A stretch of DNA of 56,694 nucleotides from Acidimicrobiia bacterium (GTDB taxonomy: Bacteria; Actinomycetota; Acidimicrobiia; UBA2766). Where the stretch lies: the NCBI GenBank assembly GCA_020850945.1, contig JADZDR010000010.1, forward strand, positions 1 through 56,694. Reading direction: 5' to 3'. The notes beneath the pieces were generated by a model that saw only the letters and a list, made by a program, of their open reading frames with translations, made no database searches and was not told the origin of the DNA. Every line of letters starts with the position of its first letter. Position 1 is the stretch's first letter. The position numbers were made by a program, and so were the translations under genes. Shown here piece by piece: positions 1 to 56,694 of the stretch.

Positions 1-39
1 GAGATCTTCCTCGACGTGGCCGAGGCACCACGCCGATGA
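1..39 (+). CDS. 3' end of an upstream gene (partial)
   Basis: Frame 1 reads twelve codons (EIFLDVAEAPRR) and ends in TGA at 37-39. That stop overlaps the ATG of the next gene in the ATGA arrangement that recurs throughout the window, which is the main reason to think it is coding. Too little is left to name a product. Because the next gene resembles N-acetylglutamate synthase, an arginine-pathway gene is possible, but the sequence does not show it. Confidence 0.4.
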   Translation, partial: EIFLDVAEAPRR

Positions 40-1028
40 GGGCGACACCGTCCGTGCCCGACGAGGAGCGGCACTACTACCTCGATACGTTCGTGGGCCG
101 CACCGTGATCTTCGCGCCGCTCACGGACGGCGCCGTCGCCGAATGCCGCGATGTGGCGGGGGAGCTGCACCGCCACGGTGCCTCCGTCGTCCTCGTCGAG
201 CCGGGCGCGTCCGGTGAGGCGATCTCGGGGGACGACGTGACCGCCGTGTGGCGCGAGCTGAGCCACCGGAGGATGGCGACGCTCACGCGCTCTGATGTCA
301 GGGCCGCCGCGGAGGCGCTCGCGGCGGCGGGACGCGTGCACAAGCTCGTGCTGGTCGGCACCGGGCTCGTCCTGCGGGACCGAGGGGGGGAGCGGCGCAG
401 CTTCGTGGACATCGCCTCCGCCGGCCTGCCCGGCCCCCTCATGGATGCTGCCGCACCCCTCTACCGCGGTGTGGAGGGCGTGAACCTGTGCGAGCCCGGG
501 CACGTCACCGCCGAGCTCCTCACGTACGAGGGGAGCGGTACGCTGCTCACGTTGGGTGACTACGGGGAGGTGAGGCCTCTCGGCTTCGACGACTACGCCT
601 CCGTTGCCGCCCTCCTCCGGCGGGGCAGCACACTCGGTTACCTCAGGCCCCGCGAGCCGGACGAGATCGAGGCCGTTCTCCCCCGGGCTCTCGGGTTCTT
701 CGTGGCCGGCAAGTCCCCTGCCGGGGTCGTCGCCCTCGAGACGGATCGCTATGCGGGGAGCGGATTCGGCGAGCTCGAATCCCTCTTCACGATCAGTCGC
801 TTCCACGGCGAGGGTGTCGGCAGGCGGCTCGTCGAGGCACTCGACGACCGCGCTCGCGAGTGCGACATCAGCCGGGTCTTCGCGGTCACGACGAACGACG
901 ACGCCGCCCGGTTCTTCGGGACGTGCGGTTACGTCGAGGTCGGGGATGCTGACGTACCGCCTGCGAAGTGGGTGGGGTACCCGGCAGAACGCCGTGGCAC
1001 CGCCCGCTGCTTCGTCCGCGAGCTCTGA
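36..1028 (+). CDS. N-acetylglutamate synthase-like protein (degenerate amino-acid-kinase domain plus GNAT)
   Basis: The 330-residue protein has the two-part layout of ArgA-type N-acetylglutamate synthases, which make N-acetylglutamate from acetyl-CoA and glutamate at the head of arginine synthesis. Residues about 20-185 resemble an amino-acid-kinase fold; the stretch ELLTYEGSGTLLT matches the region just before the ArgA acetyltransferase domain. Residues about 190-330 are GNAT-like: ELESLFTISRFHGEGVGRRL is the acetyl-CoA-binding segment, and the C-terminus has the pattern of a proline-containing turn followed by RRGTARCFVREL, seen in this family. The usual glycine-rich kinase motifs are not obvious, so the N-terminal domain is probably only structural or regulatory. 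The ATG overlaps the upstream stop by 4 bp. The alternative is a GNAT enzyme with another substrate. Confidence 0.55.
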   Translation: MRATPSVPDEERHYYLDTFVGRTVIFAPLTDGAVAECRDVAGELHRHGASVVLVEPGASGEAISGDDVTAVWRELSHRRMATLTRSDVRAAAEALAAAGRVHKLVLVGTGLVLRDRGGERRSFVDIASAGLPGPLMDAAAPLYRGVEGVNLCEPGHVTAELLTYEGSGTLLTLGDYGEVRPLGFDDYASVAALLRRGSTLGYLRPREPDEIEAVLPRALGFFVAGKSPAGVVALETDRYAGSGFGELESLFTISRFHGEGVGRRLVEALDDRARECDISRVFAVTTNDDAARFFGTCGYVEVGDADVPPAKWVGYPAERRGTARCFVREL

Positions 1029-1113
1029 CCGGAACGGCCTGCCCGTGATCCCCGAAGCCATCGGCCGGAGAAGTGGATAGATGATTCACCCCCGAACTCC
1101 TATCCTGGAAGAC

Positions 1114-1320
1114 ATGAGAAAGACAGCAATCGGTATCGACGACGCAAAGGTGGATGCCGTGCGCCGGATTCTCGGCACGAAGGGGATCACCGACACCATC
1201 GACGCCGCGCTCGCCGAAGTGATGAGGCAGGACTCCGCCCTGCGCCACTTGGACCGCCTTTCGGCCATGCGGGGTATCGATCTCGGCGATCCCGACGTGA
1301 TGGAGGACGCATGGCGTTGA
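1114..1320 (+). CDS. vapB: VapB-family antitoxin
   Basis: A 68-residue protein that starts MRKTAIGIDDAKVDAVRRIL and continues with KGITDTIDAALAEVMRQ. This is the short strand plus two helices of a ribbon-helix-helix DNA-binding domain as in VapB (DUF2191-like) antitoxins. The acidic C-terminal tail (DLGDPDVMEDAWR) would wrap the toxin. It would neutralise the VapC nuclease and repress the pair by binding its own promoter. I start it at the ATG at 1114, preceded by GGAAG and a TATCCT -10-like element only about 10 bp upstream, so the transcript may be almost leaderless; an in-frame ATG at 1081 is possible but adds residues unlike the family. It overlaps vapC by 10 bp, typical of coupled toxin-antitoxin translation. 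Confidence 0.8.
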   Translation: MRKTAIGIDDAKVDAVRRILGTKGITDTIDAALAEVMRQDSALRHLDRLSAMRGIDLGDPDVMEDAWR

Positions 1321-1739
1321 GCCAGTACCTGGTCGACAAGTCGGCCTTGGTCCAGGCGTCGGTGAGCGAGGATGCCCGGCGCCGGCTCTCGGGTCTCTTC
1401 GCGCAGAGGCAGGCGCTGACATGTTCCGTCATCGATCTCGAGATCCTCTTCAGCGCCAAGTCGGCTTCCGACTGGCGCGCCGTCTTCGCCGAACGTCGCA
1501 CAGGGTTCCACAGACTGGACATCGACCAGAGCGTCTTAGACCGTGCGATCGAAGTCCAGGGCCTACTGGCCGAGCAGGGTCGCCACCGGGCCCCGTCCAT
1601 TCCCGACCTGGTCGTGGCTGCATGTGCCGAGGCTCACCGTGTGAACCTCATGCACTACGACAAGGACTTCGAGGTGATCTCGGCCGTGACAGGCCAGAGT
1701 GCCGAGTGGATCACACCTCGGCGCAGAGCCCGCGGGTGA
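1311..1739 (+). CDS. vapC: VapC-family PIN-domain ribonuclease toxin
   Basis: A 142-residue PIN-domain protein. The four acidic residues that bind the catalytic metal are visible: D9 (YLVDKSAL), E44 (DLEIL), D99 (IPDLVVAACA) and D117 or D119 (HYDKDFE). VapC toxins cut specific tRNAs or rRNA when the labile antitoxin is lost. It overlaps the antitoxin gene by 10 bp and runs into a small palindrome that separates it from the converging amidohydrolase gene. Because all acidic residues are present it is predicted active. Length and domain limits are normal for the family. Confidence 0.88.
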   Translation: MALSQYLVDKSALVQASVSEDARRRLSGLFAQRQALTCSVIDLEILFSAKSASDWRAVFAERRTGFHRLDIDQSVLDRAIEVQGLLAEQGRHRAPSIPDLVVAACAEAHRVNLMHYDKDFEVISAVTGQSAEWITPRRRARG

Positions 1740-1743
1740 GGAG

Positions 1744-1757
1744 TCCGGGTACCCGGA
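1744..1757. terminator. zero-loop palindrome between convergent genes (candidate bidirectional terminator)
   Basis: TCCGGGTACCCGGA is a perfect 14-bp palindrome lying 5 bp after the vapC stop and 7 bp from the stop of the converging amidohydrolase gene. No T-tract follows on either strand. Position and symmetry suggest a short two-way terminator; the stem is short, so confidence is limited. Confidence 0.4.
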
Positions 1758-1763
1758 GCGCCG

Positions 1764-2936
1764 TCAGAACCCCGCAGGTGGCGGTGCGTGGTCGAAGAGC
1801 CGGCACGCGTTCCGCCACGCCACGGCCTCGAGCACGGGGCGTGGCAGGGCGCCACAGGTCCTCTCGAGCGTTCCCTGCGAGTCGGGCCATGTCGAATCGG
1901 CATGCGGGTAGTCGGTCTCGACCATGATTCTGTCGGCACCGATGCGTTCCCAGAGCGCGATCGTCGAGGGATCGTCGAGGGTGCAGAACGAGAAGTTGCG
2001 CAGGAGGGCCTCGGCAGGCGTGAGCTCGGCCCTCGCCCACCTGCCTGTGGGTGTGCCGCTGTGGCCCACGACGTACTCGAGGCGATCGAGGAGCATCGGC
2101 ACCCAACCGATCCCTCCCTCTGCGAGGGTGATCCGCAGATCGGGGAAGCGCAGAGGGATACCCGCCCAGATCCAGTCCGCAGCCGCCGCGAGCGAGTTCA
2201 CGGGGAAGAGGGTGGTGATGAGCTCGAGGGGCGCCTCAGGTGACGTGACCGCCGACCATGCCGACGACCCTGTGTGGAGGCAGAGCACGGTCCCTGTCTC
2301 CTCGCACGCCGCGAGCAGGGGATCCCAGTGCCGGGTGTGAACTGACGGTAGGCGGAGGTTGGCCGGGTTCTCGGCGAACGAGACTGCCCGGAAGCCCCGC
2401 GCGGCGTTCCTGACCACCTCGGTGGCAGCCACCCTCGGATCGGCGAGCCAGGGGATCTGGATGGGGATTATCCGGTCGGGGGCGCCTCCGGCCCACTCCT
2501 CGAGGTGCCAGTCGTTCCAGGCGCGGACACACGCAAGGCCGAGCTCGGCATCGCTACAGCGGGCGAAGATCGTCCCCGCGAAGCCGGGCAGGAGGGAGGG
2601 AAAGCAGACCGAGGCCCAGATGCCGGCGACGTCCATGTCGGCGACGCGGGCCTTGATGTCCCAACAGCCGCGGCGCATCTCGTCGAACCTGGCGGGCTCC
2701 ATCGACCACTCGTCCCTGGGGCGTCCCACGACGGCGTTGAGCCCGATGTTCGGGTACTGCCTGTCGTCGAACTCCCAGAGCTGGCTGCCGTCTGCCGCTT
2801 CGACCACACGGGGAGCCCGGGCGGCAAGGTGGGCGGGGACACGGCCTTCGAAGAGGTGCGGTGGCTCGATCAGATGGTCGTCGACCGAGACGATGGGGAC
2901 GAACCTCGCCCAGGGGTCGGGGTCGGGCAGCAACAT
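1764..2936 (-). CDS. COG2159-type TIM-barrel amidohydrolase (paralogue 1)
   Basis: A 390-residue protein of the amidohydrolase_2 family (COG2159: metal-dependent hydrolases and decarboxylases, related to ACMSD). The N-terminal metal-site segment is SVDDHLIEPPHLFEG, where the family usually has D-x-H. The conserved acidic end of the barrel is METDYPHADSTWP after residue 320, and a central histidine lies in LCLHTGSS. It lies 7 bp downstream of a paralogue with the same motifs, so the two form an operon transcribed right to left. Such tandem pairs are common in actinobacteria that break down steroids or xenobiotics, but the substrate cannot be read from sequence. ATG is the start used; an internal start is possible because the first dozen residues are poorly conserved. 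Confidence 0.8.
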   Translation of the reverse strand: MLLPDPDPWARFVPIVSVDDHLIEPPHLFEGRVPAHLAARAPRVVEAADGSQLWEFDDRQYPNIGLNAVVGRPRDEWSMEPARFDEMRRGCWDIKARVADMDVAGIWASVCFPSLLPGFAGTIFARCSDAELGLACVRAWNDWHLEEWAGGAPDRIIPIQIPWLADPRVAATEVVRNAARGFRAVSFAENPANLRLPSVHTRHWDPLLAACEETGTVLCLHTGSSAWSAVTSPEAPLELITTLFPVNSLAAAADWIWAGIPLRFPDLRITLAEGGIGWVPMLLDRLEYVVGHSGTPTGRWARAELTPAEALLRNFSFCTLDDPSTIALWERIGADRIMVETDYPHADSTWPDSQGTLERTCGALPRPVLEAVAWRNACRLFDHAPPPAGF

Positions 2937-2943
2937 GGGTCGC

Positions 2944-4212
2944 TCAGGCGGTCCGGCCGGCGAGATCCGCGCCCGTCGTCCCTCGCTCGCTTCCCTTCAC
3001 GTGCGTGGTTCGCGTGGTGAGATCCCTGCCGGGGACCCGTGCCCGCAACGCGCCCACGGTGCAGTCCTCCCGGGGCCGGAAGGCGAAGGGATCGAACGTG
3101 AACGCCCGCATCGCGTTCAGATGCGTGATCTTGTCGATCTCGTCGTCGGGAACGTCGCCGAGGGCCTGCATGAGGCGTTCGGGGCAGTTCGGCCACGTCG
3201 AGTCGGAATGGGGGAAGTCGCATTCCCACGTGATGTGGTCGACGTTCGTGCGGTGGCGGATCTCGATCCCGATCGGGTCGTCGATGAAGCACGTGATCAC
3301 GTTTCGTGCGAACACCTCGGACGGTTTCAGGCCACCGAGGTCCTGCCCCGTCCAGAGCCTGTGCTGCTCGTAGGTGCGGTCGATACGGTCGAGGAAGTAC
3401 GGGATCCAGCCGATGCCCCCCTCCGACAGAGCGATCGTCAGGTCGGGAAAGCGCTTGAAGATGCCCGACCACACGAGGTCGGCTGCTGCCTGCACGATGT
3501 TCATCGGCTGGAGGGTGATCATCACGTCGATCGGCGCGTCCGGCGACGTGAGCGCGAGACGGCCCGAAGAGCCGATGTGGAGGCAGACGACCGTACCTTC
3601 GTCGCAGCACGCACCCCAGAAGGGATCCCATGCCTCGGAGTGGAGGCTCGGGAAGCCGAGCGCATCGGGGTTCTCGCTGAAGGTCACGGCGTGGCATCCC
3701 TTCGCGGCGACACGGCGCACCTCGTCGGCGAGGAGGTCCGCGTCCCACAGGATCGGGATGGCGAGGGGGATCATGCGGCCCGGTTCGTGGGCGCACCACT
3801 CGTCGATATGCCAGTCGTTGTACGCCCGGGCCATCGCGAGACCGACGTCGAGATCCTTGGAGGCCGCGAAGAGCCGTCCCGCGAACCCGGGCATGCTCGG
3901 GAAGTTGAGGGAGCCGAGGATCCCCGCCGCGTCCATGTCGGCGATGCGCTCCCCGATGTCGTAACAGCCCGGCCGCATGTCGGCGAACGAGCTCGGTTCG
4001 ATCCCGTATTCCTCCTTGGGGCGGCCGGCGACTGCGTTGAGGCCGATGTTCGGGACGACGGTCTCCCCGTAGACCCAGAACTCGGCTCCGCGTTTCTCCT
4101 CGACGCGGGGAGCCTCGTCCATGTACTTGGCGGGCAGGTGGCCCTCGAAGAGGTCGGGTGGTTCGACGACGTGGTCATCGACCGACACGAGGATCATGTC
4201 TTCGATTCGCAA
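2944..4212 (-). CDS. COG2159-type TIM-barrel amidohydrolase (paralogue 2)
   Basis: A protein of about 422 residues closely related to the next gene downstream: it has SVDDHVVEPPDLFEGHLP near the N-terminus, VVCLHIGSSG in the middle, and WECDFPHSDSTWPNCPE near the end, matching the family metal-site motifs. I start it at TTG 4212, six bases after a GGGGGAG ribosome site; ATG 4197 is the alternative and removes only five residues. The open frame continues upstream but the added residues look non-coding. It is the promoter-proximal gene of a two-gene operon. Hydrolase or decarboxylase chemistry is a family inference; no substrate-specific feature is visible. Confidence 0.8.
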   Translation of the reverse strand: MRIEDMILVSVDDHVVEPPDLFEGHLPAKYMDEAPRVEEKRGAEFWVYGETVVPNIGLNAVAGRPKEEYGIEPSSFADMRPGCYDIGERIADMDAAGILGSLNFPSMPGFAGRLFAASKDLDVGLAMARAYNDWHIDEWCAHEPGRMIPLAIPILWDADLLADEVRRVAAKGCHAVTFSENPDALGFPSLHSEAWDPFWGACCDEGTVVCLHIGSSGRLALTSPDAPIDVMITLQPMNIVQAAADLVWSGIFKRFPDLTIALSEGGIGWIPYFLDRIDRTYEQHRLWTGQDLGGLKPSEVFARNVITCFIDDPIGIEIRHRTNVDHITWECDFPHSDSTWPNCPERLMQALGDVPDDEIDKITHLNAMRAFTFDPFAFRPREDCTVGALRARVPGRDLTTRTTHVKGSERGTTGADLAGRTA

Positions 4213-4320
4213 CTCAACTCCCCCCTGGTTCGCCCGGGCCGGCCCCGGCGCCGCATCACAGGATACGTCATTTCCGATCTGGAGAACAGTGTTCTCCGCG
4301 GCATGCAATAGGATTGCGGG

Positions 4321-5046
4321 ATGCAGGCGGGGCCCGAGGATCCACACCCCCCTCGGCCACCATCGGAGGACCGGCCTCTCACGGTGCCCGGTCAGGTCGT
4401 GCGTTTCCTGCTCGGCGTTGCCGTCACCTGCAGCGTCGTTACCCTCGCGCATTCCCTCGCCGCGTGGACGAACTCCGACACCTACGGTGTCGTCGTCGAG
4501 AACCCGCGAGGGGCCGCCCTGGTCGGGGAGCTCGCGGAGACGCTGTGGACGGTCCTCTACATCACCACGGGTGTCGCGTTCGCAGGCTGGATGTTCCGGG
4601 CGACGCGGAACAACGTCGCCCTCGGCACCCCAGACCTCGTGTGGGGGCCGGGCTGGTCGTGGGGTGGGTGGTTCATCCCTGGCGCCAACTACGTTCTCCC
4701 CTTCCTCGTCCTCCGCGAGATCTGGCGGGCGAGCGACCCGGAGCGGCCGGCGGACACACCCCTCACCGCGATGCCGGTCTGGCCGGGCCTCGTCTGGTTC
4801 TGGGTGTTCTGGATCGGCTCCGCGCTCGCACAGGGTGTAAAGTTCGCCGTGCTCGTCGGGGCGCGCATGCCGCTTGACGTGACGGCCGCGACGGCGCCTG
4901 ACCTGCCTCGCTGGCTGTACCTGGCCGATGCAGGTTCGTATCTGCTCCTGATCCCGTCGGGATTCCTCGCCATGCAGTTCACGAGCCGTGTCGAAGCGCG
5001 CCAGGCGCGCCGCCGCACCCGCGCTTCCCTGTCCGCAGGCACCTGA
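4321..5046 (+). CDS. DUF4328 family membrane protein
   Basis: A 241-residue integral membrane protein with about four to five hydrophobic segments: near residues 25-45, 75-92, 115-132, 150-172 and 195-215. The signature GWMFRATRNN, then WGPGWSWGGWFIPGANYVLP and VLREIWRAS, is the core of DUF4328. The family has no established function. The N-terminal 20 residues are Pro- and acid-rich, and the C-terminal tail after the last helix is Arg-rich, placing it in the cytoplasm by the positive-inside rule. It is divergent from the amidohydrolase operon across about 110 bp. Confidence 0.8.
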   Translation: MQAGPEDPHPPRPPSEDRPLTVPGQVVRFLLGVAVTCSVVTLAHSLAAWTNSDTYGVVVENPRGAALVGELAETLWTVLYITTGVAFAGWMFRATRNNVALGTPDLVWGPGWSWGGWFIPGANYVLPFLVLREIWRASDPERPADTPLTAMPVWPGLVWFWVFWIGSALAQGVKFAVLVGARMPLDVTAATAPDLPRWLYLADAGSYLLLIPSGFLAMQFTSRVEARQARRRTRASLSAGT

Positions 5047-5162
5047 GCGGCGGTCAGCCGCGACATGTGCGCCTCGATCCGGGAAGAAGTGATGTCACAC
5101 CCCCGATGTACGGTGCGCCAGAGAGGAACGAACTCCCTCGGAAGCCGCCCGGAGGTATCCCG

Positions 5163-5543
5163 ATGCCCGAATACAACGCGCAGGACAACCACGTGTTCGC
5201 CCCCGGGAGGGCGACGCCGGTGCCCGGTGGGGCGTACGTCCACGTCGACTGTGACCGCTGCCCGGTTCGGGGTGCGGGTCGCCACGCCCGGGGGCACGAA
5301 CCGGATGGACACGATGCATGTGACGACTGTGTCGTCGCTTACCTCCTCGGCCGCGACGCCGACGACGCCGTCGTGCACGACATGTGCGAAGAGAGGGCTC
5401 TGCGCCTTCTCGACGGCGCCGGTCTCCTGGGTGAGGTCGTGGGCAGGATGGACCACGCCGAGGCGGAGCTGCGTTTCGCCACAGCGCGGGCGGCAGCGGC
5501 TCCGCTTACAGCACAGCTCGCAAGGGTGTCGGACGGGGCGTGA
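5163..5543 (+). CDS. small cysteine-motif protein of unknown function
   Basis: A 126-residue soluble protein. ATG 5163 is chosen because GGAGG lies 7 bases upstream; upstream in-frame residues look non-coding. It carries two close cysteine pairs, DCDRCPVRG near residue 30 and DACDDCVVAYLLG near residue 52, that could form a zinc site or a disulfide, followed by an acidic helical stretch. The DDCVVxYLLG motif recurs in small uncharacterised actinobacterial proteins as I recall them; no function can be given. A perfect 12-bp-stem hairpin follows directly, so it appears to be transcribed alone. Confidence 0.65.
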   Translation: MPEYNAQDNHVFAPGRATPVPGGAYVHVDCDRCPVRGAGRHARGHEPDGHDACDDCVVAYLLGRDADDAVVHDMCEERALRLLDGAGLLGEVVGRMDHAEAELRFATARAAAAPLTAQLARVSDGA

Positions 5544-5550
5544 CAGGAGG

Positions 5551-5579
5551 GGACGACAGGCCGTATGGGCCTGTCGTCC
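5551..5579 (+). terminator. 12-bp-stem hairpin terminator
   Basis: GGACGACAGGCC (5551-5562) pairs perfectly with GGCCTGTCGTCC (5568-5579) around a 5-base loop, starting 8 bp after the stop of the upstream gene. No U-tract follows, as is usual in high-GC actinobacteria. It separates that gene from the leaderless promoter of the SepH-like gene. Confidence 0.7.
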
Positions 5580-5590
5580 GGTAACACGGA

Positions 5591-5604
5591 TAGACTCCCC
5601 CGCG
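5591..5604 (+). promoter_or_regulatory. -10 element of a probable leaderless promoter
   Basis: TAGACT at 5591-5596 ends 7 bases before the GTG start at 5604. With normal spacing transcription would begin at or next to the start codon, and no ribosome-binding site is seen. No clear -35 lies 17 bp upstream, where the terminator hairpin stands. Confidence 0.45.
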
Positions 5605-6350
5605 TGATCGAACTCCACGTCTTGAGACTCTCGGAGGACGGCGACAAGATCCTGCTCGCGGCACATCCGGAGGCGGAGACGGCGGGCTACGCCATCGCCG
5701 TCGATGCGAGGATCCGCGACATCGTCCTCCCCCCGGCCGACTCCACATCCGTGGTCGACGACAGCGACATGGCGCCAGAGGAGGTGCCGGAGCCCGAGCC
5801 CGAACCGGAGCCGGTCTACGAGCTTCCCGCCCGGCCTCTCGCCGTGAGTGACCCGGCCGAGGCGCTCGAGACCGCGCACGGACTGCGCCTCATGCGCGTC
5901 GCCCCCCCCTCGGCGAACGGGGACGGCACGGGCGAGGGCGACACCGGGGACGACACGGTCGAGGGAGAGGCCGCGGTGGACGGCGACGGCGGCCGACAGG
6001 CAGCCACCGTGCCACTCGACTCCGTGTCCGACCTCGGCCTGCACGACTCCGTCCTCGCGAACCTCCACAAGTGGAACGTGCGCATCCCCACTGCTGTGCT
6101 CGACGAGGGCTGGTGGGTCACGAAGCTGGGTGACAAGGCCTGGCAGATCAGTTTCCGCTTCCTGTCGAGGGGCCGTATCCACGAGGCCGAGTGGGTGCTC
6201 GACACCGACGAAGCGATGCTCGTACCCGAGAACGACCTTGCCGCCATGCTCGGCTGGTGGAAGCAGGCCCGACCGCGCCGTCCGCGGCGCCGCCGGGGGG
6301 GACGCGGGAGGAGGCGCAGCCCCGCCCGCAAGCGCGGAGTCGGCGCATGA
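5604..6350 (+). CDS. SepH-like protein lacking an evident helix-turn-helix
   Basis: A 248-residue protein. Residues 1-40 (IELHVLRLSEDGDKILLAAH, then IAVDARIRDIV) resemble the start of the actinobacterial septation protein SepH (DUF3071). Near the C-terminus WQISFRFLSRGRIHEAEWVL followed by DTDEAMLVPENDLAAML resembles the conserved C-terminal SepH block. SepH binds FtsZ and promotes Z-ring assembly. The helix-turn-helix normally found after the first block is not visible; instead there is an acidic Glu/Pro-rich linker (about residues 55-145), then a basic Arg-rich tail. The GTG at 5604 is set by the adjacent -10 element. It may be a reduced SepH relative or a distinct family; membership is inferred from motif resemblance only. 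Confidence 0.5.
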   Translation: MIELHVLRLSEDGDKILLAAHPEAETAGYAIAVDARIRDIVLPPADSTSVVDDSDMAPEEVPEPEPEPEPVYELPARPLAVSDPAEALETAHGLRLMRVAPPSANGDGTGEGDTGDDTVEGEAAVDGDGGRQAATVPLDSVSDLGLHDSVLANLHKWNVRIPTAVLDEGWWVTKLGDKAWQISFRFLSRGRIHEAEWVLDTDEAMLVPENDLAAMLGWWKQARPRRPRRRRGGRGRRRSPARKRGVGA

Positions 6351-6382
6351 TCGCACCACGATCGTGCCCACTGGGGTAGGGC

Positions 6383-7549
6383 GTGACCCATCCCGCATCA
6401 CGGCCCGCCACATCGACACCCCGCACTCTCCTCGTCACGAACGACTTCCCCCCTGAGGTGGGTGGCATCCAGGTCGTGCAGGGTGCTCTCTTCGGATTCC
6501 TCGATCCCGAGCGACTCTGGGTCCTGGCCTCCGCACACCCCGATGCGGCGGCCTACGACGCGGCGCAGCCGTGGTCCACGACCCGCGTGAGCTCACGCAT
6601 CCTCCTCCCGACCCCGGCAGTGCGGCACCGTCTCGAACACCTCGTGGAACGCGTGCGGCCCGACGTCGTCATCTTCGGGTCCGCCCTGCCACTCGGCCTT
6701 CTCGGCGATATACCGAGGCGGCGCGGGATTCCTCACGTGGTCTTCGTATACGGCGCCGAGGTGCCCGTTGCCGCGCGGCTCCCCGTCAGCAGACGACTCC
6801 TCGCCCACGTGCTGGGCGAGTGCTCAGGTACCGTCGCCATGGGGCCCTGGGTCGCAGCCCAGGCGCAGGCCGTGGCGCGTCGCCCGGACATGGACATCTG
6901 CTGCGTCTATCCGGGCGTGGACACTGCCCGCTTCACGCCCGGCCCGGCGAAGCCCGCGCGGCAGGCGCTCGGGCTCGATCCGGACCGACCCACCGTGACG
7001 TCCATCTCGCGTCTCGTACCCCGCAAGGGCATGCATCTGCTCCTCGACGCGGTGCGTGCCCTCAGGCAGGATGTGCCGACCCTTCAGGTCGGGATCGCGG
7101 GCAGCGGGCGTGAGCACCACCGCCTCGCCCGTCTTGTGGAGTCACACCGCCTGACGGGTACCGTGACGATGCTCGGCCGCGTCCCGAACGCGCTCGTCCC
7201 CGACGTGCACAGAGCAGCCGACGTGGCGACGATGCTCTGTCACACCCGGTGGGTCGGTCTCGAACAGGAGGGGTTCGGGATCGTCTTCGTCGAGGCGGGG
7301 GCCTGCGGCCGCCCTGTCGTCGCCGGCCGCTCCGGCGGGTCGGTCGACGCCGTGGCGGACGGCGTGACCGGCACGCTGGTCGACGGTACCGACACGGCCG
7401 TGGTGGCCGGGGCGCTGCGTGACTACCTACTCGACCCGGACCTCGCCGGGAGCGTTGGTGCGGCGGGACGGGAGAGGGCCGAGACGATCTTCTCGTGGGA
7501 GCACCAGGGTCGGGTCTTCGCAGACTGGCTCTCCGACCGCTTCGCCTGA
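6383..7549 (+). CDS. pimB: PimB-like GT4 mannosyltransferase
   Basis: A 388-residue GT-B, family 4 glycosyltransferase. The N-terminal TLLVTNDFPPEVGGIQ is the acceptor-side signature of the PimB' group, which adds the second mannose to phosphatidylinositol mannosides on the inner face of the membrane using GDP-mannose. Further matches are PGVDTARFTPGP, SRLVPRKGMHLLLDA and, at the sugar-nucleotide site, EQEGFGIVFVEAGACGRPVV. Length is typical (about 380). It starts at GTG 6383, 32 bp after the SepH-like gene, and probably belongs to its transcript. Lack of an acyltransferase or PimA next door means the exact acceptor is uncertain; a related GT4 in glycolipid synthesis is the alternative. Confidence 0.75.
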   Translation: MTHPASRPATSTPRTLLVTNDFPPEVGGIQVVQGALFGFLDPERLWVLASAHPDAAAYDAAQPWSTTRVSSRILLPTPAVRHRLEHLVERVRPDVVIFGSALPLGLLGDIPRRRGIPHVVFVYGAEVPVAARLPVSRRLLAHVLGECSGTVAMGPWVAAQAQAVARRPDMDICCVYPGVDTARFTPGPAKPARQALGLDPDRPTVTSISRLVPRKGMHLLLDAVRALRQDVPTLQVGIAGSGREHHRLARLVESHRLTGTVTMLGRVPNALVPDVHRAADVATMLCHTRWVGLEQEGFGIVFVEAGACGRPVVAGRSGGSVDAVADGVTGTLVDGTDTAVVAGALRDYLLDPDLAGSVGAAGRERAETIFSWEHQGRVFADWLSDRFA

Positions 7550-7659
7550 GATCCGCTCTGCCCACGGGCGGCGGCACTGGGCGCGAAGATCGAATACCCT
7601 GACGCGTACAGGATCCTTGAACTCCCGGACTGGACCGTTCACTTCACCAAGGGGAAGGC

Positions 7660-9420
7660 ATGGCTGAGACGATCATCGGACTGTTCAACGACCGGGCCGG
7701 CGAGCTCGGCGAGAAGCCGGCCCTGATCACCTACCTGGACGGGAAGAAGACGGTGCGTACATGGGCCGACTACTCCGCCGAGGTGCGTGCCCTCGCACGT
7801 GCCCTCGCCTCCGAGGGTGTCGGGCAGGGTGATGCGGTTGCCGTGCTGTCGGGCAACCGGGCCGAGTACCACATCATCGACCTCGCGACGTTGGCGTGCG
7901 GGGGTGTGGCTGTTCCGATCTACCACTCGAACTCACCCGAGCAGGTCCAGTACGTCCTCGACCACTCCGAGGCGAAGGTCGTGTTCGTGGAGGATGCGGA
8001 CCAGCTCGCCAAGGTCGTCGAGATCCGCGGGAACGTGCCGTCGCTCAAGCGAACCGTCACCCTCACCAGCGGAGCGGCCGACACGACGTACGCCGAGATG
8101 CGCGAGAAGGGCGAAGAGCTCGACGCGGCGGACCCGGACGCGTACGTGTCGGCCTGCGGGGACGTGCAACCCGAGGATCTCGCCTGCCTCATCTACACGT
8201 CGGGCACGACGGGGCCCCCCAAGGGCGCGATGCTCACACACGCCAACGTGGTCTGGACCGCCGACTCCCTGCGCCAGATCCTGGACCTCGACAACGCCGT
8301 CTTCCTCTCGTTCCTGCCCCTCGCCCACATCGCCGAGCGCATGGTGAGCCACTACAACATGATCAACCTCGGTGGCGAGACGTGGTTCGGGGGCGGAATC
8401 GACACGTTGCGCGACGACCTCGCGGCCTGCCGCCCGACCGTCTTCTTCGCGGTGCCCCGCGTCTTCGAGAAGTTCGAGGTCGCGATGAAGGCGAAGTTCG
8501 CCGAGATGGAAGGTGTGCAGGCGACCCTCGTGAAGGCCGCCGTCGGCGTCGGGACTCGTGTCGTCGAGGCCCACCAGGCGAACCGTTCTCCCGGGCTCCT
8601 CGATCGGATCACGCACCCCCTTCTCGACAAGGTCGTGCTCTCCAAACTCCGCCATCAGGTCGGTTTCGATCGCCTCGAGGCTGCGATCAGCGGGGCCGCA
8701 CCCATCACTCGCGAGACCCTCGTCTTCTTCCACGCCGTGGGTATCCCCATCGCCGAGGTGTACGGGCAGACAGAAGACTGCGGCCCCACGTCCTTGAACC
8801 CGCCCTCGCGCATCAAGATCGGCACGGTGGGTCCGCCCATCCCCGGCTGCCAGGTGGAGATCGCCGACGACGGCGAGATCCTCGTCAAGGGCGGCAACGT
8901 GTTCAAGGGGTACTACAAGAACGAGGAGTCCACTGCCGAGACGCTCGAAGACGGCTGGCTCCACTCCGGTGACCTCGGCGAGCTCGACGCCGACGGGTAT
9001 CTGGTCATCACGGGCCGCAAGAAGGACCTCATCATCACGGCCGGCGGCAAGAACATCTCACCCCAGAACATCGAGTCGTCCCTCAAGGCCGATCCCTACA
9101 TCAGCCAGGCTGTCGTGATCGGCGACCGCCGCAAGTTCCTCTCGGCACTCATCACGCTCGATGCCGAGGCGGTCGCCAAGTTCGCCGACGCGCACGGGAT
9201 CGAGGGGGACGCGGCGCAGTCCGACGAGGTGAAGCAACTCGTCGAGGCAGCCGTGGAGGAGACGAACTCCCAGCTCTCAAAGGTCGAGCAGATCAAGAAG
9301 TACGAGATCCTGCCCGAGGACTTCTCGCAGGAGCGGGGCGAGGTCACTCCCACCCTCAAGGTGCGCCGCCACAAGATCGAGGATAGATACGGTGACGTGA
9401 TCGAATCGATGTATGCGTGA
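7660..9420 (+). CDS. long-chain fatty-acid-CoA ligase (FadD15-like)
   Basis: A 586-residue ANL-superfamily ligase that activates fatty acids as acyl-AMP and then acyl-CoA. The P-loop is LIYTSGTTGPPKGAMLTH; the adenine-site motif is EVYGQTED; HSGDLGELDADGYL is the hinge-side motif; and the catalytic C-terminal region has ITAGGKNISPQNIE. The inserted segment between P-loop and adenine motif and the C-terminal VTPTLKVRRHKI follow the long-chain FACS type rather than acetyl-CoA synthetase. ATG is preceded by AAGGGGAAGG. Its stop overlaps the GTG of the next gene by 4 bp, so the two are translationally coupled. It could supply acyl-CoA for lipid synthesis or oxidation. Confidence 0.88.
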   Translation: MAETIIGLFNDRAGELGEKPALITYLDGKKTVRTWADYSAEVRALARALASEGVGQGDAVAVLSGNRAEYHIIDLATLACGGVAVPIYHSNSPEQVQYVLDHSEAKVVFVEDADQLAKVVEIRGNVPSLKRTVTLTSGAADTTYAEMREKGEELDAADPDAYVSACGDVQPEDLACLIYTSGTTGPPKGAMLTHANVVWTADSLRQILDLDNAVFLSFLPLAHIAERMVSHYNMINLGGETWFGGGIDTLRDDLAACRPTVFFAVPRVFEKFEVAMKAKFAEMEGVQATLVKAAVGVGTRVVEAHQANRSPGLLDRITHPLLDKVVLSKLRHQVGFDRLEAAISGAAPITRETLVFFHAVGIPIAEVYGQTEDCGPTSLNPPSRIKIGTVGPPIPGCQVEIADDGEILVKGGNVFKGYYKNEESTAETLEDGWLHSGDLGELDADGYLVITGRKKDLIITAGGKNISPQNIESSLKADPYISQAVVIGDRRKFLSALITLDAEAVAKFADAHGIEGDAAQSDEVKQLVEAAVEETNSQLSKVEQIKKYEILPEDFSQERGEVTPTLKVRRHKIEDRYGDVIESMYA

Positions 9421-9926
9421 TCGAGCTAGGTGAGCCACTCCATTCGTCCGACACGGCTTTCGTGCGGGCCTCCAGGGACGACCTCCTGCGGGCGCTCTGT
9501 GACCCGTTTGCGCACGCCGTGTTCTGGCCGGGGTTGCGCACCACCGATCAGCGTCTGTCGGGTGAAGGTGAGGCCGCCGTCGGGGACGCGTGGCGGGTGC
9601 GTGCCGTGGTCGGCTGGGCAGGGGTCGACGCCGAGGTGGTCGTGACCGACATGCGCCGCAAGGACCGCTCCGACAACGTTTGGATGGACATGCGGGGGCA
9701 CGTCGATCCCGTCGTCGGCCTCGATCGGAGGCGTCGGGATCTCGAAGCGGAGACCGAGTGGTACCTGCGTGAGTGGCGGGAGGGCACACTCGTCACGATG
9801 TTCTGGCGCGTGCGGGCCGAACCCCGCCGTCGGCAGGAGGCTCTCCTCCTCCTGTTGCGCCGCCTCGGTTGGCGCGCGCTGCACGGCCTGAAGGCGGAGT
9901 TCGAGGTGGAGGCTCGCACGCGGTGA
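9417..9926 (+). CDS. SRPBCC (START-like) fold protein
   Basis: A 169-residue soluble protein whose pattern fits the SRPBCC/polyketide-cyclase superfamily: an N-terminal strand, a short helix (RASRDDLLRALCDPFAHAVF), W-P turn, many alternating strands (AWRVRAVVGW, AEVVVTDM, EAETEWYL, TLVTMFWRV) and a long C-terminal amphipathic helix from about residue 135. Such proteins bind lipids or hydrophobic ligands in a pocket. GTG overlaps the acyl-CoA ligase stop and its own stop overlaps the next GTG, so it is the middle gene of a coupled trio. A lipid-binding role beside the ligase is inference only. Confidence 0.5.
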   Translation: MIELGEPLHSSDTAFVRASRDDLLRALCDPFAHAVFWPGLRTTDQRLSGEGEAAVGDAWRVRAVVGWAGVDAEVVVTDMRRKDRSDNVWMDMRGHVDPVVGLDRRRRDLEAETEWYLREWREGTLVTMFWRVRAEPRRRQEALLLLLRRLGWRALHGLKAEFEVEARTR

Positions 9927-10657
9927 GGTGCGGGACCTGTGGGGCGATGCTGCCCGAGGGGGCGGCGTGGTGCGGCCTCTGCTTCATCCGTGTCGATACC
10001 ACCACCCCGGTCGCGGGCGGAGGTGACGTGCCCATGCCGTCCCCGCATGCGGAGGTGGCGGCGACAGCGACCTCGGCCCACGCCGGCACCGACGCCGATG
10101 TGGCCACCGACTGGTTCGTGATGGGTGCAATCGGCGACCACCAGCTCATCGGGACGGGCCAGGACCGGGCGTGGCGATGTGGGGTCTGTGGGCACTCGGA
10201 CTGGCTCGACGTCGTCTCCTGCCCCGTGTGCGACACGTCCCTGTTCTCGTCCGAGGAGACGCGCGCTGTCGATCTCGAGGCGGAGCCGGGCAGGGCGTTG
10301 CGCTGGTCGATCCTGCCCGGCGGTGGGCTCTGGTACGTGGGGCTCAGGGCGCAGGGTGTGACCCTCGGTGCCCTCGTGGGTCTGTGCATCGCCGCGGCCG
10401 CGATCTTCCCGCGGCAGGGCGGAACCCTCCTCGGGCTCGTGGCCTTCTCGGTCTGCGCCTTCGCGCTCTGGGGGATCGGGGCGCGAGATGCGCGTGAGGT
10501 CGCCGTGACAGGTACGCCTGCGAACATGTTCCTGCACGGGCGGCGACTCTTCTGGGTCGCCCTCGGGATCATCGGCCTCCTTCTCGCAACCGGGGTTCTC
10601 GCCCTCGTGGCGGGCGCCATGAACCAGTCTCCGACCGCGGTGCCACCGCGACCCTGA
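9923..10657 (+). CDS. double zinc-ribbon membrane protein
   Basis: A 244-residue protein beginning at GTG 9923, which overlaps the previous stop. It has two four-cysteine zinc ribbons: residues 3-22 (CGTCG then CGLC) and about 87-110 (CGVCG then CPVC). Two to four hydrophobic helices follow, including GALVGLCIAAAAIF, LVAFSVCAFALWGIG and FWVALGIIGLLLATGVLALV. The ribbons probably face the cytoplasm and mediate protein contacts. It is followed 5 bp later by another small membrane protein, so they are likely in one operon. No function is known. Confidence 0.65.
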   Translation: MRCGTCGAMLPEGAAWCGLCFIRVDTTTPVAGGGDVPMPSPHAEVAATATSAHAGTDADVATDWFVMGAIGDHQLIGTGQDRAWRCGVCGHSDWLDVVSCPVCDTSLFSSEETRAVDLEAEPGRALRWSILPGGGLWYVGLRAQGVTLGALVGLCIAAAAIFPRQGGTLLGLVAFSVCAFALWGIGARDAREVAVTGTPANMFLHGRRLFWVALGIIGLLLATGVLALVAGAMNQSPTAVPPRP

Positions 10658-10662
10658 GACAC

Positions 10663-11172
10663 GTGGGGCGCGACCCGGATCGGACACCGGACGAGGGTGG
10701 GGAGATCCGCCACCAGGCACCACCTGCCACCGGGGGGGCCTGGCTCGCGTGGGCCACCTCGGCCGGCACGGCGACCTTCACGGTCCTGACGTCGCTCGGC
10801 ATCTTCGTACGTGGGATCCGGAGTGTCGTGGCCCTCGTCGACATGGCCCTCTTCCTCGTCGGGATCGCCGCATTCCTCGTCGCGATCGTCCTTTCGGGGA
10901 GCCGGGCGCTCCGTGGGGTCGGAGTCCGGGCGAGCGGTCTGTACCTGGCCGGGTTCGCGCCCCGGGACCTGCAACTCGTGTTCCGGATCTGTTTCGCGTG
11001 GACGATCGTCCTCGGTCTCGGCGCTGCACTCGTCGTGTCGGGTTCCACCGATCCCGGCCCGTACATCCTCAACATCCCCACGATGGCGTACGGGATCCTG
11101 GTTCCGATCTTCCCGCCTGCCCTTGCCGGTGTGCACGGTGCCCGGTATTGCCCGTGGCCGACCCGGCGCTGA
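10663..11172 (+). CDS. small integral membrane protein, function unknown
   Basis: A 169-residue protein with about four hydrophobic segments (near residues 25-50, 55-78, 105-128, 133-150). It starts at GTG 10663, 5 bp after the zinc-ribbon membrane protein, with a short polar N-terminus. No recognisable motif is present. Position immediately upstream of the ArsA-type ATPase is suggestive of a membrane-insertion or envelope role, but that is only context. An alternative start inside the first 20 codons cannot be excluded. Confidence 0.5.
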   Translation: MGRDPDRTPDEGGEIRHQAPPATGGAWLAWATSAGTATFTVLTSLGIFVRGIRSVVALVDMALFLVGIAAFLVAIVLSGSRALRGVGVRASGLYLAGFAPRDLQLVFRICFAWTIVLGLGAALVVSGSTDPGPYILNIPTMAYGILVPIFPPALAGVHGARYCPWPTRR

Positions 11173-11297
11173 CCCGACCTCGACGCCACCGCTATCGGTG
11201 CGAGCGGACATCGTGCCCTATAGTGCGTCACCGACCCCGGCCAGCAGCAGTGGTGGGTCGCGATCGGTGCGTGAGAACGAGGGATGTGAGGGACGAG

Positions 11298-12482
11298 GTG
11301 CGGGTTCTCCTGTTCAGCGGCAAGGGTGGCGTGGGCAAGACCACGACCGCGGCAGCGACGGCGATCGCGGCAGCGGAGCAGGGCAATGCAGTGCTCGCCC
11401 TCTCGACCGATCCCGCGCACAGCCTCGGGGATGCCTTCGGTGTCGAACTGGGTGATGCACCCGAGCTCGTGCACCACGACTGCTGGGGGGTGCAGATCGA
11501 CGCCCAGGCCCGCCTCGAGGAGAACTGGACCGAGATCCAGCGCTACCTGGTCGAACTCCTCGACTGGTCGGGTGTAGGGGGAGTCAGAGCCGAGGAGCTC
11601 ACGGTCGTGCCGGGCCTCGACGAGCTCTTCGCCCTTGCCGACATCAAGGACTACGCCGACAGCGGCGAGTTCGATCTCATCGTGGTCGACTGCGCGCCGA
11701 CGGCGGAGACGATCCGGTTGCTCAGCCTGCCCGATGTGCTCGCGTGGGCGATGGAGCGGATCTTTCCGGCGGGCCGGCGTCTCGCCCGACTCGCCCGCCC
11801 TGTCGTCAATCGCCTCCCCAACATGCCCAACATCGCGGATGACGAGGTGTTCGACCTCGTCGAGGGCCTTTACGGCCGCCTCGAGGGTGTGCGTGAGCTC
11901 CTGTCGGACGAGACGACGTCGGCGGTACGCCTCGTCATGAACCCCGAGCGCATGGTCATCGCGGAGTCGCGGCGCATGTACGCCTACCTTTCTCTCTTCG
12001 GTTACAGGGTCGACTCCGTCGTCGTGAACAAGGTGATCCCGGGCTCGGTCACCGATCCCTATTTCGCGACGTGGAAGACACGCCAGGCCGAGTATCTCGA
12101 GGAGATCGAGGCGTCGTTCGCACCGCTCGACATCGTGCAGAGCCGGCTCTTCGAGGAGGAGGTGTGCGGCGTCGACGCCTTGCGCAGGTACGCGGACGAG
12201 CTCTACGGGTCGCGTGATCCGCTCCAGCTGGGGCCGAGCGAGACGCCGCTCGTCGTGGCGGTCGACGGCCAGGACTACGTCGTCTCGATCCGGCTTCCCA
12301 TGGTCGACAGGAGCAGCGTTGACGTTTCGCGCAGCGGGGACCAGCTATTCGTCACCGTCGGGCCGTACAAGCGGATCCTCCTCCTGCCCCAGAGCCTGAA
12401 CCGGCGTGAGGTGAACCATGTGGGCATGCGGGACGAGCATCTCGAGATCAGGTTCGGGAGGGCTGATGTTGCGTCTGCCTGA
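11298..12482 (+). CDS. ArsA/GET3-type ATPase with C-terminal HSP20-like domain
   Basis: A 394-residue ATPase. GTG 11298 is chosen because GAGGGA stands 4 bases upstream and it yields MRVLLFSGKGGVGKTT. The deviant Walker A (GKGGVGKTT, K9 and K14) and the following STDPAHSLGDAF are hallmarks of ArsA/GET3 ATPases; VVDCAPTAETIRLL is the switch II region. The last 85 residues form a small beta-rich domain like the ArsA_HSP20 domain (LVVAVDGQDYVVSIRLP to HVGMRDEHLEIRF). Actinobacterial members are not arsenite pumps as far as known and have no ArsB here; chaperone or envelope-related roles are possible. The last 17 bp overlap the next gene. Confidence 0.85.
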   Translation: MRVLLFSGKGGVGKTTTAAATAIAAAEQGNAVLALSTDPAHSLGDAFGVELGDAPELVHHDCWGVQIDAQARLEENWTEIQRYLVELLDWSGVGGVRAEELTVVPGLDELFALADIKDYADSGEFDLIVVDCAPTAETIRLLSLPDVLAWAMERIFPAGRRLARLARPVVNRLPNMPNIADDEVFDLVEGLYGRLEGVRELLSDETTSAVRLVMNPERMVIAESRRMYAYLSLFGYRVDSVVVNKVIPGSVTDPYFATWKTRQAEYLEEIEASFAPLDIVQSRLFEEEVCGVDALRRYADELYGSRDPLQLGPSETPLVVAVDGQDYVVSIRLPMVDRSSVDVSRSGDQLFVTVGPYKRILLLPQSLNRREVNHVGMRDEHLEIRFGRADVASA

Positions 12483-13005
12483 TCCCGAGGCTTTCGGTCC
12501 CGAGCCCGGCCCGGAGCAGCTGTCGGAGCCTACCGAGCGGGTGGGGGGGCGACGTGGGCAGTCGACACAACTCGTGGGGGGCAACGTGGCACCGTTCGTT
12601 CCACGCCGCCCCCGCAATCCGCTCTTCCGGCCGATGGGTGCGGACAACGAGTACGAGGGCACGGTCGCACCTCTGCGGTCGGAGGGGATGTCTCGTCCCC
12701 GTGCTGTGGATTCGTCCCCGCCCGCCGAGGAGCGTTCGAGGCGCGGAGCGCGCAGGGTGGGAGGGACGAGGCCGCGTTCGGCGCTCGCGGCCCACGGTGC
12801 CCCCGAGTGCCAGGCATGCCCGATCGGCCTCGCCTTCAGCGCCGTGCAGAGCGCCCGGCCCGAGACCTTCGATCACCTCGTCGGCGCGACGCGGGAACTC
12901 GTCGCCGCGGTGCGATCGTTCATGGAAGGGATCGAGGACACCCTCGAACGCTCCGGTTCGAGGACATCCTCGATCGCACGGGTCGAGCACTTCGAGGTGG
13001 AGTGA
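12466..13005 (+). CDS. small protein with CxxC motif, downstream partner of the ArsA-type ATPase
   Basis: A 179-residue protein. ATG 12466 follows GGGAGGGCTG and lies inside the end of the ATPase gene, so the two are coupled. Residues 1-110 are disordered, Pro/Arg-rich. The conserved part is the C-terminal third: ECQACPIGLAFSAVQS, then RPETFDHLVGATRELVAAVR, a short cysteine pair followed by an amphipathic helix. Similar short C-terminal blocks occur in actinobacterial genes next to ArsA-type ATPases, which suggests a client or cofactor-binding partner, but I cannot name the family with certainty. Confidence 0.6.
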   Translation: MLRLPDPEAFGPEPGPEQLSEPTERVGGRRGQSTQLVGGNVAPFVPRRPRNPLFRPMGADNEYEGTVAPLRSEGMSRPRAVDSSPPAEERSRRGARRVGGTRPRSALAAHGAPECQACPIGLAFSAVQSARPETFDHLVGATRELVAAVRSFMEGIEDTLERSGSRTSSIARVEHFEVE

Positions 13006-13061
13006 GAACCCACATGCGTGACTCACCGCTCCGGGAGCGCAACCTGTACTGCTACGGATCC

Positions 13062-13478
13062 TCAGCCCGCGCTTGATCCGGACTGGATCTCGATCTTGCG
13101 GGGCTGTGCCTTCTCGACCTTGGGGATGGAGACGGTGAGAACTCCGTTCTCGAAGTTCGCCGCCACCTTCTCGGGGTCGACGTCCTTGGGCAACCTGATC
13201 TGGCGTTCGAAGCGGCCCGTACGGGTCTCGCGGCGCAGCCAGCGGTCGCCGTCTTGCATCTCGCGCTCGACACGTTCGCCGGTGATCGTGAGGAGACCGG
13301 CGTTCACGGACACGTCGACGTCCTCTGACCGGAAGCCGGGCAGGTCCATGTCCACGAGGTATTCGCCCTCGCGATCGGCGATGTCGAGCACGGGCAGGTA
13401 CCCGTCCCGTGGCGCGTCACCGAGGCGGAAGATGTCGAAGAGGTCCGGGGACCAGGGTTCCCAACGCTTCAACTGCAT
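13062..13478 (-). CDS. Hsp20 small heat-shock protein
   Basis: A 138-residue alpha-crystallin-domain chaperone that holds unfolding proteins. Motifs: YLVDMDLPGFRSEDVDVSV (start of the domain), LLTITGERV, FERQIRLPKDVD and the closing ANFENGVLTVSIPK with the A-x-x-x-N-G-V-L signature. The N-terminal arm (MQLKRWEPW) is short, as in the Hsp18 class of actinobacteria. It is transcribed away from lon across a 151-bp gap holding two CTTGAGT sites, so the two heat-shock genes are likely co-regulated. The last residues are a short tail with no classic I-x-I motif other than VSIPKVEKA. Confidence 0.92.
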   Translation of the reverse strand: MQLKRWEPWSPDLFDIFRLGDAPRDGYLPVLDIADREGEYLVDMDLPGFRSEDVDVSVNAGLLTITGERVEREMQDGDRWLRRETRTGRFERQIRLPKDVDPEKVAANFENGVLTVSIPKVEKAQPRKIEIQSGSSAG

Positions 13479-13522
13479 GATCTCTCCTCTTGTCCTGCCG
13501 TGAACACGGCATTCAACTCGTA

Positions 13523-13575
13523 CTTGAGTACATAGCCATCAACATTCACCCTATAGCTTCTATTCCAACTTGAGT
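13523..13575. promoter_or_regulatory. two CTTGAGT half-sites (HAIR-like, possible HspR control)
   Basis: CTTGAGT occurs at 13523-13529 and again at 13569-13575 in the hsp20-lon divergent region. The HspR-associated inverted repeat is CTTGAGT-N7-ACTCAAG; here both copies are in direct orientation, and only ACTC at 13516-13519 resembles a matching reverse half. HspR control of hsp20 and lon would fit known actinobacterial practice, but the imperfect second arms make this tentative. Confidence 0.4.
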
Positions 13576-13616
13576 CCATAACACTTAGATTTCACCGGCT
13601 GGAGGGGATGGTTCGC

Positions 13617-13622
13617 GTACAA
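13617..13622 (+). promoter_or_regulatory. -10 element of a leaderless lon promoter
   Basis: TACAAT at 13617-13622 ends 7 bases before the lon ATG at 13630. Transcription would start at the ATG itself, and there is no separate ribosome site in the short gap, so lon is likely translated from a leaderless message. Confidence 0.55.
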
Positions 13623-13629
13623 TCCCCGC

Positions 13630-16041
13630 ATGCCACACGACGATTCAGAGGCCCACGTCCTCGAACTGCCTGTCCTCGCCGTACGCGACTCGGTCGTGTT
13701 CCCGGGCATCGTCATGCCCGTGCTCGTGGGACGGCCCAGGTCCCGTGCCGCCGTGGAGGCGGTGATGTCGGGGGACGCGGACGAGAAGCGGCTCGTCGTC
13801 GTGGCGATGCCGGACCCCACGGTGGAGGAGGCCGGCGCGTCGGATCTCCACACCGTCGGCACCCTCGTGCGTGTGATCCAGTTGCTCAAGCTCCCCGACA
13901 ACTCGATCCGCGTGGTCATCGAAGGCATAGAGCGCGTCGCCGTCGAGGGGATCGAGGCGGAGGAGCCGTTCCTGCTCGGCCGTGTGCGCCCGCTCCGGGT
14001 GGAGAATGCTGCCACCCCCGAGGCGCAGGCGACCCTGCGGTCCCTGCTCGCCCGGTTCAAGCGTATGGCAGAGCTCGCGCCGTACCTGCCCGAGCAGCTC
14101 GTCACCGCGGCGATGAACGTGTCGGATCCCGAGGCCTTCGCGGAGTTCCTCGCTGCGAACGTGAATGTCGATCTCGACGTGCGCCAGGACCTGCTCGAGA
14201 CCCTCGACGTGCCGGAGCGGCTCGGCAAGCTCCTCCGAATCCTCAACGAGGAGGTCGAGCTCCTCGAGCTGGGGTCGAAGATCAGCGAACAGGTGCAGGG
14301 GGAGATCGACGAACAGCAACGCGAGTTCGTCCTGCGCCGCCAGCTCGACGCGATCCGGCGTGAGCTCGGCGAGGACGACGAGTCGGCCGAGTACGCCGAC
14401 CTCGCCGAGCAGATCAAGGCCAAGCCCCTGCCGGAGGAAGCGCGGGACGAAGCTCTGCGGGAGCTGCGACGGCTCGAGAAGATCCCGTCGGCCTCACCCG
14501 AGCACTCCGTCATACGCACCTACCTCGACTGGATGCTCGAGTTGCCCTGGGGTGTCCGCACGGAGGATCGAGTCGACGTCGCGGTGGCGCACCGCATGCT
14601 CGACGAAGACCACCTCGGCCTCGAGAAGCCGAAGGACCGGATTCTCGAATACCTCGCCGTGCGCCACCTCAAGGACGACATGCGCGGCCCCATCCTCTGC
14701 TTCGTCGGACCGCCCGGCGTCGGTAAGACGTCACTCGGCCAGTCGATAGCGCGGGCCCTCGGCCGCAGGTTCGTGCGCATGAGCCTCGGCGGTGTGCGTG
14801 ACGAGGCGGAGCTGCGGGGACACAGGCGGACGTACATCGGGGCGATGCCGGGGCGTGTCGTCTCCGCCCTGCGTCGTGCCGGTTCCATGAATCCTGTGAT
14901 CATGCTCGACGAGGTCGACAAGCTCGGAGCCGACTACAGAGGAGACCCGGCCGCCGCCCTTCTCGAGGTCCTCGATCCGGCCCAGAACGACACGTTCCGC
15001 GACCATTACCTCGACGTCCCCCTCGACCTCTCCGGTGTGCTCTTCATCGCCACCGCCAACGTCGAGGACACGATTCCCGGTCCCCTCCTCGATCGTCTCG
15101 AGACAATCCGCCTTCCCGGCTACACCGAACCCGAGAAGCACGAGATCGCCCGTGACCATCTCATTCCCAAGCAGCTCGACGCGCACGGTGTTGCCGGCAC
15201 TGCCGGCGGGGGAGGTGCCGGCGTGGCCGCTCAGGTCGAGATCACGGACGATGCTCTGGGCGAGCTCATCACGGGATACACGCGGGAGGCGGGTGTGCGC
15301 GGGCTCGACCGTCAGATCGCCTCCCTCGTACGCAAGGCCGCTCGCGAGATGGTCGAGGGCGCTGTGGCTCCGGTCCGCGTGGACGTGGCCGAAGTGCGGG
15401 CATGGCTCGGACCGGAACGCTTCGAACCGGACGTCGCGGGCGAGCAGGACGAGATCGGCATCGCCACGGGGCTCGCCTGGACTGCTGCCGGTGGAGATGT
15501 GCTCTTCGTCGAGGTCGCAGTCGTGCCGGGCAGCGGCAAGCTCACGCTCACGGGCCAACTCGGCGATGTGATGCAGGAGTCGGCGCGGGCGGCGATCACA
15601 TGGGCGCGCCGCCACGCCCCGGACCTCGGGCTCGACCCGACATGGGCAGATGCGCACGACGTCCACATCCACGTGCCGGCCGGGGCGATCCCCAAGGACG
15701 GGCCGTCCGCGGGGATCACGATGACGACATCGCTCGTCTCAGCTCTCACGGAGAGGCCTGTCCAGCGCACTGTCGGGATGACGGGTGAGATCACGCTGCG
15801 GGGAAAGGTTCTGCCCATAGGGGGCGTGAAGGAGAAGCTCCTCGCTGCCCACCGGGCAGGTCTCACCAAGGTTCTCATCCCGTCCCGCAACCGCAAGGAT
15901 CTGGCGGACGTCCCGGCATTCGTGCTCGATGCCCTCGATGTCGTCGCTGTGGCGGACATGGACGAGGTACTCGGGCACGCCCTCGGTGAGCGGATACCCT
16001 CTTCGGGACTTGGCCGGGAGACCCGACACCTCAGCGCCTGA
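13630..16041 (+). CDS. lon: Lon ATP-dependent protease
   Basis: An 803-residue LonA protease that unfolds and degrades damaged and regulatory proteins in the cytoplasm. The order is: N-terminal substrate-binding domain (about 12-200), coiled-coil linker (about 200-330, including GEIDEQQREFVLRRQLDAI), AAA+ module with Walker A GPPGVGKTS (K366), and the protease domain with catalytic S693 in KDGPSAG and K734 in GGVKEKLLAA. Length is normal. The ATG is fixed by a leaderless -10 element. The 3' end overlaps the following ROK gene. Presence divergent from hsp20 fits heat-shock regulation. Confidence 0.96.
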   Translation: MPHDDSEAHVLELPVLAVRDSVVFPGIVMPVLVGRPRSRAAVEAVMSGDADEKRLVVVAMPDPTVEEAGASDLHTVGTLVRVIQLLKLPDNSIRVVIEGIERVAVEGIEAEEPFLLGRVRPLRVENAATPEAQATLRSLLARFKRMAELAPYLPEQLVTAAMNVSDPEAFAEFLAANVNVDLDVRQDLLETLDVPERLGKLLRILNEEVELLELGSKISEQVQGEIDEQQREFVLRRQLDAIRRELGEDDESAEYADLAEQIKAKPLPEEARDEALRELRRLEKIPSASPEHSVIRTYLDWMLELPWGVRTEDRVDVAVAHRMLDEDHLGLEKPKDRILEYLAVRHLKDDMRGPILCFVGPPGVGKTSLGQSIARALGRRFVRMSLGGVRDEAELRGHRRTYIGAMPGRVVSALRRAGSMNPVIMLDEVDKLGADYRGDPAAALLEVLDPAQNDTFRDHYLDVPLDLSGVLFIATANVEDTIPGPLLDRLETIRLPGYTEPEKHEIARDHLIPKQLDAHGVAGTAGGGGAGVAAQVEITDDALGELITGYTREAGVRGLDRQIASLVRKAAREMVEGAVAPVRVDVAEVRAWLGPERFEPDVAGEQDEIGIATGLAWTAAGGDVLFVEVAVVPGSGKLTLTGQLGDVMQESARAAITWARRHAPDLGLDPTWADAHDVHIHVPAGAIPKDGPSAGITMTTSLVSALTERPVQRTVGMTGEITLRGKVLPIGGVKEKLLAAHRAGLTKVLIPSRNRKDLADVPAFVLDALDVVAVADMDEVLGHALGERIPSSGLGRETRHLSA

Positions 16042-16963
16042 AAGCAGCATCCGCGCCGTCGGCGTCGATGCCGGCGGATCGAAGATCGCGGCCGGCCTCG
16101 TCGACCCCTCCGGGCATGTGTCGGGGCGGATCCAGGTGCCGACGCCGCCCGGTCCCGCCGAGGCGGTGGCCGCTCTCGTGCATGTGGTACGAGCCGTGGC
16201 CGAGGGGCCCGGCGTCGGGAACGTGGCGGGTGTGGGGCTGGGACTGCCCGGTCTCGTCACACGGGGGACGGGACGCTTCGTGTACGGCCCGAACTTCCCG
16301 CTCCATGACGAGGACATGGGGGCTCGCATCGCGGAGAGCGTGGGGCTCGGTGTCGTCGCCGACAACGAGGGGAACGCCGCCGCCCTGGGAGAGCACAGGT
16401 TGGGTGCAGGTCGCGGCCACGACGATCTCGTGTACGTGGCGTTCGGGACCGGCATCGCCGGGGGAGTCGTGGCCGGGGGGAACCTGCTGCGCGGTTCACA
16501 CGGGTGGATGGGGGAGTTCGGCCACACGGTCGTCGACCGGGACGGCACGTTCTGCACCTGCGGGCAGCGAGGCTGCTGGGAGACGATCGCCTCGGGCCGG
16601 GCGCTCGAGCAGCTCGCGCGCGACTTGCTCGGGGCCACGACGCCACCCCCCAGCCCGGGCTGGGCCCTCCTGTCCGACGTCGAGCGCGGGGACGTGCGAG
16701 CCGTCGAAGCCCTCGACACGTTCGCGCGAGGTGTTGCCACCGGCCTACAGAACCTCGTCCAGACCTTCGATCCCGAGCTCGTCGTTGTCGGCGGCGGCCT
16801 CGCCGCCTGGGGGGACACTCTCCTCGACCCAGTGCGTGCGTGCCTCGACACCTGCTTGAGCGGGCGTTCCCACAGGACGCCACCCCCGATCGTCGCCGCG
16901 CACTTCGGCATCGACGCCGCCCTCGTCGGGGCCGGTGTCATGGCCCTCGACGCGTACGGGTGA
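15986..16963 (+). CDS. ROK-family sugar kinase, glucokinase-like, with an altered active site
   Basis: A 325-residue ROK protein: phosphate-1 motif VGVDAGGSKIAAG near residue 18, zinc motif CTCGQRGCWE, and C-terminal VVVGGGLAAWG. In ROK kinases the catalytic base is the Asp of an N-D-x-N motif; here residues 127-130 read N-E-G-N, so Asp is replaced by Glu128. This may weaken or alter activity. The start is uncertain: GTG 15986 lies 56 bp inside the end of lon, and TTG 16010 is the main alternative; neither has a good ribosome site, suggesting coupling to lon translation. A second ROK gene at 38878 keeps the canonical Asp. Confidence 0.8.
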   Translation: MSGYPLRDLAGRPDTSAPESSIRAVGVDAGGSKIAAGLVDPSGHVSGRIQVPTPPGPAEAVAALVHVVRAVAEGPGVGNVAGVGLGLPGLVTRGTGRFVYGPNFPLHDEDMGARIAESVGLGVVADNEGNAAALGEHRLGAGRGHDDLVYVAFGTGIAGGVVAGGNLLRGSHGWMGEFGHTVVDRDGTFCTCGQRGCWETIASGRALEQLARDLLGATTPPPSPGWALLSDVERGDVRAVEALDTFARGVATGLQNLVQTFDPELVVVGGGLAAWGDTLLDPVRACLDTCLSGRSHRTPPPIVAAHFGIDAALVGAGVMALDAYG

Positions 16964-17089
16964 GGGAACGCATGTGGGGTTGCCGGCCCGGCGCAGGCGT
17001 GGGTATCGGCTCCGGTGGGCCGAGCCTTGTACCATGGCATCTACGTCAGGCGGCCGTTCACTCTCGTTCCCGGTCCCGACGAGGTCAGC

Positions 17090-18271
17090 ATGGAATTCCG
17101 CCGCATCGAGAACCTCCCCCCCTACGTCTTCGCCACGGTGGACGCCCTCAAGATGAGGTTGCGTCGCGCGGGCGAGGATGTCATCGACCTCGGCTTCGGG
17201 AATCCGGACATCCCGTCACCTGAGATCGCCGTCGAGAAGCTGTGCGAGTCCGCCCGCATCCCCCGCAACCACCGATACTCGGCGAGTCGCGGTATCCCGA
17301 AGCTGCGCAAGGCCGTGACCGACCTCTACCTGCGCCGTTTCGGTGTCGAGCTCGACCCTGACAGGGAGGCGATCGTCACGATCGGCGCGAAGGAGGGGCT
17401 CGCCCACCTTCTGTGGGTGCTCGCCCAGCCCGGTGACGGTGTTCTCGTACCGACACCTTCGTATCCGATCCACCAGTTCGCACCTGTGCTCGCCGGGGCC
17501 TCCGTGACACAGGTTCCGCTCGGCCCGCACGTGCGCGACTTCTTCGAGAACCTCGAGGAGGCGTTCCGGCGGGCGTGGCCGCGACCCCGCGTGATCGTCA
17601 CGTCATTCCCCCACAATCCCACCACCTACTGCGTGGACCTCGTGTTCTGGGAGCGCCTCGTCGACTTCGCGCGGGAGAACGAGGTCGTGCTCGTGCACGA
17701 CTTCGCGTACGCCGACGTGTACTTCGACGGTTACAAGCCACCGAGCATCCTCGAGGTCCCCGGCGCGACGGATGTCGCAGTCGAGTTGTACACGCTCACG
17801 AAGTCGTTCTCGATGGCGGGGTGGCGGGTCGGCTTCCTCGTCGGGAACGCCGAGATCATCGCCGCGCTCCAGAAGCTCAAGTCGTATCTGGACTATGGGA
17901 CCTTCCAGCCGATCCAGGTCGCCTCGATCGTCGCCATGAACGAGGCGTCGGACTACCCCAAGGTCGTGCGTGACATCTACCGGGCACGGCGGGATGCGCT
18001 CTGCGACGGGCTCGAGCGCATCGGCTGGACGGACGTGGAGCGACCGCAGGGAACGATGTTCGTATGGGCACCCGTGCCCGATGGGTTCGACAAGCTCGGC
18101 TCGCTCGAGTTCGCGGTCGAGCTCATCGAGGATGCCAAGGTTGCCGTCTCGCCCGGGGTCGGGTTCGGGCCGGGTGGGGACGGATACGTGCGTTTCGCCC
18201 TCGTCGAGAACGAGCAACGCATCAAGCAGGCCCTGCGCGGAATCCGCGGGTTCCTCGAGAGCCGCGCTTAG
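17090..18271 (+). CDS. class I/II PLP-dependent aminotransferase (AlaC/LL-DAP-aminotransferase-like)
   Basis: A 393-residue fold-type I aminotransferase. It begins MEFRRIENLPPYVFATVDA, a typical opening for the AlaC (YfdZ)-like group; the PLP lysine lies in LTKSFSMAGWR, and N-P contacts are in SFPHNPTTYC. It probably moves the amino group between glutamate and pyruvate or a related keto acid; an LL-diaminopimelate aminotransferase role is less likely without more motifs. ATG 17090 is chosen by homology; the open frame extends upstream. Its stop overlaps the end of the converging TetR gene by 4 bp. Confidence 0.85.
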   Translation: MEFRRIENLPPYVFATVDALKMRLRRAGEDVIDLGFGNPDIPSPEIAVEKLCESARIPRNHRYSASRGIPKLRKAVTDLYLRRFGVELDPDREAIVTIGAKEGLAHLLWVLAQPGDGVLVPTPSYPIHQFAPVLAGASVTQVPLGPHVRDFFENLEEAFRRAWPRPRVIVTSFPHNPTTYCVDLVFWERLVDFARENEVVLVHDFAYADVYFDGYKPPSILEVPGATDVAVELYTLTKSFSMAGWRVGFLVGNAEIIAALQKLKSYLDYGTFQPIQVASIVAMNEASDYPKVVRDIYRARRDALCDGLERIGWTDVERPQGTMFVWAPVPDGFDKLGSLEFAVELIEDAKVAVSPGVGFGPGGDGYVRFALVENEQRIKQALRGIRGFLESRA

Positions 18272-18915
18272 GCGGATGCGGGGCTGCGCGCCGCGTCCAC
18301 GGCCCGCTTCGCTCCCTCCGCGGCATGGATGCCGTTGAGGCAGAAGTCGACAGCGGCCTCTATCACCTCGTCCTGGCGGGCGCGGCGTTCCGGCGCATCG
18401 AGGGCCATGAACTGGCGGAAGAAGTTCATCGTGATCGTCGTGATGCCGTGGGCCATGTAGTGGGGGTCACGGTCGGGCAGGAGTCCGCGCGAGATCGCCT
18501 CGGTGAGATGCCGGTTCGTGTCCTCGACCGCGGTTTCGACGGCGGCCTCGTACTGGGCGGCGTGGTCCTTGTCCACGGCCGCGAGCTCGAAGAGGCGAAA
18601 GAGCTCGACGTTGCCGGCCAGGAACTCGATGGTGGCCCGGATCCCCCGCACGACGCGTGCGACGGGGTCGATCTCACCCTCGATCGCCTTTTGCTGGGCG
18701 CGGCGCAGGTTGTGGAAGCCGACGTCGAGGATCGCCGTGAAGAGCGACTCCTTCGAGGGGAAATACCAGTAGAACACGCCCTTGCCGACTTTGCACTCCG
18801 ACACGATGTCCGAGACGGACGTGCCGTGGTAGCCGCGGGCCGCGAACAGTCCCGCCGCGGTCCGGATGAGCTGGTCACGCCGCTCCTCCCCGCGCTGGGT
18901 CAGGCGTCGGTTCAT
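18268..18915 (-). CDS. TetR-family transcriptional regulator
   Basis: A 215-residue regulator. Residues about 12-60 form the TetR helix-turn-helix: LIRTAAGLFAARGYHGTSV, then DIVSECKVGKGVFYWYFPSK, with the classic Y-W-Y-F-x-S-K end. The C-terminal helical domain (about 70-200) is the variable ligand and dimer part. ATG has weak upstream signals. It lies 40 bp downstream of an alpha/beta hydrolase on the same strand and may share its transcript. A 22-bp-spaced inverted repeat between the hydrolase and the divergent acyltransferase (19882-19911) is a candidate operator for it. Confidence 0.92.
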   Translation of the reverse strand: MNRRLTQRGEERRDQLIRTAAGLFAARGYHGTSVSDIVSECKVGKGVFYWYFPSKESLFTAILDVGFHNLRRAQQKAIEGEIDPVARVVRGIRATIEFLAGNVELFRLFELAAVDKDHAAQYEAAVETAVEDTNRHLTEAISRGLLPDRDPHYMAHGITTITMNFFRQFMALDAPERRARQDEVIEAAVDFCLNGIHAAEGAKRAVDAARSPASA

Positions 18916-18955
18916 GCGGCGAGCCTAAGGCCCTCTTGACCAGCGGGTCAAGAGA

Positions 18956-19846
18956 TCAGGGGGTGGGTGCACCGAGGCGGTCCGTGTCCACGCTGCCCAC
19001 TGCCTCTGCGAAGCGGGCGATGCGCTCGGCGACGAGGGGGGCGTCGTAGTCGAGCCAGATCTGGTGGAAGGAGCGCTCGAGCCAGACGAGCTCCTTGGCC
19101 TCCGTTCCAAGGGCCCGCACGAGGCGACGGGCATCGGACGGGGGAACGAGGTGGTCTTCGCGTGCGTGGAACACGATCACCGGCACGGTGACCCCCCGTG
19201 CTGCGGTTGCACCGAGCCGCTCGACGTCGGCCGGGAGATGCGACAGGTCGCCCGGCCACGCCTCGAGTCGGACCTCGTCACCGTCGGGTGCCTTGCTGTC
19301 GGGTGCCGGTCCCGGCATCGAACCGATGGCCACGCGGCTGAGCCAGGCGAGGGTGCGCCGCCTCCTGTGCACCCGGAAGGGGGTCGAGACGAGGGCCACG
19401 GCAGCGACGCTGCCCGGCGTCCCGCCGGCACGCCGGGCGAGCTCGGTCGCGACGGCGAGGGAGAGGCTGCCGCCGAGGCCGAATCCCGCGAGCACGACGT
19501 TCTCGTGTGTGCGGGCGAGGGAGGTCACGGCGGAGTCGACGGCCGCGGCGAGCTCGGGTGGCGTGAGGCCATCGAGATTGCCCGGCCTCGCGAAGTCCTC
19601 GTGGCCGGGCAGGAGCGGTACGACGACGCTCGAGCCCGTGGCATTGATCGTCTCGGCGACGGCTTCGAGGCCGAGGGGGGTGGTGCCGAGGTCGTGCACG
19701 AGGACGACGCCCGTCTCCGAGTCACCGGGCAGCGCGAAGCCCCATCGGCGCGGGGAGGTGGCCGTGTCATGCCGGCCGAGGACCACCGCGTCGCGGTCTG
19801 CTCCACCGTTCGACTCCGTCGTCTCGTGCCGGGCCGGCTCTGCCAA
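18956..19846 (-). CDS. alpha/beta-hydrolase-fold protein lacking the nucleophile serine
   Basis: A 296-residue protein resembling Est30-type carboxylesterases and monoacylglycerol lipases: VVLVHDLGTTPLGLEAVAE is the oxyanion-side motif, D231 (HAREDHLVPP) and H261 (RSFHQIWLDYD) match the acid and base of the triad. But the nucleophile elbow, normally G-x-S-x-G-G, reads G-F-G-L-G-G (121-126), so the serine is Gly123. The protein should not be a serine hydrolase; it may be a binding or sensor protein, or use another chemistry. The start is TTG 19846 beside GAGGAGAG. It is divergent from the acyltransferase and upstream of the TetR gene. Confidence 0.75.
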   Translation of the reverse strand: MAEPARHETTESNGGADRDAVVLGRHDTATSPRRWGFALPGDSETGVVLVHDLGTTPLGLEAVAETINATGSSVVVPLLPGHEDFARPGNLDGLTPPELAAAVDSAVTSLARTHENVVLAGFGLGGSLSLAVATELARRAGGTPGSVAAVALVSTPFRVHRRRRTLAWLSRVAIGSMPGPAPDSKAPDGDEVRLEAWPGDLSHLPADVERLGATAARGVTVPVIVFHAREDHLVPPSDARRLVRALGTEAKELVWLERSFHQIWLDYDAPLVAERIARFAEAVGSVDTDRLGAPTP

Positions 19847-19881
19847 CTCTCTCCTCGGGCTGCGTCGCGGACGCCGTGCGT

Positions 19882-19911
19882 CCCCTGCACCCTATCCGCA
19901 TCCTGCAGGGG
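19882..19911. promoter_or_regulatory. inverted repeat, candidate operator
   Basis: CCCCTGCA at 19882-19889 and its exact complement TGCAGGGG at 19904-19911 are 22 bp apart centre to centre, two helical turns. They lie in the 118-bp divergent region between the hydrolase-like gene and the acyltransferase. This is the geometry of a dimeric repressor site; the nearby TetR protein is the natural candidate, unproven. Confidence 0.45.
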
Positions 19912-19964
19912 GGCGGTCGAGTTCGTGGTCGACGTCATCGAGAGGTCCTGTAACCATTCGCGCG

Positions 19965-20744
19965 ATGTCAGGTCGAACTCACGACTCGACATCGTCCGTG
20001 CCGCGCCCCGGCCGGGCCGGAAATGCTGGAGCACCACTCCTCGTGTTGTACTGGATACTCAAAGCGATCGTGCCCCGCCTCCTGCGCGTCTTCTACCGCA
20101 CGCGCTACGTGGGGCGGGACAACGTCCCCCGCCACGGTGCCGCGATCATCGCCGCGAATCACCTGAGTGCGATGGACTGGATATTCATCCCCTGTGGCGT
20201 CAAGTGGCGCAAGGTCACACACGCGGCGAAGGCCGAGTACTTCGACTCCCGCCGCACGCGCTGGTTCTTCTCGGGCACAGGCCAGATCCCGACCAAGCGG
20301 GACGGTGGCAGCGCGAGCACGGGCGCCCTCCTCGCTGCCCGTGAGGTCCTCGAAGACGGAAAGATCTTCGGGATCTACCCGGAGGGGACGCGGTCGCCCG
20401 ACGGACGCCTGTACCGGGGAAAGACCGGCGCCGCCCGTCTCGCCCTCGAGACCGGCGCGCCCCTGATCCCGACGGCGATCGTGGGAAGTGACATGGTGCT
20501 GCCGGCCGGCGCGAAGCGCCCGCGGATCGCCCCCGTCACCGTGACCTACGGTGCGCCGATCGACGTCGAGCGCTACCGGGGTTGGCGTGACCGGCGTGCG
20601 GCATGCCGCGCCCTCACGGACGAGCTCATGATGCGCATCGCCGCCCTGTCCGGCCAGGAGTACGTGCCGGACCTCTACGCGACAGACGCGAAGAAGGCGA
20701 TCGCAGCCGGCCGCCCCGTGCCCAGCACGACCGCCGCAGCCTGA
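19965..20744 (+). CDS. 1-acyl-sn-glycerol-3-phosphate acyltransferase (PlsC-like)
   Basis: A 259-residue membrane-associated acyltransferase. The active-site motif is ANHLSAMDW (the H-x4-D box: H-L-S-A-M-D) near residue 66; YPEGTRSPDG is the glycerol-phosphate-binding motif near 143; and IPTAIVGSD is the fourth block. A short hydrophobic segment (APLLVLYWILKAIVPRLL) near residues 23-40 anchors it. It would acylate lysophosphatidic acid in phospholipid synthesis. ATG 19965 is chosen from the family length; upstream frame is long but non-coding in appearance. It ends in the 48-bp palindrome that separates it from the converging glycerol kinase gene. Confidence 0.88.
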   Translation: MSGRTHDSTSSVPRPGRAGNAGAPLLVLYWILKAIVPRLLRVFYRTRYVGRDNVPRHGAAIIAANHLSAMDWIFIPCGVKWRKVTHAAKAEYFDSRRTRWFFSGTGQIPTKRDGGSASTGALLAAREVLEDGKIFGIYPEGTRSPDGRLYRGKTGAARLALETGAPLIPTAIVGSDMVLPAGAKRPRIAPVTVTYGAPIDVERYRGWRDRRAACRALTDELMMRIAALSGQEYVPDLYATDAKKAIAAGRPVPSTTAAA

Positions 20745-20762
20745 CGCACTCTCCGGGTGCGC

Positions 20763-20810
20763 CCTCTGGGTACCTGAGCGGCGATATATCGCCGCTCAGG
20801 TACCCAGAGG
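20763..20810. terminator. 48-bp perfect palindrome between convergent genes
   Basis: Positions 20763-20786 are exactly complementary to 20787-20810, a zero-loop perfect palindrome centred on ATAT, with arms including GGTACCTGAGCGGCG. It begins 19 bp after the acyltransferase stop and ends 22 bp before the glycerol kinase stop, so it is best read as a bidirectional intrinsic terminator without a T-tract. It could also be a cruciform-forming or protein-binding site. Confidence 0.75.
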
Positions 20811-20831
20811 AGACCCACACGCAGGGGTAAC

Positions 20832-22325
20832 TCATCCCGTCCCGAAGGCGACCACGCGGGCGACGGCACGCTGCCACCTCGCGTAGGCCATGTCGGCGGC
20901 GGCGCGGTCGCCTGCGGGTTCGAAGCGGCTCTCTGCCTGCCACGAGTGGGTGATCGTGTCGAGCGAGTCCCACTGGCCTGTCGCGAGGCCGGCGAGAAAG
21001 GCAGCGCCAAGGGCGGTCGTCTCGGTGGAGCGGGGGCGTAGGACCGGGATGCCGAGCTGGTCCGCCTGGAGGCGGCACAGGATGTCCATGACGGCGGCGC
21101 CGCCGTCGACACGCAGCTCCACGGGTGCGGTTCCGAGCACGTCGGTCATCGCCTCGACGACATCACGCGTCTGGAAGGTCATGGACTCCACCACGGCGCG
21201 CACGACATGGGCACGGGTCACGCCGTTGGCGAGGCCGAACACGGCGCCCCTCGCGTACGGATCCCAGTGTGGCGCACCCAACCCGGTGAAGGCGGGTACG
21301 ACGACGACACCGGCCGTGTCGGGTACGGACTCCGCGACAGGGCCGGTCTCGGCCGCGGATTCGAGGAGGCCGACCTTGTCGCGCAGCCACTTGACGGCGG
21401 CCCCCGTCACGAAGATCGAACCCTCGAGCGCGTACGTGGTCTTGCCTCCGAGCCGCCATGCGACAGTCGAGAGGAGCCTCTCGCCACCTTCGGGTACGGA
21501 GTCACCGGCGTTGACGAGTACGAAGCTCCCGGTCCCGTAGGTGTTCTTCGCCATCCCCGATTCGACGCACGCCTGCCCGAAGAGGGCGCACTGCTGGTCA
21601 CCGGCCATCCCCGCCACCGGGACGCGGAGGCCCCCGAGGCCGGACGGGTCGGTCCGGCCGACGTCGCCGCTGCTGTCCACGATCTCGGGCAGGCTGTGGC
21701 GGGGGATACCGAAACGGGCGAGCTGCACATCCGACCACGTGCCCGTGTGAAGGTCGAACAGCAGGGTGCGCGACGCGTTCGATGCGTCGGTGACGTACGC
21801 ACCGCCCGTCAGCTTGAACGTGAGCCACGTGTCGATGGTGCCGAAGCAGAGGTCGGGGCCTACGTCGAGCGTGTTGCGGATCAGCCATTCCATCTTCGTG
21901 GCGCTGAAGTACGGGTCGTAGCGGAGCCCCGTGATGCGACGCGTCTCCTCCTCGGAACCCGCCTCACGCAACTCGGCACAACGATCCGCGGTGCGGCGAT
22001 CCTGCCACACGATCGCCGGCGCGAGGGGGGTGCCGGTACGGCGGTCCCACGCCACGACGGTCTCTCGCTGGTTCGTCATGCCGATCCCGCGGATCGACTC
22101 CCGGTCGAGGGCGGGGTTCGCGCACACGTCGATCACGCATGCCCGCACGCCGTCCCAGATCTCGGTTGCATCATGCTCCACCCAACCGGGGCGTGGGTAG
22201 TGTTGTGCGAACTCGCGCTGGCTGGACGCCGTCACCGTGCAGTCCGGTGCGATCGCGAGGCACCGGACGCTGGTCGTGCCGGCATCGATGGCGAGCACAT
22301 GGGGTGCCGAGCGCTGCTCCGTCAT
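20832..22325 (-). CDS. glpK: glycerol kinase
   Basis: A 497-residue FGGY-family kinase that makes sn-glycerol-3-phosphate from glycerol and ATP. The first block VLAIDAGTTSVRCLA, the motif GMTNQRET, the glycerol contacts WQDRRT and MAGDQQCALFGQ, and the C-terminal VDGGAAVMDIL are all as in GlpK. Length matches E. coli GlpK (about 500). ATG 22325 is chosen by homology; upstream frame is read-through. It is divergent from the phosphofructokinase gene (45 bp apart), linking glycerol and hexose-phosphate metabolism, and converges on an acyltransferase that uses its product's acylated form. Confidence 0.95.
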   Translation of the reverse strand: MTEQRSAPHVLAIDAGTTSVRCLAIAPDCTVTASSQREFAQHYPRPGWVEHDATEIWDGVRACVIDVCANPALDRESIRGIGMTNQRETVVAWDRRTGTPLAPAIVWQDRRTADRCAELREAGSEEETRRITGLRYDPYFSATKMEWLIRNTLDVGPDLCFGTIDTWLTFKLTGGAYVTDASNASRTLLFDLHTGTWSDVQLARFGIPRHSLPEIVDSSGDVGRTDPSGLGGLRVPVAGMAGDQQCALFGQACVESGMAKNTYGTGSFVLVNAGDSVPEGGERLLSTVAWRLGGKTTYALEGSIFVTGAAVKWLRDKVGLLESAAETGPVAESVPDTAGVVVVPAFTGLGAPHWDPYARGAVFGLANGVTRAHVVRAVVESMTFQTRDVVEAMTDVLGTAPVELRVDGGAAVMDILCRLQADQLGIPVLRPRSTETTALGAAFLAGLATGQWDSLDTITHSWQAESRFEPAGDRAAADMAYARWQRAVARVVAFGTG

Positions 22326-22370
22326 GGCGGCGATCCTAACGGGGTGAGCGGGAACGAGAGGAGGACACTC

Positions 22371-23399
22371 ATGCGAGTCGGGATTCTGACAGGTGGGGGG
22401 GACTGTCCGGGGCTCAACGCCGTGATCCGCGCGGTGGTGCGCCGCGCGCATCGGAGCACCCTGCAACCAGAGATCCTGGGGTACCGCTATGGATGGCGCG
22501 GAGTGCTGCGCGACGACTGGTTCCCGCTCGGCGTCGAGAACACGCGGGGAATCCTCCTGCGGGGAGGAACGATCCTGGGCACGAGCCGCACCAATCCGCT
22601 GAAGGAAGGGTCGGCCGCGGAGACTCTCGTGCGTCTCGGCGAGGCCGGCGTGGACGCCCTCGTCGCGATCGGCGGGGAGGACACGCTCGGTGTGGCGGCA
22701 AGCCTCGCCGAGGAGGGCGGCCACGTCGTGGGTGTCCCCAAGACGATCGACAACGACCTGTCGGTAACGGAGATGACCTTCGGTTTCGACACAGCAGTCG
22801 AAATCGCGACGGAGGCGATCGACCGCATCCAGACGACGGCGGAGTCACACAACCGCGTGATCGTGGTGGAGGTCATGGGGCGTCATGCCGGGCACATCGC
22901 GGCCTGGTCGGGTCTTGCCGGAGGGGCCGACGAGATCCTCGTCCCCGAACTCGAGTTCGACATCGAAGACGTGTGCGCCGCGATCCAGCGCCGCCACGAA
23001 CGGGGCATCAAGTTCTCCGTGATCGTCGTGAGCGAGGGGGCGACACCGAAGGCCGGCACCCTGGGGCTGCAGTCCGGCGAGGTCGACGAGTTCGGCCACG
23101 TGCGCCTCGGCGGCATCGCCAACGTCGTCGCCCGCGAGATCGAATCCAGGACCGGTTTCGAGACGCGAGTCTCGATCCTCGGACACATCCAGCGGGGAGG
23201 CACACCCACGGCGTTCGACCGTGTCCTCGCGAGCCGTTTCGGGGTGGCCGCATGGGAGGCCGTCGAGGCTGAGGACTGGGGGAAGATGGTCGCACTGCGC
23301 TGCGGAGACATCGTGCGGGTTCCCCTCGCCGACGCCACCGGCACCCTCAAGGCGGTGGATCAGCGGATCCTCGACGTGGCGGCGACGTTCTTCGGGTGA
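22371..23399 (+). CDS. 6-phosphofructokinase, probably pyrophosphate-dependent
   Basis: A 342-residue PFK of the group III (actinobacterial) type. It starts MRVGILTGGGDCPGLNAVIR, has IGGEDTLG at the phosphate-donor site and PKTIDNDL at the substrate site. The two residues that separate donors are D104 (Gly in ATP enzymes) and K124 (Gly in E. coli PfkA, PGTIDND): the D104/K124 pair is the pyrophosphate-type signature. It would convert fructose 6-phosphate to the 1,6-bisphosphate, reversibly if PPi-linked. ATG follows GAGAGGAGGA. The 3' end overlaps the converging small membrane gene by 53 bp. Confidence 0.9.
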   Translation: MRVGILTGGGDCPGLNAVIRAVVRRAHRSTLQPEILGYRYGWRGVLRDDWFPLGVENTRGILLRGGTILGTSRTNPLKEGSAAETLVRLGEAGVDALVAIGGEDTLGVAASLAEEGGHVVGVPKTIDNDLSVTEMTFGFDTAVEIATEAIDRIQTTAESHNRVIVVEVMGRHAGHIAAWSGLAGGADEILVPELEFDIEDVCAAIQRRHERGIKFSVIVVSEGATPKAGTLGLQSGEVDEFGHVRLGGIANVVAREIESRTGFETRVSILGHIQRGGTPTAFDRVLASRFGVAAWEAVEAEDWGKMVALRCGDIVRVPLADATGTLKAVDQRILDVAATFFG

Positions 23400-23685
23400 A
23401 CACGACTTCGGCGAGCTTCGCGAGCAGGATGCCGCACACGACGAACACCGCCCCGGCGACGAGGAGGACGCGGAAGAGGGCGTCGGAGGAGCTGATCGCG
23501 CCCACGGCCCACATCGCGAGTGTCACGACGAAGGCGACGAGACCTGCTCCGTATGCCACGCGGGCGAGGGTCCCGTAGCGCCCGGCGAGCCTGCGATCCG
23601 CGGCGCGCTGCGACTCGCGGTAAGCCGACAGCTCGCGGTCGAGATCGTGGCCGTGCACCCCCGCCTCTTCATCCTCAGCCGTCAT
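23347..23685 (-). CDS. small two-helix membrane protein, function unknown
   Basis: A 112-residue protein: an acidic N-terminus with a helical stretch (DRELSAYRESQRAADRRLAGRY), then two hydrophobic helices (VAYGAGLVAFVVTLAMWAVG and FRVLLVAGAVFVVCGILLA), and a basic C-terminal tail. ATG 23685. Its last 53 bp overlap the end of the phosphofructokinase gene in the opposite direction, which is unusual but not rare for convergent genes. It lies 14 bp downstream of another small membrane gene, so they likely form a two-gene unit. No family recognised. Confidence 0.6.
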   Translation of the reverse strand: MTAEDEEAGVHGHDLDRELSAYRESQRAADRRLAGRYGTLARVAYGAGLVAFVVTLAMWAVGAISSSDALFRVLLVAGAVFVVCGILLAKLAEVVFTRRTSPPRRGSADPPP

Positions 23686-23699
23686 GTCGGCTTCCGGCC

Positions 23700-24113
23700 T
23701 CAGCATGTGGCGGGGCCGGGTGGTGCGGCGTCGGTGCGACGCTGCGTTCGCAGCATCTGCCACTCCCCGAACGAGCGGGCGACGAGGACGGCCACGACGG
23801 TCGAGCCGACGAGCCCGATCCCTGCTCCGACGACTGCCCAGTAGACGGGTGTGGAGCTCGAGCAGGTGGCGTTGTCGCACGCGACCTTGGCGGCGAGCGT
23901 GGTGGCGTCGGCCACGCACCGGTTCATGGCCGTGAAGCGGCAGTCGAGCGACGCGATCGCGAACGCGATGATCGCACCGAACACCGTCGCCGCGACCACG
24001 GCGACGAGGACCGTGATCCGGATCGGTGTCGAAAGGGGGTAGCGCCGTTCGATGGGACGTGCGGTCAATCGCTCTTCGTCGACGGGGCGTTCTGGGTCGT
24101 CGGGGGCGGTCAC
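23700..24113 (-). CDS. small membrane protein with cysteine-containing external loop
   Basis: A 137-residue protein with a polar N-terminal 30 residues, a helix at about 31-54 (ITVLVAVVAATVFGAIIAFA), a loop with four cysteines (DCRF, NRCV, ACDN, TCSS) and a second helix near 90-112 (YWAVVGAGIGLVGSTVVAVL). The loop is on the opposite side of the membrane from both tails, so disulfides are plausible outside the cell. GTG 24113 is the start. It is divergent from the LexA-controlled DUF6504-like gene, 56 bp away. No function known. Confidence 0.55.
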   Translation of the reverse strand: MTAPDDPERPVDEERLTARPIERRYPLSTPIRITVLVAVVAATVFGAIIAFAIASLDCRFTAMNRCVADATTLAAKVACDNATCSSSTPVYWAVVGAGIGLVGSTVVAVLVARSFGEWQMLRTQRRTDAAPPGPATC

Positions 24114-24156
24114 CCGCCAATCCTATGGGCCTCGTGGGAGGTGCGGCCAGACCGAC

Positions 24157-24177
24157 TAGGATCGAACGTATGTTCGA
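24157..24177 (+). promoter_or_regulatory. LexA (SOS) box overlapping -10 and start codon
   Basis: TCGAACGTATGTTCGA at 24162-24177 fits the actinobacterial SOS consensus TCGAAC-N4-GTTCGA perfectly in both arms. The -10-like TAGGAT (24157-24162) runs into its first base, and the ATG of the next gene lies within the box at 24170. LexA binding would therefore block the promoter of a leaderless message. Confidence 0.85.
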
Positions 24178-24463
24178 TAAGACTCTCAGGCGGGGTGTCG
24201 CGTGCGACGGGGTCGAGATGACCGCGTGCATGAAGGGGCGGTTTCGTGTCGGACCGTCCACCTGGTACGTGACCAGTGTCGAGGCCGTGTGGCGCGAGTG
24301 GTCGCTCGGTGGGGGCGACGCATCGGGTCGATGCGAGGCCGGTTCGGACATCGAGATGTGGCGTGTGCACGCCGTGCCGGCCGGAGGTGGTGAGGACGTC
24401 ATCGCCGTCCTCACCTGCGATCTGGTCACAGGTCGATGGCGAGTCGGAGCCGTCTGGGACTGA
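24170..24463 (+). CDS. LexA-controlled DUF6504-like protein
   Basis: A 97-residue protein whose ATG lies inside the LexA box. It starts MFDKTLRRG and contains MKGRFRVGPSTWYVTSVEAV, then DIEMWRVHAV, ending LTCDLVTGRWRVGAVWD. This order (R-F-x-W/V-x-G strand, W-Y-x-V, W-R-V, closing W-R-x-x-x-V/D) resembles DUF6504, short proteins often found beside actinobacterial dinB or dnaE2 genes; I infer membership from pattern, not a search. It stands 52 bp before acetyl-CoA synthetase. A role as an accessory of translesion synthesis is inference from regulation and context. Confidence 0.65.
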   Translation: MFDKTLRRGVACDGVEMTACMKGRFRVGPSTWYVTSVEAVWREWSLGGGDASGRCEAGSDIEMWRVHAVPAGGGEDVIAVLTCDLVTGRWRVGAVWD

Positions 24464-24515
24464 CCACCCAAACTACAATCCGCATTCGCCACGAATCCGC
24501 TCCAGGGAGACGTCC

Positions 24516-26471
24516 ATGCCCGGCGAACACGAAGCGATCGAGAACCTGCTCGCCGAGTCCCGGACTTTCCCGCCACCCCCCGCCTTCGCGGCCGAGGCCG
24601 TCGTCTCGGATCCCGCGATCTACGACGAGGCCACCGCGGACCTCGAGGGTTTCTGGGCGAAGGAGGCAACCGACTTCCACTGGTACAGGGAATGGGACAG
24701 GGTCCTCAACTGGGAGCCCCCATTCGCGCAGTGGTACCTCGGGGCGACGACGAACATCACGTACAACTGCCTCGACAGGCACATCGAGGCAGGAGGAGGC
24801 GACAAGGTCGCCTACCACTGGGTGGGCGAACCGGGGGACGAGCGCACGATCACGTATGCCGAACTGCACGAGGATGTCTGCCGGGCGGCGAACGTGCTCG
24901 AGCGCATGGGTGTCGGGACGGGTGACCGCGTCGCGATCTACATGCCGATGATCCCCGAGATAGTCGTCGCGATGCTCGCCTGTGCCCGCATCGGCGCCCC
25001 CCACACCGTCGTGTTCGGCGGTTTCTCCGCCGAGGCACTCACCGACCGTGTGCACGACTGCGAAGCCAAGGTGATAATCACGGCAGACGGGGGATGGAGG
25101 CGGGGTCAGGTCTCGGACCTGAAGACTGCCGCCGACCAGGCCTTCGACAACTCACCCACGGTGGACCTCAAGCTGGTCGTGCGCCGCACGGGCCACGAGA
25201 TCCAGTGGAACGACGATGAGGACATCTGGTGGCACGAGGCGATGGAGGCTGCGGAGGCCACGTGCGAGCCGGTCGAGGTCGACAGTGAGCACATGCTCTA
25301 CCTCCTCTACACCTCGGGGACGACAGGCAAGCCGAAGGGGATCAAGCACACGACCGGTGGCTACATGGTGGGGACTGCCGTCACGCACAGATGGGTCTTC
25401 GACATCAGACCCGAGGACGTGTACTGGTGTGCGGCAGACGTCGGCTGGGTGACCGGACACAGCTACATCGTGTATGGACCCCTCCTCAACCACACGACGA
25501 GTGTGATGTACGAGGGGACACCCGACTACCCGGACAAGGACCGTTGGTGGGACATCATCGAGAGGCATCGGGTCTCGATCCTCTACTGCGCGCCGACTGC
25601 GATCCGCATGTTCATGAAGTGGGGAGACGCATACCCCGCCCGCCACGACATGTCGAGCCTGCGCCTGCTCGGCAGTGTGGGCGAGCCCATCAACCCGGAG
25701 GCGTGGATGTGGTACCGGGAGCACATCGGCGGTGACCGCTGTCCGATCGTGGACACGTGGTGGCAGACCGAGACCGGCACGATCCTCCTCTCGCCCCTGC
25801 CCGGGATCACGACGACGAAGCCGGGGTCTGCGACGTTCCCCCTGCCCGGCGTCGCGGCCGATGTCGTGGACGACGCGGGCAACAGCGTGCCGCTCGGCCA
25901 CGGCGGCTACCTCGTCCTGCGCAAGCCGTGGCCGGCCATGTTGCGCGGCCTCTACCGTGACGACGAGCGCTACCGCGAGACCTACTGGACGCGCTTCCCC
26001 GGCGTGTACTTCGCCGGCGACGGTGCGAAACGGGACGAGGACGGCTACTTCTGGCTTCTCGGCCGCGTGGACGACGTCATGAACGTGTCCGGCCACCGCA
26101 TCTCGACGACGGAGGTGGAATCCGCCCTCGTCGAGCATCCGGCTGTGGCCGAGGCGGCCGTCGTGGGCCGCAACGATCCCGTCACGGGGCAGGCGGTCGC
26201 GGCCTTCGTGGTCCTGCGAGCCGGCGTCGACGGCACGCAGGAGATGCACGGCGAGCTGCGTGCGCACGTGGCGGGGTTGATCGGCCCGTTCGCGAAGCCG
26301 AAGTCGATCGTCTTCACACCCGACCTGCCCAAGACACGCTCGGGCAAGATCATGCGTCGGCTCCTGCGTGACATAAGCGAGGATCGCCAACTCGGCGACA
26401 TCACGACGCTCGCCAACGCGGACATCATGGAGGCGATCGCCGAGCAGGCTGCCGTCTCCCCGGAGGACTGA
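24516..26471 (+). CDS. acs: acetyl-CoA synthetase
   Basis: A 651-residue AMP-forming acetyl-CoA synthetase: acetate plus ATP and CoA to acetyl-CoA. Motifs in order: FWAKEATDFHWYREWDRVL near the N-terminus, P-loop LLYTSGTTGKPKGIKHT, acetate-site WWQTETG, and C-terminal catalytic lysine in TRSGKIMRRLLR, the site of regulatory acetylation in the family. ATG 24516 is supported by CAGGGAGACG upstream. Length is normal. It may be read through from the SOS-controlled gene 52 bp upstream, but no promoter between them is clear. It converges on the L,D-transpeptidase gene. Confidence 0.94.
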   Translation: MPGEHEAIENLLAESRTFPPPPAFAAEAVVSDPAIYDEATADLEGFWAKEATDFHWYREWDRVLNWEPPFAQWYLGATTNITYNCLDRHIEAGGGDKVAYHWVGEPGDERTITYAELHEDVCRAANVLERMGVGTGDRVAIYMPMIPEIVVAMLACARIGAPHTVVFGGFSAEALTDRVHDCEAKVIITADGGWRRGQVSDLKTAADQAFDNSPTVDLKLVVRRTGHEIQWNDDEDIWWHEAMEAAEATCEPVEVDSEHMLYLLYTSGTTGKPKGIKHTTGGYMVGTAVTHRWVFDIRPEDVYWCAADVGWVTGHSYIVYGPLLNHTTSVMYEGTPDYPDKDRWWDIIERHRVSILYCAPTAIRMFMKWGDAYPARHDMSSLRLLGSVGEPINPEAWMWYREHIGGDRCPIVDTWWQTETGTILLSPLPGITTTKPGSATFPLPGVAADVVDDAGNSVPLGHGGYLVLRKPWPAMLRGLYRDDERYRETYWTRFPGVYFAGDGAKRDEDGYFWLLGRVDDVMNVSGHRISTTEVESALVEHPAVAEAAVVGRNDPVTGQAVAAFVVLRAGVDGTQEMHGELRAHVAGLIGPFAKPKSIVFTPDLPKTRSGKIMRRLLRDISEDRQLGDITTLANADIMEAIAEQAAVSPED

Positions 26472-26533
26472 CCCGGTCCGAAGGTGCGTGCCGTCGGCGA
26501 CCCGGCGATCTCGCCTCGCCGAGGGCGAAGTCC

Positions 26534-27319
26534 TCAGACGATGTCGACGGGGATACCGAGATCCGCCTCGGCCAGGAGGAACGTGGTCGCGTCGTATTCG
26601 ATGCGGACGCAGCCGTTGCTCACGTCCGACCCGAGGTCGGAGGCGCGGCGTGTGCCGTGGATGCCGATGAGCGGATCCGAGCCCTGCCATGTGTCGATGG
26701 TCTCGCTCATGGCGTTGAGGCCGAGGACTCCCGGGCCGTAGGCGGCGGCGGCTCCGTGTTCGGGCAGGAACTTCGTCCAGACGTAGAAGCTGCCCCGGGG
26801 AGTGGGGGTGCCGGCCTTGCCGATGCCGGCCGACCACTGGGCGACGGGTTGGCCCGCGGTCGAGAACGTGACGGTGTGGGCGGCGAGGTCGATGACGATG
26901 CGCTCGTTGTGCCCGCGGATCGCGAGCGTGTTGGACGGGCGTACCCAACCCTGTGTGCCGTTGGGCTCGGTCTCGGGCACCTGGACGTGGAGCCACGCAT
27001 CGCCCGCCGCATCCCTGGTCTCACCGAGGACACCGAAGACAGTGGGGTCGAAGCCGAACCGGTTCGTGCGCTCGAACGTCTTGATCACGGGAGCCGCGTC
27101 GCTCGGGTCGGTGTGCACAGAGACCGATCCGCTCAAGACCGTGGCGGACCAGGTCTCGTAGCCGGCCGGGAGTACCGGTTTCGGCGCCGTCGTGGTCGTC
27201 GTGGACTTGGCGGCCACGGGTGTGTCCTCGCGCGCGGGCGGTGACGTGCACGCGGTGAGGACGAGGGCCGGCACGACGATCGCGAATACGAGGAGCCTGC
27301 GGTTTGTTCGACTGCCCAC
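26534..27319 (-). CDS. L,D-transpeptidase lipoprotein (YkuD domain)
   Basis: A 261-residue envelope protein. Residues 1-24 are a lipoprotein signal with lipobox LTAC (C24), followed by a Thr-rich linker. An SH3-like part (about 55-125) precedes the YkuD domain (about 135-261), which has the catalytic pattern HGTRRASDLGSDVSNGCVRI, with the reactive Cys in SNGCVR. Such enzymes make 3-3 cross-links in peptidoglycan or attach proteins to it, outside the membrane. It is divergent from the dnaE2 N-terminal gene; its ATG is about 75 bp from that gene's start. Confidence 0.9.
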   Translation of the reverse strand: MGSRTNRRLLVFAIVVPALVLTACTSPPAREDTPVAAKSTTTTTAPKPVLPAGYETWSATVLSGSVSVHTDPSDAAPVIKTFERTNRFGFDPTVFGVLGETRDAAGDAWLHVQVPETEPNGTQGWVRPSNTLAIRGHNERIVIDLAAHTVTFSTAGQPVAQWSAGIGKAGTPTPRGSFYVWTKFLPEHGAAAAYGPGVLGLNAMSETIDTWQGSDPLIGIHGTRRASDLGSDVSNGCVRIEYDATTFLLAEADLGIPVDIV

Positions 27320-27358
27320 CGGACCAGCCTACTGCCCCAGCCGGATTGTTCCGACCGG

Positions 27359-27402
27359 TTGTCGGCGGACCGAAGGGGGGCTATTCTCGAACATATGTTC
27401 GA
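27359..27402 (+). promoter_or_regulatory. SOS promoter of the dnaE2 N-terminal gene, with LexA box
   Basis: TTGTCG (27359-27364) and TATTCT (27382-27387) are a -35/-10 pair with 17-bp spacing. The perfect LexA box TCGAACATATGTTCGA covers 27387-27402. The gene's ATG (27395) sits in the box, 7 bases after the -10, so the message would be leaderless and LexA would cover both the -10 and the start. Confidence 0.88.
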
Positions 27403-29971
27403 GAAAACAGGTTCGTTCGTGCACCTCCACACGCACTCGTGCTTCTCGTTCCGCGAGGGGGCGGCCCGTGTCGAGGACCTTGCCCGTGCGGCTGCGAGGA
27501 TGGGGATGTCCGCCCTTGCCCTGACGGATCACATGACGCTCGCCGGTGCCGTGCGGTTCACCAAGGCATGCCGTACCGAGGGGGTGCGACCCGTTCTCGG
27601 CGTGGAGTTGCCGGTCGCGCCGCCGCCGGGTGTTCCCGACCCGTCATCTCGGGAGACCGGGCCTCGGGGTGGCCGGCGCCAGACCCCGGACCTCCACTCC
27701 GGGAACCACGTGACGTTGCTCGCTCGCAACGAGACCGGCTGGGCGAACCTGTGCCGTCTCGTGAGCCACTGGCACCTCTCGCTGCCCTGCAGTGGGACCT
27801 GGGACGGTGCCGAGCCCCCGATCCCGTGGGATGTGCTCTGCGCGCATGCGGGGGGCCTCTTCGTCCTCTCCGGTTGCGCGCGCGGCGAGGTGGCACGTTG
27901 GCTCGGCCGTCGTGACATGGATCGGGCCGAATCCACGGCACGCCGTTACCTCGACGTGTTCGGGTCGGACGCATATGCCCTCGAGGTGTCACACCATCTA
28001 CTGCCGGAGAGCCGTCACCGGATCGAGGCACTCCTGCATCTGGGTGACCATCTCGGGGTGACGGTCTGTGCCACGAACAACGTCCACTACGTGGCCCGCC
28101 GCGACGCCGTCGTGCACGAGTTGCTCGTCGCCATGCGAGATCTCGTTCCCGTGACCTCGCGGCAACAGAGACGCAGCACTGCCGAGTACGACCTCAAGCC
28201 GGCTGCCGCGATGCGTCGCCTCTTCGCCGGTGCGGAGAGGGTCTGTGATGCCTCACTCGAGATCGCGGCTTCCTGCGAGTTCGAGCTCGATCTGCACGTG
28301 CACCACCTACCCGAGCTCGCCGTGAACGACACGATCCGGCGGCTCATCGGCTCCGACCGCCTCCCCTACGGGGCACAGGGGAGGATGCATGCCGATCCGG
28401 CCTGCCTCCTCGAGATGGCATGCGATGCCGGCCTGCGCCGTCGCATGCCCGCCCGGGTGGCTGATCGTGTCGTTCTCGACCGGGTCGGCCACGAGCTCAC
28501 CGTGATCCGCAACCTCGGTTTCTCCGGCTTCTTCGTACTCGTCGCCGAGATCTGCGCGCACATCCGGGAAGCAGGTATCCGTGTGGCATGTCGCGGATCG
28601 GCGGCGGGGAGCCTCGTCACCTACCTCCTCGAGATCTCCGACGTAGACCCGATCCGTCACGATCTGTGCTTCGCGCGGTTCGTGAACGAGTACCGCCACT
28701 CCCTCCCCGACATCGACATCGACGTCGAATCACACCGCCGCGACGAGATCCTCGATTGGATCATGTCCCGGTACGGCCATGAGCGCACTGCCATGGTCGC
28801 TGCCGTCGACACGTATCGGGCGAGAGGCGCGATCCGCGAGGTGGGCAAGGCGCTCGGCTTTCCCTACGACGAGATCGACGTGCTTGCCAAGGCCTTTCCC
28901 CACATCCGTGCCTCGGGGATCTCCACCGCCCTGGAGGAGCTCCCGGAGCTACACGGGCGCAATCTCGACCGGCCCCACCTCGCCCGGCTCTTCGAGCTCT
29001 GCTGTGCCATCGACGGCTTCCCGCGTCACCTTGCCGTACATCCGTGCGGGGTGATCATCGGCCCGTCGAACCTGCGTGATCTGATCCCGTTCGAGCGCAG
29101 CCCGCAGCACCTCCTCATGACCCAGTTCGACAAGGACGACGTCGAGGATCTCGGCCTCGTGAAGCTCGACGTGCTTGGAGTGCGGATGCAGTCGACGATC
29201 TCGCATGCTCTCACCGAGATCGAACGTGTCGAGGGCAGGCGGATCGATCTGAACGGCGTGCCCTTCGCCGACGCGGAGACCTACGACCTGATACGCGCGA
29301 GCCGGACGCTCGGCTGTTTCCAGATCGAGAGTCCGGGTCAGCGTGAGCTTCTCGGCAAGCTCCAACCGACTGCCTTCGACCACATGGTCGTGGACATCTC
29401 GCTGTTCCGGCCGGGGCCGGTCAAGAACGACATGGTGCGACCCTTCGTCGCCCGCCATCACGGCGAGGAGGAGGCCCGGTATGTCTCACCCCTGCTCGTG
29501 CCCTTTCTCGAAGAGACTCACGGGGTGATCGTCTACCACGAACAGGTGATCCGCACGATCGCCGCGCTCGGGGGTGTGTCCGAGGCCGAGGCCGACGCGA
29601 TCCGGCGTCGGCTCGGCGCCCCCGACGATCCGGGAACGATCGAGGTGGGGGAGTGGCTTCGCGCCGCCGCCTGTGCACGTGGTATCCCGGCGGAGGAGGC
29701 AGAAGCGATCTGGAAGGAGGTCGCCGGGTTCGCCTCCTTCGGGTTCTGCAAGGCGCATGCCGCGGCGTTTGCTCTGGTCACATACCAGTCTGCCTGGCTC
29801 AAGGCACACCACCCGGCCGCATTCCTGGCAGGAGTGCTCACCCACGACCCGGGCATGTACCACTCGCGTCTCTTCGTGCACGAGGCACGCCGCCTCGGCG
29901 TCCCCGTCCTTCCCGTCGATGTGAACGGTTCGGCTGGTGAGGACCGGGTCGAACTCACGTGGGTGAATTGA
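27395..29971 (+). CDS. dnaE2: error-prone DNA polymerase DnaE2, N-terminal part (PHP, palm, thumb, fingers)
   Basis: An 858-residue C-family polymerase fragment used in SOS translesion synthesis. PHP domain: HLHTHS at residues 10-15 and ALTDHMTLAGAVRF. Palm: catalytic D439 and D441 in PDIDID and D592 in KLDVLG, the three metal-binding residues. Fingers: RPGPVKNDMVRPF, GFASFGFCKAHAAAFA and the closing HHPAAFLAGVLTHDPGMY to PVLPVDVN. It stops at VELTWVN, just where full-length relatives (about 1,100-1,200 residues) pass into the HhH and OB domains. Those are encoded at 31683-32621. It has its own LexA promoter; the ATG is within the box. Nothing inside it is broken: it is a clean domain-boundary truncation. 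Confidence 0.92.
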   Translation: MFEKTGSFVHLHTHSCFSFREGAARVEDLARAAARMGMSALALTDHMTLAGAVRFTKACRTEGVRPVLGVELPVAPPPGVPDPSSRETGPRGGRRQTPDLHSGNHVTLLARNETGWANLCRLVSHWHLSLPCSGTWDGAEPPIPWDVLCAHAGGLFVLSGCARGEVARWLGRRDMDRAESTARRYLDVFGSDAYALEVSHHLLPESRHRIEALLHLGDHLGVTVCATNNVHYVARRDAVVHELLVAMRDLVPVTSRQQRRSTAEYDLKPAAAMRRLFAGAERVCDASLEIAASCEFELDLHVHHLPELAVNDTIRRLIGSDRLPYGAQGRMHADPACLLEMACDAGLRRRMPARVADRVVLDRVGHELTVIRNLGFSGFFVLVAEICAHIREAGIRVACRGSAAGSLVTYLLEISDVDPIRHDLCFARFVNEYRHSLPDIDIDVESHRRDEILDWIMSRYGHERTAMVAAVDTYRARGAIREVGKALGFPYDEIDVLAKAFPHIRASGISTALEELPELHGRNLDRPHLARLFELCCAIDGFPRHLAVHPCGVIIGPSNLRDLIPFERSPQHLLMTQFDKDDVEDLGLVKLDVLGVRMQSTISHALTEIERVEGRRIDLNGVPFADAETYDLIRASRTLGCFQIESPGQRELLGKLQPTAFDHMVVDISLFRPGPVKNDMVRPFVARHHGEEEARYVSPLLVPFLEETHGVIVYHEQVIRTIAALGGVSEAEADAIRRRLGAPDDPGTIEVGEWLRAAACARGIPAEEAEAIWKEVAGFASFGFCKAHAAAFALVTYQSAWLKAHHPAAFLAGVLTHDPGMYHSRLFVHEARRLGVPVLPVDVNGSAGEDRVELTWVN

Positions 29972-29973
29972 GA

Positions 29974-29986
29974 TACCGCGGCGGTA
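29974..29986 (+). terminator. short hairpin after the dnaE2 N-terminal gene
   Basis: TACCGC (29974-29979) and GCGGTA (29981-29986) are perfectly complementary around a single G, starting 2 bases after the stop codon. It may end the transcript before the converging DtxR gene; the stem is short and no T-tract follows. Confidence 0.3.
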
Positions 29987-30024
29987 CTCGGATGCGCCCA
30001 CGTCGTGTGTCGGTCAGGCCGACG

Positions 30025-30702
30025 TCAGATGTGGGTCACGTGGATGTGGGCCCCGAGTCCGGGGCCGATCGACACCGTCGTCGAGTCCGTCATCACGCTC
30101 AGGGACCCGTCGGGTGCCACAGTCATGATCTGGCCGCGCACACCGGGTCGGAAGCCCTTCTGATCGAAGTACTGCATGACGTCGCCCTGAACTTCGATGC
30201 CTTCGGTGACGCGTTCGAGGCGGAACTTGTGGCCGGCCGCGAGCTCGAGGATCGGCACGGCCTCGGGATCGTCGTAGGCGCTGCCGGGGATCGGGCTCCC
30301 GTGCGGGCAGGTCGTGGGGTTTCCGAGAACTTCGAGGGCCCGTTCCACGACGCGATCGGACAGGCCGTGCTCGAGGCGGTGTGCCTCCTCGTGCGCCTCG
30401 TACCACGACATGCCGAGGAGGTCGACGAGGATCCGCTCTGCGACCCGGTGCCTGCGCACGATGTTGTCGGCGACGCGTCTGCCGTCCTGTGTGAGGCGGA
30501 TGCGCTTGCGGTCCTGGAGCTCGACGAGGCCGTCGTCGACGAGACCGCGGATCGCCTCCGAGACGGACGGCGCACTCACCCCGAGGCGCTCGGCGAGGCG
30601 GGCGCGGATGACGGGGATGTCGTCCTCCGAGAGCTGCATGATCGTCTGCAGGTAGTCCTCGCGGGCGATCGACTGCCGGACAGGCGTTGTGGACGCGACC
30701 AT
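30025..30702 (-). CDS. DtxR/MntR-family metal-dependent regulator
   Basis: A 225-residue regulator. Residues about 10-60 form the winged HTH (EDYLQTIMQLSEDD, then RLAERLGVSAPSVSEAIRGL). The dimer and metal domain has the pattern of the family (NIVRRHRVAERILVDLLGM, EAHRLEHGLSD with H/E ligands, and CPHGSPIPG with Cys and His). The C-terminal part (about 150-225) is an FeoA/SH3-like domain. It would repress iron or manganese uptake genes when metal is plentiful. It converges on the dnaE2 N-terminal gene, in the gap between the two polymerase halves. ATG 30702 is chosen by family length. Confidence 0.92.
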   Translation of the reverse strand: MVASTTPVRQSIAREDYLQTIMQLSEDDIPVIRARLAERLGVSAPSVSEAIRGLVDDGLVELQDRKRIRLTQDGRRVADNIVRRHRVAERILVDLLGMSWYEAHEEAHRLEHGLSDRVVERALEVLGNPTTCPHGSPIPGSAYDDPEAVPILELAAGHKFRLERVTEGIEVQGDVMQYFDQKGFRPGVRGQIMTVAPDGSLSVMTDSTTVSIGPGLGAHIHVTHI

Positions 30703-30817
30703 GGTCCCAGCGTATCCGAAGCCGGAGTCGTACCGCTCACGGGATCGGTGACTTTCGGTCCTGGAATACGGGGCGGATCCTGTGGGAGGCTGCGCGGAGG
30801 CGAGCCAGGGGGGCACC

Positions 30818-31645
30818 ATGCCTGGGTCACACCGAACAGAGGCCGACGCGTCCTCGCGATCGTGGCGCGGTGTCGCGATCGGAGCCGTTGTCGTCGCGAC
30901 GTGCGCCGTGATCGTCGCTGCCACCGCAGTCGTCGCGTGGCGGGACGCGGACACCGCGACGGAGGGAACGCCGGATCCGAACATGTTGTCGGCCGCCGTC
31001 GAGCCCGCCGACTCGATCGGCCCCGACGCGTTCACGCCACCGGTCACGGCCGACACCGCGCAGATCTGCGATCGGGAGCGGTTCCTCCGCTACCTCGACG
31101 AGAGGCCCGATGCCAGGCGTGAGTGGGTCCGTGTCCTCGACGTGGACGCGGACACGCTGGAGGAGTACGTGATGTCCCTCGAGCCGACGGTTCTCCCGCA
31201 GGACACACTGGTCACGAACCACGGGCTTTCCGGCGGGAAGGCGTACGCCCGCCTGTCGCTGCTCGAGCAGGGCACTGCGGTGCTGGTCGAGCCTGTGGAC
31301 CCGGTGCAGGGCGCGCCCCCACCCGGCGAACCGAACCCGCCGGACACGGTGACGACGGCGGCGACCACGACGACAGGACCAACGCAGCCACCGAACGTCG
31401 TCACGAGATGCAAGTGCGGCAATCCGCTCCTTCCTCCTCCCGACACGACGACGAGCTCCTCCTCGACGACATCGTCGACCACGACGTCACCGGAGGGACC
31501 GGAGGACGAGGCGAGACCGCCTGCAGGGGAGCCTCCCGACGAGGAGACCACGACCACGACCGTCGAGTCCTCCACCGAAGACACGACGACGACTCTCGAC
31601 TCATCGGACAACGTCACACCTTCGCCGGACCAGGGTCCCGACTGA
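30818..31645 (+). CDS. membrane-anchored Thr-rich protein with a DUF6777-like domain
   Basis: A 275-residue protein. ATG 30818 follows AGGGGGGCACC. Residues 17-42 are a hydrophobic anchor (GVAIGAVVVATCAVIVAATAV). The conserved outer domain (about 85-195) contains ICDRERFLRYLDERPDARRE, LVTNHGLSGGKAYARLSLLE, GTAVLVEP and CKCGNPLLPP; this series matches the uncharacterised DUF6777 as I recall it. The rest (about 200-275) is low-complexity Thr/Ser/Glu/Asp/Pro, typical of wall-spanning stalks. It ends 37 bp before the second dnaE2 piece. No role in repair is implied by its sequence. Confidence 0.65.
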   Translation: MPGSHRTEADASSRSWRGVAIGAVVVATCAVIVAATAVVAWRDADTATEGTPDPNMLSAAVEPADSIGPDAFTPPVTADTAQICDRERFLRYLDERPDARREWVRVLDVDADTLEEYVMSLEPTVLPQDTLVTNHGLSGGKAYARLSLLEQGTAVLVEPVDPVQGAPPPGEPNPPDTVTTAATTTTGPTQPPNVVTRCKCGNPLLPPPDTTTSSSSTTSSTTTSPEGPEDEARPPAGEPPDEETTTTTVESSTEDTTTTLDSSDNVTPSPDQGPD

Positions 31646-31656
31646 GCGGTGCGGCT

Positions 31657-31677
31657 TGTACTCGAACATGTGTTCGA
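31657..31677 (+). promoter_or_regulatory. LexA (SOS) box before the dnaE2 C-terminal gene
   Basis: TCGAACATGTGTTCGA at 31662-31677 is a perfect-arm SOS box. As at the other two sites, a -10-like hexamer (TGTACT, 31657-31662) ends on the first base of the box. The position used as start codon in the other two boxes here reads GTG and opens a three-codon frame, V-F-E-stop, ending one base before the ATG at 31683. Confidence 0.85.
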
Positions 31678-31682
31678 GTAAG

Positions 31683-32621
31683 ATGAGAGGCCTCGCGTGG
31701 ACACGGGGGTCGTCAGTGGGTCGGACAACACGGGGCAGACATCGAGGCATCCGCTTGGGGCTCCACCATGTCGTCGGCCTCGGTGAGGCCGAGCTCGCGT
31801 CCATCGCCCGTGCGCGGGCGGAACGCCCGTTCACGTCCCTCGAGGACTTCGTGCACCGTACCGAGGTCCCACGACCGGCTGTCGAGAACCTCGTGCGTGT
31901 GGGAGCCTTCGACTCCCTCGCCCCGCGCGGACGGCGCGCACTCCTGTGGAGGATCGAGGAGATCTGGCGGGCGGGCGGTTCTCGCGCGGAGGTCGGATCC
32001 GGGGTGGAGCCACTTCCCCTCCGGTCCCGCACCGAGGGCATCCCCCTCGTCGGCCTCCGCGACTTCACTCCGGCCGAGAAAGTCCGGATGGAGCTCGAGA
32101 TCCTCGGTCTCGATGTCACGGATCACCTGCTCCGCTTCTATGCGGAGGTGTGTGAGTGCCTCGAGGTGATCGCGGCGGCGGAGCTGTGCCGGCACGAAGA
32201 CGGCGCGCGCGTCACGGTTGCCGGAGTGAAGGTGGCGACCCAGACCCCCGCAGTCCGGTCGGGGAAGCGCATCATCTTCCTCACTCTCGACGACCCCACC
32301 GGTCCGAGCGACATCACGTTGTTCCCCAACGTCCAGGCGCGTCGGCGCAGGACGGGACGCGCCGAGACCGAAGCCCCTCCCGACGATCGCAATTTCGCGA
32401 CGATCGCCTTCCACTCCTTCGTACTTGCCGCAAGGGGCAGGCTGCGTCGGACCGGCCCGACCGGACGCGGGATCTCGATCGTCGCCGAGGAGTTGTGGGA
32501 TCTGCAACGCTTCGCCCCCCGGGACACCGCATGCGGTGGCAGGCATCCTCCGGCACAGCGCTTCGAGGACCTACCGTCTCCACGGCGGGTCTGGCACGTG
32601 AGTGGAGGTTCGGCCGGATGA
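31683..32621 (+). CDS. dnaE2: error-prone DNA polymerase DnaE2, C-terminal part (HhH and OB domains)
   Basis: A 312-residue protein that continues exactly where the fragment at 27395-29971 stops. Residues about 22-75 are the tandem helix-hairpin-helix part (GIRLGLHHVVGLGEAELASI, then PFTSLEDFVHRTEVPRPAVE and VGAFDSL). Residues about 165-230 are the OB fold that binds template DNA (RVTVAGVKVATQTPAVRSGK, then LTLDDPTGPSDITLFPNVQA). It has no catalytic residues and could act only with the other half. ATG 31683 is chosen; an in-frame ATG at 31668 lies inside the LexA box but probably upstream of the transcript start. No intein sequence flanks either break. It is followed 40 bp later by dinB. Confidence 0.88.
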   Translation: MRGLAWTRGSSVGRTTRGRHRGIRLGLHHVVGLGEAELASIARARAERPFTSLEDFVHRTEVPRPAVENLVRVGAFDSLAPRGRRALLWRIEEIWRAGGSRAEVGSGVEPLPLRSRTEGIPLVGLRDFTPAEKVRMELEILGLDVTDHLLRFYAEVCECLEVIAAAELCRHEDGARVTVAGVKVATQTPAVRSGKRIIFLTLDDPTGPSDITLFPNVQARRRRTGRAETEAPPDDRNFATIAFHSFVLAARGRLRRTGPTGRGISIVAEELWDLQRFAPRDTACGGRHPPAQRFEDLPSPRRVWHVSGGSAG

Positions 32622-32661
32622 AGGTGGATACCGGTGGGCCGCACCGATCGGTTCCGGAACC

Positions 32662-33903
32662 ATGATCGGTGAGGAATCGATCCTGCACGTCGACATGGAC
32701 GCGTTCTTCGCCTCGGTCGAGATCCGGGACAACCCGGAGTTGAGAGGCAAACCCGTGATCGTCGCCGGACTCGGGAATCGAGGGGTCGTGACGGCCGCCT
32801 CCTACGAGGCCCGCAGGTACGGGGTGCATTCGGCAATGCCCACACTGCGGGCCCGGCGCCTCTGCCCCGACGGGATCTTCCTTTCGCCACACGGCCCGCG
32901 TTATCACGAGGAATCCGAAGCCATCCGGCTGATCTTCGAGGCCTTCACTCCCCTCGTCGAGTCGGTCTCCCTCGACGAAGCCTTCCTCGACGTGCGTGGT
33001 GTCGGCCGGCTCTTCGGGGATGCCGTCACCGTGGGCAGGGCGATCAGGGGACGCATCGCCCGCGATCGCCGCCTGCCCGCGAGTGTCGGAATCGGGACGA
33101 GCAAGCTCATCGCCAAGCTCGCCTCCCGCGCCGCCAAGCCGGATGGACTGGTCTTCGTGCCGGCCGGCACGGAGACCGACTTCCTCTGGCCCCGCCCCGT
33201 ATCGGCGTTGTGGGGAGTGGGGAAGGCCACGCTCGAACTGCTCGACCGTCTCGGGATCCGCACGGTCGGTGACCTCGCCGGGGTCCCTCTCCCCTCGCTC
33301 GAGCGCGTTCTGGGTGGTGTGCACGGCCGCCACCTTCATGCGCTGGCTCATGCACACGACCCTTCCCCCGTGACGACTGATCGGGCTCCCAAGTCGATCG
33401 GGCACGAACAGACGTTCCCGGTCGACCTGTCGGATCCCGAGACGATCCACACCGAGTTGCTGCGACTCTCGGATCGGGTGTCGAGACGCCTGCGCCGCAG
33501 CGGGTGCTCCGCAAGGACGATCACTCTCAAATGCCGCCTCGCCACCTTCCGGACGCTGACGCGGTCGACAACCATGCAAGAGCCCGTGGACGCGACACCC
33601 GAGATCCACGCCGCAGTCGTGGAGAGCCTTGCGAAGTTGAGGTTGGGTCATCCCGCGATCAGACTCCTCGGAGTCTCGGCGTCCGGGCTGCGCGTGGGAA
33701 GCCCGATCCGCCAACTCAGCTTCGAGTCACGGCCCCACTGGCAGGCGGTCATGCGGGCGACAGACAGGGTGCGGGACCGCTGGGGGGAGGATGCCGTGAG
33801 GCCGGCGCGGCTCCTGCCTGGCGGAGAAGCGGCCACTGCCGACCACCTCGAGGTGCGAAGATCCGGCATCGCAGGGTTCTCTCGCGGGCCGGTGGAAATA
33901 TAA
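32662..33903 (+). CDS. dinB: DNA polymerase IV (Y family)
   Basis: A 413-residue translesion polymerase. HVDMDAFFASVE (D11) and SVSLDEAFLDV (D105, E106) hold the three catalytic acidic residues, so it is a true DinB and not the inactive ImuB type. VGIGTSKLIAKLAS and PVSALWGVGKAT mark the palm and thumb; the little-finger domain ends about residue 350. A clamp-binding-like RQLSFES lies near residue 355, degenerate compared with QL-S/D-LF. It is 40 bp downstream of the dnaE2 C-terminal gene and has no LexA box of its own, so both are likely transcribed from the 31662 box. In Streptomyces a dnaE2-dinB pair also occurs. Confidence 0.93.
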   Translation: MIGEESILHVDMDAFFASVEIRDNPELRGKPVIVAGLGNRGVVTAASYEARRYGVHSAMPTLRARRLCPDGIFLSPHGPRYHEESEAIRLIFEAFTPLVESVSLDEAFLDVRGVGRLFGDAVTVGRAIRGRIARDRRLPASVGIGTSKLIAKLASRAAKPDGLVFVPAGTETDFLWPRPVSALWGVGKATLELLDRLGIRTVGDLAGVPLPSLERVLGGVHGRHLHALAHAHDPSPVTTDRAPKSIGHEQTFPVDLSDPETIHTELLRLSDRVSRRLRRSGCSARTITLKCRLATFRTLTRSTTMQEPVDATPEIHAAVVESLAKLRLGHPAIRLLGVSASGLRVGSPIRQLSFESRPHWQAVMRATDRVRDRWGEDAVRPARLLPGGEAATADHLEVRRSGIAGFSRGPVEI

Positions 33904-33986
33904 TGGGCTCCGACGGTGCTCTCGACCGCAATCACCGGAATTGCTTAGGGTCGAGTCCACGAGAACGGCCAACCGGGAGGGGCGGC

Positions 33987-34349
33987 GTGCCGCTGTCCGA
34001 AGAAGAGCAACGCATCCTCCGTGAGATCGAGGCGCAGTTCCACGCGGACGATCCGAAACTCGCTCGCGAGGTCGCGCAGACGAGCGTCTACTCACACACG
34101 GGACGCCAGCTCAAGTTCGCGGTGGCGGGTCTCGTCGGAGCCATGGCGATGATGGTCTTCTTCCTCGCCCTGCAGAGCATCCTCCTCACGGTCCTCGCCT
34201 TCATCGGCGCGTTCGCGTGCGGCGTCTGGGCGTGGTACTCGTTCCGGCGCATGACCAAGGCGGGCCTGAACGACCTGCGCCGGCGAAGCCGAACCATGTG
34301 GGAAGGGCGCCTCACGCGTAACAGGTTGCGCCGCGACGAAGACGTCTGA
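33987..34349 (+). CDS. DUF3040 family membrane protein
   Basis: A 120-residue protein. GTG 33987 follows GGGAGGGG. The opening MPLSEEEQRILREIEAQFHADDPKLARE is the DUF3040 signature (only the first twenty residues need be noted: charged helix with E-E-E-Q and a D-D-P turn). Two hydrophobic helices (about 45-65 and 68-88) follow, then a basic tail. The family is common near dcw clusters and in actinobacterial envelopes, with no known function. It ends 2 bp from the stop of the converging transglutaminase gene. Confidence 0.85.
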   Translation: MPLSEEEQRILREIEAQFHADDPKLAREVAQTSVYSHTGRQLKFAVAGLVGAMAMMVFFLALQSILLTVLAFIGAFACGVWAWYSFRRMTKAGLNDLRRRSRTMWEGRLTRNRLRRDEDV

Positions 34350-34351
34350 TC

Positions 34352-36601
34352 TCAGCCCCGGTGTCGGCCTGTCCCCACCTTGTCCCGCATGACGGGTGGG
34401 CTCACTTCCTGCTCACGGACGGACACCGGGGGGCTTGGTCTGTCACGGCGTCGTGTGGGAAGAAGGGAACGTGGCCGCAACCAGGCGCGACGGGCTGCAC
34501 GCGGATGGTTCTGGGCGAACTCCCGGCGCACGCGGGTGTGCTCGGCCCACATGCGCTCCGCGCGGTCGACCTCGCGGGAGTGGCCGGGAGGTTCCGGGGC
34601 GTACAGGGCCTGGGTGACGAGATCTGCCTGGGGGCCGATATCGATCCCGTGCCCGAGGGCCTCGACGGCGATCTCGTTGGGGGTCGAGGACGGGTGGCAT
34701 GTGACGCCGACATCCGTGAGCCAGTCGAGTGTCTCGCGCCAAGCCGCGAGCTCGGGTGCTGCCACCCCACGTGACAGGGCGTGACGCAGAGACGTGTGAC
34801 CCGTGCGGCGCCGCATGGTGCGCCGCGCCCATTTGAGGGTGGGCACAGCGCACAGGAGAGTGACGACGAGGACGAGGAGAACGACGATGGCCCAGACTCT
34901 CGAGGTGAGCGAGTCCGCCTCGCCAGGAGGCGTGTTCACCTCGGGTTCGGGGGCCGGAGGCAGGGTGGTCGGTGTCGCAGGAGGCAAGGTGGTCGGAGGC
35001 GTCGGGGCCGAGGTCGGGACGTCCTCTTGGAAGTAGGGGGCCGAGAGGCTGCCCACGTCCGGTGTCGGCTCGAACGGCAGCCAGCCGTAGTCGGGGAACC
35101 AGAGCTCCGTCCAGGCATGGGCGTTCGCACCCCGCACCTCGAACACGAGGTCGTCGCCCACGCGGCCGACGCGTTCACCCGTCAGGTATCCGGTGGCGAC
35201 ACGGGACGGGACGCCGATCTCGCGGGCGAGCACGGCGAGGGCGGCCGAGAACTGTTCGCAGTACCCCGTGCGGGTTTCGAGGAGGAAGTGCTCGAGGTCA
35301 TCGCTGGAGTGACCGGGATCGGGTTCGAGACTGTACGTGTAGGTGCGTAGCCGTTTCTGCATCGCCATGATCGCGTCGTACTTGGTGTCGGTTCCCGCCG
35401 TGGTCTCCTCGATCCACGCCTTGATCCCCTCGGTCACGCCGTCCGTGCGGAGGTAGTAGTCGACCTCGCTCGAGTCCGGCAACGCGTCCGGGGCGCGGCG
35501 CAGGTCATCTGCGCTGGGCGCCGGGACCGCGGAGCGGACCTCCCACGTCACCCCCGGTTCTGTCCGGGTCGCGAGGTCGAGGGATCCCGTCGCCTCGTTC
35601 ACTTTCGAGCTGCGGTGGGCCGCGGCGGGGAAGGGTGCAACGGGAAGCCACGGGCTCGAGAGGTCGACGATCTCGACCTCGTACAGGAGGTCCCGCGTCG
35701 GAGGAGCCGTGGCCGGGAGTAGCGGCGGGTCGTCCGATCTCTCCCAACGCCTGCCGTCGAAGGCGTCGAGGGATGTGAGACGCCAGTAGTTGCCCTCAGG
35801 GGATGTGACCCGGAACACAACGGTCTCACTCGGATCGACGAGACGGGATCTGATGTCTGTGAAGGGGTTGTCCGGTACGAACGTGCCGACGCGATTGCGG
35901 AAGTCCCACGCCGCCGGCTGCCCGTAGCCGGGTACGAGGGGTGCGATGATGACACCGCCGACGACGGTGAGGGCGACGACTGCTGCGGGTATGAGCGATG
36001 TCCACCACGCACCCCCGAATCGCTCCCGGTCAGCGGCGACGATCGTCGTGCCTGCCGCGACGAGCACGAGCACGAGCATGAGGAGCTGGCCGCCGGACTC
36101 GCTCGGTGTGCCTTCGACGATCATGCGGGTTGCGAGGAAGATCGTCACGGGCGGGGCGACGGCGAGGCCGAACGCACCCGAGCTCCACATACCGGCCCCC
36201 GACGCTGCCGCGCACCACCAGACTGCGGCCACGGCGATCCCCAGGTAGGGGGGTGAGCCGAGAGGGGCGACCGACTCGTGCACGAGTTGCAGGGCGGATT
36301 CGACGCCCGAGATGAACGTGGCAACCGTCTCGGGCGTCGGAATCCCGGCGATGGTCGACTCGGGGTAGACGGCCCAGGCGAGGACGACGATGAAGCCCAC
36401 TACATGCAGGCCGTTCGCGACGAGACGTACGGTGAGGGCAGGCCGCCGTCCCGCATCCTTGACACGGCGGGCACCCCACTCGATGAGGAGGGGAACCTGC
36501 GTGGCCAGGACGAGGGGCACGATCCACGCGGTGTCCTTGAACACCCAGCGGAATCCGGTCACGGCGAGCAGCCAGAGGATGCACATGCCGACGAGCGTCA
36601 C
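34352..36601 (-). CDS. TgpA-like transglutaminase membrane protein
   Basis: A 749-residue membrane protein. The first 230 residues hold about seven hydrophobic helices; an external part follows with a transglutaminase-like domain: the catalytic Cys lies in TRTGYCEQFSAALAVLAREI, His in NAHAWTELWFP and Asp in PDYGWLPFEP. A proline/threonine-rich linker and one more helix (AIVVLLVLVVTLLCAVPTL) lead to a cytoplasmic C-terminal region (DUF4129-like). GTG 36601 overlaps the stop of the DUF58 gene by 4 bp. With MoxR and DUF58 it forms the standard three-gene unit; the role is unknown but membrane-associated. An upstream in-frame start would extend it into DUF58 coding sequence. Confidence 0.88.
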   Translation of the reverse strand: MTLVGMCILWLLAVTGFRWVFKDTAWIVPLVLATQVPLLIEWGARRVKDAGRRPALTVRLVANGLHVVGFIVVLAWAVYPESTIAGIPTPETVATFISGVESALQLVHESVAPLGSPPYLGIAVAAVWWCAAASGAGMWSSGAFGLAVAPPVTIFLATRMIVEGTPSESGGQLLMLVLVLVAAGTTIVAADRERFGGAWWTSLIPAAVVALTVVGGVIIAPLVPGYGQPAAWDFRNRVGTFVPDNPFTDIRSRLVDPSETVVFRVTSPEGNYWRLTSLDAFDGRRWERSDDPPLLPATAPPTRDLLYEVEIVDLSSPWLPVAPFPAAAHRSSKVNEATGSLDLATRTEPGVTWEVRSAVPAPSADDLRRAPDALPDSSEVDYYLRTDGVTEGIKAWIEETTAGTDTKYDAIMAMQKRLRTYTYSLEPDPGHSSDDLEHFLLETRTGYCEQFSAALAVLAREIGVPSRVATGYLTGERVGRVGDDLVFEVRGANAHAWTELWFPDYGWLPFEPTPDVGSLSAPYFQEDVPTSAPTPPTTLPPATPTTLPPAPEPEVNTPPGEADSLTSRVWAIVVLLVLVVTLLCAVPTLKWARRTMRRRTGHTSLRHALSRGVAAPELAAWRETLDWLTDVGVTCHPSSTPNEIAVEALGHGIDIGPQADLVTQALYAPEPPGHSREVDRAERMWAEHTRVRREFAQNHPRAARRAWLRPRSLLPTRRRDRPSPPVSVREQEVSPPVMRDKVGTGRHRG

Positions 36602-37863
36602 CGCGTGCCCTCCCCTGCGGCGGCACCAAGCGCATCTGCGAGCTGCTCGAGCGAGGAGATGAGCACACGCCGTCCCGGACCTGCGGGTGTCACCCACGCT
36701 GCCGCGACGTCGGGCTGGTGCATCGCGCTCCCCGCTTCGTCGCAGAGGATCGCGACCCGCGAGCGACGCGCAGCCCGCGCTCTTTGCAGGCCGTCGGCAA
36801 TCGCCGTATCCGCTTTCCCACCCACCAGCACCAGTGCCCGCGTGCGCGAGTTGCGGTCCGGGACGAGGGCGTCGACAACGTCAGTCCCAAGCACGACGCT
36901 GTCCACCGCGGCACCTGCGAGGAGATCGAGAGCGCGGCCGAGGGCGGTGGAATCGGCGATGTCCACCTCGGGTCGACCTTGGGCTGTGAGCGCGAGGGAG
37001 CACTCCACGCCCGCGCGTGCATAGGACTCGACGAGACTGGCCGCGACCGAGACAGCGAGTTCGAATCCGGGATAGGCGACGTTGCGGATGACGCCGTCCC
37101 GCTCCGCTTCGGCATCTCGGTACGAGTCCACCCTGCAGTCGAGAACGATCCGCACCCGCTCGGATTCATCATCCTGTGTCTCGCGGACGAGAAGGGTTCC
37201 ACGCTTGGCTGACGATGGCCAGTGGATGCGACGCCGATCGTCGCCCGACACGAACTCCCGCAACTGCCGGAACTCGTACCCCTCGCTCACCGGCGCGGGT
37301 TGGCCGGCTTCGGCGAGGCCGGGAAGCAGCGGTGCCGCAATCGGGACCGTCGACGGCCAGACGTGCAGCACCTCCTTGCCCGGCAAGTCCTGGATGCGCT
37401 GCGCGACACCCATGGGATCCGAGCGCAGGATCCACCCCGGCCCGAGCCCGTACAGTCCCCGGGGCAGGGCTTCGAAACGCACGGCTGTCGGACGATTCAG
37501 ACGCACACCTGTGATGGTGAGTGGTTCGGGTGCGCGTCCGCGGCGTTCGAGGAGGTCGGCCGTCCCCCGCACGGGCCAGATGCCGAGCCTTCCCGCCCGG
37601 AGGTCGTAGACGACCAGGGCCGTCTGCCCGTCACGCAGCTCGTCCCGCGGGCCTGACCGCACGAGCTGGAGATCTCGCGGTACGAGAGCGGCGAGCACGA
37701 CGCCCACGAGAACGACCGCGATGAGTGCCGTGCCGAGTGCAACGAAGTCAGCCACTCCGAACATGAGGCCGGTGAAGATCACGCCGGGGGCGAGTACGAG
37801 CAGCCCCACGCCCCGGCCGGTGAGGCGCAGGGGGAGGCGGGGCCGGCCCGCCGCGTTCGTCAC
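36598..37863 (-). CDS. DUF58 family membrane protein
   Basis: A 421-residue protein. Two N-terminal hydrophobic helices (GVGLLVLAPGVIFTGLMFGV and FVALGTALIAVVLVGVVLAA) precede the cytoplasmic DUF58 part with its signature SEGYEFRQLREFVSGDDRRR and IHWPSSAKRGTLLVRE, then a VWA-like fold (VRIVLDCRVDSY to ILISSLEQL). GTG 37863 overlaps the MoxR stop and its own stop overlaps the next gene start. DUF58 proteins are thought to be partners of MoxR ATPases. Its VWA-like metal-site residues are only partly conserved. Confidence 0.88.
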   Translation of the reverse strand: MTNAAGRPRLPLRLTGRGVGLLVLAPGVIFTGLMFGVADFVALGTALIAVVLVGVVLAALVPRDLQLVRSGPRDELRDGQTALVVYDLRAGRLGIWPVRGTADLLERRGRAPEPLTITGVRLNRPTAVRFEALPRGLYGLGPGWILRSDPMGVAQRIQDLPGKEVLHVWPSTVPIAAPLLPGLAEAGQPAPVSEGYEFRQLREFVSGDDRRRIHWPSSAKRGTLLVRETQDDESERVRIVLDCRVDSYRDAEAERDGVIRNVAYPGFELAVSVAASLVESYARAGVECSLALTAQGRPEVDIADSTALGRALDLLAGAAVDSVVLGTDVVDALVPDRNSRTRALVLVGGKADTAIADGLQRARAARRSRVAILCDEAGSAMHQPDVAAAWVTPAGPGRRVLISSLEQLADALGAAAGEGTR

Positions 37864-38825
37864 TGGCCGACCGGTGCGGGTATCGCATGCAACACCCCGG
37901 CGAGGACCTCGGCCGGGCTGACACCACGCATCTGCGCCTCCGGCGCGAGGACGATGCGGTGCTCGAGCACGGGGCTCGTCACCCACTTCACGTCGTCGGG
38001 GATCACGTAGTGGCGCGCGGCGAGCACGGCGGCGGCGCGTGCTGCCCGGAGGAGATGCAGGCTCCCCCGGGGCGAGGCACCGAGGCGGATCTCGGGGACC
38101 TGGCGCGTCGTCTCCGTGATGTCGAGGACGTACTCCTTGATGGAGGGGGCCACGTAGCAGGCGTCGGCCACCTCGCGCAGGGCTATGACGTCCTCGGGTC
38201 CGACGACGGCCGCGAGCGGGGTGGTCTCGTCTGGGCCGTCGGCGTGGACCTCGAGCATGCGCAGGGAGGCATCGCGTGAGGGGTAGCCGAGCGACATGCG
38301 GACGAGGAAGCGGTCGAGCTGGGATTCGGGCAGGGGATACGTGCCCTCGTGCTCGAGCGGATTCTGTGTGGCGAGGACGACGAATGGCTGACGGAGCCTG
38401 TACGTGTGACCGTCCACCGACACCTGTGATTCCTCCATGGCCTCCAGCAGCGCCGACTGGGTCTTGGGTGACGCCCGGTTCACCTCGTCGGCGAGGAGGA
38501 TGTTGGAGAAGACGGGTCCCGGGTGGAACGTGAAGTCGCGGGCCTCCGGGTCGTAGACGTTGATCCCGATCAGGTCCGAGGGCAACAGATCGGGCGTGAA
38601 CTGGATGCGGCGCCAGGTGCAGCCGAGTGATTCGGCCAGCGAGCGGGCGAGCAGGGTCTTACCCACCCCGGGGACGTCCTCGATCAGTACGTGGCCGCGA
38701 CCCACGAGGGCTACGAGGGCAAGCCGTACCGCTTCGGGCTTGCCCTGCAGCCGGCTCTCCACGTTCTCGACGATCGCGTTGAGCCGGGTCTCGGCGAACT
38801 CGGTTGAGGGGTGTAGCTGTGACAT
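37860..38825 (-). CDS. MoxR-family AAA+ ATPase
   Basis: A 321-residue AAA+ ATPase. Walker A is EDVPGVGKTLLARS near residue 45; ILLADEVNRASPKTQSALLEAM is Walker B with sensor region, followed by FVVLATQNPLEHEGTYPLPE and LDRFLVRMSLGYP (arginine finger region). The C-terminal lid ends at GVLHAIPAP. MoxR proteins act as chaperones for maturing protein complexes. ATG 38825 is chosen from family start (MSQLHPSTEFAETRLNAI). First gene of a three-gene operon with DUF58 and the transglutaminase, divergent from the second ROK kinase across 52 bp. Confidence 0.93.
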   Translation of the reverse strand: MSQLHPSTEFAETRLNAIVENVESRLQGKPEAVRLALVALVGRGHVLIEDVPGVGKTLLARSLAESLGCTWRRIQFTPDLLPSDLIGINVYDPEARDFTFHPGPVFSNILLADEVNRASPKTQSALLEAMEESQVSVDGHTYRLRQPFVVLATQNPLEHEGTYPLPESQLDRFLVRMSLGYPSRDASLRMLEVHADGPDETTPLAAVVGPEDVIALREVADACYVAPSIKEYVLDITETTRQVPEIRLGASPRGSLHLLRAARAAAVLAARHYVIPDDVKWVTSPVLEHRIVLAPEAQMRGVSPAEVLAGVLHAIPAPVGQ

Positions 38826-38877
38826 CCGCGTAGCCTGTCGGTCTGGTCCCAAGAGTACGTGCTCGTGGAGTTCTCTC

Positions 38878-39894
38878 ATGGAGTTGGTCGCGGCCCTCGA
38901 CATCGGTGGAACGAAGCTGGCTGCCGGTGTCGTCGACGGGCAGGGCAACGTCCACGGGAGGCGTGAGTGTCCCACGCGTGCTACCGGAAGCTCCGAAGAT
39001 CTTCTCGCCGACGCATGTGATCTCCTCGCCACCGCCCTTGCCGAGTTCCCTCCGGTTGTGGGCCTCGGTGTGGCGTGTGCCGGACCGATCACCGAGTCGG
39101 GGGTGAGCCCGTTGAACATCCCGGCCTGGCGCGACTTCCCGCTTGCCGGCCACCTCATCGAGCGCTTCTCCGGCTCGATCAGGGGACCGGTCCTCGTCGA
39201 CAACGACGCGAAGGCGATGGCTCTCGGCGAGGGTTGGGTCGGGGCGGCACGGGGCGAGAGCGACTACGTGGGCATGGTCGTCTCGACCGGTGTCGGAGGC
39301 GGGATCGTACTCGACGGGCGCCCCCTCGACGGTCGCCTCGGGAACGCCGGTCACCTGGGCCACATGCTTGCCGTACCGGGTGGGGCACGATGCGAGTGTG
39401 GTGCGCATGGCTGTCTCGAGGCGGAGGCATCCGGCACGGCGATCAGCCGCGATGCCGTCGAGATCTGCCGGTCAGGATCGGCCGACCCGGTCCTGCGTCA
39501 CCTCTGGCAAGAGGCGCGGGGGCGTGAAGAGGCCGGTGGCCCGCTGTCCGCGGTCGAGGGGTTGACGGCTCGTGATGTCGTGCGGGCGGCGCAGGAGGGA
39601 GATGCGAGTGCCGCGCGCATCCTCGAACGTGCCGGTCGCCTCATCGGCCGTGTCCTCGCGGACGTGGCCACGCTGCTCGACCTGAGGACGGTGGTCGTCG
39701 GCGGCGGTGTCTCGCTTGCGGGCGATCTCATCCTCGCGCCCATGCGGGACGAAGCGGGGCGGCGCGCGACGCTCCCCTACGCGGCCGGGCTCGAGATCCG
39801 GCCGGCCGCGCTTTCGACCGTTGCCGGCATCGTCGGTGCTGCCGCGGACTGGCTGTGGCGTGAGCGAGGTGAGATGCCGCGGAGTGTCGCGTGA
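38878..39894 (+). CDS. ROK-family kinase (glucokinase-like)
   Basis: A 338-residue ROK protein with all main motifs: ALDIGGTKLAAGVVDG, the catalytic N-D-A-K in VLVDNDAKAMALGE, STGVGGGIVLDG, the zinc site CECGAHGCLE, and VVVGGGVSLAGDL. It probably phosphorylates glucose or a related sugar in the cytoplasm. ATG 38878 is preceded by GTGGAG. The stop overlaps the GTG of the next small gene. Unlike the ROK gene after lon, its catalytic Asp is present, though the second Asn of N-D-x-N is Lys here. Confidence 0.9.
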   Translation: MELVAALDIGGTKLAAGVVDGQGNVHGRRECPTRATGSSEDLLADACDLLATALAEFPPVVGLGVACAGPITESGVSPLNIPAWRDFPLAGHLIERFSGSIRGPVLVDNDAKAMALGEGWVGAARGESDYVGMVVSTGVGGGIVLDGRPLDGRLGNAGHLGHMLAVPGGARCECGAHGCLEAEASGTAISRDAVEICRSGSADPVLRHLWQEARGREEAGGPLSAVEGLTARDVVRAAQEGDASAARILERAGRLIGRVLADVATLLDLRTVVVGGGVSLAGDLILAPMRDEAGRRATLPYAAGLEIRPAALSTVAGIVGAAADWLWRERGEMPRSVA

Positions 39895-40178
39895 GTGCCG
39901 GCGGCGCCCGTCTCGTGACACCGGCAGCGGTCGCGGCGGTCCTCGCCCGTCCCAGGTTGTGGGGGCCGGCCATGCGGGCACTGGTGCACCTCGCTGCGCG
40001 TGGGTGGTGGCGGCGGTGGCCGCCCGTCCCGGCTCCCGATCCCGCGTACCTGGAATGGCGCCGGCAGACGGCGTACGGGGGGGTTCGGAACTCATCCCCT
40101 GCGGAGCATCCCGACGTGGTGCACGACCTCGTGTCCTATCTCGAGTTCTGCCGGGCCCTGCGCAAATCCGCGCGGTGA
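39891..40178 (+). CDS. small conserved protein, function unknown
   Basis: A 95-residue protein starting at GTG 39891, overlapping the ROK stop. It has an amphipathic N-terminal half, then RWPPVPAPDPAYLEWRRQTA and YGG, ending DVVHDLVSYLEFCRAL. Short proteins with a P-x-P-D-P-x-Y-L-x-[FW]-R core and a DL-x-x-YL-x-[FW]-[CR]-R end occur widely in actinobacteria; none has a known role to my knowledge. Coupled translation suggests a partner of the kinase, weakly. Confidence 0.6.
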   Translation: MSAGGARLVTPAAVAAVLARPRLWGPAMRALVHLAARGWWRRWPPVPAPDPAYLEWRRQTAYGGVRNSSPAEHPDVVHDLVSYLEFCRALRKSAR

Positions 40179-40218
40179 CCGTCCCACCCGCGGCGCGGGC
40201 AGAGGTCCGCGCCTTCCG

Positions 40219-40224
40219 TATACT
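40219..40224 (+). promoter_or_regulatory. -10 element of the HNH gene
   Basis: TATACT at 40219-40224 is a near-consensus -10, 19 bases before the ATG. GGAGACAGG lies between them as ribosome site. No good -35 is seen. Confidence 0.5.
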
Positions 40225-40243
40225 CCTGGCAATTGGAGACAGG

Positions 40244-40735
40244 ATGCCCAAGGCGCTCGTGCTCAACGCCACGTACGAACCGCTGTGCGTCGTGCCCGCA
40301 CGCCGCGCGGTCGTTCTCGTGTTGGGCGAGAAGGCGGAGCTGATACGTCACGACGATCGGGTCCTCCACTCCCAGTTCCTGACAGTTCCGATACCGTCGG
40401 TGATCCGCCTGCGCGAATACGTGAAGGTGCCGCGCCGTCGCCGTGTGTCCCCATCCCGCCGTGCCGTGTTCATGCGGGACGATCACACATGCCAGTACTG
40501 CGGCCAGAGGGCCGAGAACATCGACCATGTGATCCCCCGTTCCAAGGGTGGGCCGCATGTCTGGGAGAACGTCGTTGCATCCTGCCGCCACTGCAACGGG
40601 CGCAAGGAGAACCGTACGCCTCAGGAGGCCGGCCTGCGCTTGAGGACCAAGCCCGCTGCCCCCCGCCCGCACACACTCATCGCCGCCCTCGTCGGATCGG
40701 TCCACCCGCACTGGATGGAGTACCTGGCAGGCTGA
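40244..40735 (+). CDS. HNH endonuclease family protein
   Basis: A 163-residue protein. It opens KALVLNATYEPLCVVPARRA and ends with an HNH zinc-finger: FMRDDHTCQYCGQ (C-x2-C), ENIDHVIPRSKGG (D-H-V-I-P-R-S-K-G-G, catalytic His), ENVVASCRHCNGRKENRTP (second C-x2-C plus N). This chromosomal, non-mobile type is found in most actinobacteria and is not linked to restriction or introns here; its cellular role is unclear. ATG 40244 is supported by the ribosome site and -10 element. Confidence 0.9.
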   Translation: MPKALVLNATYEPLCVVPARRAVVLVLGEKAELIRHDDRVLHSQFLTVPIPSVIRLREYVKVPRRRRVSPSRRAVFMRDDHTCQYCGQRAENIDHVIPRSKGGPHVWENVVASCRHCNGRKENRTPQEAGLRLRTKPAAPRPHTLIAALVGSVHPHWMEYLAG

Positions 40736-40743
40736 TGGTGCCG

Positions 40744-40764
40744 GGCGGTGGGGAGGGCACCGCC
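40744..40764. terminator. 7-bp-stem hairpin between convergent genes
   Basis: GGCGGTG (40744-40750) pairs with CACCGCC (40758-40764) around a GGGAGGG loop. It lies 8 bp after the HNH gene stop and 25 bp before the stop of the converging histidine kinase gene, so it may serve both. Confidence 0.5.
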
Positions 40765-40789
40765 AACTCACGAGACGGAGCGTGGACCT

Positions 40790-43906
<3,117 letters not shown>

Positions 43907-43988
43907 CGGCACGGGGGCGGTCCCGAGTTAGCAGGTCGCCCCCGATACCCCAGACCGGTCGAAGTCTATGCAGCGGCGTATCACATCA

Positions 43989-44003
43989 CACCCGGCCGGG
44001 GTG
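43989..44003 (-). terminator. short hairpin after the HAD phosphatase gene
   Basis: On the minus strand CACCC and GGGTG (44003-43999 and 43993-43989) flank a 5-base loop, 20 bp after the HAD stop and before the histidine kinase gene. Stem of five G-C-rich pairs, no T-tract, weak. Confidence 0.3.
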
Positions 44004-44022
44004 GGCGTGGGGGACCTCACAG

Positions 44023-44826
44023 TCAGAGGAGGTCGAGTGGCGACCGGATCACGAGGTCCGGCACGTCCAGGCCACCTTGTCGAGGTGACCCGACAGCAGG
44101 GGTGGGATCCAGGCGGAGCAGGATCGATGTCCAGCCCGCCCGGTTCGCACCCACGATGTCGCTGGGGACCGAGTCGCCGAGGAGGGCGATACGGGGGCGG
44201 GTCGGGACCACGTCGCGGAGGCCGGCCTCCGCCTCCCGGAACATGATGGGTCCGGGCTTGCCCACGATCACCGGTTCCACACCGGTTGCGTTCGCGAAGA
44301 GAGCGGCGAGGGATCCACAACCGACACGGGGTCCGCTCGACCCGGGATAGGTTGCGTCCCCGTTGCCTGCGACGACAGGCGTGCCGGGTCTCCACACGGC
44401 GAGTGCGGTGTCGAGGTCGCGCACGGCCATGTCGGCGGCGCCGCCGAGAACGACGGCTGCCACGTCGGGCACCGAATCGGGATCGGTCCGCATGCAGGTG
44501 TGCACCACGACCCCCGCCGCGCGCAGCGCATCCGCGAGTTGCGGTGTTCCCAGGTGGGCGACGGGGCTCAGTCCCTGCTCGGCGCACCAGAGAGCCGTCG
44601 CCCAGCCGGCACTGACCACGTCGCGGGGCGCGGCGTCTATTCCGGTGTCGCGGATCGCCGACGCGAGCTCAGCCCGGCTCTTCGTCGTGTCGTTCGTCAT
44701 GAAGGCCACGTGTACGTGTCGTTCCCGGGCTGCGGCCACGAGCCGGGCGGTGCCGGGCACTGCTTCCGTTCCCACGTAGACGACACCGTCGCAGTCGAGG
44801 ACGAGGCAGTCGAGGACATCGAGCAT
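44023..44826 (-). CDS. HAD-superfamily (subclass IIA) phosphatase
   Basis: A 267-residue NagD/PGP-type hydrolase. Motif I is LVLDCDGVVYVGTEAVPG (D-x-D nucleophile and acid), motif II is FMTNDTTKSR, the IIA cap follows (about 80-175), motif III/IV is VGKPGPIMFREAE with ALLGDSVPSDIVGANRAG. It would remove phosphate from small metabolites; phosphoglycolate or nucleotide substrates are possible. ATG 44826 is chosen from the family start. It lies 14 bp downstream of a membrane-protein gene on the same strand. Confidence 0.9.
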   Translation of the reverse strand: MLDVLDCLVLDCDGVVYVGTEAVPGTARLVAAARERHVHVAFMTNDTTKSRAELASAIRDTGIDAAPRDVVSAGWATALWCAEQGLSPVAHLGTPQLADALRAAGVVVHTCMRTDPDSVPDVAAVVLGGAADMAVRDLDTALAVWRPGTPVVAGNGDATYPGSSGPRVGCGSLAALFANATGVEPVIVGKPGPIMFREAEAGLRDVVPTRPRIALLGDSVPSDIVGANRAGWTSILLRLDPTPAVGSPRQGGLDVPDLVIRSPLDLL

Positions 44827-44840
44827 GGACGTGGCCGGAC

Positions 44841-45392
44841 TCAGCTCGGCAGCGGGGCGGGGCCGGCGGGCGCTGTGAGAACCTTGGAGGGGCGACCGAG
44901 GCAGGGGTGCCAGCAGGGGGGCACGAGAGTCCCGGGCGGACAGAGACGCACGGCCTCCCACGACGACATGAGCTCGTGCAGCGTGCCCGGCGCTCGTTCG
45001 GAGGGAGGCACGGTGCGTTCCGGTCCGATGATGTGGTCCACCGTGCGTGCACAGAAGCGGGACAACTCGGGGGAGAGGAAGACGACCGAAGCCGCGACGC
45101 CGACCACGACCAGGCCCAGGGCGGCGCCGTGGAGGCCGAGCACGATGGTGGGCAGTACGCTGAAACCGGCGAGAGAAGACCATCGTGCCGTGGCCAAGCT
45201 GCTGCCGTGCCAGAACGCGGCATCGCGGTCGGTGAGAACCGCGAGCCAGGCGAGGGCTGCATAGCCCAGCGTGAGGACGGCGACGAGGGCGTTGGCCCAG
45301 TCGACATCGGGTGGGCGCAAGGCTGTTTCGGCCCAGAAGGGAACGGCGAATCCGACTGCCAACACTGGACCGGTGTCATGCCGGGCTGCCAT
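44841..45392 (-). CDS. small integral membrane protein, function unknown
   Basis: A 183-residue protein with about four hydrophobic helices (residues 8-24, 33-48, 62-85, 88-103: VLAVGFAVPFWAET, ALVAVLTLGYAALAWLAV, FSVLPTIVLGLHGAALGLVV), then a cytoplasmic tail with three cysteines (RLCPPGTLVPPCWHPC). ATG 45392 is chosen because the frame upstream runs across the mraZ promoter. It is divergent from mraZ and 14 bp upstream of the HAD gene. No known family; a dcw-flanking membrane gene of unknown role. Confidence 0.6.
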   Translation of the reverse strand: MAARHDTGPVLAVGFAVPFWAETALRPPDVDWANALVAVLTLGYAALAWLAVLTDRDAAFWHGSSLATARWSSLAGFSVLPTIVLGLHGAALGLVVVGVAASVVFLSPELSRFCARTVDHIIGPERTVPPSERAPGTLHELMSSWEAVRLCPPGTLVPPCWHPCLGRPSKVLTAPAGPAPLPS

Positions 45393-45473
45393 GTGCACAT
45401 CATGGCACGGAGAGTGAGTTCGATGGTGGATACCTGGCGAAACCGCGTCAGGGGACCTCGCGTAGAGGTCGGG

Positions 45474-45498
45474 TGGGGAAAAATGGGGGTCAGTGGTT
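45474..45498 (+). promoter_or_regulatory. MraZ operator (three TGGGN-type repeats)
   Basis: TGGGG at 45474, TGGGG at 45484 and TGGTT at 45494 recur with exact 10-bp period and 5-bp spacers, the known MraZ-box layout. The third repeat overlaps the -35 element, so MraZ binding should repress the dcw promoter, as shown for MraZ in other bacteria. Confidence 0.85.
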
Positions 45499-45525
45499 GA
45501 CTCGACATGGCTAGTGGGATAAAGT
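45497..45525 (+). promoter_or_regulatory. dcw cluster promoter
   Basis: TTGACT (45497-45502) and TAAAGT (45520-45525) form a -35/-10 pair with 17-bp spacing, 38 bp before the mraZ GTG. It is the only clear promoter ahead of the cluster and is overlapped by the MraZ boxes. Confidence 0.7.
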
Positions 45526-45562
45526 GGCGCGACATTGCCCGGTCCCAGGAGTGAGGTGCCTG

Positions 45563-46000
45563 GTGTTCTACGGCGAACACATGCACACACTCGATGCCAA
45601 AGGGCGGTTGACGATGCCGGCCAAGTACAGGACGCAACTCGCCGAGGGTGTCTACGTGACCAAAGGTGAGGACCGGTGCCTGCAGGTCTGGTCGGCACGT
45701 GAATGGGAGGCGAAGAGGATAGAAGTCGAGAACCGAGGCGTGGCCACCCGTCACGACCGCCGCATGATGCGGGGTTACTTCGGCGGCACCCAGGAGGGCG
45801 AGCTCGACAAGCAGGGCCGGATCCTCCTCGATGCCGGCTGGCGTGAGTACGCCGGTATCGAGCGTGACTGTGCAGTCGTCGGGTGTGGGCGCTTCGTAGA
45901 AGTCTGGGGAGCTCCGCTCTGGGAAGAGGAACGCCGTCTGTCGGAGGCAGCCATCGCCGACAGGGACGACGCTGCTCTCCCGGCAGTCCGCCCCGAATGA
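45563..46000 (+). CDS. mraZ: transcriptional regulator MraZ
   Basis: A 145-residue SpoVT-AbrB-like DNA-binding protein with two MraZ repeats: FYGEHMHTLDAKGRLTMPAK (residues 2-21) and EGELDKQGRILLDAGWREYA. It forms a ring and represses its own operon. GTG 45563 is chosen because it gives the family N-terminus; GGAGTGAGG precedes it. The open frame upstream to 45524 is non-coding in look. It heads the cell-division cluster and its binding sites lie 65 to 90 bp upstream. Confidence 0.94.
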   Translation: MFYGEHMHTLDAKGRLTMPAKYRTQLAEGVYVTKGEDRCLQVWSAREWEAKRIEVENRGVATRHDRRMMRGYFGGTQEGELDKQGRILLDAGWREYAGIERDCAVVGCGRFVEVWGAPLWEEERRLSEAAIADRDDAALPAVRPE

Positions 46001-46151
46001 GCAGATCCTTGACAATCGAATGCGCATCGCTCCCGGGCATGAGGTGGGACGGACACCCTGCCTCAGGCCGGCACAGCCTCAGCCCCCCGGTCTTTCGGTG
46101 GAAGGCCCCTACTCCGCCCGCTTCTATCGGATTCCGGTCGGGGGGCTGAGG

Positions 46152-47156
46152 GTGAGCCGGCGGTTCGAGCACCGGCCGGTCCTCCTGAACGAGGTCGTCG
46201 AGGCGATGGCACCGACGCCTCCGGGTGTGCTCGTCGACGGGACGCTCGGCGGCGGTGGCCATGCGTCTGCCCTCCTCAGGCTCGGTCACCTCCGGCTGCT
46301 CGGAGTCGATCGCGATCCCGCTGCCGTGGCAGCCGCGGCCGAGGTGCTCGGTGCCGTGGCCGTGACGGGTTCCGGCGCCGACGTGTTCACCACCCCGGAC
46401 GGGCGGGTGACCCTCGTCCGAGGGAGGTTTTCCGACATCGAGGCGATCACAGAGGAGTTCGGGGGCGGATCGGTGAGCGGCGTCGTGCTTGACCTCGGTG
46501 TCTCATCGCCTCAGCTCGATGAGGCCGAGCGCGGGTTCGGCTACTCGCGGAGCGCCGTTCTCGACATGCGTATGGATCCGGACCTGGGGCGCAGCGCGGC
46601 GACCGTGATCGCCGAGAGCAGTGAGGACGAGTTGACCCGCATCCTTCACACCTACGGCGAGGAGCGATTCGCGCGCCGCATCGCGCGGGCGATCGTGGCC
46701 CAGCGGACGAAGGCCCCGATCACGACTACGACCGAGCTCGCCGCTCTCGTACGGGATGCGATCCCGGCAGCGGCGCGGCGCACGGGACCGCATCCGGCGC
46801 GCCGCACGTTCCAGGCGCTCCGCATCGAGGTGAACGACGAGCTCGGCGAGCTCGACGCGGCACTCGACGCCAGTCCCGGGACGCTGGTCCAGGGTGGGCG
46901 CATGGCGGTCATCTCCTATCACTCCCTCGAGGACAGGAGGGTCAAGCGGGCCTTTGGTGCGCTCACGACGCGTCCCCCGGTGCCCCGGGGCCTCCCCGTC
47001 ACCGAAGACGACCTGGTCGCATCCGGTGAGGAGGTCGGGTACCGGCTTCTCACACGGCGACCGATCCGCCCCACGGCCGCGGAGGTGGCCGCGAACCCCC
47101 GAGCCGACTCGGCCCGCATGCGGGTGCTGGAGAGGATGGGCGGGAACGTGGCATGA
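46152..47156 (+). CDS. rsmH: 16S rRNA (cytosine(1402)-N4)-methyltransferase
   Basis: A 334-residue SAM-dependent methyltransferase (MraW). The SAM site is VDGTLGGGGHASALL; further motifs are GVDRDPAAVAAA, VVLDLGVSSPQLDEAERGFG and DMRMD, and the C-terminal ISYHSLEDRRVKRAF. It methylates C1402 of 16S rRNA. GTG 46152 follows GGGGGGCTGAGG; an in-frame ATG at 46020 would add an unlikely Pro-rich extension. The 151-bp gap after mraZ holds no clear gene. Its stop overlaps ftsL by 4 bp. Confidence 0.95.
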   Translation: MSRRFEHRPVLLNEVVEAMAPTPPGVLVDGTLGGGGHASALLRLGHLRLLGVDRDPAAVAAAAEVLGAVAVTGSGADVFTTPDGRVTLVRGRFSDIEAITEEFGGGSVSGVVLDLGVSSPQLDEAERGFGYSRSAVLDMRMDPDLGRSAATVIAESSEDELTRILHTYGEERFARRIARAIVAQRTKAPITTTTELAALVRDAIPAAARRTGPHPARRTFQALRIEVNDELGELDAALDASPGTLVQGGRMAVISYHSLEDRRVKRAFGALTTRPPVPRGLPVTEDDLVASGEEVGYRLLTRRPIRPTAAEVAANPRADSARMRVLERMGGNVA

Positions 47157-47602
47157 ACGCTGTTCCCCTTCGCTCCAGACAGCGGCCCACGCGTCGCCCT
47201 GGCCCGTCCTTCCGAGAGCGGCAGCGCCACCTCCGGCTCGTCCGCAGGCAGCGGCGCCGACCGCGTCGCCACCGCCGCATCATGGCCACGTTCGCAGTCG
47301 GGCTCACGGCTGCGACCCTCTTCAGTGTCCTCACCATCCATGTGCGTCTCACCCAGACGGCATTCGAGCTCCAGGAGGAGCAGCAGGCGATGGAGCGAAT
47401 GCGCAGTCGCCGAGACAGGCTCGAGATGGCCGAGGCCGAGCTCGAGGCACCGGGACGGATAAGGCGGGAGGCGATGGGGCGGCTCGGCATGGTGCTGCCC
47501 GGCATCGTCCATTTCGTGTACGTGAGGGAGGTGCAGGGAACTGCGGACGAACGAGCCGAGGGCGGCACGGTCGAGACAGCCCCGCCGGTCAGCGGACCCT
47601 GA
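47153..47602 (+). CDS. ftsL: FtsL-like division protein
   Basis: A 149-residue bitopic membrane protein: a very Arg-rich cytoplasmic N-terminus (residues 1-42), one membrane helix (MATFAVGLTAATLFSVLTIH), then an external coiled coil (RLTQTAFELQEEQQAMERMR to EAELEAPGRI). The end RREAMGRLGMVLPG is the FtsL-type extracellular tail motif. It stabilises FtsQ-FtsB and activates FtsWI. Sequence conservation of FtsL is low; the position between rsmH and ftsI and the topology support it. ATG overlaps the rsmH stop. Confidence 0.82.
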   Translation: MNAVPLRSRQRPTRRPGPSFRERQRHLRLVRRQRRRPRRHRRIMATFAVGLTAATLFSVLTIHVRLTQTAFELQEEQQAMERMRSRRDRLEMAEAELEAPGRIRREAMGRLGMVLPGIVHFVYVREVQGTADERAEGGTVETAPPVSGP

Positions 47603-47631
47603 GCGGACCCCGAGGACCACAGGCGAACACG

Positions 47632-47868
47632 GTGCGCTCACGCGGGGCCGAGGTCGCGGGACTCCCGCTGCATCGGCCCGCCCTGCGCCCGGTCGCCGGG
47701 GTGCGGGGCGGGCTGCGTCGCGCGGCGATCGGGCCGGCCGGGGGAACGAGCAGAGGTCCACGCACACGGACCGTCCCTCGCGTCGCTCGTACGGAGACCG
47801 CCGAGAGAGCGGGCAGGCCGCACGAACGCCGGACGTTGCCCGGGGCCACTTCGCCGGGGCGGCGGTAG
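47632..47868 (+). other. gap between ftsL and ftsI: Arg/Pro-rich reading frame, doubtful
   Basis: The 295-bp gap 47603-47897 contains one notable frame: GTG 47632 to TAG 47866 (78 codons), composed mainly of Arg, Gly, Pro, Ala, ending GATSPGRR. No domain is visible. It resembles the disordered Arg-rich N-terminal tails of actinobacterial FtsI but is in another frame from ftsI, so it may be a small separate ORF, a frameshifted remnant or chance in GC-rich DNA. No promoter or terminator recognised. Confidence 0.2.
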
Positions 47869-47897
47869 CCGCTGCCGCCTCTGCGGTCGGATCCGGC

Positions 47898-49823
47898 TTG
47901 TCCCGCTTCAGCCCCGAGAACGTGAGGGCGTGGCGAGCCGGGTTCCGTCCCCGCGCGGAAGATCCCGAGCTGACGTGCTCCCGGACACGGCTCGTCTTCA
48001 TCGTCATCGCCGTCCTTGCCGCACTCACGCTCGTCGGCGTGAGAACAGTCATGCTGCAGGGGATCGACGGGGCCAGGTACACGGAGATGGCTTCGAACCA
48101 GCACGTGCGACGCACGGTCCTGCCGAGTGGGCGGGGTGACATCCTCGACCGGCGCGGACACACCCTTGCCCTGTCGCACAACGTCCCGTCGGTGTTCGCC
48201 AATCCGCAGGAGATCGAGGATCCCGTCGGTGTCGCATCGGACATTCTCGACGTACTCGAGGACCGCGTCGATGCCGACCACTTGCCGGACCTCGACACGC
48301 TCGTCGAGCGGCTGTCGGGTGACGACCGTCAGTTCGCCTGGGTGGCACGCAAGATCCCGGATGATCTGGCCGAGGACATCCGTGACCTCGACCTCGAGGG
48401 CATCTACCTCACGGAGGAGTCCGAGCGGAGGTATCCCTCCGGGACCCTGGCCGCGTCCCTCCTCGGCTACGTGGACATCGACAACAAGGGACTCGCCGGG
48501 ATCGAGCTCTCGCTCGACGACCGCCTCCAGGGTGAGCCCGGTGAGCTCGTGAGCGAGAAGGACCCGCGTGGGCGTGCCATTCCCACCGGCACCTGGCAGT
48601 TGGAGCCGGCCGAGCCGGGTGAGAACATCAAGCTCACGATCGATACGGCCATCCAGTACGAGGCGGAGGCTGCGCTCGACGAAGCACTCGAGCTCTACGA
48701 CGCCAAGAGCGGTGTGGCCGCCGTGATGGACCCGGCTACGGGGGACGTCCTCGCCTTCGCGAACCGGCCCACGTTCGACCCGAACGAGCCCGGCGAGTCC
48801 ACCGCGTCCGGCCGGGGCGCGTGGGGTGTCGGTGACGTGTTCGAGCCGGGCTCCACCTCCAAGGTCGTGACACTCGCCGCCGCACTCGAGGAAGGTGTCG
48901 TCTCACAGGATTCCCCCATAAACGTCCCTTCACGCATCGAGGTCTGGGACCGCACGTTCACGGACTCGGAGAGCCATGGCGAGACGACCCTCTCGGTCGA
49001 GGAGGTCATCGCGCGTTCCTCGAACGTGGGGACCATCCAGATCGCGGCTGCCCTCGGCGCGACCCGTCTCGGTGAGTACCTGGATCGCTTCGGCTACGGA
49101 CGCAGGACCGGCATCGAGCTCCCCGCCGAATCGCGTGGGATCACGAAGGATCCTGAGAGATGGGATGGTCCCGATGTCGCCTCGATCGCGATCGGGATGA
49201 CCGTCGCGGTCACGCCACTGCAGATGCTGCGGGTGCTCGGAGTCATCGCCAACGGCGGGATCATGGTCGAGCCCCGCCTCGTCGCATCGACGATCACGGA
49301 CGGGGAGGAACATCGGGCGGACCGTCCCGAGCCCGTCCGGGTAGTGTCGCCCGAGACGGCAGGTGCCGTCGGCCAGATCCTGACCAGCGTCGTGTCGGGC
49401 GGGACCGCCCCGGAGGCCGCCGTGCCGGGCTACACCGTTGCCGGGAAGACGGGAACGAGTCGGAAGCTGCGCGAAGACGGGCAAGGCTACGACAGCAGCC
49501 GCCACGTGGCGTCCTTCGTCGGCTTTGCCCCGGCCGAGGCGCCGCGGGCGGTCGTCCTCGTCGTCCTCGACGAGCCGACTCCCAGCTACGGCGGGAAGAC
49601 GGCGGCACCCACGTTCTCCCGGATCATGTCGTTCACCATGAGAGCACTTCAGGTGGAGCCGAGCCCCACCCCCCAGGAGATCACCGGTCCGCCTCGCCTT
49701 CCGCGTCCCGACAACTCCGTCGTGAGCCTGAAGCCTCCCACTCCGAGCCTCGAACGGCGTGCGGCCGAGGAGGCCGCACGCGAGGCCGAGGCCGACGCGG
49801 AAGCCGGAGGCGGGGGGCAGTGA
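47898..49823 (+). CDS. ftsI: peptidoglycan D,D-transpeptidase FtsI (PBP3)
   Basis: A 641-residue class B penicillin-binding protein, the septal transpeptidase. Membrane helix at about residues 31-50 (RLVFIVIAVLAALTLVG), pedestal domain, and transpeptidase domain with S319-x-x-K322 (EPGSTSK), SSN (VIARSSNVG) and KTG (VAGKTGTS). The C-terminal tail (about 590-641) is a Pro/Glu/Ala-rich stretch with no PASTA domain. The start is unclear: TTG 47898 has no good ribosome site; GTG 47922 is the alternative. The stop overlaps murE by 4 bp. Confidence 0.94.
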   Translation: MSRFSPENVRAWRAGFRPRAEDPELTCSRTRLVFIVIAVLAALTLVGVRTVMLQGIDGARYTEMASNQHVRRTVLPSGRGDILDRRGHTLALSHNVPSVFANPQEIEDPVGVASDILDVLEDRVDADHLPDLDTLVERLSGDDRQFAWVARKIPDDLAEDIRDLDLEGIYLTEESERRYPSGTLAASLLGYVDIDNKGLAGIELSLDDRLQGEPGELVSEKDPRGRAIPTGTWQLEPAEPGENIKLTIDTAIQYEAEAALDEALELYDAKSGVAAVMDPATGDVLAFANRPTFDPNEPGESTASGRGAWGVGDVFEPGSTSKVVTLAAALEEGVVSQDSPINVPSRIEVWDRTFTDSESHGETTLSVEEVIARSSNVGTIQIAAALGATRLGEYLDRFGYGRRTGIELPAESRGITKDPERWDGPDVASIAIGMTVAVTPLQMLRVLGVIANGGIMVEPRLVASTITDGEEHRADRPEPVRVVSPETAGAVGQILTSVVSGGTAPEAAVPGYTVAGKTGTSRKLREDGQGYDSSRHVASFVGFAPAEAPRAVVLVVLDEPTPSYGGKTAAPTFSRIMSFTMRALQVEPSPTPQEITGPPRLPRPDNSVVSLKPPTPSLERRAAEEAAREAEADAEAGGGGQ

Positions 49824-51337
49824 CGGCGACGGTGTCCGTCTCGACCCTGGCCGAGGCCGTCTCCGGTGTCGTCTCGGGCGACCCTGACACCGGCGTGTCG
49901 GGGGTCGCGTTCGATTCACGGCGTGTGATGCCGGGCGACCTGTTCTGCTGTGTCCCCGGGCACGCCAGCGATGGGCACGATTTCGCAGACACCGCGGTGC
50001 GGGCCGGTGCCGTGGCACTTCTCGTCGAGCGGGTCGTGGACGTCGATACGACGCAGATACACGTGCCGGCGGTTCGAGCGGCCATGGGGCGGGTCGCTGC
50101 CCTCGTGCACGGCGACCCCTCGCGGCACCTTCGTCTCGTCGGTGTCACCGGCACGAACGGCAAGACGACGACTACCCACATGGTCGGAGCGATCGCCGAG
50201 GCCGGCGGCCTCCCGGCCTGCCTCACGGGTACGGTCGAGACCCGCATCGCGGGTACGCGCGAAGCCGTGCTCCACACCACGCCGGAAGCGCCCGACCTCC
50301 ACACCCTCCTCGCTCGCATGGTGACGTCAGGCTGCGACGTGGCCGCAATGGAAGTCTCCTCGCATGCGCTCGACCAGGACCGAATCGGCGGCGTGCACTT
50401 CGCCGTGGGTGCCTTCACGAACCTGTCGCAGGATCACCTCGACTATCACGGGACGATGGAGCGGTACTTCGCTTCGAAGCTCCGACTCTTCGAGGCGGGG
50501 CGGTGTGACAGGGCTGTGGTGGGCGTCGATGAAGCGTGGGGAGTCCGAGTCGCCGAGGTGGCCGGGGCGGCCGGTATCCCGACCACGACCTTCGGATCCG
50601 GTCCGGCACCGGCGGGTGTCGACATCGGTCATCTCAGGGTGTCGGTGGAGTCGGTGTCGCTGAGCGGGACCGTCATCGGCCTCGATGACGGCGCTGGGTA
50701 CCGACGCGTGCGTCTCGGCATGGGCGGTGGGCACAATGCCTTGAACGCTGCGTGCGCGGCGGCGTGTGCTCGCGCCCTCGGCCTCGTCTGGGAATCCGTC
50801 GTCGCAGGTCTCGAGGGGATGACTCATGTGCCGGGCCGCTTCGAGGCGATCGACTGCGGTCAGCCCTTCCGCGTGGTCGTCGACTACGCCCACACGCCTG
50901 ACGCCGTGGAGAGCGTGCTGGCCGCGGCCCGCGATCTGGTGGCGGTGGGCGGCCGGCTGGTCGTCGTGGTCGGCTGCGGGGGTGATCGGGACCGCGAGAA
51001 GCGCCCTCTCATGGGAGCGGCCGCGACACGACTCGCCGATGTGGTCCTTGTCACATCGGACAACCCGCGGTCCGAGGATCCGGAGCGGATCATCGGCGAG
51101 ATGATCACGGGGATCGACGACAGCGGGGCCGAGCTGCGTGTCGTCGTCGACCGACGTGAGGCGATCCGGGCGGCACTGCAGACCGCGCAGGCGGGGGATG
51201 TCGTCGTGATCGCCGGCAAGGGACACGAACAGGGTCAGGACGTCGCCGGCGTCATCCATCCCTTCGACGACAGGGTTGTGGCCCGGGAGGAGCTCGGGGC
51301 GATCGGCTTTCCCGCCGGTGTGGGGGGTGGCGCGTGA
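49820..51337 (+). CDS. murE: UDP-MurNAc-tripeptide synthetase MurE (meso-diaminopimelate type)
   Basis: A 505-residue Mur ligase that adds the third residue to UDP-MurNAc-L-Ala-D-Glu. ATP site GVTGTNGKTTTTH near 110-120; EVSSHALDQDRI for substrate; and D414-N-P-R417 (SDNPRSEDP), the motif that selects meso-diaminopimelate rather than lysine. GTG 49820 overlaps the ftsI stop. Its stop overlaps the mraY GTG by 4 bp, so murF, the usual next gene, is not here. Confidence 0.95.
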   Translation: MTATVSVSTLAEAVSGVVSGDPDTGVSGVAFDSRRVMPGDLFCCVPGHASDGHDFADTAVRAGAVALLVERVVDVDTTQIHVPAVRAAMGRVAALVHGDPSRHLRLVGVTGTNGKTTTTHMVGAIAEAGGLPACLTGTVETRIAGTREAVLHTTPEAPDLHTLLARMVTSGCDVAAMEVSSHALDQDRIGGVHFAVGAFTNLSQDHLDYHGTMERYFASKLRLFEAGRCDRAVVGVDEAWGVRVAEVAGAAGIPTTTFGSGPAPAGVDIGHLRVSVESVSLSGTVIGLDDGAGYRRVRLGMGGGHNALNAACAAACARALGLVWESVVAGLEGMTHVPGRFEAIDCGQPFRVVVDYAHTPDAVESVLAAARDLVAVGGRLVVVVGCGGDRDREKRPLMGAAATRLADVVLVTSDNPRSEDPERIIGEMITGIDDSGAELRVVVDRREAIRAALQTAQAGDVVVIAGKGHEQGQDVAGVIHPFDDRVVAREELGAIGFPAGVGGGA

Positions 51338-52371
51338 TAGCACTGCTCGCGGCTGCCGGAATGGGCACGATCCTCGCCCTGATCGGCACGCCTTTCTTCA
51401 TTCGCTGGTTGCGCCTCCGGGACATCGGTCAGGAGATCCGGGAGGACGGCCCCCGAACCCATCGTGTGAAACACGGGACGCCGACGATGGGTGGCATCGT
51501 GATCCTCGGGGCTGCGCTCTGCGGTTACCTCTTCAGTCATCTGCCGTTGTTCAGCGCGGGCCGCGCGATCACGGTCAACGGGATCCTGGTTCTCTTCGCG
51601 GGTGTGTGCATGGGGCTGCTCGGCTTCCTCGATGACTACCTCAAGTACCGGAACCAGCGGTCCCTCGGACTGAACAAGAAGAGCAAGACGATCGGCCAGA
51701 TAGTCATAGCCCTCGTCTTCGCGATCCTCGTGCAGCGTTACACGGGTGGTTCGACCCAGATCAGCTTCGTACGCCCGATCGGTCCTGCACTCCCCGTCTG
51801 GCTCTTCGCCATCTGGGTGTTGTTGCTGTTCGTCGCCACCTCGAACGCCGTGAACCTCACGGACGGGCTCGACGGTCTTGCCGCGGGCTCGTCGAACCTC
51901 GTCTTCGGAGCGTTCGTCCTCATCGCTTTCTGGCAGTTCAGGCACCCTGCCTACTACGGCCTCGCCCAGAGCCTCGACCTGGCCGTGGTCGCAGCCGCCT
52001 TTGCCGGTGCCTGCGCGGGATTCCTCTGGTGGAACGCGAATCCGGCGCGCATCTTCATGGGGGACACTGGTGCCCTCGGATTGGGAGGAGCCATCGCCGC
52101 GCTCGCGTTCCTCACCAACACCCAACTCCTCCTCCTCGTGTTGGGGGGGATATTCGTGCTCGAGACGCTGTCGGTGATCGCACAGGTCTTCGCCTTCCGG
52201 GTCTTCGGGAGGCGTGTTCTCCGGATGGCACCGATCCACCACCACTTCGAGATCGTCGGCTGGCCGGAGACGACTGTCATCGTCCGTTTCTGGATCATCG
52301 CCGGGTTCTGCGTGACCTTCGGGGTCGGCCTCTTCTATGCCGACTGGCTCTCGTCCGGAGCGGCTCTGTGA
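51334..52371 (+). CDS. mraY: phospho-N-acetylmuramoyl-pentapeptide-transferase
   Basis: A 345-residue membrane enzyme with ten predicted helices that attaches UDP-MurNAc-pentapeptide to undecaprenyl phosphate, giving lipid I. KHGTPTMGGIVI is the first conserved loop, LGFLDDYLKYRNQRSLGL is the D-D-x-x-K site, NLTDGLDGLAAG and GDTGALGLGG are further active-site loops, and RMAPIHHHFE is the H-H-H motif. GTG overlaps the murE stop and its own stop overlaps murD. Confidence 0.96.
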   Translation: MIALLAAAGMGTILALIGTPFFIRWLRLRDIGQEIREDGPRTHRVKHGTPTMGGIVILGAALCGYLFSHLPLFSAGRAITVNGILVLFAGVCMGLLGFLDDYLKYRNQRSLGLNKKSKTIGQIVIALVFAILVQRYTGGSTQISFVRPIGPALPVWLFAIWVLLLFVATSNAVNLTDGLDGLAAGSSNLVFGAFVLIAFWQFRHPAYYGLAQSLDLAVVAAAFAGACAGFLWWNANPARIFMGDTGALGLGGAIAALAFLTNTQLLLLVLGGIFVLETLSVIAQVFAFRVFGRRVLRMAPIHHHFEIVGWPETTVIVRFWIIAGFCVTFGVGLFYADWLSSGAAL

Positions 52372-53756
52372 GCGGCCGCGTGCTCGTGCTCGGGCTCGGG
52401 TCCTCCGGGAGCGCTGCTGCCGGCCATCTGCACAGGGCCGGGTCCGAAGTGGTTGTTGTCGACGATGCCGCCGACGATGCGGTGATGAGGCGAGCGGAGA
52501 CGCTCATCGGTGGGGGACTCGAGGTGCTCACGGGCGTTCACCTCGCCGGTGGAGGGACTCCGGACGCCGTTGCACGCCTCCTCGAAGACGTCGAGCTCGT
52601 TGTGGCCTCGCCGGGGATCGCGCCCGCGCACCCGCTCATCGTCGGCGCGCGGGAGCGGCACATCACGATCTGGAGTGAAATCGAGCTCGCGTACCGGTCG
52701 TGTCGGGCGCCGATCGTGGCAGTCACGGGAACGAACGGAAAGACGACCGTGGCGAGCCTCATCGGCGAGACCCTTGCGGCAGCGGGTACTCCCAGCGTCG
52801 TGTGCGGAAACATCGGCACCCCCATGATCTCCGTCGTCGACTCGATCCCGACGGACGGTGTCGCGGTCGTCGAGGTGTCCTCGTTCCAGCTCACTCTGAC
52901 GGAGGCCTTCCACGCGAGGGTCGGGGTGTTCCTGAACCTCGCCCCCGACCATCTCGACTGGCACGCATCGGTGGGTGAATACGCCCAAGCCAAGTCGCGG
53001 ATCTGGCGTAACCAGACCGAGGACGATCTCTCCCTCGCCGGTGCGGACGACGAGATGACGGCATCGGCGCTGAGACAGGCCACGGGTCGGCACGCCCTCT
53101 TCTCGGCCCGGCACCTCCCCGAGACGGGAGCCGGTGTCCGTGACAGCACCCTCGTCGTGCGGGGGGTGGGTCCCTACGAAGCGGAAACCGAGATCGTGAG
53201 GCTTGCCGACCTACCGGGGTCCGGCGCGATCGACCTTGCGAACGCTGCGGCCGTTGCTGCCGCCGTCTGCGACCTGGGTGTCGTGCCCGGTGTCGTCGCG
53301 GATGCTCTTTGCGCCGCGCGCCGCCCTCCCCACCGCAGACAGATCGTGGGCAGGCGACGCGCCGTGACCTATGTCGATGATTCGAAGGCGACGAACCCGC
53401 ATGCCGCGATTGCGGCGATCGATTCGTATCCGACGGTCGTCCTCATCGCCGGGGGAAGGAACAAGGGCCTCGATCTCGGTGCGTTCGCCGCTACCGCCGA
53501 CCGTGTTCGTGGACTCGTCGCGATCGGGGAGTGCGCCCCTGAGGTCGTCGCAGCCTTCGAGAGCACAGGTGTCCCCGCGGTCACGGCTGCAGACATGGAG
53601 AGCGCAGTCCGACAGGCCGCGGGTATGGCGCGTGCCGGTGACACCGTCCTTCTGTCACCCGGCTGCGCGAGTTTCGACTGGTACCGCGACTACGCCGAGC
53701 GGGGGCGGGCATTCACGCGCGCATGCAAACGGCTCGGGGTCCGGGAGGACGGATGA
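52368..53756 (+). CDS. murD: UDP-N-acetylmuramoylalanine-D-glutamate ligase MurD
   Basis: A 462-residue Mur ligase adding D-Glu to UDP-MurNAc-L-Ala. Conserved: TGTNGKTTVAS (ATP), VVEVSSFQLTLT (Glu), NLAPDHLDWH (His), YAQAKSRIW (carbamoyl-Lys), RRPPHRRQ (Arg), VDDSKATN (Asp) and SPGCASFDWY (C-terminal). The G-x-H-N-x-x-N motif of Mur ligases reads G-A-I-D-L-A-N, so His-Asn are replaced by Ile-Asp. GTG overlaps the mraY stop; stop overlaps ftsW. Despite that change the order of genes leaves no doubt of identity. Confidence 0.94.
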   Translation: MSGRVLVLGLGSSGSAAAGHLHRAGSEVVVVDDAADDAVMRRAETLIGGGLEVLTGVHLAGGGTPDAVARLLEDVELVVASPGIAPAHPLIVGARERHITIWSEIELAYRSCRAPIVAVTGTNGKTTVASLIGETLAAAGTPSVVCGNIGTPMISVVDSIPTDGVAVVEVSSFQLTLTEAFHARVGVFLNLAPDHLDWHASVGEYAQAKSRIWRNQTEDDLSLAGADDEMTASALRQATGRHALFSARHLPETGAGVRDSTLVVRGVGPYEAETEIVRLADLPGSGAIDLANAAAVAAAVCDLGVVPGVVADALCAARRPPHRRQIVGRRRAVTYVDDSKATNPHAAIAAIDSYPTVVLIAGGRNKGLDLGAFAATADRVRGLVAIGECAPEVVAAFESTGVPAVTAADMESAVRQAAGMARAGDTVLLSPGCASFDWYRDYAERGRAFTRACKRLGVREDG

Positions 53757-54982
53757 GGAGCGCACGTACGGCATCCAGAGTGGGCATGCATCGCGTGGGG
53801 CGGATCCTGGGATATCTCCCCGACATGTCGACACCATTCCTGCTCGGTACCTTCACGCTCTTCCTCGTCGTCTACGGCCTCGTGATGACGCTGTCCGCAT
53901 CGACGGTCTACTCACTCCAGACGACGGGGTCGGCATACACCGTGTTCGTGCGTCAGTTCGTGTGGGTCCTGATCGGCAGCGGGCTCTTGGCCGCGATGTC
54001 CTCGATCGACCCTCGCATCTGGAGGAAGCTCGCGATCCCCGTCCTCGCAGTCTCCGTTGCCCTCCTGGTGCTGGTGCTCATCCCGGGACTGGGGATCGAG
54101 GTCTACGGCTCGTCACGGTGGCTCGGTGCCGGCATCTTCCGCATGCAGCCCTCGGAACTGGCCAAGCTGGGCGTCGTCCTCACCGTGGCGCTCTTCCTGG
54201 AGCGGAAGTACCGCCTCCTCGACGATCCCGTACACCTCATGATCCCTGTACTTGCCCCGATCGGGGTGGTCGTCGCGGTGCTCCTCCTGCTCGAACCCGA
54301 CTACGGGACGACGATCATCGTCGGTGGGATCATCTTCACGATGATGTTCCTCGGCGGGGCCCGTGCCGCCCACCTTGCCTGGACGGGGGCAGGTCTCGTC
54401 TCGGTCGGGGCCGTTCTCATGGTCGTGGCCAGCTACAGGCTGGATCGGCTCCTCGTCTTCCTCGATCCCTGGTCGGATCCACAGGGCAAGGGGTATCAGG
54501 TCGTGCAGTCCCTGATCGCGATCGGCTCGGGCGGACCCGACGGCCTCGGTCTCGGCGCGTCGCGACAGAAGTGGATGTTCCTCCCCAACGCCCATACGGA
54601 TTTCGTCTACTCGATCGTGGCCGAGGAGCTGGGCCTGGTCGGCAGCTTCGCCGTGCTCGTGTTGATGTTCGGTCTCGTGTTCGCCTGTGTCCGCGCGGCG
54701 CGGCGGGCGCCGGACAGGTTCGGCTCCCTGGTCGCCGGGGGTGTGGGCACGTGGATCGGGCTGCAGGCGCTCCTCAACCTCGCCGGGGTCACCTCACTCG
54801 CCCCAGTCGATGGCGTGCCTCTGCCTCTGATGTCCGTCGGTGGTTCGAACGCGTGCGTTCTGATGATCGCCATCGGTCTCGTCATGGCGATTGCCCGTGA
54901 GGGTGACCGCGCTCTCGCCCGCGATGTCCGCGCGGCCCGCAAGCGCGGAGATTCGACGACGGACCTCGGGAGTGGGGGGTGA
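53753..54982 (+). CDS. ftsW: septal peptidoglycan glycosyltransferase FtsW
   Basis: A 409-residue SEDS polymerase with about ten membrane helices that polymerises lipid II with FtsI. ATG 53753 overlaps the murD stop; an upstream ATG at 53723 is in frame but inside murD. Motifs: YGSSRWLGAGIFRMQPSELAK, LLEPDYGTT (catalytic Asp region), GSGGPDGLGLGASRQKW, LPNAHTDFVYSIVAEELGLV and PVDGVPLPLMSVGGS. The C-terminal tail is charged. The stop overlaps murG by 4 bp. Confidence 0.95.
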   Translation: MRSARTASRVGMHRVGRILGYLPDMSTPFLLGTFTLFLVVYGLVMTLSASTVYSLQTTGSAYTVFVRQFVWVLIGSGLLAAMSSIDPRIWRKLAIPVLAVSVALLVLVLIPGLGIEVYGSSRWLGAGIFRMQPSELAKLGVVLTVALFLERKYRLLDDPVHLMIPVLAPIGVVVAVLLLLEPDYGTTIIVGGIIFTMMFLGGARAAHLAWTGAGLVSVGAVLMVVASYRLDRLLVFLDPWSDPQGKGYQVVQSLIAIGSGGPDGLGLGASRQKWMFLPNAHTDFVYSIVAEELGLVGSFAVLVLMFGLVFACVRAARRAPDRFGSLVAGGVGTWIGLQALLNLAGVTSLAPVDGVPLPLMSVGGSNACVLMIAIGLVMAIAREGDRALARDVRAARKRGDSTTDLGSGG

Positions 54983-56157
54983 GCGAGCCGCGCTGGGACG
55001 TGGTCGTCACGTGCGGAGGCACGGGAGGCCACGTACTTCCGGCACTCGCGCTCGTCGATGCCCTCGTCGCAGCAGGGCTGGACCGGGAGCGCATCGGTTT
55101 CGTGGGTGGGCGCACCGGCATCGAGACCCGGCTCGTTCCCCCGTCCGGTACCCCCTTCGTCGGCTTGGCCGTGCGTGGCCTCCCGCGGGCTCGCGGTGTC
55201 CGCGGCAGCGCAGGCAAGGCGAGATCGCTCGGCGCCATGTCGGCAGCGGTGTTGCGAGCGCGGACGCTCCTGTCACGACATGCGGCACAAGTCGTCGTGG
55301 GAATGGGTGGTTACGCGAGCCTTCCCTGCGTCCTGGCCGCCGGGCGAAGGCGGCCCGTGATCCTCTACGAGTCCAACGCCGTCCCCGGACTCGCGGTCCG
55401 CGTGGCGGCTCGCCGTGCCGCGACCGTCGCGTGTGCGTTTGGCAGCACGGCAGAGAGGTTCCCGAACGGGATGCATGCGGGTTTCGTCGTGCGCCCCGAC
55501 CTCACCGCGCTCGACGTCGAGACGAGGCGGGTGGAGCGGAGTCGGGCATGCCTGGCCTACGGCATCGAGGCAGATCGCACTGTCGTGGCCGTGATGGGTG
55601 GGAGCCAGGGGGCAGCGAGACTGAACGAAGCGGTGCTCGGCCTGCGCGAGCGCTGGTGGGATCACCCCGATGTGGCTCTCGTCCACCTCACGGGCCGGGA
55701 CTTGTACGAGGACGTGGCCGCGGCCACGGCGCAGGAGCCTGCGGCCCTGCAGTACATCCCGATCGCCTTCGAGGATGACATGGCCCGCCTGTACTCGGCG
55801 TGTGATCTGCTCGTGTGTCGTTCCGGGGCATCGACGTGTGCCGAGATCGCGGCCACGGGCACGCCGGCGATCTGTGTGCCCTATCCGTACGCGACGGACG
55901 ATCATCAGAGACGCAACGCCGAGGAGCTCGCGGCGGCAGGAGCATCGCGCGTCCTGCTCGACAGCGAGCTCGACGCCGTGTCCCTCGAGGAGGTGGTCGA
56001 GTCCGTGCTCGAGGACCGGGGCGCTCTTGCGGCCATGGCGACCGCGGCAGCCACGATGGGTGAGGTGGATGGAGCGGAGGTCCTCGCCGGGACGGTTGTC
56101 GAACTGCTGGAATCCGCCCGGACCACGGACCGGCCGCAGGAGGGCGCGGCGCAATGA
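54979..56157 (+). CDS. murG: UDP-GlcNAc--lipid I GlcNAc transferase MurG
   Basis: A 392-residue GT28 transferase that makes lipid II on the inner membrane face. Glycine-rich loops TCGGTGGHVLPALAL (N-terminal) and VVVGMGGYASLP, YESNAVPGLAVRV, then VMGGSQGAARLNEAV and CRSGASTCAEIAATGTPAI with PYATDDHQRRNAEEL. GTG 54979 overlaps the ftsW stop. It is followed 25 bp later by murC. Confidence 0.96.
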   Translation: MSEPRWDVVVTCGGTGGHVLPALALVDALVAAGLDRERIGFVGGRTGIETRLVPPSGTPFVGLAVRGLPRARGVRGSAGKARSLGAMSAAVLRARTLLSRHAAQVVVGMGGYASLPCVLAAGRRRPVILYESNAVPGLAVRVAARRAATVACAFGSTAERFPNGMHAGFVVRPDLTALDVETRRVERSRACLAYGIEADRTVVAVMGGSQGAARLNEAVLGLRERWWDHPDVALVHLTGRDLYEDVAAATAQEPAALQYIPIAFEDDMARLYSACDLLVCRSGASTCAEIAATGTPAICVPYPYATDDHQRRNAEELAAAGASRVLLDSELDAVSLEEVVESVLEDRGALAAMATAAATMGEVDGAEVLAGTVVELLESARTTDRPQEGAAQ

Positions 56158-56182
56158 CGGACGAGACAGGACGGCGACGCCC

Positions 56183-56694
56183 ATGACCATTCGCGACGAC
56201 GTGCCCTCCGGTGTCGCAGGCGAACGCATCGATCTCGACGTTCCGCAGCGCATTCACATCGTCGGTATCGGTGGCGCCGGGATGAGTGCGATTGCCACAC
56301 TGCTCGTCTCACTGGGCCACGACGTGTCGGGGAGTGACATCAAGGCGAGCCGCTTCACGGAGCGCCTCGAGGGACTGGGGGTCCGAGTCTCCATCGGCCA
56401 CAGGCCGGATCATGTGGCGGGAGTGGACCTCGTGGCGATATCGATGGCGGTGCGTGAGTCGAATCCGGAGGTGCGGTCGGCGCGCGAGCGGGGGATCAGA
56501 GTCGTACCCCGTGTCGAGATACTCGCCGCCCTCACGCGCCGCTGGCGCACCGTTGCCGTGGCGGGTACGCACGGCAAGACGACCGCGTCGTCCATGCTTG
56601 CCATGGCGCTCGTCGGATCGGGGATGAACCCGAGCTGGCTGATCGGGGGTGAGCTGAACGAGCCGGGTGCCAACGCCCTGCGCGGTACCGGTGA
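56183..56694 (+). CDS. murC: UDP-N-acetylmuramate--L-alanine ligase MurC (5' part, cut by the window end)
   Basis: The first 170 codons of MurC, which adds L-Ala to UDP-MurNAc. HIVGIGGAGMSAIATLL is the N-terminal UDP-site loop and AVAGTHGKTTASSML the ATP loop, both diagnostic of MurC rather than other Mur ligases. ATG 56183 has weak signals (GACAGGACGG upstream). The 25-bp space after murG breaks the run of 4-bp overlaps. The C-terminal half lies outside the window. Confidence 0.93.
   Translation, partial: MTIRDDVPSGVAGERIDLDVPQRIHIVGIGGAGMSAIATLLVSLGHDVSGSDIKASRFTERLEGLGVRVSIGHRPDHVAGVDLVAISMAVRESNPEVRSARERGIRVVPRVEILAALTRRWRTVAVAGTHGKTTASSMLAMALVGSGMNPSWLIGGELNEPGANALRGTG

Follow-up and report, generated by a model that had tools for sequence, protein, structure and literature searches.

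A perfect, loop-free palindrome of 42 bp is present in about sixty nearly identical copies across one bacterial genome. According to our analysis these copies are probably a species-specific, REP-like, ultra-short insertion family, a palindrome that was inserted at about 60 positions in the chromosome of one actinobacterium (possibly a member of the Acidimicrobiia, to judge by the named relatives of one protein) and was sometimes co-opted at the ends of genes. Short palindromic repeats are among the commonest and yet least understood repeats of bacteria. With 42 invariant bases and paired flanks specific to each copy, and with neither a loop nor a tag nor a detected RAYT, this family offers a clean test case for spread without known transposases and for the upkeep of a perfect palindrome.

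The palindrome of the window

One copy lies in the stretch of 56,694 nucleotides analysed here (the window). Positions 20763-20786 pair perfectly with 20787-20810 (24+24 bp, zero spacer), which agrees with the initial annotation of this DNA, where a perfect 48-bp palindrome without a loop had been described between two converging genes. These genes are an acyltransferase gene (PF01553; 20043..20744, plus strand), which converges from the left and has its stop at 20744, 21 bp ahead of the 42-bp unit, and a glycerol-kinase-like FGGY carbohydrate kinase gene (PF00370 and PF02782; 20832..22724, minus strand), which converges from the right and has its stop at 20832, 24 bp past that unit. The true start of the kinase is probably further in than that of the open reading frame, the first domain of which starts at residue 143.

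The palindrome had also been called unusual for its length, and rightly so: it is the only inverted repeat of such kind among 28 in the window (arms up to 30 bp apart), loop-free palindromes with arms of at least 24 are expected there 4e-9 times, and the longest arm reached in 10 mononucleotide shuffles of the window was 11. Perfect palindromes become unstable from roughly 100 bp upward, so the instability in many hosts, also predicted at the outset, is not expected at a length of 48 bp. As single-stranded DNA the 48 nt fold at -29.9 kcal/mol, and the surrounding 96 nt fold as RNA at -64.3 kcal/mol (z -9.1); Rfam covariance models at their gathering scores gave 0 matches in the window.

The unit of the family is narrower than these 48 bp. 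Common to the copies are the 42 bp at 20766..20807, whose two halves are CTGGGTACCTGAGCGGCGATA and TATCGCCGCTCAGGTACCCAG and whose invariant sequence is CTGGGTACCTGAGCGGCGATATATCGCCGCTCAGGTACCCAG. The outer 3 bp on either side, a left arm CCT at 20763..20765 that pairs with a right arm AGG at 20808..20810, are specific to the window copy; these outer positions vary among the copies and nevertheless pair above expectation.

Copies in the same genome

A DNA search of the genome to which the window belongs (G000; 3.91 Mb in 97 contigs, 98.5% complete) returned many further copies. A pattern search with the 36-bp core, allowing up to 3 mismatches, found 56 sites (56 forward and 56 reverse matches, against 0 with the reversed pattern as control), and copies truncated at contig ends come in addition to these. 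A one-off terminator is ruled out by this number of sites. Flanks were read for 52 of the 56 sites, the site on contig C82 being read separately and standing outside the 52. Identity is complete over 42 bp in 43 of the 52 copies and over the 36-bp core in 44, and each of the remaining nine carries one private substitution on a single arm only (9 in 52 x 42 bases, about 0.4% per base), which makes a star-like pattern, as in recent spread.

There are hardly any decayed or half copies: half an arm (18 bases), searched with at most 3 mismatches allowed, matched 62 times forward and 61 times in reverse against 5 and 4 in the controls, and three of the extra matches are copies near contig ends or cut by them (C54, C40 and C82); the C82 copy, near the start of its contig, has an imperfect centre. 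A family that is either young or homogenised is our best reading of these data. One variant, present as a single copy (L195:19290-19331, which is G000 C22:119290-119331; also L218), has the same arms and a centre changed symmetrically by two bases per arm, GGCCGTATACGGCC, and this symmetric double change fits a copying of one arm from the other.

The closest pair of copies is 552 bp apart by the coordinates of the 56-site search. Two loci, L052:2462-2594 and L055:2526-2651, have in common about 130 bp around the palindrome, in inverted orientation, at 85% identity with the 42 bp identical, and with non-homologous neighbouring genes; a longer duplicated block is perhaps the reason. At least seven contigs (C35, C37, C39, C40, C54, C72 and C82) end within about 100 bp of a copy, and C54 stops at the dyad centre. 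The assembly thus seems to break at the palindrome, and the copy number is a lower bound.

Flanks of the unit

Beyond the 42 bp the sequence differs between copies, and the flanks are unrelated in most cases. In 36 of the 52 copies the unit is immediately enclosed by T on its left side and A on its right side; in 10 these two bases are A and T, respectively. For the 49 copies that have 60 bp on both sides (3 of the 52 were dropped), pairing at positions 4, 5 and 6 outside the 36-bp core is found in 43, 29 and 24 copies, with 28.9, 18.9 and 13.7 expected, and the loci L082, L048 and L066 have longer private arms. Further out, at positions 9-12 on both sides, there is a weak common motif (G, C/T, G, T), which is shared as a sequence and is not compensatory. 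No direct repeats above the level of shuffles were seen beside the 49 copies as a target-site duplication, and neither GTAG nor CGTC occurs as a common tetranucleotide in the flanks of the 52. The idea that the unit enters the tip of terminator hairpins already present was considered and is unsupported past the first few bases, joined flanks folding no better than re-paired ones at widths of 15-35.

A flush insertion between T and A or A and T, together with weak symmetric flanks and copy-specific pairing, suggests a symmetric blunt-joining enzyme or template switching at a hairpin. In E. coli, inverted repeats that are imperfect become more perfect through template switching (PMC7202029), and in yeast the process homogenises arms (PMC8604942). 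Could the quasi-palindromes then have formed in place and have been perfected by template switching, with no movement at all? The gradual fading of pairing into copy-specific flanks, the symmetric change of the L218 variant and the E. coli precedent speak for it; however, such a process cannot yield one identical 42-bp sequence at about 60 sites unrelated to each other, and we regard it as very improbable. Template switching may nonetheless act as a secondary process.

Empty sites and distribution

At seven syntenic junctions of a sister species from the same genus (G001) the palindrome is absent, namely those of the window, L044:7327, L045, L047:6430, L052, L079 and L082; four of the seven have both flanks in one G001 contig, and L075, where only the right flank matches, was left out. 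At L045 the genes are 152 bp apart in G001, and in G000 they are 149 bp apart once the 42 bp are subtracted. Two genes that end in the palindrome continue in a similar way in G001: the stop of the L047 ATPase gene falls, by eye, at the same codon, and the alignment of the L079 glycosidase gene (83% DNA identity) reaches the first bases of the palindrome, where CTGGGTACC stands against CAGGGCACG.

The L082 copy is located within the coding sequence of an epimerase (PF01370, PF08338) and is in frame with it. The inserted residues are absent from all 35 aligned epimerase relatives, and the closest relative, that of G001, is 21 residues shorter at this place; as 14 residues stem from the palindrome itself, the loop was longer beforehand, or else the outer arms are part of the insertion.

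Identical copies at unrelated sites, private mutations and empty syntenic sites together point to a spread by insertion. The same data bear on the suspicion that the copies are a library linker or an artefact of assembly. Some library linkers are palindromes themselves, and the seven or more contig ends close to a copy would suit such an origin, which we nevertheless consider extremely improbable: the flanks are collinear with G001 at the syntenic junctions, and the intergenic bias described below, the private point mutations, the in-frame insertion of L082 and the weak flanking motif all stand against it.

Some of the empty sites of G001 contain arm-like fragments, GGTACCTGAGC for L052 and CCTGAGCGGC for L044 (10/11-mers were counted in 341,595 bases, 11.9% of them N), and their resemblance to the arm has a combined p of about 0.012 over the seven junctions under either of two nulls. 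We treat as a lead that these fragments are old decayed copies, or else homology that guides the insertion. At L198:7700-7800 (G001 C390), orthologous to the L047 site, a different quasi-palindrome, GTTGCAC...GTGCAAC, apparently follows the ATPase gene, as judged by eye.

With up to 3 mismatches, the 36-bp core has no match in 295 other genomes of the class (three of the same family and 292 more), the zero count for G001 being a lower bound because this genome is 87% complete and partly N. The exact 30-bp core has no match in 84,980 species genomes. An origin from a plasmid or phage was rejected, there being no similar plasmid or phage record at E 0.01 and no exact match of the 36-bp core in viral contigs. 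Other loop-free palindromes with arms of at least 12 are absent from 120,830 bases of G001. Several single, unrelated palindromes of 30-46 bp, likewise loop-free, occur in another genome of the same family, G003 (L097, L098 and L101; contigs C2, C3 and C6). The GC content of the ten G003 stretches read is 54%, and that of the other three genomes is about 67-68%; some of the G003 stretches may therefore be contaminants.

Genomic placement

By the rough gene calls of our own codon-score caller, 15 of the 52 copies lie between convergent, 23 between tandem and 9 between divergent genes, 4 are at a contig edge and 1 is inside a gene; orientation was counted on the 47 copies that remain without the contig-edge and genic ones. 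Across 448 kb of the same genome 91% of the sequence is coding, and intergenic regions of at least 20 bp are 14% convergent, 61% tandem and 25% divergent. Convergent junctions are thus over-represented (15/47 against 14%, p about 0.001), 19 of the 23 copies in tandem pairs are closer to the upstream stop, and only 1 copy in 52 is genic although 91% of the sequence is coding. Ten predicted genes have their stop codon within the palindrome, in the frame CTG GGT ACC TGA (..L-G-T-stop). Together with the in-frame insertion of L082, these ten genes illustrate that repeats of this kind reshape proteins.

Pfam was run on 36 of the 94 listed flanking genes and on the two of the window. It supports four divergent junctions by domains on both sides (L045, L058:4368, L060 and L065). 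The flanking genes include those of SRP54, DnaB, pyruvate dehydrogenase E1, a class II tRNA synthetase and UvrB, that is, unrelated housekeeping functions. A regulon was considered and set aside, as the flanking genes examined with Pfam have no common theme, and no mobile island was seen among them. Two copies about 1 kb apart enclose a gene with weak AbiEi and DUF559/REase-like matches (L063:2504-3600), the end of which falls within one of the two.

The initial annotation had proposed a bidirectional terminator, and had advised a search for similar palindromes at convergent junctions; such a search yields the 56-site family, with 15 of its 47 placed copies convergent. The convergent setting was well seen, and the enrichment agrees with it, but the existence of a repeat family was not visible at that stage. 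In its extended form the explanation would be that a bidirectional terminator, or a stabiliser of mRNA 3' ends, was duplicated to many gene ends, and it draws on the convergent junctions, the proximity to the upstream stop in tandem pairs, the great stability of the hairpin region as RNA, the stop codons provided to ten predicted genes and the different hairpin that G001 apparently has near the L047 site. As a general explanation it fails on several points: nine copies are between divergent genes, four of these junctions being checked with Pfam; TTTT within 15 nt is found in 0 of the 104 flanks of the 52 copies; a terminator scan has no match at the window palindrome; and a terminator has no need of sequence identity, let alone of 42 invariant bases. 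We consider this role unlikely as the reason for the family.

Discussion

From the data above it would be reasonable to suggest that the palindrome has spread by insertion, and the proposed course of events is as follows. The inserter would be an enzyme other than a detectable Y1/RAYT transposase, or a repair or template-switch process, and it would join the hairpin flush into the step between T and A of a weakly symmetric site, with no duplication of the target. The Y1 transposase (PF01797), which was the sole mobiliser family searched, has no match in the 98.5% complete genome, with controls positive in 5 of 14. Copies that landed in genes would have been lost, leaving survivors in intergenic regions, mainly just past stop codons, and switching of the polymerase between templates at the hairpin may keep the arms matched and extend the pairing into the flanks. 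Some copies would now passively supply the last codons and the stop of a gene and may affect mRNA 3' ends.

Several observations weigh against this course, or at least against its simplest form. That genes are almost entirely free of copies is difficult to square with a very recent random burst, and such scarcity of genic copies needs either targeting or strong or long selection. The arm-like fragments of G001 could mean older decayed copies or sites pre-adapted by homology, and the 85% flanks of L052 and L055 around an identical 42 bp fit constraint or gene conversion equally well.

Another explanation is that the palindrome is the binding site of a host protein, such as a nucleoid organiser or a factor of segregation or repair, and that its copies are kept identical by selection or gene conversion. 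Near-absolute conservation (43 of 52 copies), the scarcity of decayed copies, a symmetric weak outer motif resembling an extended binding site, the dispersal beside unrelated housekeeping genes and the arm-like fragments at G001 sites would all suit it, and a bound site kept by selection fits almost as many facts as insertion does. Several findings count against it, however: the palindrome is absent from the sister species, from the other genomes of the family and from a further 292 within the class, one arm tolerates the change of a single base, and the L082 copy adds residues to a conserved gene, that of the epimerase. To our knowledge, protein binding sites are also far shorter than an invariant core of 42 bp. 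We hold a bound site to be unlikely, and retain insertion as the preferred reading.

Comparison with known systems

Among the listings obtained in our literature search no paper was recognised as describing the 42-bp family. Under the broad definition given in an excerpt of PMC12306157, REPs are extragenic, palindromic, short, similar and multicopy. By this definition the family is a REP: 1 of 52 copies is genic by rough calls while 10 overlap the stop of a gene, and the 56 sites are short and similar, 43 of 52 being identical over 42 bp. It is not a REP by the RAYT-linked definition. The REP/REPIN sequences of RAYT (TnpA_REP) are characterised in the portion of PMC3733652 used here as short, with many near-identical copies, intergenic and placed mainly in convergent and unidirectional gene pairs, and our family resembles them as a short palindrome with many near-identical intergenic copies that lie mainly in such gene pairs. 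Parts of PMC8266576 describe the GTAG tag as important for TnpA_REP. In contrast to RAYT-type REPs, the 42-bp family has no GTAG or CGTC tag at its foot, no loop, no BIME arrangement of close inverted pairs and no Y1 transposase detected in its genome.

Other systems share single features with it. Rickettsia palindromic elements are, according to PMC10969869, palindromic inserts, some of them in frame inside genes, to which the in-frame insertion of L082 and the ten C-terminal overlaps may correspond; they are, however, about 150 bp long and many are genic, whereas our unit is flush and genic in one copy of 52. MITEs differ by terminal inverted repeats and target duplications, the latter having no counterpart here. 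The family resembles intrinsic terminators in its stable hairpin, which is enriched just past stop codons, but it has no U-tract, occurs also in divergent regions and is invariant in sequence.

The nearest analogue in size and behaviour, as far as excerpts of PMC4478555 describe it, is GC42 of yeast mitochondria, a 42-nt GC-rich palindromic cluster that proliferates, is mostly intergenic and has no proven mobiliser, just as our unit is a GC-rich palindrome of 42 nt, proliferating and mostly intergenic. GC42 differs, by the same excerpts, in its unpaired loops and AG target nucleotides, and it belongs to an organelle and not to a bacterium; the palindromes of Neurospora mitochondria, on similarly partial descriptions, are a further parallel. 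We may even propose, as a doubtful but specific conjecture, that the family is a bacterial counterpart of the mitochondrial GC clusters: a loop-free 42-bp hairpin that would copy itself into steps of T and A, perhaps primed by short homology of the target to its own arm (some of the empty G001 sites match the arm over about 8-15 bp), through template switching or an undescribed enzyme and not through a known transposase, with its arms homogenised by hairpin-templated synthesis.

Follow-up and report, generated by a model that had tools for sequence, protein, structure and literature searches.

Organisation of the locus

The window, meaning the whole analysed stretch of 56,694 nucleotides from an Acidimicrobiia bacterium (GCA_020850945.1, JADZDR010000010.1:1-56694), belongs to a draft genome of 97 contigs that is 98.5% complete. 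It contains a C-family DNA polymerase gene, dnaE2B, divided into two open reading frames, together with other genes and three LexA boxes, distributed as follows.

24162..24177, no strand assigned: perfect LexA (SOS) box of the first operon piece, containing the ATG of the DUF6504-like gene
24170..24463 (stop included), plus strand: DUF6504-like (ImuB-C family) gene, 97 aa, the presumed gene 1 of the ancestral operon, now detached
27387..27402, no strand assigned: perfect LexA box of dnaE2B-N, overlapping its start codon
27395..29971, plus strand: N half of dnaE2B, 858 aa, with PHP, palm and fingers (D439, D441, D592)
30025..30702, minus strand: dtxR-family (iron-dependent repressor) gene, an insert separating the halves, found 3' of the congener N half too
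30782..31645, plus strand: DUF6777 protein gene, an insert between the halves
31662..31677, no strand assigned: perfect LexA box of dnaE2B-C and dinB, 5' of dnaE2B-C
31683..32621, plus strand: C half of dnaE2B, 312 aa, with (HhH)2, OB fold and the conserved C-terminal tail WHxSGGSAG
32662..33903, plus strand: dinB (Y-family polymerase), the presumed ancestral partner gene, with a RecA-NT-like motif near the C terminus

The resulting order is LexA box and DUF6504-like gene; acs and ldt; LexA box and dnaE2B-N; dtxR and DUF6777; and LexA box, dnaE2B-C and dinB, the last of which starts 40 bp past dnaE2B-C. As the preliminary description of this DNA had it, the polymerase gene is split into two frames, both open and without internal stops, and all three catalytic aspartates (D439, D441 and D592) lie in the N half. 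In Pfam terms, the N half contains PHP, DNA_pol3_alpha and DNA_pol3_finger, and the C half contains HHH_6 (profile positions 20-86) and the OB fold, so that the two genes jointly provide the set of a C-family DNA polymerase: PHP, palm with three aspartates, fingers, (HhH)2 and OB. Instead of at 31683, the C half may start within the LexA box, at an ATG in the same frame (31668), which would make its product 317 aa long.

Position of the break

The break had been placed at a domain boundary, which does not hold, as it falls within HHH_6, in a loop of variable length. In relatives, the linker between ...DVNRSxxYxVE and GIRLAL... measures 8-62 residues; the N half terminates with VNGSAGEDRVELTWVN, and the C half begins with MRGLAWTRGSSVGRTTRGRHRGIRLGL and picks up the alignment at ...GIRLGL. 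Mapped onto the predicted structure of an unsplit relative (pTM 0.83, mean pLDDT 85.6), the cut separates the strands 799-803 and 806-810, which in this model can be read as a hairpin. Because the cut sits in a length-variable loop, no conserved domain is lost. The C half alone is predicted to form good HhH and OB folds (most blocks there with pLDDT 82-97, overall mean 74), and its best PDB fold matches are the DnaE proteins of M. tuberculosis and Thermus. The absence of an intein at the break was borne out, neither inspection for intein motifs nor the Pfam search yielding a match. Apparent inteins occur elsewhere in this genome: its recA (L223, G000:C8, about 78.7-80.5 kb) is a single ORF of 1345 aa with two of them, after GVLFG|C and VKVAKNK|C.

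Affiliation of the polymerase

The gene had been labelled DnaE2. This label has to be narrowed, as the protein is not a canonical DnaE2 (DnaE2A/ImuC) and groups instead as DnaE2B with the Streptomyces DnaE2. The NCBIfam model of error-prone DnaE2, NF004225, has a curated cut-off of 939, and the halves stay below it with 626 bits (N) and 93 bits (C); by comparison, 777 bits are reached by an unsplit relative, 621 by a relative on a Streptomyces plasmid, and 1381 by a true DnaE2 from G001, a genome of the same family. In a tree of the N region (42 rows, drawn from outside the published DnaE2B set), the proteins of the window and of a congener form a clade with chromosomal and plasmid DnaE2 of Streptomyces (100 SH-aLRT), apart from both canonical DnaE2 and DnaE1. 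A second, full-length dnaE2 was sought in the genome and not found, the sole other DnaE being the replicative DnaE1 on contig C58.

A 2026 survey divides DnaE2 into DnaE2A, which is accompanied by ImuA-ImuB, DnaE2B, to which the Streptomyces proteins belong, and DnaE2X (PMC12926913). One DnaE2B group is accompanied by RecA, a stand-alone ImuB-C and a Y-family polymerase that appears to be active (PMC12926913), and the locus in the window fits this DnaE2B-PolY-ImuB-C group by gene content: dinB follows the C half by 40 bp, and a DUF6504-like gene with a LexA box lies 3 kb upstream. The window's dinB is the single Y-family gene of the genome (PF00817), and RecA itself is the only match to the RecA model (PF00154). 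The combination of ImuA and ImuB that goes with DnaE2A was not detected in the genome by this PF00817/PF00154 search, which a very reduced ImuB could escape.

Among 296 sampled genomes of the class, no further members of this DnaE2B clade were listed, and the matches listed from those genomes are at most 37% identical outside the genus. The family-mate G001 has no DnaE2B polymerase; in its place is a canonical DnaE2, full-length and with a LexA box to itself (L010, G001:C65), which suggests that one mutasome type was exchanged for another inside the family. Two Streptomyces plasmids (L046 and L047) have a DnaE2B-type "dnaE" followed by an IMS_C/HhH-only gene, with Ku nearby and, in the vicinity of the L046 copy, a plasmid LexA.

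Unsplit relatives and the ancestral operon

When the split was looked for among relatives by searching genome contigs, the N and C parts were found in a single ORF in all of the best 80 (80/80), most of which have a LexA box upstream and many of which have dinB directly downstream. Among 20 larger loci of relatives, dnaE2B (N-C) is followed by dinB on the same strand in 18; the exceptions are a Streptomyces locus, where the next gene resembles just part of dinB, and one locus without dinB. Several short frames were considered as further cases of splitting and discarded, as L056, L069, L073-L078 and L080 end at, or are cut by, contig edges; in L079 the first part is in a different frame, a possible frameshift.

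In most relatives, a gene of the DUF6504 type stands between the LexA box and dnaE2B. A profile made exclusively from SOS-linked DUF6504 genes of 82 relatives has just two matches among 706 ORFs, namely the gene of the window (E=1.7e-5) and the copy in the congener (6.2e-7). A Pfam scan of the window's 97-aa gene alone gave no match, and PF20114 is matched by both of the relatives' DUF6504 copies tested (n=2). A single-protein scan of genome contigs returned no match. By position and sequence pattern, DUF6504 probably corresponds to ImuB-C. Between the window and the congener, the DUF6504-like gene has a dN/dS of 0.47 over 71 codons, a short comparison; because it evolves fast and is missed by Pfam, this component of the module may be in the course of change or decay. 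The dinB gene of the window clusters with those of the congener (G002) and of G001 (96 SH-aLRT), and can therefore be regarded as native to the family.

Given the downstream dinB and upstream DUF6504 of the relatives, together with the DUF6504-like copies in the window and the congener, the ancestral arrangement was probably LexA box-DUF6504-dnaE2B-dinB. On this reconstruction from gene order, the operon is now in three LexA-controlled pieces, and the splitting of dnaE2B is one part of a wider break-up.

LexA control of the three units

Each half has its own perfect LexA box, as originally described (TCGAACN4GTTCGA at 27387 and 31662), and a third perfect box, absent from that description, lies at 24162. 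The genome has 15 perfect boxes, three of them within 7.5 kb at this locus. From base composition, 0.0014 perfect boxes per window would be expected, and the reversed control pattern has no match genome-wide (0). Since one of the 15 copies sits 104 bp upstream of lexA, the motif can be taken as the LexA box of this organism, and by the presence of a box all three units belong to the LexA/SOS regulon.

In three instances (24162-24177, 27387-27402 and L157 near 3300), the box encloses the start codon, which stands 7 nt past a TANNNT hexamer (TAGGAT, TATTCT), as expected of leaderless SOS transcripts. The corresponding position in the box of the C half is taken by a GTG, which is out of frame, and the ATG at 31668 is in frame; the hexamer that overlaps this box, TGTACT, is a poorer promoter match than the hexamers of the other two units. 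A copied promoter was considered as the origin of this arrangement and rejected, as the similarity between the regions upstream of N and C stops at the LexA box itself. Elsewhere in the genome, five of the 15 perfect boxes are located directly upstream of genes resembling HNH endonucleases of the DUF222/13E12 type (identified by eye; L212-L216, on contigs C13, C35, C37, C45 and C52), which suggests that this repeat family is largely SOS-controlled here.

Age of the split and selection on the halves

In the congener G002, the N half ends at the same place (...VELF*) and is followed by dtxR in the same orientation, so that the split is older than the two species. As the contig of G002 stops past dtxR, and its dinB starts at another contig edge, the C half of G002 is in an assembly gap; a C half has been observed in one genome only. 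The LexA box of the G002 N half is degenerate (TCGAACATATGTTTGT).

Relaxed selection, which the preliminary description had proposed to look for in the pieces, was tested on the N half. Between the window and G002, dS is 1.21, dN 0.128 and dN/dS 0.106, indicating strong purifying selection; the value for acs is higher (0.137). Of the columns that are invariant in 24 unsplit relatives, the window retains 125/133 in N and 26/28 in C. With N and C aligned separately, C has diverged 1.08 times as much as N in the window, versus 1.09 +/- 0.11 times in unsplit pairs of similar N divergence, so that the C half gives no sign of relaxed constraint relative to unsplit relatives. Simulated neutral drift over half the observed dS leaves the C half with ~33% identity to its start sequence, and with a frame that is still open in 1-8% of the runs, depending on the base composition assumed. 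The intein-free split of the DnaE2B gene is thus real and, as far as relatives were examined, confined to this genus, and the sequence comparisons are evidence that its function is maintained.

A polymerase probably made as two polypeptides

The reading that we consider likely is that this DnaE2B translesion polymerase is made as two polypeptides that assemble and function together with RecA, DinB and the ImuB-C-like protein. Two assembling proteins are probable because each piece has its own damage switch and looks conserved rather than decaying. The ancestral LexA box-DUF6504(ImuB-C)-dnaE2B-dinB operon would have been dispersed into three units, each with its own LexA box, and DNA damage, through LexA cleavage, would induce the three together. 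The halves would then re-associate non-covalently, probably by re-pairing of the two strands that flank the cut and by docking of HhH and OB along the DNA path, and the assembled enzyme would act with its putative partners. In published models of the canonical mutasome (PMC12926913), PHP is placed next to ImuB-C, and (HhH)2 next to the thumb of the Y-family protein. Should DnaE2B make the same contacts, the partner of the C half, which is encoded together with dinB, would be DinB, and that of the N half would be the ImuB-C-like protein. Seen by eye only, the end of DinB has a RecA-NT-like stretch, ATDRVRDRWGEDAVRPARLL, comparable to AVSQIERQFGKGALMKLG in the organism's own RecA. A more ambitious version, in which this is the first intein-free two-subunit C-family polymerase, fixed in the genus, with its own LexA box on each fragment and assembled from C-DinB and N-ImuB-C-like sub-complexes, is put forward tentatively, as a possibility that we rather doubt.

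Other explanations have to be weighed against the assembling enzyme. The two products may divide the labour without reassembling, the N half being a minimal polymerase of low processivity, and the C half a DNA- or DinB-binding accessory expressed from the dinB operon. N and C do belong to separate transcription units, the C half lies 40 bp ahead of dinB behind one common LexA box, and such an accessory would suit the published models of a related mutasome, in which DnaE2 abuts the thumb of its Y-family partner with the (HhH)2 region (PMC12926913). However, the residues fixed in the fused form are kept in both halves and the C/N ratio is unchanged, which fits joint function better and makes a division of labour unlikely.

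Slow decay, in which the insertion killed the polymerase and left an N half that survives fortuitously or as an enzyme with residual activity, and a C half that is an untranslated or useless leader of dinB, would be in line with the degenerate N-half LexA box of G002, the C half unseen there across the assembly gap, and the fast evolution of the DUF6504-like gene. It is nevertheless quite improbable, given that the N half has a dN/dS of 0.106 at a dS of about 1.2, below that of acs, and that the C half, despite a split older than the two species, has stayed open, keeps the conserved motif of its C-terminal tail and retains 26/28 of the invariant residues. An assembly or sequencing artefact that joined unrelated segments within dnaE2B might be suspected of a 97-contig draft; but in the independently assembled congener the N half stops at the same place, with an equally oriented dtxR behind it, and each half has a separate LexA box, so that error of this kind is extremely improbable.

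Implications

No report of a split or fissioned DnaE2 was found in the open-access literature, and we know of no report of a DnaE2-type SOS polymerase consisting of two polypeptides without an intein. The locus points to a site at which a C-family polymerase can be cut and yet be kept by selection, offers biochemistry a natural two-part DnaE2 as separate N and C proteins, and exemplifies a damage-inducible operon that has been scattered with its own LexA box on each fragment. Additionally, the proposed partnership of DnaE2B, DinB and ImuB-C becomes testable, since dinB is the only gene to which the C half remains linked.

Comparison with known systems

The closest counterpart is the putative DnaE2B-PolY-(ImuB-C)-RecA mutasome, for example that of Tessaracoccus lapidicaptus (PMC12926913), with which the locus shares a polymerase of the DnaE2B clade, an adjacent Y-family polymerase, a small ImuB-C-like protein, LexA control and the lack of any other detected Y-family gene. 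It differs from it in that the polymerase is encoded as two polypeptides and the operon is spread over three LexA units, whereas dnaE is a single gene in every relative inspected. The Streptomyces DnaE2 (chromosomal, with plasmid copies annotated as dnaE) falls in the same tree clade, the N half being 43-46% identical, but is encoded by one gene of about 1,150-1,220 aa, and its neighbour is an IMS_C/HhH protein resembling an inactivated Y-family polymerase instead of a full dinB. Canonical DnaE2 (DnaE2A/ImuC) is likewise a LexA-controlled C-family polymerase that works with a Y-family protein, while the polymerase of the window scores under the NF004225 cut-off, lies in a separate clade and is accompanied by no detected ImuB. 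Finally, the split DnaE of cyanobacteria is a replicative enzyme whose halves are rejoined by a split intein (PMC3919608). Both are C-family polymerases produced from two separate genes, but the break in the window has no intein motifs, and the enzyme that it divides is an SOS polymerase.
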